Shown: positions 1-39,804 of the stretch, piece by piece | Layout: each line of letters opens with the position of its first letter | Position numbering within the stretch: position 1 is the first letter of the stretch | NCBI GenBank assembly: GCA_023128895.1 | Contig: JAGMDC010000010.1 | Coordinates: 1 to 39,804 of the forward strand | Length of the DNA stretch: 39,804 bases | Source: Candidatus Parcubacteria bacterium | GTDB taxonomy: Bacteria; Patescibacteriota; Minisyncoccia; Minisyncoccales; JAGMDC01 | Reading direction: 5' to 3' | Program-made: the position numbers and the translations under genes | The notes under the pieces: generated by a model | What the model saw: the letters and a program-made list of their open reading frames with translations, nothing else | What the model was told of the DNA's origin: nothing | Database searches by the model: none

Positions 1-84
1 AGAGCGAGGGAGAAATACAAAAGTTCATTTTTGTATTCCAACCGAGCGAACAATTATGCGGCGAAGCCGCAATCATAAAATATA
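1..84 (+). repeat. Composite interspersed repeat, copy 1 (may extend left of the window)
   Basis: AGAGCGAGGGAGAAATACAAAAGTTCATTTTTGTATTCCAACCGAGCGAACAATTATGCGGCGAAGCCGCAATCAT. Confidence 0.85.
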
Positions 85-1140
85 ATGAATAATCAAAATT
101 TTTTAGATATTTCGTGGGCAACAATATTAAAGATGGCGGTGGCCGGCGTTGGTCTTTATTCTTTGTATTTGTTAAGGGATTTTTTGATTTTGTTCGCTTT
201 TGCGTTTGTTATCGCTATTTTGTTTGAGCCGGCAGTTGAGTGGCTGATGAGGAGAAAACTGCCCCGTTTTTTATCTGTTGTGTTTATTTATGTTATAATG
301 TTCAGCCTTTTAAGCGTCGCGCTTTATCAGACTTTGCCTTATTTTATTTCAGAAATTCAATACTTTTCTGAATTTTTTCCGCAGTATTTTCCTGAGTATT
401 TTGGAAAAATTTCGCCCTTACTTGAAAAAATGGGATTTGAAGCGTTCGCGAATTTAGAAACATTTTTAGCCACCTTCCAGGGAATTTTGAAAACAATGAC
501 AGAGAATATTTTCAGCGCTGTGTTTGTGCTCTTTGGCGGGATTTTTAGCGCTTTGTTCACTATCACTATTGCTATTTTTATATCATTGGAAAGAAAAGAA
601 GTTGAAAAAGGATTGTTGCTTTTGTTCCCTAAAAAATACGAGGATTATTTATTGAGTGCGTGGAGGAAGTCGCAGAAGAAGATAACGGGCTGGTTTTTTA
701 TTAGAATTATCGGCTGCGTTTTCGTGGGATTGAGTTCGTATTTAGCTTTTTCGCTTTTGGACGTTGAATATCCTGCTTCTTTGGCTTTAATAGCAGGCAT
801 ATTTGATTTTGTGCCTTTTATAGGGCCGTTTTTTGCGGCAATAATCGCTTTTATGCTTGTTTCTATGGATAGTTTCTTAAAAGCGGTTTTTATGCTCATT
901 GCTTTTGGATTGATACAAGGAATTGAAAACGGACTTCTTCTGCCAATTCTTTCCAAAAGGATTATCCAGGTTTCGCCGCTTGTTGTTTTGTTTGCTTTGT
1001 TTGTTGGCGGGAAATTCTGGGGCGTGATGGGCGCGATTTTGATTGTGCCGTTAGCCGCGATTTTGCTTGATTTCATAAAAGATTTTTTGGAAAAACGAAA
1101 GGAAGAAGAAGCAGAGATTGAAGAAATTCCGCGCGTGTAA
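85..1140 (+). CDS. AI-2E family transporter (PerM/YdiK-like membrane protein)
   Basis: 351 aa, multiple TM segments, C-terminal 'GGKFWGVMGAILIVPLAAILLDFIKDF' typical of the AI-2E/PerM family. Confidence 0.85.
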   Translation: MNNQNFLDISWATILKMAVAGVGLYSLYLLRDFLILFAFAFVIAILFEPAVEWLMRRKLPRFLSVVFIYVIMFSLLSVALYQTLPYFISEIQYFSEFFPQYFPEYFGKISPLLEKMGFEAFANLETFLATFQGILKTMTENIFSAVFVLFGGIFSALFTITIAIFISLERKEVEKGLLLLFPKKYEDYLLSAWRKSQKKITGWFFIRIIGCVFVGLSSYLAFSLLDVEYPASLALIAGIFDFVPFIGPFFAAIIAFMLVSMDSFLKAVFMLIAFGLIQGIENGLLLPILSKRIIQVSPLVVLFALFVGGKFWGVMGAILIVPLAAILLDFIKDFLEKRKEEEAEIEEIPRV

Positions 1141-1362
1141 TTGTGTTTTAGAGTAAAAAAAAAGAGCAGAGCGCCTTTTTTATCTAAATACGAACGCTGT
1201 CTCTGCACACCTTATTTTTTTTCTTTTTTGTTTTTCTTTTGTTCTCTTCAATCTTTCTTTTTTTTTGTTCCTAATCCTCTCGCAGAAGTTTTTATGTGGC
1301 ATTTTCGCCTCCTATTATTGCTATTGAGTGCTATTATATTAAAGGTAGCACAATGAAATTTT

Positions 1363-2799
1363 ATGTCAACAAAAAAGAAAAAATTTTATATCACGACACC
1401 TATTTATTATGTAAACGACCAACCGCACATTGGGCATTCTTATACTACTATCGCGGCTGATGTCTTAGCCCGCTATCGCCGTATTCAAAAAGATAAAGTA
1501 TTTTTTTCAGTCGGAGTTGATGAACACGGCGCTAAAATTGAAGAGGCGGCAGAAAAGAAAGGTAAAACGCCGAAACAATTATGCGACGAAAATTCAAAAA
1601 TCTTTGAAAAAATATGGCAGGATTTGAATATCTCTTATGATAATTTTATAAGAACCACTGATCCTTATCATAAAAAAATAGTCCAGAAAGTTTTGAAAAT
1701 TCTGTATAATCAGGGAATTATTTATAAAGGAATTTATGAAGGGCTTTATTGCGTGGGATGCGAGCAATACAAAACTAAAAGCGATTTGGTAAATGGCAAA
1801 TGCCCGGAGCATCAAACCAAGCCAATGGTTGTTAAAGAGGAAAATTATATTTTTAAACTTTCTCAATTTGAAAATATCTTAAGAGAAAAGATAGAAAAAG
1901 ATGAATTTGAGATAAGACCTAAGGAAAGAAAAAAAGAAGTTTTACAATTTTTAAAAAATGGGCTTCAAGATATTTCTATTTCTCGCCAAAGAGTAAAATG
2001 GGGGGTTGTTTTGCCTTTTGATAAAGCGCATACAGCTTATGTCTGGGTGGACGCATTTCTGAATTATCTCACTGTGATTGGCTGGGATGGGAACGCTAAA
2101 AAATTTCCTAAATTTTGGCCGCCAGATTTACAATTAATGTCAAAAGATATTTTAAGGGTTCACGCAACTATTTGGCCCGCTTTGCTTTTGGCTTTAAATA
2201 TACCATTGCCTAAAAAATTATTTGTTCACGGTTATTTCACGATTGATACACAAAAAATGAGCAAAACAATTGGCAATGTTATTTGGCCAAACGAAATGAT
2301 AGAAAAGTTTGGTGTGGATGGAACTCGCTATTTACTGCTTTCTGCCTGCCCTTTTGGCAGAGACGGAGATATTTCTCGGGAAAAATTATTAGAAAAATAT
2401 AACGCGGATTTGGCAAAAGGGCTGGGAAACTTAACGGCAAGAGTAATAACTCTTACTGCGAAAAACCCGCCAGCCCGCAGTAGATACAGCGTTTCTGGCG
2501 GGAAAGTAAATAAGGAAATTAAAAAAATTCAGAAGAACTATAAACAAGCAATGGATGAATTTAAGTTAAATTCCGCGTTGGAGGAAATTTGGAAACTAAT
2601 TGGGTTTTGCGATAGATATATTGAAAAAGAAAAGCCCTGGGAGCAAAAAGATAATCAATTATCAGTGATAAACGATTTGTTAATTGCCTTGTCTAATATC
2701 GCGGAGATGCTTGAACCGTTTTTGCCGGAAACCTCGGAAAAAATTTTGAAACAGATAAAATCAAAATCTAAAGGCAAACCGTTGTTCCCACGTATTTAA
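1363..2799 (+). CDS. metG: Methionyl-tRNA synthetase
   Basis: 'FYITTPIYYVNDQPHIGHSYTTIAADVLARY' and 'KMSKTIGNVI' (KMSKS-like) motifs. Confidence 0.95.
   Translation: MSTKKKKFYITTPIYYVNDQPHIGHSYTTIAADVLARYRRIQKDKVFFSVGVDEHGAKIEEAAEKKGKTPKQLCDENSKIFEKIWQDLNISYDNFIRTTDPYHKKIVQKVLKILYNQGIIYKGIYEGLYCVGCEQYKTKSDLVNGKCPEHQTKPMVVKEENYIFKLSQFENILREKIEKDEFEIRPKERKKEVLQFLKNGLQDISISRQRVKWGVVLPFDKAHTAYVWVDAFLNYLTVIGWDGNAKKFPKFWPPDLQLMSKDILRVHATIWPALLLALNIPLPKKLFVHGYFTIDTQKMSKTIGNVIWPNEMIEKFGVDGTRYLLLSACPFGRDGDISREKLLEKYNADLAKGLGNLTARVITLTAKNPPARSRYSVSGGKVNKEIKKIQKNYKQAMDEFKLNSALEEIWKLIGFCDRYIEKEKPWEQKDNQLSVINDLLIALSNIAEMLEPFLPETSEKILKQIKSKSKGKPLFPRI
2466..2502. repeat. In-frame palindromic insert in metG
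   Basis: CCCGCCAG...CTGGCGGG (8-bp ends), encodes 'PPARSRYSVSGG'. Confidence 0.75.
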
Positions 2800-2851
2800 G
2801 TTGAGCGAGGCAACGAAGTTCATTCGCTCACCTTTATATTCACCTTTATAT

Positions 2852-3715
2852 ATGTTATTTGACACACACGCACATCTTAATTTTCCGGAGTTTGAAAAAG
2901 ATTTTGAGAAAGTGATTGACAGATGCCAAGAGAATAATGTTTGGCTCATAAATGTAGGGGTGGACTATGAGACCTCAAAAATAGCGGTTGAAATTGCTGA
3001 AAATTATGACAAAGGGGTTTTTGCGGCAATTGGACAGCATCCTTCTGAAGCAAATGAGAATTTGGATTTTAAGAAATATAAAAATCTTGCTGAAAGTTCT
3101 GAAAAAGTTGTTGCCATAGGCGAAATAGGATTGGATTACAAATACAAGCCAAAACACGAAAAGGAATTTGAGGTTTTTAAACAAAAGCAAAAAGAATTGG
3201 TTTTAGAACAAATAAAATTGGCGCAGGAATTGGGCTTGCCTGTCATTTTTCACTGCCGAATGGCGCATAAAGATCTGACAAATATTCTTGAGTTACAAGT
3301 TACAGGTTACAAGTTACAGGCCGTAATTCATAGTTTTACCGGGACATTGGAGGAAGCAGAGAAATATTTGGCTCTTGGGTTTTATTTAGGGTTTAATGGA
3401 ATTATTTTTAGGGAAATTAAGGGAATATTATTTGAGGAAATTATCAAGAAAACTCCAATAAACAGGATTTTAGTTGAAACTGATTGTCCGTTTTTAACCC
3501 CGCCCGCAACGCTTCGCCCGCCAGCAACGCTTCGCGTAGCGATGCGGGCTGGCGTAGCGATGCGGGCGGGCCCGCCGCAGGAAAATAATAAAAGGAACGA
3601 ACCAATGTTTGTGAGGCATATTGTTCAAAAAATTGCGGAAATTAAGGGTTTATCGTTTGATGAAACAGCGGAAAATACTTTTGAAAACGCGCGAAAATTG
3701 TTTAGAATTTTTTGA
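2852..3715 (+). CDS. tatD: TatD family metal-dependent hydrolase/DNase (ORF opens at 2801; ATG at 2852 is the likely start)
   Basis: 'FDTHAHLNF', 'IGEIGLDYKY', 'VIFHCRMAHKDL', 'VIHSFTGT', 'LVETDCPFLTP', 'KRNEPMFVRHIVQKIAE'. Confidence 0.9.
   Translation: MLFDTHAHLNFPEFEKDFEKVIDRCQENNVWLINVGVDYETSKIAVEIAENYDKGVFAAIGQHPSEANENLDFKKYKNLAESSEKVVAIGEIGLDYKYKPKHEKEFEVFKQKQKELVLEQIKLAQELGLPVIFHCRMAHKDLTNILELQVTGYKLQAVIHSFTGTLEEAEKYLALGFYLGFNGIIFREIKGILFEEIIKKTPINRILVETDCPFLTPPATLRPPATLRVAMRAGVAMRAGPPQENNKRNEPMFVRHIVQKIAEIKGLSFDETAENTFENARKLFRIF
3291..3320 (+). repeat. Heptamer tandem repeat inside tatD
   Basis: AGTTACA AGTTACA GGTTACA AGTTACA GG, read as LQVTGYKLQ. Confidence 0.9.
3498..3570. repeat. 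Long imperfect inverted repeat inside tatD, in frame
   Basis: Two 34-nt arms, 28/34 complementary, encodes 'PPATLRPPATLRVAMRAGVAMRAG'. Confidence 0.9.
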
Positions 3716-3740
3716 CAATCAAAAATTTTTTTGTTATATT
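3712..3740 (+). promoter_or_regulatory. Sigma70-type promoter upstream of rny
   Basis: TTGACA (3712-3717), 17-nt spacer, TATATT (3735-3740). Confidence 0.6.
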
Positions 3741-3837
3741 AAAACCGTAAATGAATCGGATTTTGGTATAATTTAATGTCAATTATTATGAACACTATAT
3801 AACAATTACATTATGAGCAACCAATTATCTGCGAATT

Positions 3838-5394
3838 ATGAATATTTTATCTGTTTTAATAGAGAATATTTCTCTAACGGGTTTTTTTGTCAGCATATTG
3901 TGCCTGTGTTTAGGTTCTGTTTTAGGATATTTTGCAAGGCAGTCCATTGCCAAAAAGCAAGTAGGCACATTAGAGCAAAAAATTCAGAAAAGGATTTCTG
4001 AAGCGCAGGAGGAAGCGAAAACCATAACTGACGAGGCAAAAGAAAAAGCGTGTACTATATTAGAATCAGCGAAAAAAGAGGAGAACAAAAGAAGGCAGGA
4101 AATGTCTAAGACAGAAAATGTTTTATTAAAAAGAGAAAACATTTTAGACAAGAAAATTTCGCAGTTGGAGGAGAAACAACAGGAATTTCGCGCGAAAGTG
4201 GACCAGTTAAGAAAGATTAAAGAATCATTGGGAGAATTAAAAGAGCAAGCGCTGGAAAAATTAGAGAAATCAGCGCAAATGCCGAAAAAAGAAGCGAGAC
4301 AGGAATTATTAAAAGAAGTGGAGAGAGAATCAGAAAAGGAAATTTTGGAAAAAATGAGAAAACTTGAAGAGCATGGCAGGGAAAAGTATGACAAAAGAGC
4401 AAAAGAAATATTAGGATTAGTTATTCAAAAATGCGCTATATCGCAGGCACAGGAGATTACTGCTACTTCTGTTTCCTTGCCAAGCGAGGAAATAAAAGGC
4501 AGGATAATCGGGAAAGAAGGCAGGAATATAAGGGCGTTTGAAGAAGCGACAGGCGTTGAGGTAATTGTGGATGACACGCCGTCCGCTGTTACTATTTCCG
4601 CTTTTGATCCTGTTCGTCGGCAGATTGCCAAAAAAGCGCTGGAAGCGCTGATACAAGACGGAAGAATACAGCCGGCGAGAATTGAAGAAATAGTCGCTAA
4701 AACAGAAGAAAAAATTTCTTTACAGATGAAAGAGGCCGGGGAGAAAGCTGTTTTTGAAACTGGAGTTATCGGGCTTAATCCAAAACTCGTTCAATTATTA
4801 GGACGATTATGGTTTAGAACAAGTTACGGGCAAAATGTTTTACTTCATTCTATTGAGGTTTCGTTTTTGGCCGGCGCAATAGCCGCGGAAATCGGAGCAA
4901 ACGCGAGAATCGCGCAGAGAGCAGGACTTTTGCACGACATTGGAAAAGCTCTGGACTGGCGCGTGCAGGGTTCCCATACTGATATAGGCATAAAAATTTT
5001 AGAAAAATTTGGAGAAGATAAAGCGATAATTGATGCTATCAAATCCCATCATGAAGAATATCCTTATGAAAGTTTAGAAGCGGTTATAGTCCAGACAGCC
5101 GACGCGATTTCAGGAGCAAGACCAGGGGCGAGAAAAGACACTTTGGAAAATTATCTTAAACGATTAGAGGATTTGGAAGTGATTGCAACTGGTTTCGCTG
5201 GTGTGGAAAAGGCATGGGCTTTGCAAGCAGGCAGAGAATTAAGGGTGTTTGTCAAGCCGGAAGAAATTAGCGATCTTGAATCTAAAAAATTAGCTAAAGA
5301 AATTGCGGAAAGGGTGCAGGAAGAGTTAAAATATCCCGGGGAAATCAAAGTTACAGTAATTAGAGAAACAAGAATAATTGAGTTTGCTAAATGA
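3838..5394 (+). CDS. rny: Ribonuclease Y
   Basis: N-terminal TM, long coiled coil, KH motif 'GRIIGKEGRNIRAFEEATGVEVIVDDTP', HD domain 'LLHDIGKALD'. Confidence 0.95.
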   Translation: MNILSVLIENISLTGFFVSILCLCLGSVLGYFARQSIAKKQVGTLEQKIQKRISEAQEEAKTITDEAKEKACTILESAKKEENKRRQEMSKTENVLLKRENILDKKISQLEEKQQEFRAKVDQLRKIKESLGELKEQALEKLEKSAQMPKKEARQELLKEVERESEKEILEKMRKLEEHGREKYDKRAKEILGLVIQKCAISQAQEITATSVSLPSEEIKGRIIGKEGRNIRAFEEATGVEVIVDDTPSAVTISAFDPVRRQIAKKALEALIQDGRIQPARIEEIVAKTEEKISLQMKEAGEKAVFETGVIGLNPKLVQLLGRLWFRTSYGQNVLLHSIEVSFLAGAIAAEIGANARIAQRAGLLHDIGKALDWRVQGSHTDIGIKILEKFGEDKAIIDAIKSHHEEYPYESLEAVIVQTADAISGARPGARKDTLENYLKRLEDLEVIATGFAGVEKAWALQAGRELRVFVKPEEISDLESKKLAKEIAERVQEELKYPGEIKVTVIRETRIIEFAK

Positions 5395-5464
5395 ATACCA
5401 GACTTCTGGTATACATTTTCTACATTCGCTCGGAAGTCCATGCGAGCAAGCTCGCTGGACTTCC
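5395..5464. repeat. Two intergenic hairpins downstream of rny
   Basis: ATACCAGACTTCTGGTAT (5395-5412) and GGAAGTCCA-T-GCGAG-CAAG-CTCGC-TGGACTTCC (5432-5464). Confidence 0.75.
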
Positions 5465-5522
5465 CTCGCTCACTTGAAAATAACTAAAAGGTCGGAGAAT
5501 TAAAAATTAAATAAAAAAAATT

Positions 5523-6596
5523 ATGGCAAAAAATAGAGAAAATATAGGAAAGGATTATGTAGAATCTCTACAAGAACAAGAAAAAGAAAGGGATGAGATG
5601 ATGGAAGGAGCACAGCAAAAAGATTTAGAGGAAAAAGAAGCGGAGAAAGCAAAGGAAGAATCATATAAAGAAACATATAAAGAAACATTAGACGACGCGG
5701 AAAAAATAGAGACAAAAAAAGCCGATGAAGAAATGAAGCAAGCGCAGAAAGAACAGATGAAAAAGGATTATTTGGAAGAATATGGATTTGGAGAAAAACC
5801 GGAAAAAGAGGGAGAAGAAGATGAAGTAGAAACTGCAAAAGCGGAAGCAGAAGAAGAGGATGCCGGAGAAAAAGAGGAAGCGGAAGAGGATCTGAGCAAA
5901 GCTCAGGAAAAAATTAAAAAGGAGCAGTTGGAAAAAAAGTTGGCTGAGGAGTTAGATGAGCCATTAAATAAATTGGTTCAGGTACAAAAGAAAATTAAGG
6001 AATGCGAGGAGCATATCAAAAATCCCGAAGCAATGATTTTTAAGGGTGCAGAAATAAGAAAATACGAACAAGAAAAAGAGGCGTTGATGCCTGACGAAGG
6101 AATCATTAAAAAAGAAATTGAGGAACTTGCTGGAACATATGAAGGAGAAGGTTTTTTATCAGAAGAGGAGGTTGAAGATATAGTGGAAGAAAAACTTGTG
6201 GAAAAAAGAGGAGAATCTGGCGAAACAATTGAAGAAGGAGCAAGCGAAGAAGAAATAGCAGAAGCGGAGAAAACCGCAGAGAAAAGAGAAAAGTTGTTGA
6301 AAGAGTTGGAAGAGATGGAGCAAGAAGTTGATACTGAAACAGGAGAATTACCGGAAAGCAAGAAAGAAGCGTTTAAAAAACTTTTGAAAAATCCTTTATT
6401 CTATAAAGTTGTTATTGGTGGAGCGTTGGTTGGTGCTTCAGTAGTTTGCCCTGCGTTTGGAGTTGGTTATGGTGCGATAGGAATAATGAGTGCTAAAACA
6501 GCAGGTATTACTTGGAGTATCGCAGGAGCATCTATTGCGGCAGCGACTGGATTCAAATTAGCGAATTTGCTAAAAAAATGGAGGAATAAAAAATAA
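5523..6596 (+). CDS. Hypothetical Glu/Lys-rich coiled-coil protein with a C-terminal Gly/Ala-rich hydrophobic segment
   Basis: 357 aa open frame; highly charged, C-terminal 'VVIGGALVGASVVCPAFGVGYGAIGIMSAKTAGITWSIAGASIAAATGF'. Confidence 0.75.
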   Translation: MAKNRENIGKDYVESLQEQEKERDEMMEGAQQKDLEEKEAEKAKEESYKETYKETLDDAEKIETKKADEEMKQAQKEQMKKDYLEEYGFGEKPEKEGEEDEVETAKAEAEEEDAGEKEEAEEDLSKAQEKIKKEQLEKKLAEELDEPLNKLVQVQKKIKECEEHIKNPEAMIFKGAEIRKYEQEKEALMPDEGIIKKEIEELAGTYEGEGFLSEEEVEDIVEEKLVEKRGESGETIEEGASEEEIAEAEKTAEKREKLLKELEEMEQEVDTETGELPESKKEAFKKLLKNPLFYKVVIGGALVGASVVCPAFGVGYGAIGIMSAKTAGITWSIAGASIAAATGFKLANLLKKWRNKK

Positions 6597-6597
6597 T

Positions 6598-6909
6598 ATG
6601 GTTACAACTAATCAACAAACAATTCAATTTAGAGATTTGTTTAAAGAGCTTGGAATGGAAAGTTTGCCAATAGAGAAACAAGCGGGGATAATAGAAAAAG
6701 TGAGCAGAATAGTATATAAAAAAATCCTTTTGCGCATTATGGATAAATTGTCTGATGAAGACGCCATTGAAATAGACGCGCTTTTAGAGAAAAAGGATTA
6801 TGAAAAAGTTGATGAGTATATTAGAGATAAAACCCCTGATTTTATAACAATCCTAAAAGAAGAAATAGAGAAAGTTAGAACAGAGGTCATAGGAAGAATG
6901 AGAGTATAA
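6598..6909 (+). CDS. Small conserved protein, DUF5663-like
   Basis: 103 aa directly after the previous CDS; 'RIMDKLSDEDAIEIDALLEKKDYEKVDEYIRDKTPDF' pattern recalled from this family. Confidence 0.6.
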   Translation: MVTTNQQTIQFRDLFKELGMESLPIEKQAGIIEKVSRIVYKKILLRIMDKLSDEDAIEIDALLEKKDYEKVDEYIRDKTPDFITILKEEIEKVRTEVIGRMRV

Positions 6910-6961
6910 GCAGCGTTGCGTTGCGTTGCGACGATAATATTTATCACTAATTGTTTTTATA

Positions 6962-8062
6962 ATGGCTGATTTTATTTTTGTTTTAATAATTGTTTTAGCG
7001 TTGGGCGTTGGCGTGGCGTTTTCGATTTTTTTTATCAGAAGGGAGTTGAAAGCAATGAAAGAAAAAAAAGAGGAAAATCCTATTTTAAGTTTGTTCCAGC
7101 AGGAATTAAAAGAGATTCGTTCGGAAATAAAAGAGACGCGCGAAACGAGCAGGCAGTCATTGGAAAAACAATTGCAGGAAAGCGGTAAAATCGTGAGAGA
7201 TGTTACTCATCATATTAGAGATATTACTTCGCAATTGGAAAAAATCCACAGCGACCACGAACATGTTAAGGATGTAAAAAGCCAGTTAGGAAAATTAACA
7301 GATATTTTAGCCAATCCTAAACAAAGAGGCATATTAGGCGAGTATTTTCTTGAGACATTGCTGAAAAATGTTTTTCAGCCAAACCAATATAAATTACAGT
7401 ATCAATTTAAGGATAAAGAGATTGTTGACGCTGTGATTTTTATTCAGGATAAAATCATTCCTATTGATTCCAAATTTTCGCTGGAAAACTACAATAGGAT
7501 TTTAGAAGAAAAAGACAAGATTCAAAGGGAAAAATTGGAAAAATTATTTAAGATGGATTTAAAGAAAAGAATTGACGAGACCTCAAAATATATCAGACCA
7601 CAGGAAAAGACAATGGATTTTGCTTTTATGTTTATTCCGTCTGAAGGAATCTATTATGACTTGCTAATTAATCAAATTGGTGCTATAAAGATGAATACTC
7701 GCGATTTGATTGAATACGCTATGAAAGAAAAGCATGTTATTATTGTATCTCCGACATCCTTTTACGCTTATTTACAAACGGTTTTGCAGGGTCTAAGGGC
7801 TTTGCGAATAGAAGAATCAGCAAAAGCGATTAGAAAACAAGTGGAAAATTTACAAAGGCATTTATTAAATTACGACACATTTATGGAGAAATTGGGGAAT
7901 AATCTTGGCACAACTGTAAATAGTTATAATCAGGCCTATAAGGAATTTGGCAAAATAGACAAAGATGTGGTAAAAATCACGGCGAAGCCCCAACACAAGG
8001 GCTCTGGTGTGGGGGATAACGAGAAAACAATTGAGCCGTTACAAATAGAAAAACCAGAATGA
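6962..8062 (+). CDS. rmuC: RmuC family DNA recombination protein
   Basis: N-terminal TM and coiled coil, 'GILGEYFLETLL', 'PIDSKFSLENYNRI', 'FMFIPSEGIYYDLL'. Confidence 0.9.
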   Translation: MADFIFVLIIVLALGVGVAFSIFFIRRELKAMKEKKEENPILSLFQQELKEIRSEIKETRETSRQSLEKQLQESGKIVRDVTHHIRDITSQLEKIHSDHEHVKDVKSQLGKLTDILANPKQRGILGEYFLETLLKNVFQPNQYKLQYQFKDKEIVDAVIFIQDKIIPIDSKFSLENYNRILEEKDKIQREKLEKLFKMDLKKRIDETSKYIRPQEKTMDFAFMFIPSEGIYYDLLINQIGAIKMNTRDLIEYAMKEKHVIIVSPTSFYAYLQTVLQGLRALRIEESAKAIRKQVENLQRHLLNYDTFMEKLGNNLGTTVNSYNQAYKEFGKIDKDVVKITAKPQHKGSGVGDNEKTIEPLQIEKPE

Positions 8063-8066
8063 AATT

Positions 8067-8378
8067 ATGTTGGCAGTAATTAAGACGGGGGGAAAACAGT
8101 ATTTTGTTTCTCCCGGCAACAAAATTAAAATAGAGAAAATCAATGGAGATGTTGAAAAGGAAATAGAATTTTCAGAGGTTTTGCTATTAGAAAAAGATAA
8201 GGATGTGAATATAGGCGAACCATTAGTAAAAGACGCAAAAGTGTTTGGAAAAATTTTAATGCAAGATAAGGCGAAAAAAATAATTATTTTTAAATACAAG
8301 CCCAAAAAACGGTATAAAAAGAAAACAGGACATCGCCAGGAATTTACAGAAGTAGAAATAACAAAAATCAGTGGCTAA
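8067..8378 (+). CDS. rplU: 50S ribosomal protein bL21
   Basis: 'MLAVIKTGGKQYFVSPGNKIKIEKI', 'KPKKRYKKKTGHRQEFTEVEI'. Confidence 0.95.
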   Translation: MLAVIKTGGKQYFVSPGNKIKIEKINGDVEKEIEFSEVLLLEKDKDVNIGEPLVKDAKVFGKILMQDKAKKIIIFKYKPKKRYKKKTGHRQEFTEVEITKISG

Positions 8379-8392
8379 ACCACTGATTTTTT
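8363..8392. terminator. Bidirectional terminator between convergent rplU and dnaB
   Basis: AAAATCAGTGG-CTAAA-CCACTGATTTTTT; T-run on + and A-run at the 5' side for the - strand. Confidence 0.8.
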
Positions 8393-9791
8393 AATTTTCG
8401 CTCTCGTCCTCTTCTCCTCCGCTGTATTCTTCTTTTTGTAGGTTTCTGAAACTTGCTTTTTGCTCGTCAAAATAAAGTTCTATTTTGCCAATAGGCCCGT
8501 TTCTGTGCTTGGCAATGATAATGTCGGCAATCCCTTTTCTGTCAGTGTCAGGACGATATCTGTCCTCGCGGTATATAAAAAGAACGACATCGCTATCCTG
8601 CTCCAGCGCCCCAGACTCTCTGAGGTCTGCCAGGCGGGGAATTTGTGGGATGCGCTGTTCTACTGCTCTGGATAACTGTGAAAGCGCTAAAACAGGGATG
8701 TTTAATTCTTTAGCCAGGCCTTTCAACGCCCGGGAGATTTCTGTTATTTGCTGGACAGGGCTTGCAGCTGGATTTCTTGGTTCCATCAATTGCAGATAAT
8801 CAATAATAAGAAGGCCCAACCCTTTTTCCGCTTGCAAACGCCGCGCCATTGATCTCATCTGAAGGATATTGGAAGTGGCAGAATCATTAATAAAAATAGG
8901 CGCTTCAGACAAAGACCCTAACGCGCGTTGGATTTTGGTAAAATCATTGTTTTCGCCTTCAGAACTTAACCTGCCTGTTCTCAAGCGCCATAAATCAATG
9001 CCCGCTTCTGACGCAATCCATCTGTCAACCAACTGGTCTTTTGACATTTCTAAACTGAATATGCCCACTGGTATTTTGCTGTTTGCGGCCGTGTGTTTCG
9101 CGATATCCATTGCCAAACTGGTTTTGCCTATGGAAGGCCGTGCGGCTAAAATAATAAGGTCTGATTTTTGGAACCCTGATAATTTATTGTCTAAATCAAC
9201 AAAGCCAGTGGGAGTGCCTCTGATTCCTCCTTTGTTTTTTGATAATTTATCCAGCCGTTCAAATGCTTCTTCCAGAGTGACTTTCACCGGCACAAAATTT
9301 TGAGTATGCGATGTCTGCGCGATGCTGAAAATTTTTTCTTCCGCTTTGTCTAAAATAATATCTATATCTTCGCTTTCGTTATATCCAAGAGATCCAATAT
9401 CATAAGAACTGCTTATTAAATCGCGCAAAATTCTTTTTCTCTGGATTATTTTAGCGTAGTTTAGGACATGAAGCGCGTTTGGCACGGAATTGATAAGTTC
9501 CGTGAGATAACTGTTTCCGCCTATTTTTTCCATTTGTTCTTTTTCTTTTAATCGCGTGGAAACAGAAAGCAGGTCAACTGGCTCTCCTTTTTCAAAAAGG
9601 TCCCGCATTGCTTCATAAATCTGTTGATGAATTTTTTGATAAAAATCCCTTGGTTCCAGAAAATCCACTACTTTGACAATAGCGTTTTTGTCCATCATTA
9701 AAGAACCCAGCGCGGATTTTTCCGCTTCTATATTCTGTGGAGGAAGTTTGTCAGGCAGTTCTTTATTTTGTGTGAAGTTTTCCTGCGCCAT
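8391..9791 (-). CDS. dnaB: Replicative DNA helicase DnaB
   Basis: 'LPPQNIEAEKSALGSLMMD', Walker A 'AARPSIGKTSLAMDIA', 'GLLIIDYLQLM', 'LADLRESGALEQDSDVVLFIYREDRY'. Confidence 0.95.
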   Translation of the reverse strand: MAQENFTQNKELPDKLPPQNIEAEKSALGSLMMDKNAIVKVVDFLEPRDFYQKIHQQIYEAMRDLFEKGEPVDLLSVSTRLKEKEQMEKIGGNSYLTELINSVPNALHVLNYAKIIQRKRILRDLISSSYDIGSLGYNESEDIDIILDKAEEKIFSIAQTSHTQNFVPVKVTLEEAFERLDKLSKNKGGIRGTPTGFVDLDNKLSGFQKSDLIILAARPSIGKTSLAMDIAKHTAANSKIPVGIFSLEMSKDQLVDRWIASEAGIDLWRLRTGRLSSEGENNDFTKIQRALGSLSEAPIFINDSATSNILQMRSMARRLQAEKGLGLLIIDYLQLMEPRNPAASPVQQITEISRALKGLAKELNIPVLALSQLSRAVEQRIPQIPRLADLRESGALEQDSDVVLFIYREDRYRPDTDRKGIADIIIAKHRNGPIGKIELYFDEQKASFRNLQKEEYSGGEEDESEN

Positions 9792-9852
9792 AGTTTTATA
9801 ATTTTGTCTTGCACTCTCATAATAGCCAATCTGCCAAGTTTGTCAAAAATAT

Positions 9853-9881
9853 TTGCCAAACAGGGAAAAATTTGCTATACT
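9853..9881 (+). promoter_or_regulatory. Sigma70-type promoter of lepB-hisS-... operon
   Basis: TTGCCA (9853-9858), 17-nt spacer, TATACT (9876-9881). Confidence 0.5.
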
Positions 9882-9901
9882 TTACACATTATTAAAATGA
9901 T

Positions 9902-10456
9902 ATGAATACGATAAAAAATACATTGTTTTTTGTTTGGGAGGTTTCTAAAATTGTTTTGATTGCTTTAATGATAGTTATACCTATCCGTGTTTTTGTATTT
10001 CAGCCGTTTTTTGTAAAAGGCCAGTCAATGGAGCCGAATTTTCACAACAATGATTATCTTATTATTGATGAGTTGTCATACAGGTTTAGAGCGCCGGAGC
10101 GCGGGGAAGTAGTGGTATTCAAATATCCGCGCAATCCGTCCCAAAGATACATAAAGCGAATTATTGGCTTGCCCGATGAAATAGTGGAGATACAAGATAA
10201 TCAAATAATAATCCATAAATATCTTGACACAATAATTTTAGATGAATCAGATTATCTCCCAATATCTATTAACACTTCTGGGACAGTGAAGATTTCTTTG
10301 GGAGAGGACGAGTATTTTGTAATGGGCGATAACCGTGTCGCTTCTTCTGACTCAAGAAAATGGGGCGCTTTGCCAGAAGAAAATATTGTTGGAAGAGTGG
10401 TTTTGAGACCTTGGCCAATAGCCGCACTGGCAAAAATAGACGCCCCAGAGTATTAA
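9902..10456 (+). CDS. lepB: Signal peptidase I
   Basis: 'VKGQSMEPNF', 'RYIKRIIGLPDEIVEI', 'YFVMGDNRVASSDSRKWG'. Confidence 0.95.
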   Translation: MNTIKNTLFFVWEVSKIVLIALMIVIPIRVFVFQPFFVKGQSMEPNFHNNDYLIIDELSYRFRAPERGEVVVFKYPRNPSQRYIKRIIGLPDEIVEIQDNQIIIHKYLDTIILDESDYLPISINTSGTVKISLGEDEYFVMGDNRVASSDSRKWGALPEENIVGRVVLRPWPIAALAKIDAPEY

Positions 10457-10465
10457 AATATTTGC

Positions 10466-11749
10466 ATGAAAAGACCAAAATTTCAAACGCCATTGGGAAT
10501 GCATGACATTTTGCCGCGCGAGCAAAAATATTTTGAGAAAATTTATAATATAACGAAAAATATTGCCGATTTTTACAACTTTGGCAAAATCAGCACCCCA
10601 ATTCTTGAACAAGCCGAAATTTTTGAAAAAGGAACAGGCGAAAGCACTGATATTGTGCAAAAAGAAATGTACACCTTGCGCACAAAAGGAGGCGATTTAC
10701 TGGCTTTAAGGCCGGAAGGCACGCCCGGGGTTGTAAGAGCGTATATTGAACACGGAATGGCAAGTTTGCCCCAGCCGGTAAAACTTTGGTATTTTGGTCC
10801 GTTTTTCAGACACGAAAGGCCGCAAGCAGGCAGATATCGTGAATTCAATAGTTTTGGGTATGAAATTTTGGGAGAGCAGAATCCAATAATTGATACGCAG
10901 ATTATTCAGATTTCCTATAATATATTGAAAGAATTAAAGTTCAAAAATTTAATAGTGGAGATAAACAGCATTGGCGATTCTCAATGCAGGCCGTATTATA
11001 AAAAATTATTAGTGAGTTATCTTAAGCGCAAAGAATCTTTATTGTGCCAGAATTGCAAGAAACGGTTGAAGCAAAATCCATTAAGAATTTTAGATTGTAA
11101 GAACGAGGCCTGCCAGAAAATCGCGCAAGGAGCGCCGCAAATGGTTGACCACCTTTGCGATGAGTGCAAATATCATTTCAAAGAGGTTTTAGAATCATTG
11201 GACGAAACAGAAATTCCTTATAGCTTAAATCCGTACTTGGTGAGGGGATTGGATTATTATACTAAAACAGTGTTTGAGATTTACGAGGATACGCCGGAAG
11301 GCAGGAAAATAGGCGCGTTGGCTGGCGGGGGAAGGTATGATAATTTAGTAAAATTATTAAGAGGCAGAGACACTTTTTGCTGCGGAGCATCAGGAGGAGT
11401 GGAAAGAATAATAGATATACTCAAAATCCGAAAAACAGCCGATTCATATAAAACAATTTCCAATAAAGTTTTTTTAGCCCAATTAGGAACAATGGCGAAA
11501 AGAAGAACTCTGAAATTAATGGACGAATTCAAGAAACAAGGAGTTCCAATAGCAGAGACCCTTGGAAAAAATTCTTTGAAAGCGCAATTGAGAATAGCTG
11601 ACAGACTTGGGGTTGACTATACTTTGATTTTAGGTCAAAAAGAAGCAATAGAGGAAGTGATTATTTTGCGGGAAATGAAGACAGGCAAGCAGACAACTAT
11701 TAAACTGAACAAAATCGTTAAAGAACTGAAAAAACGATTAAAGAAATGA
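10466..11749 (+). CDS. hisS: Histidyl-tRNA synthetase
   Basis: 'GMHDILPREQKYFEKI', 'LRPEGTPGVVRAYIEHG', 'YFGPFFRHERPQAGRYREF', 'LVRGLDYYTKTVFE', 'LAGGGRYDNL'. Confidence 0.95.
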   Translation: MKRPKFQTPLGMHDILPREQKYFEKIYNITKNIADFYNFGKISTPILEQAEIFEKGTGESTDIVQKEMYTLRTKGGDLLALRPEGTPGVVRAYIEHGMASLPQPVKLWYFGPFFRHERPQAGRYREFNSFGYEILGEQNPIIDTQIIQISYNILKELKFKNLIVEINSIGDSQCRPYYKKLLVSYLKRKESLLCQNCKKRLKQNPLRILDCKNEACQKIAQGAPQMVDHLCDECKYHFKEVLESLDETEIPYSLNPYLVRGLDYYTKTVFEIYEDTPEGRKIGALAGGGRYDNLVKLLRGRDTFCCGASGGVERIIDILKIRKTADSYKTISNKVFLAQLGTMAKRRTLKLMDEFKKQGVPIAETLGKNSLKAQLRIADRLGVDYTLILGQKEAIEEVIILREMKTGKQTTIKLNKIVKELKKRLKK

Positions 11750-12096
11750 GCAATTGTTTATTTTGTAAAATAATAAATAAAGAGCAGCCAGCTGATATAA
11801 TTTACGAGGATGAAAAGTTTATCGCGTTTAATGACATTGCGCCAAAGGCGCCAATCCATATTTTGATTATTCCCAAAAAACATATTCAATCTGTAAATCA
11901 TTTAGAAACCAAAGACAAAGAATTAATCGGAGAATTATTTTTACTTGCCAAGCAGATTGCCAAAGAGCAAAAAATATCAAAGACCGGGTATAAATTAATT
12001 TTTAATGTAGGCAGGGGAGGGGGACAGATTATTGACCATATCCATCTCCACCTCCTTGCCGGCTGGACAGGTAAAATTCCAATGCTTAATATATGA
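11746..12096 (+). CDS. HIT family protein
   Basis: 'CLFCKIINKEQPADIIYEDE', 'GGQIIDHIHLHLLAGW' (HxHxH). Confidence 0.9.
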   Translation: MSNCLFCKIINKEQPADIIYEDEKFIAFNDIAPKAPIHILIIPKKHIQSVNHLETKDKELIGELFLLAKQIAKEQKISKTGYKLIFNVGRGGGQIIDHIHLHLLAGWTGKIPMLNI

Positions 12097-12102
12097 AAAA
12101 TT

Positions 12103-12339
12103 ATGTCTATTCAAATTAAAAAACAATCAAGAGAGAATTCGCAGAATTTAGTTCGCCGCTTTTCGCGCCGCATTCAACAAAGCGGTGTTTTGCGCCGCGC
12201 CAGAAATATTAGGTTTGCTAAAAGAGCGAAAAGCGCGCAATTAAAGAAAAGAACTGCTTTAAGAAAAGAGGAATTGAAAAAAGAATATGAATTATTAAGG
12301 AAATTAGGGAAAGAGTTGCAACAAAGAAAAAGATATTAA
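12103..12339 (+). CDS. rpsU: 30S ribosomal protein bS21
   Basis: 78 aa basic protein, 'LVRRFSRRIQQSGVLRRARNIRFA'. Confidence 0.8.
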   Translation: MSIQIKKQSRENSQNLVRRFSRRIQQSGVLRRARNIRFAKRAKSAQLKKRTALRKEELKKEYELLRKLGKELQQRKRY

Positions 12340-12340
12340 A

Positions 12341-12790
12341 ATGATGGAAATCAATAATTTAACCACTGAAAACATAGATGAGGATTTTTTACAAAAAATT
12401 ACTGAAACGGTCTTACTGGGAGAAAATAATAAAAACGCTGATTTTTCTCTTGCTTTTGTGGGACAGGGCAGAATGAGACAGGTTAATAAAAAATTTCGCG
12501 ATAAGAACAGAGTAACAGATGTTTTAAGTTTTCCAGAATCCAAAATTTTTTTAGAAAAATTTAAAGTCGGCGGTTTTTCAAAAACGCAAAATTTAGGAGA
12601 AATTATTATTTGTATTCGGGAAGTTAAAAAGAACGCCAAACGATTTGATTCTTCTCTCCAACGCGAGTTAGCCAGGGTGTTAATCCACGGAATTCTTCAT
12701 CTATTAGGATACGACCACGAAAAAAATGAGAAAGATGCTGAACAGATGCAGGAAAAAGAAAAATTTTATTTATCGCAATTAGGTTTGTAA
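12341..12790 (+). CDS. ybeY: Endoribonuclease YbeY (rRNA maturation)
   Basis: 'NKKFRDKNRVTDVLSFPE', 'LGEIIIC', 'VLIHGILHLLGYDHEKNEKDAEQM'. Confidence 0.9.
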   Translation: MMEINNLTTENIDEDFLQKITETVLLGENNKNADFSLAFVGQGRMRQVNKKFRDKNRVTDVLSFPESKIFLEKFKVGGFSKTQNLGEIIICIREVKKNAKRFDSSLQRELARVLIHGILHLLGYDHEKNEKDAEQMQEKEKFYLSQLGL

Positions 12791-12794
12791 TATT

Positions 12795-14015
12795 ATGTCA
12801 AACATTATCACTGGTTTAGACATAGGGACTGGCTCTATCAAGGGTTTAGTAGTTGCAAAAAGACAGGATTCGTCTGGTTTTGATATTGTGTCCAAAGCGG
12901 AAAAATTTTCTTTAGGAATTAGAAAAGGTACAATAATGGATCCAGAGGAGGTTTCCAAAAATGTTCGCTGGGTGTTAAACAATCTTCAGCAAGAAAGTGA
13001 GGAAAGAATTGAAAAAATATATGTCAACTTAAACGGGGGGCATATTTTTTGTTTACCTTCGCGCGGAAGTGTGGTAATTTCAAGGGCAGACCAAAAAATT
13101 TCGCAGGAAGATATAGATAGAGTAATGCAATCCGCGAGAGCGTTTTCTTTGCCGGGAAATAATAATGAAATATTAGGAGTATTCCCAAAAGAGTTTATAG
13201 TTGACGGTCAAAAAGGAATAAAAGAGCCGTTTGGAATGAAAGGCATTCGCTTAGAAACAGAAGTTCTTGTATTATGCGCGTTTTCTCCTTATGTTAAAAA
13301 TCTTACTGAAGCGATTTTGAATTCTGACCTTCAAATTGAAGACATTGTTCCTTCCGCTTTAGCCGCTGGAAAAGCGGTTTTAACTCCAGAACAGAAAGAA
13401 TTAGGAGTAATAACAGTGGATATTGGCGCTGGAGCAACATCTTTAGCTGTCTATAACGAAGGGGATTTAATACATAGCGTTGTTATTCCTATCGGCTCCT
13501 CTTTGATTACTCAGGATATTGCCATAGGCCTTCAAACCGAAATTGATATTGCTGAAAAAATAAAAAACAAATTTGGTTCCTGTATTTTGACTAATTCCAA
13601 TAAAAACAAAAAAGAGAAAATTGCGGTAGAGGATTCTTCGCCAATAGTTTTTTCGCATAAGATGCTGGAGAAGATTATTAGTTCAAGGGTTTCGGAAATT
13701 TTTTCTTTAGTTCAAAAGGAATTAAAAAAAATTTCTCCCCAGCCAATGCTTCCAGCGGGCGTGGTTCTAACGGGCGGCGGCGCAAAAATACCTAAAATTG
13801 TTGATTTGGCGAAAAAAGAGTTAAAACTGCCCGTGAGAATCGGAAAACCGCAATTTTTTTCAGAACTTAACGGAGATACCCGTATGAGCACGCTTTGCGG
13901 ATTAGTGATGGAAGGAATAGAATCGACAGATAACGAGCCGCAGATAAAATTTCCAAATTTTGCGAAGAAGATATTAGAGAAAGCAAAAAATTTTTTTAAG
14001 GCGTTTGTGCCATAA
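12795..14015 (+). CDS. ftsA: Cell division protein FtsA
   Basis: 'ITGLDIGTGSIKGLVV', 'VITVDIGAGATSLAVYNEGDLIHSVVIPIGSSLITQDIAIGL', C-terminal amphipathic 'FAKKILEKAKNFFKAF'. Confidence 0.9.
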   Translation: MSNIITGLDIGTGSIKGLVVAKRQDSSGFDIVSKAEKFSLGIRKGTIMDPEEVSKNVRWVLNNLQQESEERIEKIYVNLNGGHIFCLPSRGSVVISRADQKISQEDIDRVMQSARAFSLPGNNNEILGVFPKEFIVDGQKGIKEPFGMKGIRLETEVLVLCAFSPYVKNLTEAILNSDLQIEDIVPSALAAGKAVLTPEQKELGVITVDIGAGATSLAVYNEGDLIHSVVIPIGSSLITQDIAIGLQTEIDIAEKIKNKFGSCILTNSNKNKKEKIAVEDSSPIVFSHKMLEKIISSRVSEIFSLVQKELKKISPQPMLPAGVVLTGGGAKIPKIVDLAKKELKLPVRIGKPQFFSELNGDTRMSTLCGLVMEGIESTDNEPQIKFPNFAKKILEKAKNFFKAFVP

Positions 14016-14019
14016 TCTC

Positions 14020-14958
14020 ATGAAATCCTGTCCAAAAATTAAAGTAATAGGAATTGGCGGTTCTGGATGCAACGCTGTTTCCAGAATGATGCGCTGCAAA
14101 ATTCAAGGCATTGATTTGATTGCCGTTAATGCTGATGTTCAGGATTTGAAATCCAGTTTCGCGCACCACAAACTTCAGATTGGAGAAAAAATAACGCAAG
14201 GATTAGGGGCCGGAATGAATCCGGAAATAGGCTTTCTCGCGGCAGAGGAAAATCAGGAGGAAATTAGCAGAATAATAGGAGACGCTGATATGGTTTTTCT
14301 TACCTGCGGGTTAGGCGGCGGCACCGGGTCAGGAGCTTCGCCCGTGATTGCGGAGATCGCGCAAAAGCAAGGAGCTTTAACTATTGCTGTTGTCACCAAG
14401 CCGTTTTCTTTTGAAGGAAAGCAAAGAAAAATAATAGCGGAAAAAGCCCTGGAAGAATTGAAAAATACGACAGACACTCTGCTTATCATTCCAAATGACA
14501 AAATTCTTTGTTTTATAGATAAAAACACCACTCTTTTTTCCGCTTTTTGGGCGTGTGACGAAGTATTAAGAGAAGCAGTGCAGGGAATTTCTGATTTAAT
14601 TGTTCTTCCCGGGATTATTAATGTGGATTTCGCGGATGTAAAAGCGATTATGAAAAATTCCGGGCCTGCTTTATTCGGTACAGGAATGGCAAAAGGAGAG
14701 CAAAGAGCGGAGCAGGCAGTGAATAAATCATTGAAATCTCCATTATTAGATTTTTCAATCAATGGAGCACAAGGCGTTTTATTTAATATCAGCGCGGACA
14801 GAAATCTTAATTTAGACGAAATAAATACTGTAGCCAATATAATCACTAAAAATGTCAGTCCAAAAGCAAAAATAATATTCGGAGCGACAACAGACAGAAA
14901 ACTCCCAAAAGGAATGCTTAAAATAACTGTTGTTGCAACAGGATTTGACGAATCATAA
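14020..14958 (+). CDS. ftsZ: Cell division protein FtsZ, short form ending at the globular domain (ORF opens at 14005; ATG at 14020 likely)
   Basis: 'VIGIGGSGCNAVSRMM', 'LTCGLGGGTGSGASPVIAEIA', 'INVDFADVKAIMKNSGPALFGTGMA', ends '...LKITVVATGFDES*'. Confidence 0.9.
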   Translation: MKSCPKIKVIGIGGSGCNAVSRMMRCKIQGIDLIAVNADVQDLKSSFAHHKLQIGEKITQGLGAGMNPEIGFLAAEENQEEISRIIGDADMVFLTCGLGGGTGSGASPVIAEIAQKQGALTIAVVTKPFSFEGKQRKIIAEKALEELKNTTDTLLIIPNDKILCFIDKNTTLFSAFWACDEVLREAVQGISDLIVLPGIINVDFADVKAIMKNSGPALFGTGMAKGEQRAEQAVNKSLKSPLLDFSINGAQGVLFNISADRNLNLDEINTVANIITKNVSPKAKIIFGATTDRKLPKGMLKITVVATGFDES

Positions 14959-14972
14959 TAAAATTAAAAATA

Positions 14973-15290
14973 ATGATAACTGTATTAAACGACCAAAATT
15001 TTGAGCAGGAAGTTCTGAAAAGCGACAAGCCCGTCTTAGTGGACTTCTGGACAGCATGGTGCCCTCCATGCAAGATAATGGAACCGTTTGTGGAAAAATT
15101 GTCAGAGGAGTATGACGACAGAATTAAAGTTTGCAAACTTAATGTGGACGAAGCGCGCCAAACAGGCGCGGCTTACGGGATTGAGGCAATTCCCACTATA
15201 ATGATATTTAGACAAGGAGAGGTTGTGGGCAACATAATCGGCGCTGTTCCTTATGAAATACTTGTTCAGAAGGTGCAGGAATATATATAG
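14973..15290 (+). CDS. trxA: Thioredoxin (CPPC active site)
   Basis: 'KPVLVDFWTAWCPPCKIMEPFVEKLSEEY', 'YGIEAIPTIMIFRQGEVV'. Confidence 0.9.
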   Translation: MITVLNDQNFEQEVLKSDKPVLVDFWTAWCPPCKIMEPFVEKLSEEYDDRIKVCKLNVDEARQTGAAYGIEAIPTIMIFRQGEVVGNIIGAVPYEILVQKVQEYI

Positions 15291-15293
15291 TTT

Positions 15294-15458
15294 AATTTGC
15301 GAGGCAACGAAGCCCTCAAGGCACCGACCCTCAAAACCCCAGCGGGGTTTTGGGGTCTAATATCTCAGCGCCTGACCGAGCACTCAGATTACTGAGTGCT
15401 CGGACCATGCTCAGGCGCCTCCGATGTTTGCCATTGAGGACTTGTTGCCTCGCAAATT
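15294..15458. repeat. Nested inverted-repeat element (long outer stem enclosing two hairpin arms)
   Basis: AATTTGCGAGGCAACGAAG (15294-15312)/CTTGTTGCCTCGCAAATT (15441-15458); arm 1 AAAACCCC-AGC-GGGGTTTT; arm 2 GCGCCTGA-CCGAGCACTCAG-ATTA-CTGAGTGCTCGG-N7-TCAGGCGC. Confidence 0.85.
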
Positions 15459-15468
15459 ATTTTTTACA

Positions 15469-15735
15469 ATGGAAGAAAAAGTAGAAAAATTAATAAACGA
15501 GTATAAAGAATTTGCGAAAGAAAACGGCATGTCATTAAATCCTAACTCGGTTTTAGTGGAGAGTTTGGTCAAAAGGTTGCTGGAAAATGAGGAAAAACAC
15601 AAGGAGCGCTACTGCCCCTGCCGTTTTATTACTGGAGACGCTGAAAAAGACAAGGACAAAATTTGCCCATGCAAATGGCATCAGGAAGAAATTGCGCAAG
15701 CAGGCCATTGCCATTGCAGTTTGTTTGTGAAATAA
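15469..15735 (+). CDS. Ferredoxin-thioredoxin reductase catalytic (beta) chain-like protein (ORF opens at 15424; ATG at 15469 likely)
   Basis: Cysteine pattern 'RYCPCRF...KICPCKWHQEEIAQAGHCHCSLF' (CPC / CPC / CHC) typical of the FTR catalytic subunit. Confidence 0.85.
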   Translation: MEEKVEKLINEYKEFAKENGMSLNPNSVLVESLVKRLLENEEKHKERYCPCRFITGDAEKDKDKICPCKWHQEEIAQAGHCHCSLFVK

Positions 15736-15736
15736 A

Positions 15737-16531
15737 ATGAAATCAAGAGGTTTCACTCTCATAGAACTATTAGTTGTTATCTCAATCATTGGCGTGATTG
15801 CCAGCATTGTTTTGGTATCTTTCAGCGGACAAAGAGATAAAGCAAAAATAGCAAAGTCTCAACAATTCAGTGCGAATATTAATCACTCTCTCGGCGCCTA
15901 CGCTGTAGGAATATGGGACTTTGAAGACCAGAATAATCCTACTGCTGACAGGTCTGGATATGGAAATAATGGAACCCTTTATGACAACACTAATTTCGTT
16001 GACAACGATGTATTGGGCGGACACGCTCTTATCTTTGACGGGAGCGGAGATTATGTTGATTGTGGTAGCCACGAGAGTTTGACTCCTGCGAATATTACTA
16101 TTGAAGCATGGGTAAATGCTAGTACGTTAAACTCTCATAACGGGATAATTTCTAATATGACTGCATGGGGTACTGGTTTCAGTCTTCAAATGGGCACTAC
16201 TCAAAATATTGTAGCGATGGTCTCAGGTGTATATCTCAAAACCAGTTGGACGCCTACGACAGGAGCGTGGTATCACGTTGCTGCAACTCATGATGCTGCA
16301 ACCAACCTTAATATTCTTTATGTTAACGGAGCGGAAGAAAATAGGACAACTCGGGTAGTAAGTTATGAGGCTAATCCTAAAACATATATAGGCGTATTTT
16401 ATACCTCACCCGGAATTTATTTCAACGGCACAATCGACAATGTTCGGATTTACAGTGAAGCGCTGTCTACCACGCAAATCCAGCAGCACTATGCTCAAGG
16501 CGCGGCAAAACACGGCATCGCGTTGAAATAG
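15737..16531 (+). CDS. Type IV pilin-like protein fused to a LamG/concanavalin-A-like domain (paralog 1)
   Basis: Prepilin motif 'KSRGFTLIELLVVISIIGVIASIVLVSF' followed by a LamG-like region '...YVDCGSHESLTPANITIEAWVNAST...GTIDNVRIYSEALS'. Confidence 0.85.
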   Translation: MKSRGFTLIELLVVISIIGVIASIVLVSFSGQRDKAKIAKSQQFSANINHSLGAYAVGIWDFEDQNNPTADRSGYGNNGTLYDNTNFVDNDVLGGHALIFDGSGDYVDCGSHESLTPANITIEAWVNASTLNSHNGIISNMTAWGTGFSLQMGTTQNIVAMVSGVYLKTSWTPTTGAWYHVAATHDAATNLNILYVNGAEENRTTRVVSYEANPKTYIGVFYTSPGIYFNGTIDNVRIYSEALSTTQIQQHYAQGAAKHGIALK

Positions 16532-16548
16532 AAAATATATCAAGCATG

Positions 16549-16590
16549 CAGAGAGCCGACTTCGGGAGATTTCACGAGGTTGGGTCTCTG
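16549..16590 (+). promoter_or_regulatory. RNA hairpin upstream of the PP-loop gene
   Basis: CAGAGAGCCGACTTCG / CGAGGTTGGGTCTCTG: 15 of 16 positions pair on the + strand RNA including G-U pairs; loop GGAGATTTCA. Confidence 0.6.
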
Positions 16591-16605
16591 TAAACCTATA
16601 ATCAA

Positions 16606-17559
16606 ATGAGAAAAGCGATAATTTTATTTTCCGGCGGACTGGATTCAATTTTATGCGCGAAAATTCTGCAGGAAACACCTGCCTACGCGCAGGCAGGAAA
16701 AACGAAACTCTTAGGAATTTTTTTCAAGAGTTATTTTTTTAATTCAGAACAAGCGATAACTGCGGCTAAATTAGTGAAACTGCCATTAAAAGTTATTGAT
16801 TTTTCTGAAGAGCAGTTAAAAATAACAAAAAATCCCAAACACGGATATGGAAAAAATATGAACCCCTGCATTGACTGCCGCATTTTAATGTTCAAAAAAG
16901 CAAAAGAAATAATGAAAAAGCAGGGTTTTGATTTTATTGTTACTGGCGAGGTTTTAGGAGAAAGGCCTATGTCGCAGAATAAGCGAGCAATGGAATTGAT
17001 AGAAAAAGAATCTAAATTAAAGGGATATATTTTAAGGCCTTTGTGCGCAAAATTGTTGGAGCCTGCTATACCGGAGAAAATAGGATGGATAAATAGGGAA
17101 AAAATGTTTGACATCCGCGGTAGGTCTCGGAAAAAACAAATTGAAATGGCAAAAAAATACAAAATTAAAAAATATCCCAGTCCATCTGGCGGCTGCCTTT
17201 TAACAGACCCGGAATTCAGCAAGCGGCTGAAGAAATTATTTCAAATTTGCGCAAAATGCAAGAATAGCGATATTGAGTTATTAAAAATAGGCAGACATTT
17301 TTGGGAAAATAAAGTAAAAATAATAGTTGGACGCAATTATAACGAGAACAAACAAATTAAAAAATTAGCGCGAAAAGCAGATATTTTAATTGAGATGAAA
17401 AATTATACAGGGCCCTTGACTTTGGTCAGAAATTACAGCAAATCAAAAGTTAAAAAAACAATCATTGAAAAAGCGCAAAATTTAACCCAATTTTATTCAT
17501 TAAAAGCGCGCGGTAAAAGAGACGCGCAATTCAAGATTGCCCAAAGTAAACGAAAATAG
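16606..17559 (+). CDS. PP-loop ATPase, ThiI/MnmA-like tRNA sulfurtransferase-type protein
   Basis: 'AIILFSGGLDSILCAKIL' PP-loop, 'NPCIDCRILMFKKA', 'FDFIVTGEVLGERPMSQ', 'PSPSGGCLLTDPEFSKRL'. Confidence 0.75.
   Translation: MRKAIILFSGGLDSILCAKILQETPAYAQAGKTKLLGIFFKSYFFNSEQAITAAKLVKLPLKVIDFSEEQLKITKNPKHGYGKNMNPCIDCRILMFKKAKEIMKKQGFDFIVTGEVLGERPMSQNKRAMELIEKESKLKGYILRPLCAKLLEPAIPEKIGWINREKMFDIRGRSRKKQIEMAKKYKIKKYPSPSGGCLLTDPEFSKRLKKLFQICAKCKNSDIELLKIGRHFWENKVKIIVGRNYNENKQIKKLARKADILIEMKNYTGPLTLVRNYSKSKVKKTIIEKAQNLTQFYSLKARGKRDAQFKIAQSKRK
16678..16697. repeat. In-frame palindrome in the PP-loop gene
   Basis: CCTGCCT-ACGCGC-AGGCAGG, encodes 'TPAYAQAG'. Confidence 0.85.
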
Positions 17560-17586
17560 TATAATGAAACAAATCTCAAATAATCT

Positions 17587-18780
17587 ATGCATTTTTTGAA
17601 ATCAAATCCAGTTTCATATTTTTTCTTTTTTTTGAAAAAAGAATCAGACAGATTTTTGGCAAGTTTAGCCATAAGGGGTTTTGCGTTTGGAATGATTACT
17701 ATTTTTGTTCCGATTTATATTTATCAGCATTTTAATTCCTTATCTTTAACTTTTCTTTTTTTTGCGGGTATTTACGGTTTATACGCTATTTTAGTGCCAA
17801 CAGGGGGTCGAATAATGATGAAAATCGGCATTAAGAAAGCAATGCTTGTATCCCACCCCTTGTTTTGGGGATTTTTTGTTTGTTTGCTTTTTTTTGATAG
17901 TTCCTGGCTGTTTATTCCTTTATCTATAATTTTAAATGTTTTAGCCATGACTTGTTTTTGGCCGGCTTTTCATACTAATTTTTCCAGGGTTTCTGAAAGC
18001 GCGAAAATGGGCAAAGAAGTTGGAAAACTTAATTTTATTACTGCCGTGCCCGGAATTTTAGCCCCGGTTATTGGAGGAATAATTATTACTATTTTTGGAT
18101 ATCCAACTTTGTTCGTGGTTGTATTGTGCGTATTATTTAGTTCAGCGATTCCTTTACTGCTTTCTGAAGAAGTGCACCAGACATATTCTGATTCATACTT
18201 AAAAGCGTATAAAAGAATTTTTAAAAAAGAAAATAAATATTATAATTTAGCTTTTGCCGCTAATGGAATGGAAACAGTGATTAACGCTTATCTTTGGCCT
18301 TTGTTTTTAATTACTATATCTATCGGGTATCTCGCCATAGGAAGTATTGCCACTGTTGCTTTAGTCGTTTCTTTGCTTTTTACTTTATACATGGGCAGAA
18401 TTACAGACAGAATGGATAAAAGAAAGCTTCTTGCTATTGGTTCGGTTTTGACTTCTGGCGCGTGGATCGGGAAGTTTTTCGTGGTGAGTCCTGTTTCCGC
18501 TTTTATTGCGCAAAGTTTTTACAGATTGTCCAGAACAGCCGCTGGAATACCATATCAAACCTTTTTATACGAAAAAGCGGAAAGCAAGGGACATGAAATA
18601 GATGAGTTTATTATTTATAGAGGTATAGTGCTTAATGGCACCAGAACGGTTTTGCTTGTGATTTTAGCTGGAGTAGCTTTTATTATTCCAAATATTAATT
18701 TTACTTTTATTTTGGCGGCAGCGTTCTCATTAGGTTTTGTGTTTATTAGCAAAGCGCCGGGATTTAAGGCAAAGAAATGA
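17587..18780 (+). CDS. MFS transporter
   Basis: ~12 TM, 397 aa; 'FAGIYGLYAILVPTGGRIMMKIGIKKAM', 'YMGRITDRMDKRKLLAIGS'. Confidence 0.8.
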   Translation: MHFLKSNPVSYFFFFLKKESDRFLASLAIRGFAFGMITIFVPIYIYQHFNSLSLTFLFFAGIYGLYAILVPTGGRIMMKIGIKKAMLVSHPLFWGFFVCLLFFDSSWLFIPLSIILNVLAMTCFWPAFHTNFSRVSESAKMGKEVGKLNFITAVPGILAPVIGGIIITIFGYPTLFVVVLCVLFSSAIPLLLSEEVHQTYSDSYLKAYKRIFKKENKYYNLAFAANGMETVINAYLWPLFLITISIGYLAIGSIATVALVVSLLFTLYMGRITDRMDKRKLLAIGSVLTSGAWIGKFFVVSPVSAFIAQSFYRLSRTAAGIPYQTFLYEKAESKGHEIDEFIIYRGIVLNGTRTVLLVILAGVAFIIPNINFTFILAAAFSLGFVFISKAPGFKAKK

Positions 18781-18783
18781 CCA

Positions 18784-19344
18784 ATGATAAATTTGGGTTT
18801 TCAACAAATAAACGGCTTTGCTGAACAATACATCTGGCTGGACACAATGGGTATTTTTTTTGCCCAGTATTTTGAATATATTTTAGTTTTTTGTCTTATC
18901 TTGTTTTTGTTTTTACCTGTCAGGTTTTCTTTTTTACGTTTGATTGAGAAAATTAAAAAAAATTGTGTAATTTTCGCGCAAGCGATTGGAGGCGCAGTTG
19001 TTTCGCGGTTTGTTTTTACGGAAATTATCCGTTATATTCTGCCAATACAAAGGCCGTTTGCGGAAAATGATGTTAATTTGCTAATAAACCACATTAACTC
19101 ATATAGTTTCCCTTCCGGACACGCAGCGTTTTATTTTGCCTTATCAGCAGTGATTTTTTATTATAATAAAAAAGCCGGCATTCTGGCTTTCTTCGCGAGT
19201 TTTTTAATTTGTATCGCGCGGGTATTTTGCGGGATACATTGGCCAATGGATATTGTTGCCGGCGCTATAGTTGGAATTTTTTCCGCTTGGCTGGTAGTAA
19301 AATTGTGGAAAAAATCAATAGAAAGAAAAGAGTTAGGGATGTAG
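18784..19344 (+). CDS. PAP2 family phosphatase
   Basis: 'RPFAEND', 'SFPSGHAAFYFALS', 'ARVFCGIHWPMDIVAGAIVG'. Confidence 0.9.
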   Translation: MINLGFQQINGFAEQYIWLDTMGIFFAQYFEYILVFCLILFLFLPVRFSFLRLIEKIKKNCVIFAQAIGGAVVSRFVFTEIIRYILPIQRPFAENDVNLLINHINSYSFPSGHAAFYFALSAVIFYYNKKAGILAFFASFLICIARVFCGIHWPMDIVAGAIVGIFSAWLVVKLWKKSIERKELGM

Positions 19345-19372
19345 ATAGGGATGTAGATATCGGATATCTACA

Positions 19373-20623
19373 CTATTTGATTGAGCGTTTTAGGGCTACA
19401 ATTGCGCTGGCAGACAATAAAGCAAGTATTATTGCCGCAAATTTAAAATTTCCAGCGACCTGGCCCATGCCATCTGCAAAAGGCACTCCGTGCTTAACCG
19501 GGTTAAGCACAGGGGTGTTAAGCACAGGGGTCAGACCCTTGTCAACCTGTTTATTGTCGGTGTTGATTGCGCTGGTTTTTTTTACATTTTTTGTGTTTTT
19601 TGTTTCATTTGTATCCTCGGAAATAATGTTTTCCCAGCCCGGAGTTAAAACGTTGCTCCAAACCCATTTGCCGCCAATTCTATTATAGGATTGATTTAAT
19701 TTTGCTTTTTCATAAACAACAGCGTCTATGATTGTTCCATTCGGCTGGATTAAATTCAATCCGTCGTTGCTGTTGTTTAGTGTTATTTTTGTTTGCGGCC
19801 TTTGGAGCAATAAAAATGATTTTGCATGAATTATTGTATTTTGCGGCAGGGTGTATGATTTTATTTTGCCCTGTGTGTCGGTGATTTTCCAACGAGAGAT
19901 GTCAACAGGAAAATTGTTTTGGTTAAAAATTTCAATCCATTCGTTTTCAGCGTCAGACCCTTCAGGAGACGGCAGAATCTCATTGATAATTACGCCCTCG
20001 GGATATTCAATTATCAAAGGTTCAACCTTTGATTGTTTGATTGTTGGTTTGGTCGCGGTCTCGGGTTTTAACGGCTTGGAGTTTTCTGCCATTGGGGTAC
20101 CGCGCGCGGCAGCACTTGTCTGCCAGTTGTCCGCGCTTGCGCCGCTGGTCTTAAGGTTTTTTCTTTCCATTGTTTTGTAATCTGGTTTTGCTTCTCCCGC
20201 GAACCATTTATCAGAGCAGTTAATATCGTCAATTATATTGGAATTATTGTCTATGAGTTGAATATGTTCTCCGCTGTTTTTCAATCCATAGCCAGACCAT
20301 CCGCTTGGTGTTTGGCTTGCTAAAATATCAGGAATTGTTGTATCATCTGTTCTTTCTATAATATAGTAGGAGAATTTTGGTATTGAATTAAGCAAGGGCT
20401 CAATCAGGGTTTGTTTGTTATTTTCGTATATCCCCCATTGAGCAAGACTAATATCCTTGTTGGTGTTATTGTAAAGTTCTATCCATTCGTCAGCGCTGCT
20501 AATTTCTGTTCCCATCCAGCAAATTTCGCTGATAACAATGTCCAATGCATTTGCCGCAAAAACAAAATTTGCCGGACATAAGCCGGCAAATAAGATAACT
20601 AATATGAACAAAAAGAGTTTCAT
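19373..20623 (-). CDS. Secreted/membrane-anchored lamin-tail-domain (LTD) protein with two LTD repeats
   Basis: Signal-like N-terminus; 'IVISEICWMGTEISSADEWIELYNNTNKDISL' and 'VIINEILPSPEGSDAENEWIEIFNQNNFPVDISRWKITD'; C-terminal TM. Confidence 0.85.
   Translation of the reverse strand: MKLFLFILVILFAGLCPANFVFAANALDIVISEICWMGTEISSADEWIELYNNTNKDISLAQWGIYENNKQTLIEPLLNSIPKFSYYIIERTDDTTIPDILASQTPSGWSGYGLKNSGEHIQLIDNNSNIIDDINCSDKWFAGEAKPDYKTMERKNLKTSGASADNWQTSAAARGTPMAENSKPLKPETATKPTIKQSKVEPLIIEYPEGVIINEILPSPEGSDAENEWIEIFNQNNFPVDISRWKITDTQGKIKSYTLPQNTIIHAKSFLLLQRPQTKITLNNSNDGLNLIQPNGTIIDAVVYEKAKLNQSYNRIGGKWVWSNVLTPGWENIISEDTNETKNTKNVKKTSAINTDNKQVDKGLTPVLNTPVLNPVKHGVPFADGMGQVAGNFKFAAIILALLSASAIVALKRSIK
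19490..19537. repeat. Palindrome plus direct repeat near the 3' end of the LTD gene
   Basis: GTGCTTAACC-G-GGTTAAGCAC then a second GTTAAGCACAGGGGT copy; encodes 'LTPVLNTPVLNPVKHG'. Confidence 0.85.
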
Positions 20624-20625
20624 TT

Positions 20626-21657
20626 TTACAGCAGGTTTTGGGTTCCGGTATATTTGATTCCAAGATGTTCATACGCGGATTTTTCAGCAATTCTGCCGCG
20701 CGGAGTTCTTTGTATAAAACCCAACTGCATCAAATATGGTTCGTAGATATCCAAAATAGCGTCTTTGTCTTCGTTGCTTGCCGCGGCTAAACTTTGAACT
20801 CCTACAGGGCCTCCGTTAAATTTTTTAATAATTGTTTCTATCACCCTCCTGTCTCCGGTTTCCAAACCCAAGTTGTCAATTTCCAAAAAATCTAAGGCAG
20901 ATTTAGCTATTTTTTCAGTAATTACTCCCTCGCCTTCAACTTGCGCCCAATCCCTCACTCTTTTCAAAAGACGGTTTACAACCCTGGGCGTAAATCTGGC
21001 GCGCTGGGCGATAATTTTTTTCGCAGAGGGCTCTATTTCTATTCCCAAAATTTCAGCAGAGTTTTGTATGATTTTTTCCAATTCTTCGTTATTGTAATAA
21101 TCCATTTGGAAAATCGCGCCAAATCTGTTTCTTAAAGGCGAGGAAAGCAGGGCGACGCGCGTGGTCGCGCCAATCAAAGTAAAACGGTTAAGTTTCATAT
21201 CCATAATTCGAGCCATGGGACCTTTGCCTAAAATTATATTAAGTTTGAATTCTTCCATTGCCGGGTAAAGGTATTCTTCGCAAACTCTGTTGATGCGGTG
21301 GCATTCGTCTAAAAACAGAATATCGCCGTCTGACAGATTAGTTAGGATTGAAGCCAAATCGCCAATTTTTTCAATTGACGGGCCAGTAGCAATGTGCAGA
21401 TTAGCACCCATTTCTTTGGCAAATATGCGCGAGATTGTGGTTTTTCCCAGTCCAGAACCGCCGTAGAAAAGAAGATGTTCCGGCACTTCTTTTCTTTTTT
21501 GCGCCGCCGTAAGAATTATTTTGAGATTTTTCTTAATTCTTTCCTGCCCGATATATTGGTTCCATGTTTTGGGGCGCAAAGTTAAATCAAGGACTTTGTC
21601 CTCATCATCGGATTGGTTTTCAAGTATGCGATTGTTGTTTGTTGTGGGGGTTGACAA
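20626..21657 (-). CDS. ruvB: Holliday junction branch migration helicase RuvB (start position uncertain, apparent TTG)
   Basis: 'LRPKTWNQYIGQERIKKNL', 'HLLFYGGSGLGKTTISRIFAKEMG', 'LFLDECHRINRVCEEYLYPAMEEF', 'LGIKY'. Confidence 0.95.
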   Translation of the reverse strand: MSTPTTNNNRILENQSDDEDKVLDLTLRPKTWNQYIGQERIKKNLKIILTAAQKRKEVPEHLLFYGGSGLGKTTISRIFAKEMGANLHIATGPSIEKIGDLASILTNLSDGDILFLDECHRINRVCEEYLYPAMEEFKLNIILGKGPMARIMDMKLNRFTLIGATTRVALLSSPLRNRFGAIFQMDYYNNEELEKIIQNSAEILGIEIEPSAKKIIAQRARFTPRVVNRLLKRVRDWAQVEGEGVITEKIAKSALDFLEIDNLGLETGDRRVIETIIKKFNGGPVGVQSLAAASNEDKDAILDIYEPYLMQLGFIQRTPRGRIAEKSAYEHLGIKYTGTQNLL

Positions 21658-21678
21658 AATAATAGTTTTAAGTATAAT
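21651..21678 (+). promoter_or_regulatory. Near-consensus sigma70 promoter driving a + strand transcript between ruvB and pilB
   Basis: TTGACA (21651-21656), 16-nt spacer, TATAAT (21673-21678). Confidence 0.8.
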
Positions 21679-21684
21679 AAATAA

Positions 21685-21830
21685 TAAAAGTAAGTTGGTT
21701 TAGGGTCGGGGGGTGATGGAATTTCTTTTAGTTTCGGGTAATTCGGGTCGTGCTGGGTTATTCCTCAAAGAGGTTCTATACTTTAAGTTTTTAAACTGAA
21801 GTTATACCCCCGACCCTAAGCCAATTTTTT
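21685..21830 (+). ncRNA. Candidate structured small RNA (~146 nt), identity unknown
   Basis: Promoter above; closing stem TTGGTTTAGGGTCGGGGGGT (21695-21714)/ACCCCCGACCCTAAGCCAA (21806-21824) followed by TTTTTT (21825-21830); internal stems TTTTAGTTT/AAACTGAAG and CCTC-AAA-GAGG; no ORF called on this strand in the interval. Confidence 0.7.
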
Positions 21831-21834
21831 GTTG

Positions 21835-23163
21835 TTACATTATTCTATCCAATTCTTCAAGCGTTGTAACTCCCTCTAAAATTTTGAGCAAGCCGTCCTG
21901 CTCCATAGTTACCATTCCTCTTGCCAACGCCTTCTCCCTTATTTTCGCGGTAGAGGGATATTTGGTGATAAATTTTTCCATTTCATCGTCAATAGGAATT
22001 ATTTCAAAAATGCCCATCCTTCCTTTGTATCCTGTATTATTGCAGTATTTACATCCCTTTGCCCGAACAATTTTCAAATTTTTATCAATTTTTTGCGCAA
22101 GTTTTATGGACTTAGGTATACCCTTAAGCCCTGTTTTTATTTTCTTCAATTCTTCAGCAGACGGTTTTTCTTTTTTAGAACATTTTTTGCAGACCTTTCT
22201 TACTAATCGCTGTGCTGCGGCAATGTTCAGTGCAGGACCAATGTTCGGCAGATGGGCGCCAAGCGCGATAAGGCGCGCAATGGTCCCGACAGCGTCATTT
22301 GTATGCGCAGTGCTTAAAACCAAATGCCCTGTGAGAGCCGCCTGAATAGCGATTTTCACTGTTTCCTGGTCCCTGATTTCGCCGACCAATATCACGTCAG
22401 GGTCCTGGCGCACAATTGCCCTTAATCCATTGGCAAAATCATATCCTTTATTCTCGTTTGTCTGGGTTTGCGAAATGCCCTTAATATGATACTCAATTGG
22501 GTCTTCTATTGTAATAATTTTGATTTTCGGGTTATGGATTTTTTTCAAAATCGCGTACAGAGTGGTTGTTTTTCCAGACCCTGTGGGACCAGTCATAATA
22601 ATCATTCCATTGGGTTTCTGGATTTCCTGTTGGAAAATTTCAAACAGGTCTTTTCTCAATCCTAATTGTTCAATTTCAATCAGGGATTTTGGATTTAATA
22701 TTCTTAATACCAATGATTCGCCATACTCTGTTGGCAAGGAAGATGTTCTGATTTCAATGTTTTCTTCCTTGCCGAAAACAATGGAAAATCTGCCGTCCTG
22801 CGGCTTGCCGCTGATATTCAATTTAATGCCGCTCAAAAGTTTGATTCGCGACAGTAAAGCATTGTATTTTATAATATCCATTTCCGCCACATCCTGCAGG
22901 ATGCCGTCTATTCTTGTCCTGATTTTTGCTTTGTCTTTTTTCGGTTCAATATGAATATCAGACGCGTCCATACTTATTGCGCCGCCTAAAATTATTTGTA
23001 AAAAATCAGTGGTTCTTTTATCCAGATTTTTTTTAATCGCTTTTTTGAAATCAGGGACATTGGCAATGCTTTTTGATATCTTTGCGGATACAGCAGGGGA
23101 TATAATTATTTGGCCTATTATTTTGTCTTCCATAATTTTTGCATAAAAAAAACGGCTAAACAC
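21835..23163 (-). CDS. pilB: Type IV pilus assembly ATPase PilB/GspE family (real start probably the internal Met 'MEDKII' near 23133)
   Basis: 'DASDIHIEPKKDKAKIRTRIDG', Walker A 'MTGPTGSGKTTTLYAIL', 'ITIEDPIEY', 'DPDVILVGEIRDQETVKIAIQAALTGHLVLSTAHTNDAV', zinc motif 'CKKCSKK...CKYCNNTGYKGR'. Confidence 0.95.
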   Translation of the reverse strand: MFSRFFYAKIMEDKIIGQIIISPAVSAKISKSIANVPDFKKAIKKNLDKRTTDFLQIILGGAISMDASDIHIEPKKDKAKIRTRIDGILQDVAEMDIIKYNALLSRIKLLSGIKLNISGKPQDGRFSIVFGKEENIEIRTSSLPTEYGESLVLRILNPKSLIEIEQLGLRKDLFEIFQQEIQKPNGMIIMTGPTGSGKTTTLYAILKKIHNPKIKIITIEDPIEYHIKGISQTQTNENKGYDFANGLRAIVRQDPDVILVGEIRDQETVKIAIQAALTGHLVLSTAHTNDAVGTIARLIALGAHLPNIGPALNIAAAQRLVRKVCKKCSKKEKPSAEELKKIKTGLKGIPKSIKLAQKIDKNLKIVRAKGCKYCNNTGYKGRMGIFEIIPIDDEMEKFITKYPSTAKIREKALARGMVTMEQDGLLKILEGVTTLEELDRIM

Positions 23164-23323
23164 GCAGCCATTTAATAATTACTTTTTGGAATTTCATATT
23201 TTTTTGTAATGTCATTGTAAACATTACGCTATATTACCGAAAAATATAAAGATAGTCAAGGCAGGCATTTATCATTGATAATTAATCATTGATAATTGAT
23301 AAATAATTAGTTATTATTGATGA

Positions 23324-23803
23324 ATGAACAATGAAACATACATAACAAACAGCGCGAAACAGACCCAGAAAATCGCGGAAAAATTAGCAAAGAAAATTGT
23401 ATCCCCTATCGCTATTTTTAACAGGGGGGAGCGGCGGGGGAGTAGTTTGGTTTTGGCTCTGGAAGGCGAGTTGGGGAGCGGGAAAACAACATTTGTCCAA
23501 GGCATTGCGCGAGGATTGGGAATCAAGGAAAACATCACAAGTCCCACATTTGTGGTTTTAAAGAAGTTTCAAGTTTCAAGTTTCAAGTTTCATTTCTTTT
23601 ATCATATTGATTGCTATCGGCTGGAAAAGCCAGAAGATTTGCTGGATTTGGGGATTGAAAAAATACTATTGGATAGGCATAATATTGTTGTAATAGAATG
23701 GGCAGAGAAAATCCAGAAAATCCTGCCTTCCTTTATTATCAAAATTAAATTTGAGTTTGTCGACGATGCTAAAAGAAAAATAACAATGAATTATGATTTA
23801 TGA
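23324..23803 (+). CDS. tsaE: tRNA threonylcarbamoyladenosine biosynthesis ATPase TsaE
   Basis: 'LALEGELGSGKTTFVQGIARGLGIKENITSPTFVV', 'YHIDCYRLEKPEDLLDLG', 'NIVVIEWAEKI'. Confidence 0.92.
   Translation: MNNETYITNSAKQTQKIAEKLAKKIVSPIAIFNRGERRGSSLVLALEGELGSGKTTFVQGIARGLGIKENITSPTFVVLKKFQVSSFKFHFFYHIDCYRLEKPEDLLDLGIEKILLDRHNIVVIEWAEKIQKILPSFIIKIKFEFVDDAKRKITMNYDL
23574..23601 (+). repeat. Heptamer tandem repeat inside tsaE
   Basis: (AAGTTTC)x4, read as KFQVSSFKFH. Confidence 0.95.
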
Positions 23804-23835
23804 ATAATTAAGTGTCCAGAATTTTATTTTTTCAG

Positions 23836-23860
23836 CAGAGCATTATTGCTCTGTTTTTGT
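23836..23860 (+). terminator. Rho-independent terminator after tsaE
   Basis: CAGAGCA-TTAT-TGCTCTG followed by TTTTTG. Confidence 0.75.
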
Positions 23861-23988
23861 TTTCCGATATAGAATTCTCTAAAACTTATCCACATGTTGA
23901 GTTTGTCCCTTGGTTTGATTTATAGTAAAATATACTAATCAATTATTATTGATAACTTATCGGCTGTCTATAACATTTAATAGCATTA

Positions 23989-25005
23989 ATGCCTCAAAAT
24001 AACTCAACACAAGAAGGATATATTTCTTTAACTGAAGCCACAAAATACTGCGATTACACGCAGGAATATTTATCATTGCGCGCGCGGCAAGGTAAACTAA
24101 AAGCAGTGAAGTTTGGCAGGAATTGGGTTACTAAAAAAGAGTGGGTTCAGGAATACTTTGGCGCTACTAACAGCGAGAAAGCAAAAGAGCAGGCGGGAAA
24201 GACGCAAAAGGCGCAAAGATTTTTATTTTCAGCCGATAGATTGTTTTCCTCTGTCGCGGAATTGCTGATACTTGTCCGGCGATTAAGCGCAAACCTCAAA
24301 ATAGTTGTTAAGAGGCCAGAACTCAAATACGCTGTTGTAGGGGTTCTGCTTTTTATTTTTATAGGCGCTGGATTTGTTTTGGGCGCGCCCAAACTTTCTG
24401 TTGCCAAGGATTTGTTTGTGGAAGGACTGGTTATTTTTTCCGAGGAAGTGAATCGCGGCGTTTCAAAATTTTCTGAAGATGTTGGATATGTTTCCGATAC
24501 TACGCGCGAAATGGCAAAAATTCCGTCTGTAAATATTATTCAAGAGATTTTAAATGGCGCTGGGCAGATCAGTATGCCTTTTACTCAAAAGGTGTGGTGG
24601 CATGCCTTTTTCGATAATGTCCGCGTGGGGGGTGAAATAATTGCAGAGGTTCCGTTATTTGCTGTTTCAACAATAAGTGATAAAGTAAAAGAGACAAAAC
24701 AATTTGTCAGCGAAAATTTTTTTTCTACCAGAAGCGGCGTCAAAACAGTTGTACAAAGTTTTCGCAACGCGAAAAATTGTGTAATCAATGGAGCGAAAAA
24801 TACAGTGATCGCGATAGCGCATATTCCTCCGTATATAGCAAACAAAATTTTCGCATTTGGAGACAGCGCGATAAATAGAATTTCTACAATAGAAGATAGC
24901 GCGTTCTATGGACTTGCATACACGGGCAGTATGTTCATGGAGTATATACAGTGGCTGAATCAAATAGTTGTTCAGCCGCCGCTATCCGCACCCGCGCCAC
25001 AGTGA
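23989..25005 (+). CDS. Membrane-anchored protein with N-terminal excisionase/MerR-type HTH domain (C-terminus possibly frameshifted)
   Basis: 'YISLTEATKYCDYTQEYLSLRARQGKLKAVKFGRNWVTKKEWVQEYF' HTH; TM 'YAVVGVLLFIFIGAGFVLGA'. Confidence 0.75.
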   Translation: MPQNNSTQEGYISLTEATKYCDYTQEYLSLRARQGKLKAVKFGRNWVTKKEWVQEYFGATNSEKAKEQAGKTQKAQRFLFSADRLFSSVAELLILVRRLSANLKIVVKRPELKYAVVGVLLFIFIGAGFVLGAPKLSVAKDLFVEGLVIFSEEVNRGVSKFSEDVGYVSDTTREMAKIPSVNIIQEILNGAGQISMPFTQKVWWHAFFDNVRVGGEIIAEVPLFAVSTISDKVKETKQFVSENFFSTRSGVKTVVQSFRNAKNCVINGAKNTVIAIAHIPPYIANKIFAFGDSAINRISTIEDSAFYGLAYTGSMFMEYIQWLNQIVVQPPLSAPAPQ

Positions 25006-25082
25006 TATAGAGCCGCTGCTCGCGCCTGTACCCGTGTTGCAACACGCACCCGAACCAGAATTCGAAGAATAGCATAAATATT

Positions 25083-25727
25083 ATGTCGCCTATTCAAACA
25101 AAAGTATTCCGGCACGAACAGGAGTACTTTTTCAAATTCCATAGTTCTAAATTAAATGCTTTGTCAAAAAATGAGCCGCGCTTGCGGGAGTATTTGCTTG
25201 AAATTTATGACAACTGCCCTGATGAATTTTTCTCGCAGAGTTTGAGGTGCTCGCAGACAAAATTAAAAAATGTGGAATTAAGAAAGCGCCCCAAGAACAA
25301 TGGCGCTATTGCGCAGGCAAAATCAGCTCTTTGCGATATAAAAAACAACAGAATGAGGCATCCTGCTGTTCAGGATTTTATGCTTCTAAATGACGAGGCA
25401 ACAATTGCGTGTGAAGTGCCGGTATATCTCGCCCCGTGGGAAGTTCCCGGGATGGATAGGCCTTTGTCAGGGCATATAGATATTTTGCAGTTTAGAGGGG
25501 ACAAAGTGTGGATTTTGGATTATAAGCCAAACGCGCGCTATAATATTCAGGCGTATATGACCCAGGTGTTTCTTTACGGAATTTGTTTGAGCAGGAGAAC
25601 TAAAATTCCTATGGAACAAATTGGTTTGGCGTATTTTGACGATAAAGATTATTTTGAAGTGAAGCGAGAGAAGCCCGAACAAGATTTCTTGTTCGGGCTT
25701 CCGAGCGAACGCAGAAAATGCGCTTAA
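25083..25727 (+). CDS. PD-(D/E)XK superfamily nuclease-like protein
   Basis: 'ATIACEVPVYLAPWEVPGMDRPLSGHIDILQFRGDKVWILDYKPNARYNIQAYMTQVFLYGI' matches an E...GHIDxxx...DYKP core. Confidence 0.7.
   Translation: MSPIQTKVFRHEQEYFFKFHSSKLNALSKNEPRLREYLLEIYDNCPDEFFSQSLRCSQTKLKNVELRKRPKNNGAIAQAKSALCDIKNNRMRHPAVQDFMLLNDEATIACEVPVYLAPWEVPGMDRPLSGHIDILQFRGDKVWILDYKPNARYNIQAYMTQVFLYGICLSRRTKIPMEQIGLAYFDDKDYFEVKREKPEQDFLFGLPSERRKCA
25671..25700. repeat. Perfect inverted repeat in the 3' end of the nuclease ORF
   Basis: AAGCCCGAACAAG-ATTT-CTTGTTCGGGCTT (13-bp stem, 4-nt loop). Confidence 0.9.
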
Positions 25728-25780
25728 TGGCGCAACTTTGAGGTTAGCGTCCCGCGCCAGCCAGCGTTGATAATTTAATT

Positions 25781-26674
25781 ATGCAAACTTTAATTATTAT
25801 TGACGGGAACTCAGTGATTCATCGCGCGTATCACGCTTTGCCGGAACTTACTGCCAAGAACAAGGGATTGGTAAACGCTGTTTACGGGTTTTTGTTAGTG
25901 TTTTTCAAGGCAGTAAAGGATTTTAATCCGAACTATATTACTGTTTGTTTTGACACTCTTCCTCCAACTTTCAGGCATAAGCAATTCAGCGAGTATAAAG
26001 CAAAAAGAAAAAAAGCGCCGCAGGATTTGTATGACCAGATTCCAATGGTTAAAGAAATTTTAAGCGCGCTGAAAGTCGCTGTTTTTGAAAAATCAGGATT
26101 TGAGGCAGATGACTTAATTGGGACAATCGCGAGCAAGGCAGCGCAAAAACAGCCGATTCCAGAGATTCAAACAATGATTATTTCCAGCGATTTTGATGTT
26201 TTTCAACTTGTCAACAGCAAGACCAAGGTCTATAATCTAATAAAAGGCGTGAAACAGGGAGAGATTTTTGACGTAAGAAAAGTAAAAGAAAAATTCGGAA
26301 TATCGCCAGCGCAGGTTGTTGATTTCAAGGCTTTGGCAGGGGACGCGTCTGACAATATTCCAGGTGCGACAGGCATTGGGAAGAAAACAGCAATTGATTT
26401 GGTTCAGGAATACGGGAGTGTTGAAAAATTGTATAAAGCGATAGAAAAGGGTGAGGCGTGGGATATGAAACAGAGGGTGAAGGAGATATTATTAAAGAAC
26501 AAAGAACAAGTTTTAATGTCTTATGGATTGGCAAAAATAGATTCGTGCGTTGGTATTGACCTGAATTTGGAGAAGTGCGCGTGGCGCGCTCCGGCAACAG
26601 ACCCTGAAATACGCGCTCGCGCTTCACGAGTCCTTGAAGATTACCAATTCTATACGTTAAAAAACCGATTATGA
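25781..26674 (+). CDS. Stand-alone 5'-3' exonuclease (PolA N-terminal/FEN-like)
   Basis: 'LIIIDGNSVIHRAYHALP', 'FDTLPPTFRHKQFSEYKAKRKKAPQDLYDQIP', 'FEADDLIGTIA', 'ISSDFDVFQLV', 'GDASDNIPGATGIGKKTAIDLV'; no polymerase domain. Confidence 0.92.
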   Translation: MQTLIIIDGNSVIHRAYHALPELTAKNKGLVNAVYGFLLVFFKAVKDFNPNYITVCFDTLPPTFRHKQFSEYKAKRKKAPQDLYDQIPMVKEILSALKVAVFEKSGFEADDLIGTIASKAAQKQPIPEIQTMIISSDFDVFQLVNSKTKVYNLIKGVKQGEIFDVRKVKEKFGISPAQVVDFKALAGDASDNIPGATGIGKKTAIDLVQEYGSVEKLYKAIEKGEAWDMKQRVKEILLKNKEQVLMSYGLAKIDSCVGIDLNLEKCAWRAPATDPEIRARASRVLEDYQFYTLKNRL

Positions 26675-28401
26675 AGATTTATTCATTATACGCGTTAGTG
26701 CCAGTGGTTTTTCTGGCTTTAATATCAGTGAATTTTTTTACTGTGTCTTTTTCTATGGAACAGCACAGACAGGATGTCTTGGAACTCGCTGTTCAGGAAA
26801 AAATCAATTTAGCGAAAACAATCAAAGAAAACCCTACAGCGACGCTTGTGCAGGAAATGGCAAATTTTCAGGATGTGCGTTTTATACGGATAGTTGGCAG
26901 AGACGGGGCTATCACGCAGACCAGCATTGAAAGCGAGGCAGGCCAGACAATTTACGACCCTGTTATTTCTTATGTTCTAAACTCTAACAAGGAAATAGTC
27001 AGGGACGATTCTTTCAGTAATAAGCCCATTAAATTAGTTGTTTATCCCGGACCGCAAAATCAGACCATCTGGGTCGGTTTTACTTTGGACAGCGTTAAAA
27101 CAACACTCCAAAATATCTGGCTGAAAGACGCTCTGGTAATTTTCGCTGTTTTGTCCCTTTCAATTATAGTTCTTTTGATAGTTTTGCGTGATATTATTAA
27201 TCCTTTGTCAGAAATCAGTTTTGCGTGCGAAAAAATCAGGAGAGGAGACCTTAACGTTAAAATTTCGGGAAAATCGCGGACTGAAATCGGCGAACTTGTA
27301 GAAATATTTAATAAAACAATAGAAGAACTGCGCCAGACGCACAATTTTTTGAAACGCTCGCGAGAACAGACAGAAGAGGAGAAAAATAAGACAATGGCTA
27401 TTATAAATAATTCTCCTGACGGGCTTATTGTTTTTGACGAAAAAAATAGAGTCGTTTTACTTAATCCCAGAGCAGAAAATTTTTTGGAAGTCGGAATAGG
27501 GGACATAAAAGGTAAAACCCTGTCCGAACTTGTCAGATTTGAGGGTTTTAAAAAATTGACAAACATTGTTGGCAAGGACTTGAAGAATGCGTTTAGAGAG
27601 GAATTAGCAATAACTTCGCATTTGATGCTAGAGGTTTCCGCTATTCCTGTTTTGAAAAATCAAAAAAAATCGGGAATTTTAGTTATTTTACATAACATCA
27701 CAAGAGAAAAGAGAGTTGAAAGAATGAAAACAGAATTTGTTTCTATTGCCGCGCACCAATTGCGCACGCCATTGTCTGCTATTAAATGGACTTTGAAAAT
27801 GTTCACAGACGGCGACCTGGGAAAAATCACAAGCAAGCAAAAAGAATTTATGGTAAAAATTTATAAGAGCAATGAAAGGATGATTGCTTTAATAAACGAC
27901 CTTTTGAATGTCGCGCGCGTGGAAGAAGGCAGGTATATTTACAAAAAAACATTTGCGGATATTGGAAAAATTTGTAATGATGTGGTACAATTATATAAAC
28001 AAGAACTGGACAGAAAGAATATTAAATTTAATTTTATTAAGCCAAGCGCTTTACCAGGGGTAATGATAGACGCGGAAAAAATTCGGCTCGCATTCAGAAA
28101 TGTTTTTGAGAACGCTATAAAATATACGCCTAAAGACAATGAAATCACGGTTTCTATAAAGAATTTTGACAATGAGCTGGAGATTTCCGTGCAGGACACT
28201 GGCGTTGGCATACCCGAAAATCAGCAGGACAGGATATTCACCAAGTTTTTTAGGGGCGCTAATATAATGAGAATGGAAACCCAGGGAACTGGCTTAGGAT
28301 TATTTATCGCAAAAAATATTATTGAGGCGCACAAAGGTCGAATTTGGTTTGAATCGCGCGAAGGCGAAGGCACTACTTTTTATTTCACCCTGCCTTTGTA
28401 A
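26671..28401 (+). CDS. Sensor histidine kinase (TM, HAMP, PAS, HisKA, HATPase)
   Basis: 'INPLSEISFACEKIRRGDLNVKISGKSRTEIGELVEIFN' HAMP, 'FVSIAAHQLRTPLSAIKWTL' H-box, 'GTGLGLFIAKNIIEAHKGRIWFESREGEGTTFYFTLPL'. Confidence 0.95.
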   Translation: MKIYSLYALVPVVFLALISVNFFTVSFSMEQHRQDVLELAVQEKINLAKTIKENPTATLVQEMANFQDVRFIRIVGRDGAITQTSIESEAGQTIYDPVISYVLNSNKEIVRDDSFSNKPIKLVVYPGPQNQTIWVGFTLDSVKTTLQNIWLKDALVIFAVLSLSIIVLLIVLRDIINPLSEISFACEKIRRGDLNVKISGKSRTEIGELVEIFNKTIEELRQTHNFLKRSREQTEEEKNKTMAIINNSPDGLIVFDEKNRVVLLNPRAENFLEVGIGDIKGKTLSELVRFEGFKKLTNIVGKDLKNAFREELAITSHLMLEVSAIPVLKNQKKSGILVILHNITREKRVERMKTEFVSIAAHQLRTPLSAIKWTLKMFTDGDLGKITSKQKEFMVKIYKSNERMIALINDLLNVARVEEGRYIYKKTFADIGKICNDVVQLYKQELDRKNIKFNFIKPSALPGVMIDAEKIRLAFRNVFENAIKYTPKDNEITVSIKNFDNELEISVQDTGVGIPENQQDRIFTKFFRGANIMRMETQGTGLGLFIAKNIIEAHKGRIWFESREGEGTTFYFTLPL

Positions 28402-28404
28402 AAA

Positions 28405-28485
28405 AATTATTGCGGCTACGCCGCATAATTACTCGTTCGGAATAAATACAAAAATGAATTTTTGTGTTTATTCTTCACCCATAAT
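28405..28485 (-). repeat. Composite interspersed repeat, copy 2 (inverted orientation)
   Basis: Reverse complement reads GAATAAACACAAAAATTCATTTTTGTATTTATTCCGAACGAGTAATTATGCGGCGTAGCCGCAATAATT, matching 1-85 and 30140-30315. Confidence 0.85.
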
Positions 28486-28486
28486 T

Positions 28487-28852
28487 ATGGTTAAAATATT
28501 AATCATTGAGGACGATAAATTCCTTAGGGAGTTAATCTCTCAAAAACTTGTTAAAGAGGGTTATGAGATTTGCGAAGCAATTGACGGCGAAGAAGGAATA
28601 AAACAGGTTAGGAAAGAAAATCCTGATTTGATTTTGCTTGATTTAATTTTACCCGGGATAGACGGATTTGATGTCTTGGCTCAAATGAAAAGAGACCCGG
28701 TTCTCGCAAAAATTCCAGTAATTATTCTGTCTAATTTAGGGCAAAAAGAAGACATAGAAAAAGGCATTAATTTAGGAGCGGATGATTATTTGATTAAGGC
28801 GCATTTTACGCCCAATGAGATAATTGAGAAAATAAAGAGCGTATTGAAGTGA
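28487..28852 (+). CDS. Response regulator receiver-domain protein (ORF opens at 28322; ATG at 28487 likely)
   Basis: 'KILIIEDDKFLRELISQKLVKEGYEICEAIDGEEGI', 'PDLILLDLILPGIDGFDVL', 'IPVIILSNLGQ'. Confidence 0.93.
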   Translation: MVKILIIEDDKFLRELISQKLVKEGYEICEAIDGEEGIKQVRKENPDLILLDLILPGIDGFDVLAQMKRDPVLAKIPVIILSNLGQKEDIEKGINLGADDYLIKAHFTPNEIIEKIKSVLK

Positions 28853-28859
28853 GGAATTT

Positions 28860-29816
28860 ATGTTTATTTTTTTATACGGCGAGGATACATTTAGATCTCT
28901 GCAAAAATTGCGCGAAATTGTTGACGAGTATAAAAAAATCCATATAACAGGATTAAATTTAATATATTTTGATTGCCAGAATGTTGAATTCACAGAATTT
29001 GAAAATGCTGTCCAAAGCGTTTCAATGTTTCAGGAGAAAAAACTGATTATACTAAGGAACGCTTTTTTTAATACTGATTTTAAGGAAAAATTTTTGAAAT
29101 GGGCCTCTGAACCACGTGGGGTTCAGAGCAAGCAATCCTTTGAAAACATTATCGTATTTTACGAAAATCAAGCAATGAAAAAGACAGACTCTTTGTTTAA
29201 ATTTTTGAAAACAAAGGCAAAATTGCAGGAATTTAATTTTTTAACAGGCAGGAAATTACAGGACTGGGTTAACAAAGAATTTGAAGAATACGGGACAAAA
29301 ATTGAATTTGGAGCAAGAGAGTGTTTGATTAATTTTGTAGGTAAAGATCTCTGGCAAATGTCCCAGGAAATTAAAAAATTATGCGCCTACAAAAAAACTG
29401 ATAAGATTGTCAAGATAGAAGACGTGGAACTTTTGGTAATTCCCAAAATTGAAACAGATATTTTTAAGACCATTGATGCTATCGGCTTGAACAATAAAAA
29501 ACTCGCGCTTTTTCTTTTACGCAAGCATTTGGCAAAAGGTGACTCCCCCTTATATTTGCTTTCTATGATAAATTTTCAGTTCAGAAATTTGCTTTCTGTT
29601 AAGGATTTTATGGAAAAACAAGGCAATACTTATGGCAGAGTAAAGATTCCGGGAATGCATCCCTATGTTGCGCAAAAAAGTTGTTATCAGGCGCGACAAT
29701 TTGGGCTTGAGAAATTAAAAAAAATCTATCAAAAATTGCTTTTGACAGACATGGAAATTAAAACAGGTAAAATTGACGCGCGAATGGCGCTGGATATGCT
29801 GATAATTGGAATATAA
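28860..29816 (+). CDS. holA: DNA polymerase III delta subunit
   Basis: 'MFIFLYGEDTFRSLQKLREIVDEYKK', 'IFKTIDAIGLNNKKLALFLLRKHLAKGDSPLYLLSMINFQFRNLL'. Confidence 0.85.
   Translation: MFIFLYGEDTFRSLQKLREIVDEYKKIHITGLNLIYFDCQNVEFTEFENAVQSVSMFQEKKLIILRNAFFNTDFKEKFLKWASEPRGVQSKQSFENIIVFYENQAMKKTDSLFKFLKTKAKLQEFNFLTGRKLQDWVNKEFEEYGTKIEFGARECLINFVGKDLWQMSQEIKKLCAYKKTDKIVKIEDVELLVIPKIETDIFKTIDAIGLNNKKLALFLLRKHLAKGDSPLYLLSMINFQFRNLLSVKDFMEKQGNTYGRVKIPGMHPYVAQKSCYQARQFGLEKLKKIYQKLLLTDMEIKTGKIDARMALDMLIIGI
29105..29128. repeat. In-frame palindrome in holA
   Basis: CTCTGAACC-ACGTGG-GGTTCAGAG, encodes 'SEPRGVQS'. Confidence 0.85.
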
Positions 29817-29818
29817 TA

Positions 29819-30082
29819 TTATTGTTTTTTGTTTATTGCGTTGCTTATTCTGCTTTTTGTCCTTGTCGCGGTATTTTTTTTGATAATTCCTGTTTTAGCT
29901 GATTTGTCCAGAACTTTGTAAATTTGAGGCAGTAGTTCTTTTGCCTCTTTTGTTTTTTTCTGCGCAATTAAAACTTTTGTTTGTTTGAGAACAATTCTTA
30001 AATTCTTTTTGCGGGCAATGTTTCGCTTTCTTCTTGTTATATTTTGTCTCAGCGCTTTTTTCGCTGATTTAATTATGGCCAT
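29819..30082 (-). CDS. rpsT: 30S ribosomal protein bS20
   Basis: 'MAIIKSAKKALRQNITRRKRNIARKKNLRIVLKQ', 'TATRTKSRISNAINK'. Confidence 0.92.
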   Translation of the reverse strand: MAIIKSAKKALRQNITRRKRNIARKKNLRIVLKQTKVLIAQKKTKEAKELLPQIYKVLDKSAKTGIIKKNTATRTKSRISNAINKKQ

Positions 30083-30139
30083 ATTACATTAAATATGTTA
30101 TCATATTTTTTGTTTTTAATCAATAGTGGTATAATTAGG

Positions 30140-30315
30140 AGCGAGGGAGGAATACAAAAATTCATTTTTGTATTTCAACCGAGCGAGTAATTATGCGGCG
30201 AAGCCGCAATAATTTAGGAGTGATTTCAACCGAGCGAGTAATTATGCGGCGAAGCCGCAATAATTTAGGAGTGATTTCAACCGAGCGAGTAATTATGCGG
30301 CTTTGCCGCAATAAT
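30140..30315 (+). repeat. Composite interspersed repeat, copy 3, with its 3' half tandemly triplicated (51-bp period)
   Basis: GAGCGAGGGAGGAATACAAAAATTCATTTTTGTATTTCAACCGAGCGAGTAATTATGCGGCGAAGCCGCAATAATT; CCGAGCGAG starts at 30179, 30230 and 30281. Confidence 0.9.
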
Positions 30316-30350
30316 AGAATAACATATAAACATATAAGCATTTTAACATT

Positions 30351-31178
30351 ATGAATGAGAAAGCATTTACGCTTATAGAACTATTAGTAGTTATTTCAAT
30401 AATAGGTGTAATTGCTAGCATTGTTTTAGTATCTTTTAGCGGTTCAAGAGATGAAGCAAAATTAGCAAGAGGACAGCAGTTTGACGCACAAATCAATCAC
30501 GCTCTCGGAGCGTACGCAGTAGGGATATGGGACTTTGAAGACCAGAATAATCCTACTGCTGACAGGTCTGGATATGGAAACCACGGGACTATTTACGGAA
30601 ATCCAGTTTTTGTTAATTCAGAAGTATATCCCGGAACTAAAGCATTGCAGTTTGACGGCGCACAGACTCAATATGTAAAAAGTTCTAATCTGGTTGTTGT
30701 CCCACAAGACGGTACGATAGAAGGGTGGATTAAAGGAAAGCTTTCATCACAAACAGGACAGAATATTTATCCTTTTGGTTTCAATCATGTTTCTTTACTA
30801 GGACCTAGTGGTACCACAACAGAAAGAGCAGGGATAATAACTGGTACAGGAAGCAGCTATGATTATGTAAATTGGGGTGATAAAAATCTTTACAATGGTA
30901 AGTGGCACCATTATGTAGTTTCTTGGGTAAAAAAAGGAGAGAATAATTATCAATTTCATCTTTATATTGATGGGAAACAAATTGGTAATCCTAAAGTTAG
31001 CACTAGGCATCCTGCAGGGCAAATGAGAAACATCCAGGTTGGCGTTGCTTGGGGCACTTACGGAGCTCATACAGGCGAAATCGACAATGTTAAGATTTAC
31101 AGCGAAGCGCTCAGCGCAAGTCAAATCCAGCAGCATTTTGCCGCAAGCGCGGCCCAACACGGCATCGCCTTGAAATAA
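30351..31178 (+). CDS. Type IV pilin-like protein fused to a LamG/concanavalin-A-like domain (paralog 2)
   Basis: 'KAFTLIELLVVISIIGVIASIVLVSFSGSRDEAK'; LamG-like 'ALQFDGAQTQYVKSS...GTIEGWIKG...GEIDNVKIYSEALSASQIQQHF'. Confidence 0.85.
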   Translation: MNEKAFTLIELLVVISIIGVIASIVLVSFSGSRDEAKLARGQQFDAQINHALGAYAVGIWDFEDQNNPTADRSGYGNHGTIYGNPVFVNSEVYPGTKALQFDGAQTQYVKSSNLVVVPQDGTIEGWIKGKLSSQTGQNIYPFGFNHVSLLGPSGTTTERAGIITGTGSSYDYVNWGDKNLYNGKWHHYVVSWVKKGENNYQFHLYIDGKQIGNPKVSTRHPAGQMRNIQVGVAWGTYGAHTGEIDNVKIYSEALSASQIQQHFAASAAQHGIALK

Positions 31179-31180
31179 CA

Positions 31181-31207
31181 AAATGTTAACATCGGATGTT
31201 AACATTT
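31181..31207. repeat. Intergenic perfect hairpin upstream of ruvA
   Basis: AAATGTTAACAT-CGG-ATGTTAACATTT (12-bp stem). Confidence 0.85.
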
Positions 31208-31215
31208 GACATTTA

Positions 31216-31256
31216 TCAATAATCAATAATCAATAATCAATAATCAATAATCAATG
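31216..31256 (+). repeat. Heptamer tandem repeat (TCAATAA)x5 plus partial copy running into the ruvA start codon
   Basis: TCAATAATCAATAATCAATAATCAATAATCAATAATCAATG, ATG at 31254. Confidence 0.95.
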
Positions 31257-31901
31257 ATTGCTTATTTACAAGGAAAAATTATTTTGAAAAAAGATTTGAA
31301 AAGGGAGAGGTTTGTGGTTATGAATGTAGGCGGGAAGGGCTACAAGGTTTTTTTATCTAAAAAAGTTTTTACTTCGCCCGCGATAGCTTTGGCGAAGGCG
31401 GGGGATGAATCTGAATCAAACGAAAGTATTGAGTTGTTTTGCTATCTTTATGTTAGGGAAAATATAATGGACTTATACGGGTTTTTGTCTTGGGAAGAGA
31501 GAGAGGTTTTTGAAATGTTAATCGGCATTTCCGGCGTGGGGCCAAAGGCGGCTTTGGAAATTTCAGGGCTGGGGCCATTGGAAAATTTGAAAAAATCCAT
31601 TGAGGCAGGCGATGGAAAAATTTTTGAGGGCATTCCCGGAATTGGCAGGAAAAGAGCGGGAAAGATTTTATTAGAGCTGTCCGGCAAAATTAGAGATTTT
31701 GGCGCGCCTGCGCGCCCCCACACCAATGGAATTGGTGTGGGGGGGCGCGCTAACGATGGGGCAGAAGAAGACCCATGCGTGGACGCGCTTGTAAATATGG
31801 GATTTTCCAAAACACAAGTTATACAAACTCTCGCGCAAATTCCAAAAGAAGAAATAAGCGAAGAGGAACGAATTAAACAAGCGCTGAAAATATTAAGATA
31901 A
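31254..31901 (+). CDS. ruvA: Holliday junction branch migration protein RuvA
   Basis: 'MIAYLQGKI', 'YLYVRENIMDLYGFLSWEEREVFEMLIGISGVGPKAALEISGLG', 'FEGIPGIGRKRAGKILLELSGKI', C-terminal UBA-like 'CVDALVNMGFSKTQVIQTL'. Confidence 0.93.
   Translation: MIAYLQGKIILKKDLKRERFVVMNVGGKGYKVFLSKKVFTSPAIALAKAGDESESNESIELFCYLYVRENIMDLYGFLSWEEREVFEMLIGISGVGPKAALEISGLGPLENLKKSIEAGDGKIFEGIPGIGRKRAGKILLELSGKIRDFGAPARPHTNGIGVGGRANDGAEEDPCVDALVNMGFSKTQVIQTLAQIPKEEISEEERIKQALKILR
31710..31750. repeat. In-frame palindrome in the ruvA interdomain linker
   Basis: GCGCGCCCCCACACCAAT-GGA-ATTGGTGTGGGGGGGCGCGC-like stem (two extra G), encodes 'ARPHTNGIGVGGRA'. Confidence 0.9.
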
Positions 31902-31906
31902 TTTTT

Positions 31907-33130
31907 ATGGCAACTTTTACATATAAAGCCAAATCATTGCAAGGAGAAACGCATACTGGAATTAAATCCGCAAAAGACAAAAAAGAATTGGCAAAAAGCC
32001 TGCGCGCCGAAGGTTATGTTTTAATCTCCGCGCAAATAAGAGAAGAGAAAAAAAAGAAAACCAGTAATATTTCTATTTCAATCCCTTTTTTAAACCCTGT
32101 GCTATTAACAGATAAAATGTTTTTTACCAAGAATCTTCAAGTAATGGTTGCCAGCGGGGTTCCTTTGCCACAGGGGTTAAAAACACTTTCTGTTGCTTCA
32201 AAAAATCAAAAATTCGGCAAGGTTTTGTTAGAAATAAAAAACGAGATTATTAAAGGGGAAAGTTTTTCAAAGGCATTATTCAAATATCCCAAATTTTTTT
32301 CCGAACTTTTTGCTAATATGGTGAAAGTTGGGGAGGAAGCAGGCACTCTGGACAAGGTGCTTGGCATACTCGCCAAACAAATGGAAAAAGACCATAATCT
32401 GAGATCAAAGATAAAAGGCGCTCTGATTTATCCATCGGTTATTATTATTGCTATGCTCGGAGTGGGAATTTTAATGCTCGCAACTGTTGTGCCTAAATTA
32501 GCCGACACTTTTAACGAGCTTAATATTGAACTGCCGACAACCACTAAATTCGTGATTTTTATGGGAACTTTTTTAGCGGAAAAGTGGTATATTGTGATTT
32601 TGATATTCGCGGTTCTCGTGTTTTTGGGGATGACAGTTCTCAAAACCAAAAAAGGCGGTATAATGTTGAGCCGAGTTTTATTGAAACTTCCTATTATCGC
32701 GCCTTTGGTTAAAAAAACCAATTGCGCTTATACCGCACGAACCTTGAGTTCTTTGATTGCGTCTGGAGTTCCGCTTGTGAGAAATCTAGATATAACTTCC
32801 GGCGCGGTAACTAATTTTTATTATAAAAAAGCATTGAAAGAAATGGCAGATAAAGTTCGGAAAGGAGAGAAACTTTCGTCCGCTATGAGCGAGTACGAGA
32901 ATCTTTATCCAGTTATTATTATTCAGATGTTGAAAGTCGGCGAAGAAACAGGCGAAACCTCGTCTGTTTTAGAAAAAATTGCTGATTTTTTTGAGCAGGA
33001 AGTGACTGACAGCGCCAGGAATTTATCAGCAGTAATTGAGCCGGTTTTAATGTTGATTATCGGCGCTGCCGTTGGATTTTTCGCTATTTCAATGGTCCAG
33101 CCAATGTATTCGATGCTTGAAGCAATATGA
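31907..33130 (+). CDS. pilC: Type IV pilus inner membrane protein PilC/GspF
   Basis: 'FTYKAKSLQGETHTGIKSAKDKKELAKSLRAEGYVLI', 'FFTKNLQVMVASGVPLPQGLKTLS', 'MVKVGEEAGTLDKVLGILA'. Confidence 0.93.
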   Translation: MATFTYKAKSLQGETHTGIKSAKDKKELAKSLRAEGYVLISAQIREEKKKKTSNISISIPFLNPVLLTDKMFFTKNLQVMVASGVPLPQGLKTLSVASKNQKFGKVLLEIKNEIIKGESFSKALFKYPKFFSELFANMVKVGEEAGTLDKVLGILAKQMEKDHNLRSKIKGALIYPSVIIIAMLGVGILMLATVVPKLADTFNELNIELPTTTKFVIFMGTFLAEKWYIVILIFAVLVFLGMTVLKTKKGGIMLSRVLLKLPIIAPLVKKTNCAYTARTLSSLIASGVPLVRNLDITSGAVTNFYYKKALKEMADKVRKGEKLSSAMSEYENLYPVIIIQMLKVGEETGETSSVLEKIADFFEQEVTDSARNLSAVIEPVLMLIIGAAVGFFAISMVQPMYSMLEAI

Positions 33131-35007
33131 TGAAAAAATCAAAAGGGTTCACGCTTATTGAAGTTATTGTCGGCTCGGCGTTGTGTTTGCTGGTGTTTTT
33201 GGGAATTTTTGGCTGTTACCAATTGGGTTTAAAAGTACTTGGCCAGTCCAAAGCCAGAATTATCGCGAGCGCGATTGCAACGGAAAAAATAGAAAAATTT
33301 AGGTCTTTGCCGTATCACCATGTAGGGATTTATGAGTGCAAGGATGGGTTTCCAGAATGCGACCCTGAAATAGAAGAACAAATTATTCCTGGATACCCGT
33401 CTGGTTTGATAAAAAAATTAGAACAATTATTGCGCAATAATATAGAATTTTCAGTGGACAGTGTTGTTGAATACGGGATTAACTGCTGGGACGGAGTCGG
33501 AGCCGCGGGATTGGAATGCCCGTCTGGGGCGGATGATTTTTGCCCTGAAATTCCCTGCCCGGAGGACGAATGCCCCAATGATTACAAAAAAATCAGGATA
33601 GAAGTTTCCTGGTCAGGCAGGTTCGGCGGCAAAGTGGTTTTGGACAGTTTGGCGAGTCCGGCTTTGAGCGAGCAGGAATGCCAGGAAAAAGGAGGGTTTT
33701 TGATTATATCAACTTATGACGCTTTTGGAGAAGAAATAATTGGTTTTCCGGAGATTAAAGTTGAGAACACGGAAACCAGCGAAATAAAGACATCTGCGCC
33801 GGAAAACGGCAGACAGGTTTTTGTTTTAGCCCCGGGGTCCGCGCTTTATAAATTATTAATTTCAAAATCAGGATATACCCAGGAGCAAACATTTAAGAGC
33901 GGGGACGCTTATCAGGGCAGGGTTATCGCAAATACCCAATATCCTTATGGCAATCCCAATATATCAGAAGGCATAATAGAGGAAAGAACTTATTATATTG
34001 ATGAGCAGAGCGTTTTCAATATTCAGACATTGTCGCCTGAAAGCGCGGACAGATTTGTTGATACTTTTACGGATGAAACAAAAATTTCAGAAAAAAATAA
34101 TATACAAATTTCAGAAGGCCAGGCAAAACTCGCGAAAGTTGATGGCGAGGAGTATTACCATAGTTCAGGGTATTTGATTTCAGAAGAAATTTTTTCTGAT
34201 ATTTTGGTTGCCTGGAACAATTTTTATTTTTCACATAGCGAACCGAAAAATACAGACATTATCTATCAAATTTTATTTTACGATTCTGTCACGGAAATTT
34301 GGGATGTTGTCCCAGGGTTTGGAGCAATTACTGAATCACCTATGAATTTGTCCAGTCTGGATATTGAGACATACCCGCGGTTAAAAATAAGAGGGGATTT
34401 TACCACATCCGATACTAATTTTTCCCCGACTTTAGAGGATTGGCAGATTACTTGGACAACTTCTCAGCCAATTCCTGTTGGCAATGTTGATTTTTCGCTT
34501 TTATTGGGAACGGATTTAGACGATGTGCCTAAGATTATCGGAACTGATGGCGACGGCGTCCCGATTTATAAATATGAACACAGCCATTTTACAAACGATG
34601 TAGGAATTTTGGACCTGGAAGAGATGGAGTTTGGCAAATATGTTTTTTCTGATTTTTCGGTCGGGGGCTCTGTTATTGATTTGCGGGAAGATCTTTCGCC
34701 CCAGCCAGTTATTTTAGAACCGAGAATATCACAGACAGTAGAACTCTATTTGGAAGCAATGAATAATTTATTGGTTTATGTCGGGGACAAAAATTCCGGC
34801 GAGCCAATATTTTCCGCTCAAGTCAGGTTATCTAACAGCGATTTGGAGTATGACAAGACCCAGCTCACAGACATTGACGGCAAGACATTGTTTATTCCTT
34901 TGGAATCTCAAACATATAATTTAGAGGTGAGTTCAAACGGGTATGCAACCTCAACTGACAGTGTCGCAATATCCGGCTCTAAGGAAAAAATTATTGAAAT
35001 GGAATAA
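33127..35007 (+). CDS. Prepilin-type protein with carboxypeptidase-regulatory-like repeats (minor pilin)
   Basis: 'KSKGFTLIEVIVGSALCLLVFLGIFGCYQ' prepilin motif; 626 aa with Ig/Cna-B-like repeats ('NLLVYVGDKNSGEPIFSAQVRLSNSD'). Confidence 0.75.
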   Translation: MMKKSKGFTLIEVIVGSALCLLVFLGIFGCYQLGLKVLGQSKARIIASAIATEKIEKFRSLPYHHVGIYECKDGFPECDPEIEEQIIPGYPSGLIKKLEQLLRNNIEFSVDSVVEYGINCWDGVGAAGLECPSGADDFCPEIPCPEDECPNDYKKIRIEVSWSGRFGGKVVLDSLASPALSEQECQEKGGFLIISTYDAFGEEIIGFPEIKVENTETSEIKTSAPENGRQVFVLAPGSALYKLLISKSGYTQEQTFKSGDAYQGRVIANTQYPYGNPNISEGIIEERTYYIDEQSVFNIQTLSPESADRFVDTFTDETKISEKNNIQISEGQAKLAKVDGEEYYHSSGYLISEEIFSDILVAWNNFYFSHSEPKNTDIIYQILFYDSVTEIWDVVPGFGAITESPMNLSSLDIETYPRLKIRGDFTTSDTNFSPTLEDWQITWTTSQPIPVGNVDFSLLLGTDLDDVPKIIGTDGDGVPIYKYEHSHFTNDVGILDLEEMEFGKYVFSDFSVGGSVIDLREDLSPQPVILEPRISQTVELYLEAMNNLLVYVGDKNSGEPIFSAQVRLSNSDLEYDKTQLTDIDGKTLFIPLESQTYNLEVSSNGYATSTDSVAISGSKEKIIEME

Positions 35008-35024
35008 TTCTATGGTTTTTATAT

Positions 35025-35636
35025 ATGAAAGCATTTTCTCTTATTGAAACATTGGTTATTATTTTTGTGTTTTCTATTGTGATGCTGCTTACAGCAAGTT
35101 TTATTATAATGGGTTATAAGACCCAGAGTTATACATATCAGCAGTCCATTGCCATAAACGAAGCGCGCAAAGGAGTTGAACTAATGGTCAAGGAAATCAG
35201 GGAAGCGCAGACAGGGGAAAACGGCGCGCACATCATTGAAGACGCGCAGGAAAAAGAATTTGTTTTTTATTCAGACGTTGATAATGATAACAGGGTTGAA
35301 AAAATCAGATATTTTATTGACGACATCAATAATGAATTCAAGAAACAGATTTTTGAGCCGAACAACTGGACTTTTTATGATTTGGAAAACGCGGACCCAA
35401 GCGGGATTTTCTATCCCGCAGAACCTTCAAAAGAAATCGTGATTTCGCAGTATTTGGTTGACGAGCCGCCATCGGTTTTTACATATTTTAACCAAAATGG
35501 AGAGGAACTCACAGACCTTCCAGCTATTAAAAAATACACAAAAACAATCAAGGTTTGTCTGGTTATTAATATTAATCCGAACCGCAAGCCTGACGCTTTT
35601 GAACTATCATCTGAAGCGAGTTTGAGAAATTTATGA
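35025..35636 (+). CDS. Prepilin-type protein (minor pilin)
   Basis: 'MKAFSLIETLVIIFVFSIVMLLTASFIIMGYKTQSYTYQQSIAINEARKG'. Confidence 0.75.
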   Translation: MKAFSLIETLVIIFVFSIVMLLTASFIIMGYKTQSYTYQQSIAINEARKGVELMVKEIREAQTGENGAHIIEDAQEKEFVFYSDVDNDNRVEKIRYFIDDINNEFKKQIFEPNNWTFYDLENADPSGIFYPAEPSKEIVISQYLVDEPPSVFTYFNQNGEELTDLPAIKKYTKTIKVCLVININPNRKPDAFELSSEASLRNL

Positions 35637-37162
35637 ATCAACGCGGCGCAATTATCACATTGGTTCTTGTTTTTGGCGCTATATTTCTTATGTTAATAGG
35701 AGGGCTTTTTGGTTTTATTATGCTTCAACATAAGGCCTCTCTTCAAAAAGCCGCGTCCAGCGAAGCTTTGAACATTGCCGAGGCCGGCGCGGATTATTTT
35801 CGTTGGAAACTTCCGGATTCCATAAACGACATCACTGACGCGGATGTTCAGGACCAGCAGGATTGGTGTAACAACGCCGAAACAGAGGAGGTTTGCGGTT
35901 CTTTGGAATGGTGCGGGCCGTATGCGCATCAGTATTTCAGTTCCAATGGAGAGCAAGCAGGTGAATTTACTTTATGCGTCAAATCAAACAAAATTTGCAA
36001 CAAGATTTTAGGAATACAAATCAAGTCAATCGGCTCTGCTGCAGCATTTCCAGACATTAAAAGAGGAGTTCAGGTAAAACTCGCCTCAACTTCTATTGCT
36101 GAATACGCTTATTTATTAAATGATTATGTTTGGGTCGGCGAAGACAGGCAAATTTTTGGAAAATATAAATCCAATCAGGGAATAAAGATGGACGGGACTA
36201 ATAATTCTTTGGTTGAATCAGCCGTGGAAGGAGGGTCTTGGCTCTGCGATAAAAGTTATGGGTGCAGTCCAAGCGATTGTCCGGAGTACTGCGAACAAGA
36301 GACATCCGCTTGCCGATGTCCAGGCGTGGCTGGTGCTGGAGGTCCCAAGGATTTATGGCACCCAAACGAATTAGGCGATGAAAATTTACCAAGCACTTTC
36401 CCTTTTAGCGGGATTAGCGCGGAACTTAATGAGATAGAAGCCCTGGCAAAATCGCAAGGCATATATTATCCTCCTTCTGTTAATAATGATCCAGCAGGTA
36501 AAGGTTATCATTTGATATTAAACGCTAACGGAACTTTTGATATTAAAATTATCACAGGGCTGAACCGTATTGACTGTTATAGTATGGAAAATGGATGGAA
36601 TGAAGTTTGCGATGAGGAAATTACGAGTTATAGCTCCAGTTGGCAGGAATCTGGCACGCTTCTTCCTCCTGACTGCGGCCTTATATTCATTGAAGATAAT
36701 TTATGGATTGAAGGCACTTTGCGAGGCAAAGCCACAATTGCCGCTGCTGGAATTTCTGACACCAGCGTTATAATCAACGGAAATATAGAATACGCAACTG
36801 ACCCGCCCGACGGTTCTGATTCTTTGGCAGTGATTACCAAGAAAAATATTTTAATCCCTTTGTATTCGCCAAATGAGATGAAAATTTGCGGCGTGTTTGT
36901 GGCGCAGAACGGGCATTTTGGCAGGCATCATTATCATAGTGGATGGCATAAGCCCTGGCATAAAAGAGATAAACTATTTATTTATGGCTCTATCGTGAGT
37001 AACGGCAGAGTAGGAACTAAATGGTTCAGTGGCGGGCATTGGGTTTCCGGGTATAATGAGCGAAGGAATTTTTTTGACAGCAGGTTAGCCAAAGATCCTC
37101 CTCCGCTTCTGCCGTCTGTCTCTCCGGCTCTAGAGTTTATTTCCTGGGAAGAAACCCGATAA
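35633..37162 (+). CDS. PilX-like pilus-associated protein
   Basis: 'RGAIITLVLVFGAIFLMLIGGLFGFIMLQHKASLQKAASSEALNIAEAGADYFRWKL'; position in pilus cluster. Confidence 0.6.
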   Translation: MNQRGAIITLVLVFGAIFLMLIGGLFGFIMLQHKASLQKAASSEALNIAEAGADYFRWKLPDSINDITDADVQDQQDWCNNAETEEVCGSLEWCGPYAHQYFSSNGEQAGEFTLCVKSNKICNKILGIQIKSIGSAAAFPDIKRGVQVKLASTSIAEYAYLLNDYVWVGEDRQIFGKYKSNQGIKMDGTNNSLVESAVEGGSWLCDKSYGCSPSDCPEYCEQETSACRCPGVAGAGGPKDLWHPNELGDENLPSTFPFSGISAELNEIEALAKSQGIYYPPSVNNDPAGKGYHLILNANGTFDIKIITGLNRIDCYSMENGWNEVCDEEITSYSSSWQESGTLLPPDCGLIFIEDNLWIEGTLRGKATIAAAGISDTSVIINGNIEYATDPPDGSDSLAVITKKNILIPLYSPNEMKICGVFVAQNGHFGRHHYHSGWHKPWHKRDKLFIYGSIVSNGRVGTKWFSGGHWVSGYNERRNFFDSRLAKDPPPLLPSVSPALEFISWEETR

Positions 37163-37170
37163 AAATTTTC

Positions 37171-37187
37171 AATCCGCCAGTTGGCGG
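37171..37187. repeat. Short hairpin between the pilX-like gene and pilM
   Basis: TCCGCCA-GT-TGGCGGA. Confidence 0.6.
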
Positions 37188-37207
37188 ACAATTTTCAAAT
37201 TTTCTGT

Positions 37208-37234
37208 TATAATGAACATGAAACCGCGGTTTCA
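37208..37234 (+). promoter_or_regulatory. Putative pilM-operon promoter -10 with a perfect 16-bp palindrome at the predicted start site
   Basis: TATAAT at 37208-37213; TGAAACCGCGGTTTCA at 37219-37234; pilM ATG at 37240. Confidence 0.55.
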
Positions 37235-37239
37235 ATAAC

Positions 37240-38334
37240 ATGTTTGAATTGTTAAACTTAAAACCAGACGCGTTTGGCATTGATATTTCTGATTTGTCCA
37301 TCAAAATTATAAAACTCAAAAAGACGAGCCAAGATTTTGAATTAGTTTCTTATGGCGAAACAATAATGAAGCCGGGCGTGATTGAAAAAGGTGAAATTAA
37401 AAACGAAAAAGAATTAAGCAGAGTGATTAAGAACGCGTTAGGTAATGTTAAAGGAAAAAAATTAAAGACATATTTTGCCGGGCTTTCTTTGCCAGAAGAA
37501 AAATCATTCTTAAAAGTGATAAAGATGCCGAAAATGGGATTAGAAGACCTTCAAGAAGCGGTTTATTTTGAAGCGGAGAACCATATACCTTTGGCCATAG
37601 AAGATGTTTATTTTGATTTTGAAATTATTTCGCCGCGCGCAGCGGTTCAGAAAAATTATCTGGAGGTTTTATTGACCGCTCTGCCGAAAAAAACAGTGGA
37701 TAGCTATATCTATTGCTTAAAAAAAGCGGGCATTAGGCCATTGCAAATAGAAGTGGAGTCATTGTCGCTTGCAAGAGCGTTAATTAAAAATAAACAAAAT
37801 TCTAAATCTGTTCTTTTAATTGATTTGGACGCGAATAAAACAAGCTTTATGTTTTTTTCAAATAACGCCATAAGATTTACTTGTTTTTCTTCTGTTTGCT
37901 CCCAAACATTTACTCAGGCAATTGTACGGTTTCTAAAAGTTGAACCAGAAAAAGCGGAAGAATTAAAACAACAATATGGATTCCAAGGTTATAAAAAATA
38001 TAATTCCCCCAAGAACAATAAAAAGAAAAAAACAAAAGAAAATGCTTTGCGCGAGCAACAGGTTTTTGAAGCGTTAATTCCAAGTGTTACTGATTTAATA
38101 GAACAAGTGAAAAAATACATGGATTTTTATAATACTTACGATACAATAGATAAAATTTTACTTTCCGGCGACGGCGCTTGTTTAAAAGAAATTGACAGTT
38201 TTTTTAGTTCAGAATTGGATATGCCAGTGGAGCTCGGCGATCCATGGGTTAATATATCTGAAAAATTTTTATTATCTAAATGCAAATCCTATAAATACAG
38301 CATTGCAATCGGCCTCGCCCTTGGTGTCTGTTGA
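37240..38334 (+). CDS. pilM: Type IV pilus assembly ATPase-like PilM
   Basis: 'FGIDISDLSIKIIKLKK', 'LPEEKSFLKVIKMPKMGLEDLQEAVYFEAENHIPLAIEDVYFDFEII', 'VLLIDLDANKTSFMFF'. Confidence 0.92.
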   Translation: MFELLNLKPDAFGIDISDLSIKIIKLKKTSQDFELVSYGETIMKPGVIEKGEIKNEKELSRVIKNALGNVKGKKLKTYFAGLSLPEEKSFLKVIKMPKMGLEDLQEAVYFEAENHIPLAIEDVYFDFEIISPRAAVQKNYLEVLLTALPKKTVDSYIYCLKKAGIRPLQIEVESLSLARALIKNKQNSKSVLLIDLDANKTSFMFFSNNAIRFTCFSSVCSQTFTQAIVRFLKVEPEKAEELKQQYGFQGYKKYNSPKNNKKKKTKENALREQQVFEALIPSVTDLIEQVKKYMDFYNTYDTIDKILLSGDGACLKEIDSFFSSELDMPVELGDPWVNISEKFLLSKCKSYKYSIAIGLALGVC

Positions 38335-38337
38335 TAT

Positions 38338-38874
38338 ATGCTTAATCTTCTTCCACAATCAGAAAAAAAGTTTCTTGAGCGGGAAAAATGTTATAAAACC
38401 TTGCTGATTTTGGGATTGGCTGTGTTATGCGCTTTGGTTTGTCTTAATTTAATTTTATTGTCAATAAAAATTTATATTTCAGCCCAGACAGAAGTAGAAA
38501 ACATTATTTTTCAGCAAACTGAAAAGCAAATTCAGAATTCTCGAACGCGAGGCATAGAAGACGCAATAAGAACAACCAACAAAGATATGGCAGATATGCA
38601 TTCTTTTTATAAAAATAAAACTGATATGTCCGAACTTTTAGAAAAACTTTCAGAAATTCTGCCGCAAGGAATTTATTTGACTTATTTTTCTTTTAGCGCG
38701 GAAAAAGAGTCAGAACGCGAAATTTCTATTTCTGGATTTTCTCCTTCGCGCGAAAAATTATTTGAATTAAAACAGATATTGGAATCCGAAACAGAGTTTC
38801 AAGAGGTTTATTTTCCCTCTTCCAATTGGGTAAAGCCCTACGATATAGATTTTTCATTAAAATTCCATCTATAA
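38338..38874 (+). CDS. pilN: PilN-like protein
   Basis: 'MLNLLPQSEKKFLEREKCYKTLLILGLAVLCALV...'; 'LLEKLSEILPQGIYLTYFSFS'; directly after pilM. Confidence 0.75.
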   Translation: MLNLLPQSEKKFLEREKCYKTLLILGLAVLCALVCLNLILLSIKIYISAQTEVENIIFQQTEKQIQNSRTRGIEDAIRTTNKDMADMHSFYKNKTDMSELLEKLSEILPQGIYLTYFSFSAEKESEREISISGFSPSREKLFELKQILESETEFQEVYFPSSNWVKPYDIDFSLKFHL

Positions 38875-38889
38875 TTAAGAATTAATATA

Positions 38890-39405
38890 ATGAGAGTCCT
38901 ATTATTACCATTAGTCATTATTTTATTAGGAATTTTTTCCGCGCTTTTGATATCTTCTTTTTTGTTTACCGGGATTCAAGATAATTCCCAAGATTTTATT
39001 TTTCAGAGAAAAGCGCTTGCCCAAATTGAAGCAAATTTTGAGAACCAGAAGAATTTGCAGAAAATTTATCAAAATTTTGAATCAGATTTGGAAAAAATTG
39101 AAACGCTTTTTGTGAAAAAAGACGCGCCAATAGAATTTATTGAATTTTTGGAACAAAAAGCCCGGCGTTGCTCTCTTTCAATTGAAATTTCCTCTTTATT
39201 TACTAAAGAACAGGAAGATAAATGGGAATATTTGAGTTTGCAAATGGATTTAGAGGGCGAGCCCCAGCAATTTCTAAAATTTTTAAACCAAATAGAAAAC
39301 AGTTTGTATTTTATAGAGATTGAAAAATTGAATTTGAAAAAAACCGGCAAAGGACCGCGAGAAGCGATAGACGCTTTTTTAATAATCAAAGTTCCGGTTA
39401 AGTAA
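38890..39405 (+). CDS. pilO: PilO-like protein
   Basis: N-terminal TM, coiled coil, 'PIEFIEFLEQKARRCSLSIEISSL...LQMDLEGEPQQFLKFLNQIENSLYFIEIEKLNL'. Confidence 0.7.
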   Translation: MRVLLLPLVIILLGIFSALLISSFLFTGIQDNSQDFIFQRKALAQIEANFENQKNLQKIYQNFESDLEKIETLFVKKDAPIEFIEFLEQKARRCSLSIEISSLFTKEQEDKWEYLSLQMDLEGEPQQFLKFLNQIENSLYFIEIEKLNLKKTGKGPREAIDAFLIIKVPVK

Positions 39406-39408
39406 ATT

Positions 39409-39747
39409 ATGGAATATAAACATATTTTAAAAATACAAAAAATTAAAACTCTGGCTTTCTATCTGGCAGAGCATTGTTTTGGTTTTTTTCTTGTTTTAAC
39501 ATTGTTTGCGCTCATTTATAACGGATTTGTATTTTACAAATACAGCATTGTAGCGGAAAAACAGCAAATACAGGATTTGGGCGTTGTTCTTAAATTTCAG
39601 GAAAATATTTATCAGGATATTTTAGAGATATGGAGCGAGCAGGAGCGAAAATTTGAAGAGTCGGAAAATAAGGAATATCCATCGTTGTTTCAAAAAGAGC
39701 AAGAGCAAGAGCAAAACCAGGAGAAGGAGATTGAATCTGTTGACTGA
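39409..39747 (+). CDS. Small membrane protein at end of pilMNO operon, unknown function
   Basis: 112 aa, one TM segment, Glu/Gln-rich tail; 3 nt after the pilO stop. Confidence 0.6.
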   Translation: MEYKHILKIQKIKTLAFYLAEHCFGFFLVLTLFALIYNGFVFYKYSIVAEKQQIQDLGVVLKFQENIYQDILEIWSEQERKFEESENKEYPSLFQKEQEQEQNQEKEIESVD

Positions 39748-39785
39748 TTCTGTTTTAATGTTATTATGATAAAGCAGAAATGTAT

Positions 39786-39804
39786 GGAGAGGTGGCTGAG
39801 TGGT
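39786..39804 (+). tRNA. 5' end of a class II tRNA, probably tRNA-Ser (truncated by window end)
   Basis: GGAGAGGTGGCTGAGTGGT matches the acceptor/D-arm start of bacterial tRNA-Ser; rest is outside the window. Confidence 0.65.

Follow-up and report, generated by a model that had tools for sequence, protein, structure and literature searches.

A conserved structured RNA predicted between ruvB and pilB in Parcubacteria-type Patescibacteria

Comparison with relatives establishes that the DNA between ruvB and pilB in a Parcubacteria genome encodes a predicted structured RNA on the + strand that has been maintained in evolution, and conservation extends to its promoter and geometry, to the number of copies and to the order of the genes around it. 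We read it, with about an even chance of being right, as a new family of standalone housekeeping RNA in the Parcubacteria-type class of Patescibacteria, whose rod would dock a protein; RNA polymerase, in a role resembling that of 6S, is the most plausible one. The 39,804-nucleotide stretch of DNA that was analysed (the window) belongs to an assembly of 741 kb in 11 contigs, and the relatives of its ruvB are found in Nealsonbacteria, Staskawiczbacteria, Portnoybacteria and similar Parcubacteria. The first-pass annotation had proposed an unannotated standalone RNA at this position, and judged by sequence alone the proposal is supported, as a promoter of its own, a terminator and the lack of a conserved reading frame are all found. 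The features, numbered along the window, are these:

20626 to 21657, - strand: ruvB, divergent neighbour (Pfam RuvB_N/lid/C)
21651 to 21678, + strand: promoter, with the -35 element TTGACA at 21651-21656, a 16-nt spacer and the -10 element TATAAT at 21673-21678
21685 to 21830, + strand: predicted transcript of the structured RNA, from fold energy and a covariance-model match
21692 to 21712, + strand: 5' arm of P1, 21 pairs in the minimum free energy (MFE) fold, with compensatory changes in every modelled P1 pair
21716 to 21731, + strand: 5' strand of P2, with a conserved AG at 21730-21731; in lower P2, 10 of 11 pairs covary
21732 to 21735, + strand: 5' bulge between P2 and P3, UUUC here and mostly 2-5 nt in the family
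21736 to 21763, + strand: P3 apical hairpin, 11 bp and a hexaloop; 7 of 11 pairs covary
21764 to 21779, + strand: 3' strand of P2, which together with the end of P3 forms the conserved UUCCUC
21780 to 21802, + strand: P4, the 3' hairpin in the junction, variable in length, with compensatory changes in 9 of 9 modelled pairs
21807 to 21827, + strand: 3' arm of P1, pairing with 21692-21712 and forming a terminator-like end together with the T-run
21825 to 21830, + strand: terminal T-run (U6 in the RNA); most homologues have a T-rich tail
21835 to 23163, - strand: pilB (T2SSE ATPase; Pfam T2SSE), convergent neighbour, its stop codon 4 nt beyond the T-run

The promoter, which the first-pass annotation had also placed on the + strand, matches the consensus at 12 of 12 positions and is the sole perfect site in the region; the T-run that it had reported at the end is likewise present. 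Transcription would start about 7 nt past the -10 element and end at the T-run, for a length of about 140 nt. Because the TTG listed as the ruvB start falls inside the -35 element, that gene probably begins further in. In 54 of 67 homologues the 75 nt preceding the RNA contain a promoter that scores at least 9 of 12, in almost every case with an exact TTGACA and a spacing of 16-17 nt, and the score is 11 or 12 in 44 of the 67, with the promoter located 5' of P1. The best score averages 10.4 of 12 in relatives, against 8.0 in mononucleotide shuffles. Copies with a displaced P1, L060, L071 and L087 among them, score at background within the 75-nt upstream stretch.

The + strand folds with an MFE of -64.7 kcal/mol, against -34.7 +/- 3.6 for shuffles (z -8.25), and the covariance model matches the window copy at 21696-21823. 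In this model the architecture is a three-way junction made up of the closing stem P1, a rod (P2, bulge and P3) and the 3' hairpin P4. The first-pass annotation had instead described a long rod with internal bubbles; its near-perfect closing stem of about 19 bp is there, but its CCTC-AAA-GAGG is no apical hairpin, being the 3' strand of the rod, and its paired elements TTTTAGTTT and AAACTGAAG are not partners, as they lie in P2/bulge and in P4, respectively. The hexaloop of P3 reads GTCGTG (21747-21752). In one homologue (genome G024, L014 1505-1696, - strand) the apical loop of P3 is enlarged by a long insertion, the remainder of the RNA being intact.

Covariation and conservation in relatives, which had been named as the check on this RNA, were assessed in a main alignment of 68 sequences and 48 modelled pairs, and they proved strong: compensatory changes occur in 42 of the 48 pairs, and 90.4% of cells pair. 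The covariation score is 0.581 in this alignment and, in agreement, 0.577 in one of 73 sequences; both alignments had been fitted to the structure of the model, which biases their scores in its favour. For the 68 sequences the score drops to 0.238 +/- 0.007 when shuffled and to at most 0.182 with partners slid. An independent MAFFT alignment of ten sequences shows compensatory changes in 17 of 36 predicted pairs. A further alignment (A4) was left out because it contained antisense matches.

The geometry of the rod is nearly fixed. P3 is 11 bp long in 67 of 68 homologues and P2 spans 14 nt of the model in 63 of 68, while the junctions, P1 and P4 vary in length. Conserved bases gather round the bulge, with AG before it, GG after it and UUCCUC opposite; a G-U pair lies beside the bulge in 58 of 68 copies, and the loop-closing G-C is found in all 68. 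We infer that the conserved bases and fixed length of P2, bulge and P3 make up a docking surface.

The + strand direction, which the first-pass annotation had taken from G-U wobble pairing, is borne out: read on the + strand, the 68 homologues hold 426 G-U pairs against 84 A-C mismatches, and the minus-strand fold is much weaker (-36.8 kcal/mol, z -3.6); a minus-strand structure was rejected on both counts. A small peptide was also considered and rejected. A 27-codon ATG frame exists in the window copy, yet the family does not preserve its peptide, and a frame of at least 15 codons of any kind occurs in just 10 of 68 copies.

The arrangement ruvB leftward, RNA rightward, pilB leftward is conserved. 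In loci selected by ruvB, that gene is divergent in 66 of 66 matched cases, and in 63 of 66 a convergent pilB lies no more than 400 bp away. When loci of the order were found via the RNA itself, pilB was convergent in 30 of 30 and ruvB lay within 1.5 kb in about 17 of 30; most loci at class level retain both genes. Two other window genes may be mentioned here: directly downstream of ruvB, a protein with lamin tail domains (19373-20623, - strand), and at 23989-25005 (+ strand) a 338-aa ORF that has no Pfam match, whose N-terminus resembles a helix-turn-helix and which contains a hydrophobic segment later in the sequence.

Searching at the DNA level recovered the RNA from 4 of 4 other family members that were searched, and from some of the order's genomes. 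A covariance model built from ten sequences (R1; cut-off E <= 0.1 for the order) matches 156 of 196 genomes of the order and, in a separate collection, 66 of 80 ruvB loci, a count from which two antisense echoes were excluded. With a broader model, R3, and a cut-off of E <= 0.01, the count for the class is 245 of 387 genomes; about 4 chance matches are expected in that search. Nearly every positive genome has a single copy. Two matches each were found in G004, G013 (G013:C5:3206-5935), G053 and G746; the G013 and G746 genomes each have two RNA copies, and those of G053 (G053:C33:8266-8546) are in tandem.

Individually weak matches outside the class were obtained in f102 (L148, L149), f258, f271, f273 (L185-L187) and at L095; the search that yielded L148, L149 and L185-L187 was expected to give about 4 chance matches, and these five were seen. 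A further match, L189, was discarded as a false positive built of a short repeat. The f102 copies are likely homologous to the window family; L148 has ruvB 1.1 kb away, and P4 is missing from L148 and L149. Of the distant copies, L148 and L150 have no pilB beside them, and a P1 end of the type CUGYAGGCA/UUGCCURCAG recurs in many. Homology is unproven for the matches in f258, f271 and f273 and at L095. In L095 (3365-3472, - strand) and L185, L186 and L187, P1 is followed by an invariant CACGACAAGYAYGG, absent from the other loci compared, and CUUCUUG precedes the 3' arm; these elements of other classes may be a related or a separate RNA.

Rfam 15 contains no match at gathering score to the window or to 15 distant loci, and relaxed thresholds gave nothing relevant for the window or the homologues, so the match to a described family that the first-pass annotation had allowed for was not found; the hits to MIR8562, mir-5444 and Yfr19 lie far below gathering scores. 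The 6S model (RF00013) gave no score up to E = 10 in the window (cmscan, relaxed) and none in the RNA's own genome. A large single-stranded central bubble between closing stem and terminal loop is the hallmark of 6S (PMC4064990, PMC1242208). In most copies of the new RNA P2 starts 3-5 nt past P1, with covariation among its pairs, so the resemblance to 6S-type RNAs that had been pointed out is only a loose one: it extends to the topology, with a closing stem, a junction bearing a 3' hairpin and an apical rod, but not to the large open central bubble.

Across the phylum, RF00013 matches 16 of 146 genomes and none of the few sampled from the RNA's own class, and with detection this poor the absence from the class is weak evidence. 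The patescibacterial 6S matches are 143-160 nt long, with a GGG..CCCACCU-hairpin anatomy; the 5' strand of their bubble is open, and most have a 3' hairpin of the form ACCU..AGG. They do not adjoin ruvB or pilB, and the new family model does not recognise them, nor is there a match the other way. We rule out canonical 6S on this anatomy, location, absent Rfam score and lack of cross-match. The 6S RNAs themselves (L151-L160) mostly score below the Rfam gathering score, are often near tRNA genes, and would escape annotation at Rfam cut-offs.

We propose that the sigma-70-type consensus promoter drives strong transcription of a probably abundant RNA, which P1 and the T-run would terminate. P1 and P4 would serve as a clamp whose length is free to vary, and the fixed-length rod as the working surface, including the conserved AG/bulge/GG motif facing UUCCUC and the conserved G-U pair, to which a protein would bind in trans. 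That the RNA binds some protein partner we consider probable. We favour RNA polymerase, tentatively and by analogy, because the RNA is reminiscent of 6S in its size, its topology and its number of copies, and because the few class members sampled yielded no 6S; with this partner, the RNA would work as a 6S-like stable regulator without being canonical 6S. The closed junction counts against such a role. It is somewhat less likely than not, in our estimate, that the RNA is an undescribed class-wide housekeeping RNA, as basic here as 6S or SRP RNA elsewhere and engaged in neither 6S-type regulation of RNA polymerase nor protein targeting, with distant relatives carrying CACGACAAGCAUGG, a second conserved element, extending the family to other classes. 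The RNA probably performs a basic cellular job that is not yet described.

Several other explanations deserve weight. The rigid conserved rod with its internal motif and the lasting linkage to ruvB and pilB would also suit an RNA that serves as a scaffold or sequesters proteins and has nothing to do with RNA polymerase, perhaps acting in translation, RNA decay or DNA uptake; we regard this as quite possible, if no better than tentative, given that streamlined genomes can keep gene order without a functional link. Descent from a true 6S, highly diverged, whose central bubble has shrunk and whose 3' bubble hairpin survives as P4, could account for the similar size and topology, for RF00013 being matched in other classes and not its own, and for the lack of any genome with both RNAs among the samples searched with both models. 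We nevertheless think it unlikely, as the open 5' bubble strand is missing, the conserved sequence differs and the anatomy, neighbours and model scores of patescibacterial 6S set it apart as described above.

Regulation of a neighbour, by antisense pairing to the pilB 3' end or by a transcript that competes with ruvB initiation, would fit the conserved gene order, the distance of 4 nt between the end of the T-run and the pilB stop, and the back-to-back promoters of RNA and ruvB. It strikes us as improbable: neither coding region contains the RNA, antisense pairing leaves the covarying helices and fixed rod unexplained, about 13 of the 30 order loci have no ruvB inside 1.5 kb, and the distant copies that have no pilB beside them do not fit. 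P1 is indeed a strong inverted repeat between the RNA and a convergent gene, but a mere two-way terminator, or a pilB 3' UTR on the - strand, is very hard to reconcile with the strand signal from G-U pairs, the weaker - strand fold, the conserved + strand promoter and the covariation of P2, P3 and P4 inside. Fainter still is the prospect of a diverged signal recognition particle RNA. The genome and phylum do have no recognisable SRP RNA, as the small SRP RNA was found in 0 of 288 genomes of the phylum and SRP RNA in 1 of 60 of the order, at a contig end (L142, G020:C22:29-128), which may be contamination. The Ffh M domain (PF02978), however, was absent from all 12 genomes of the order searched (the RNA's own and 11 relatives; controls positive 14 of 14), and the signal recognition particle seems to have been lost in the order. 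This explains why the helix-8 motif is absent, as the first-pass annotation had rightly remarked; the GGAA loop is absent too, there is no SRP match in Rfam, and we rejected an SRP RNA on these grounds.

Few class-wide housekeeping RNAs exist in bacteria, and this large class consists of ultra-small, mostly uncultured organisms whose genomes are reduced to 0.5-1 Mb. We found no such RNA for the group, and no paper on this one, in the open-access literature that was searched; subscription papers or preprints may already describe it. These genomes are small and the relatives tested do without SRP, yet most of those sampled retain one copy of the RNA behind a near-consensus promoter. Knowing its partner would either explain RNA polymerase regulation in these bacteria or bring to light a new RNA-protein machine, and the family model annotates, in hundreds of genomes, a gene that Rfam annotation would miss.

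Among known systems, 6S/SsrS (RF00013) is like the new RNA in being a standalone sigma-70-type transcript (here a predicted one) of similar size, with one gene copy, a closing stem, a junction with a 3' hairpin and an apical rod. The new RNA differs in having no large bubble, other conserved sequence, other neighbours and no model match either way. The bacterial small SRP RNA (RF00169) is likewise a compact housekeeping RNA with a long rod, but the new RNA has no helix-8 motif, its relatives have no Ffh, and it gives no match. Intrinsic terminators between convergent genes share the GC-rich inverted repeat and T-run, whereas the new RNA has its own promoter, a long structured interior and covarying helices P2-P4.
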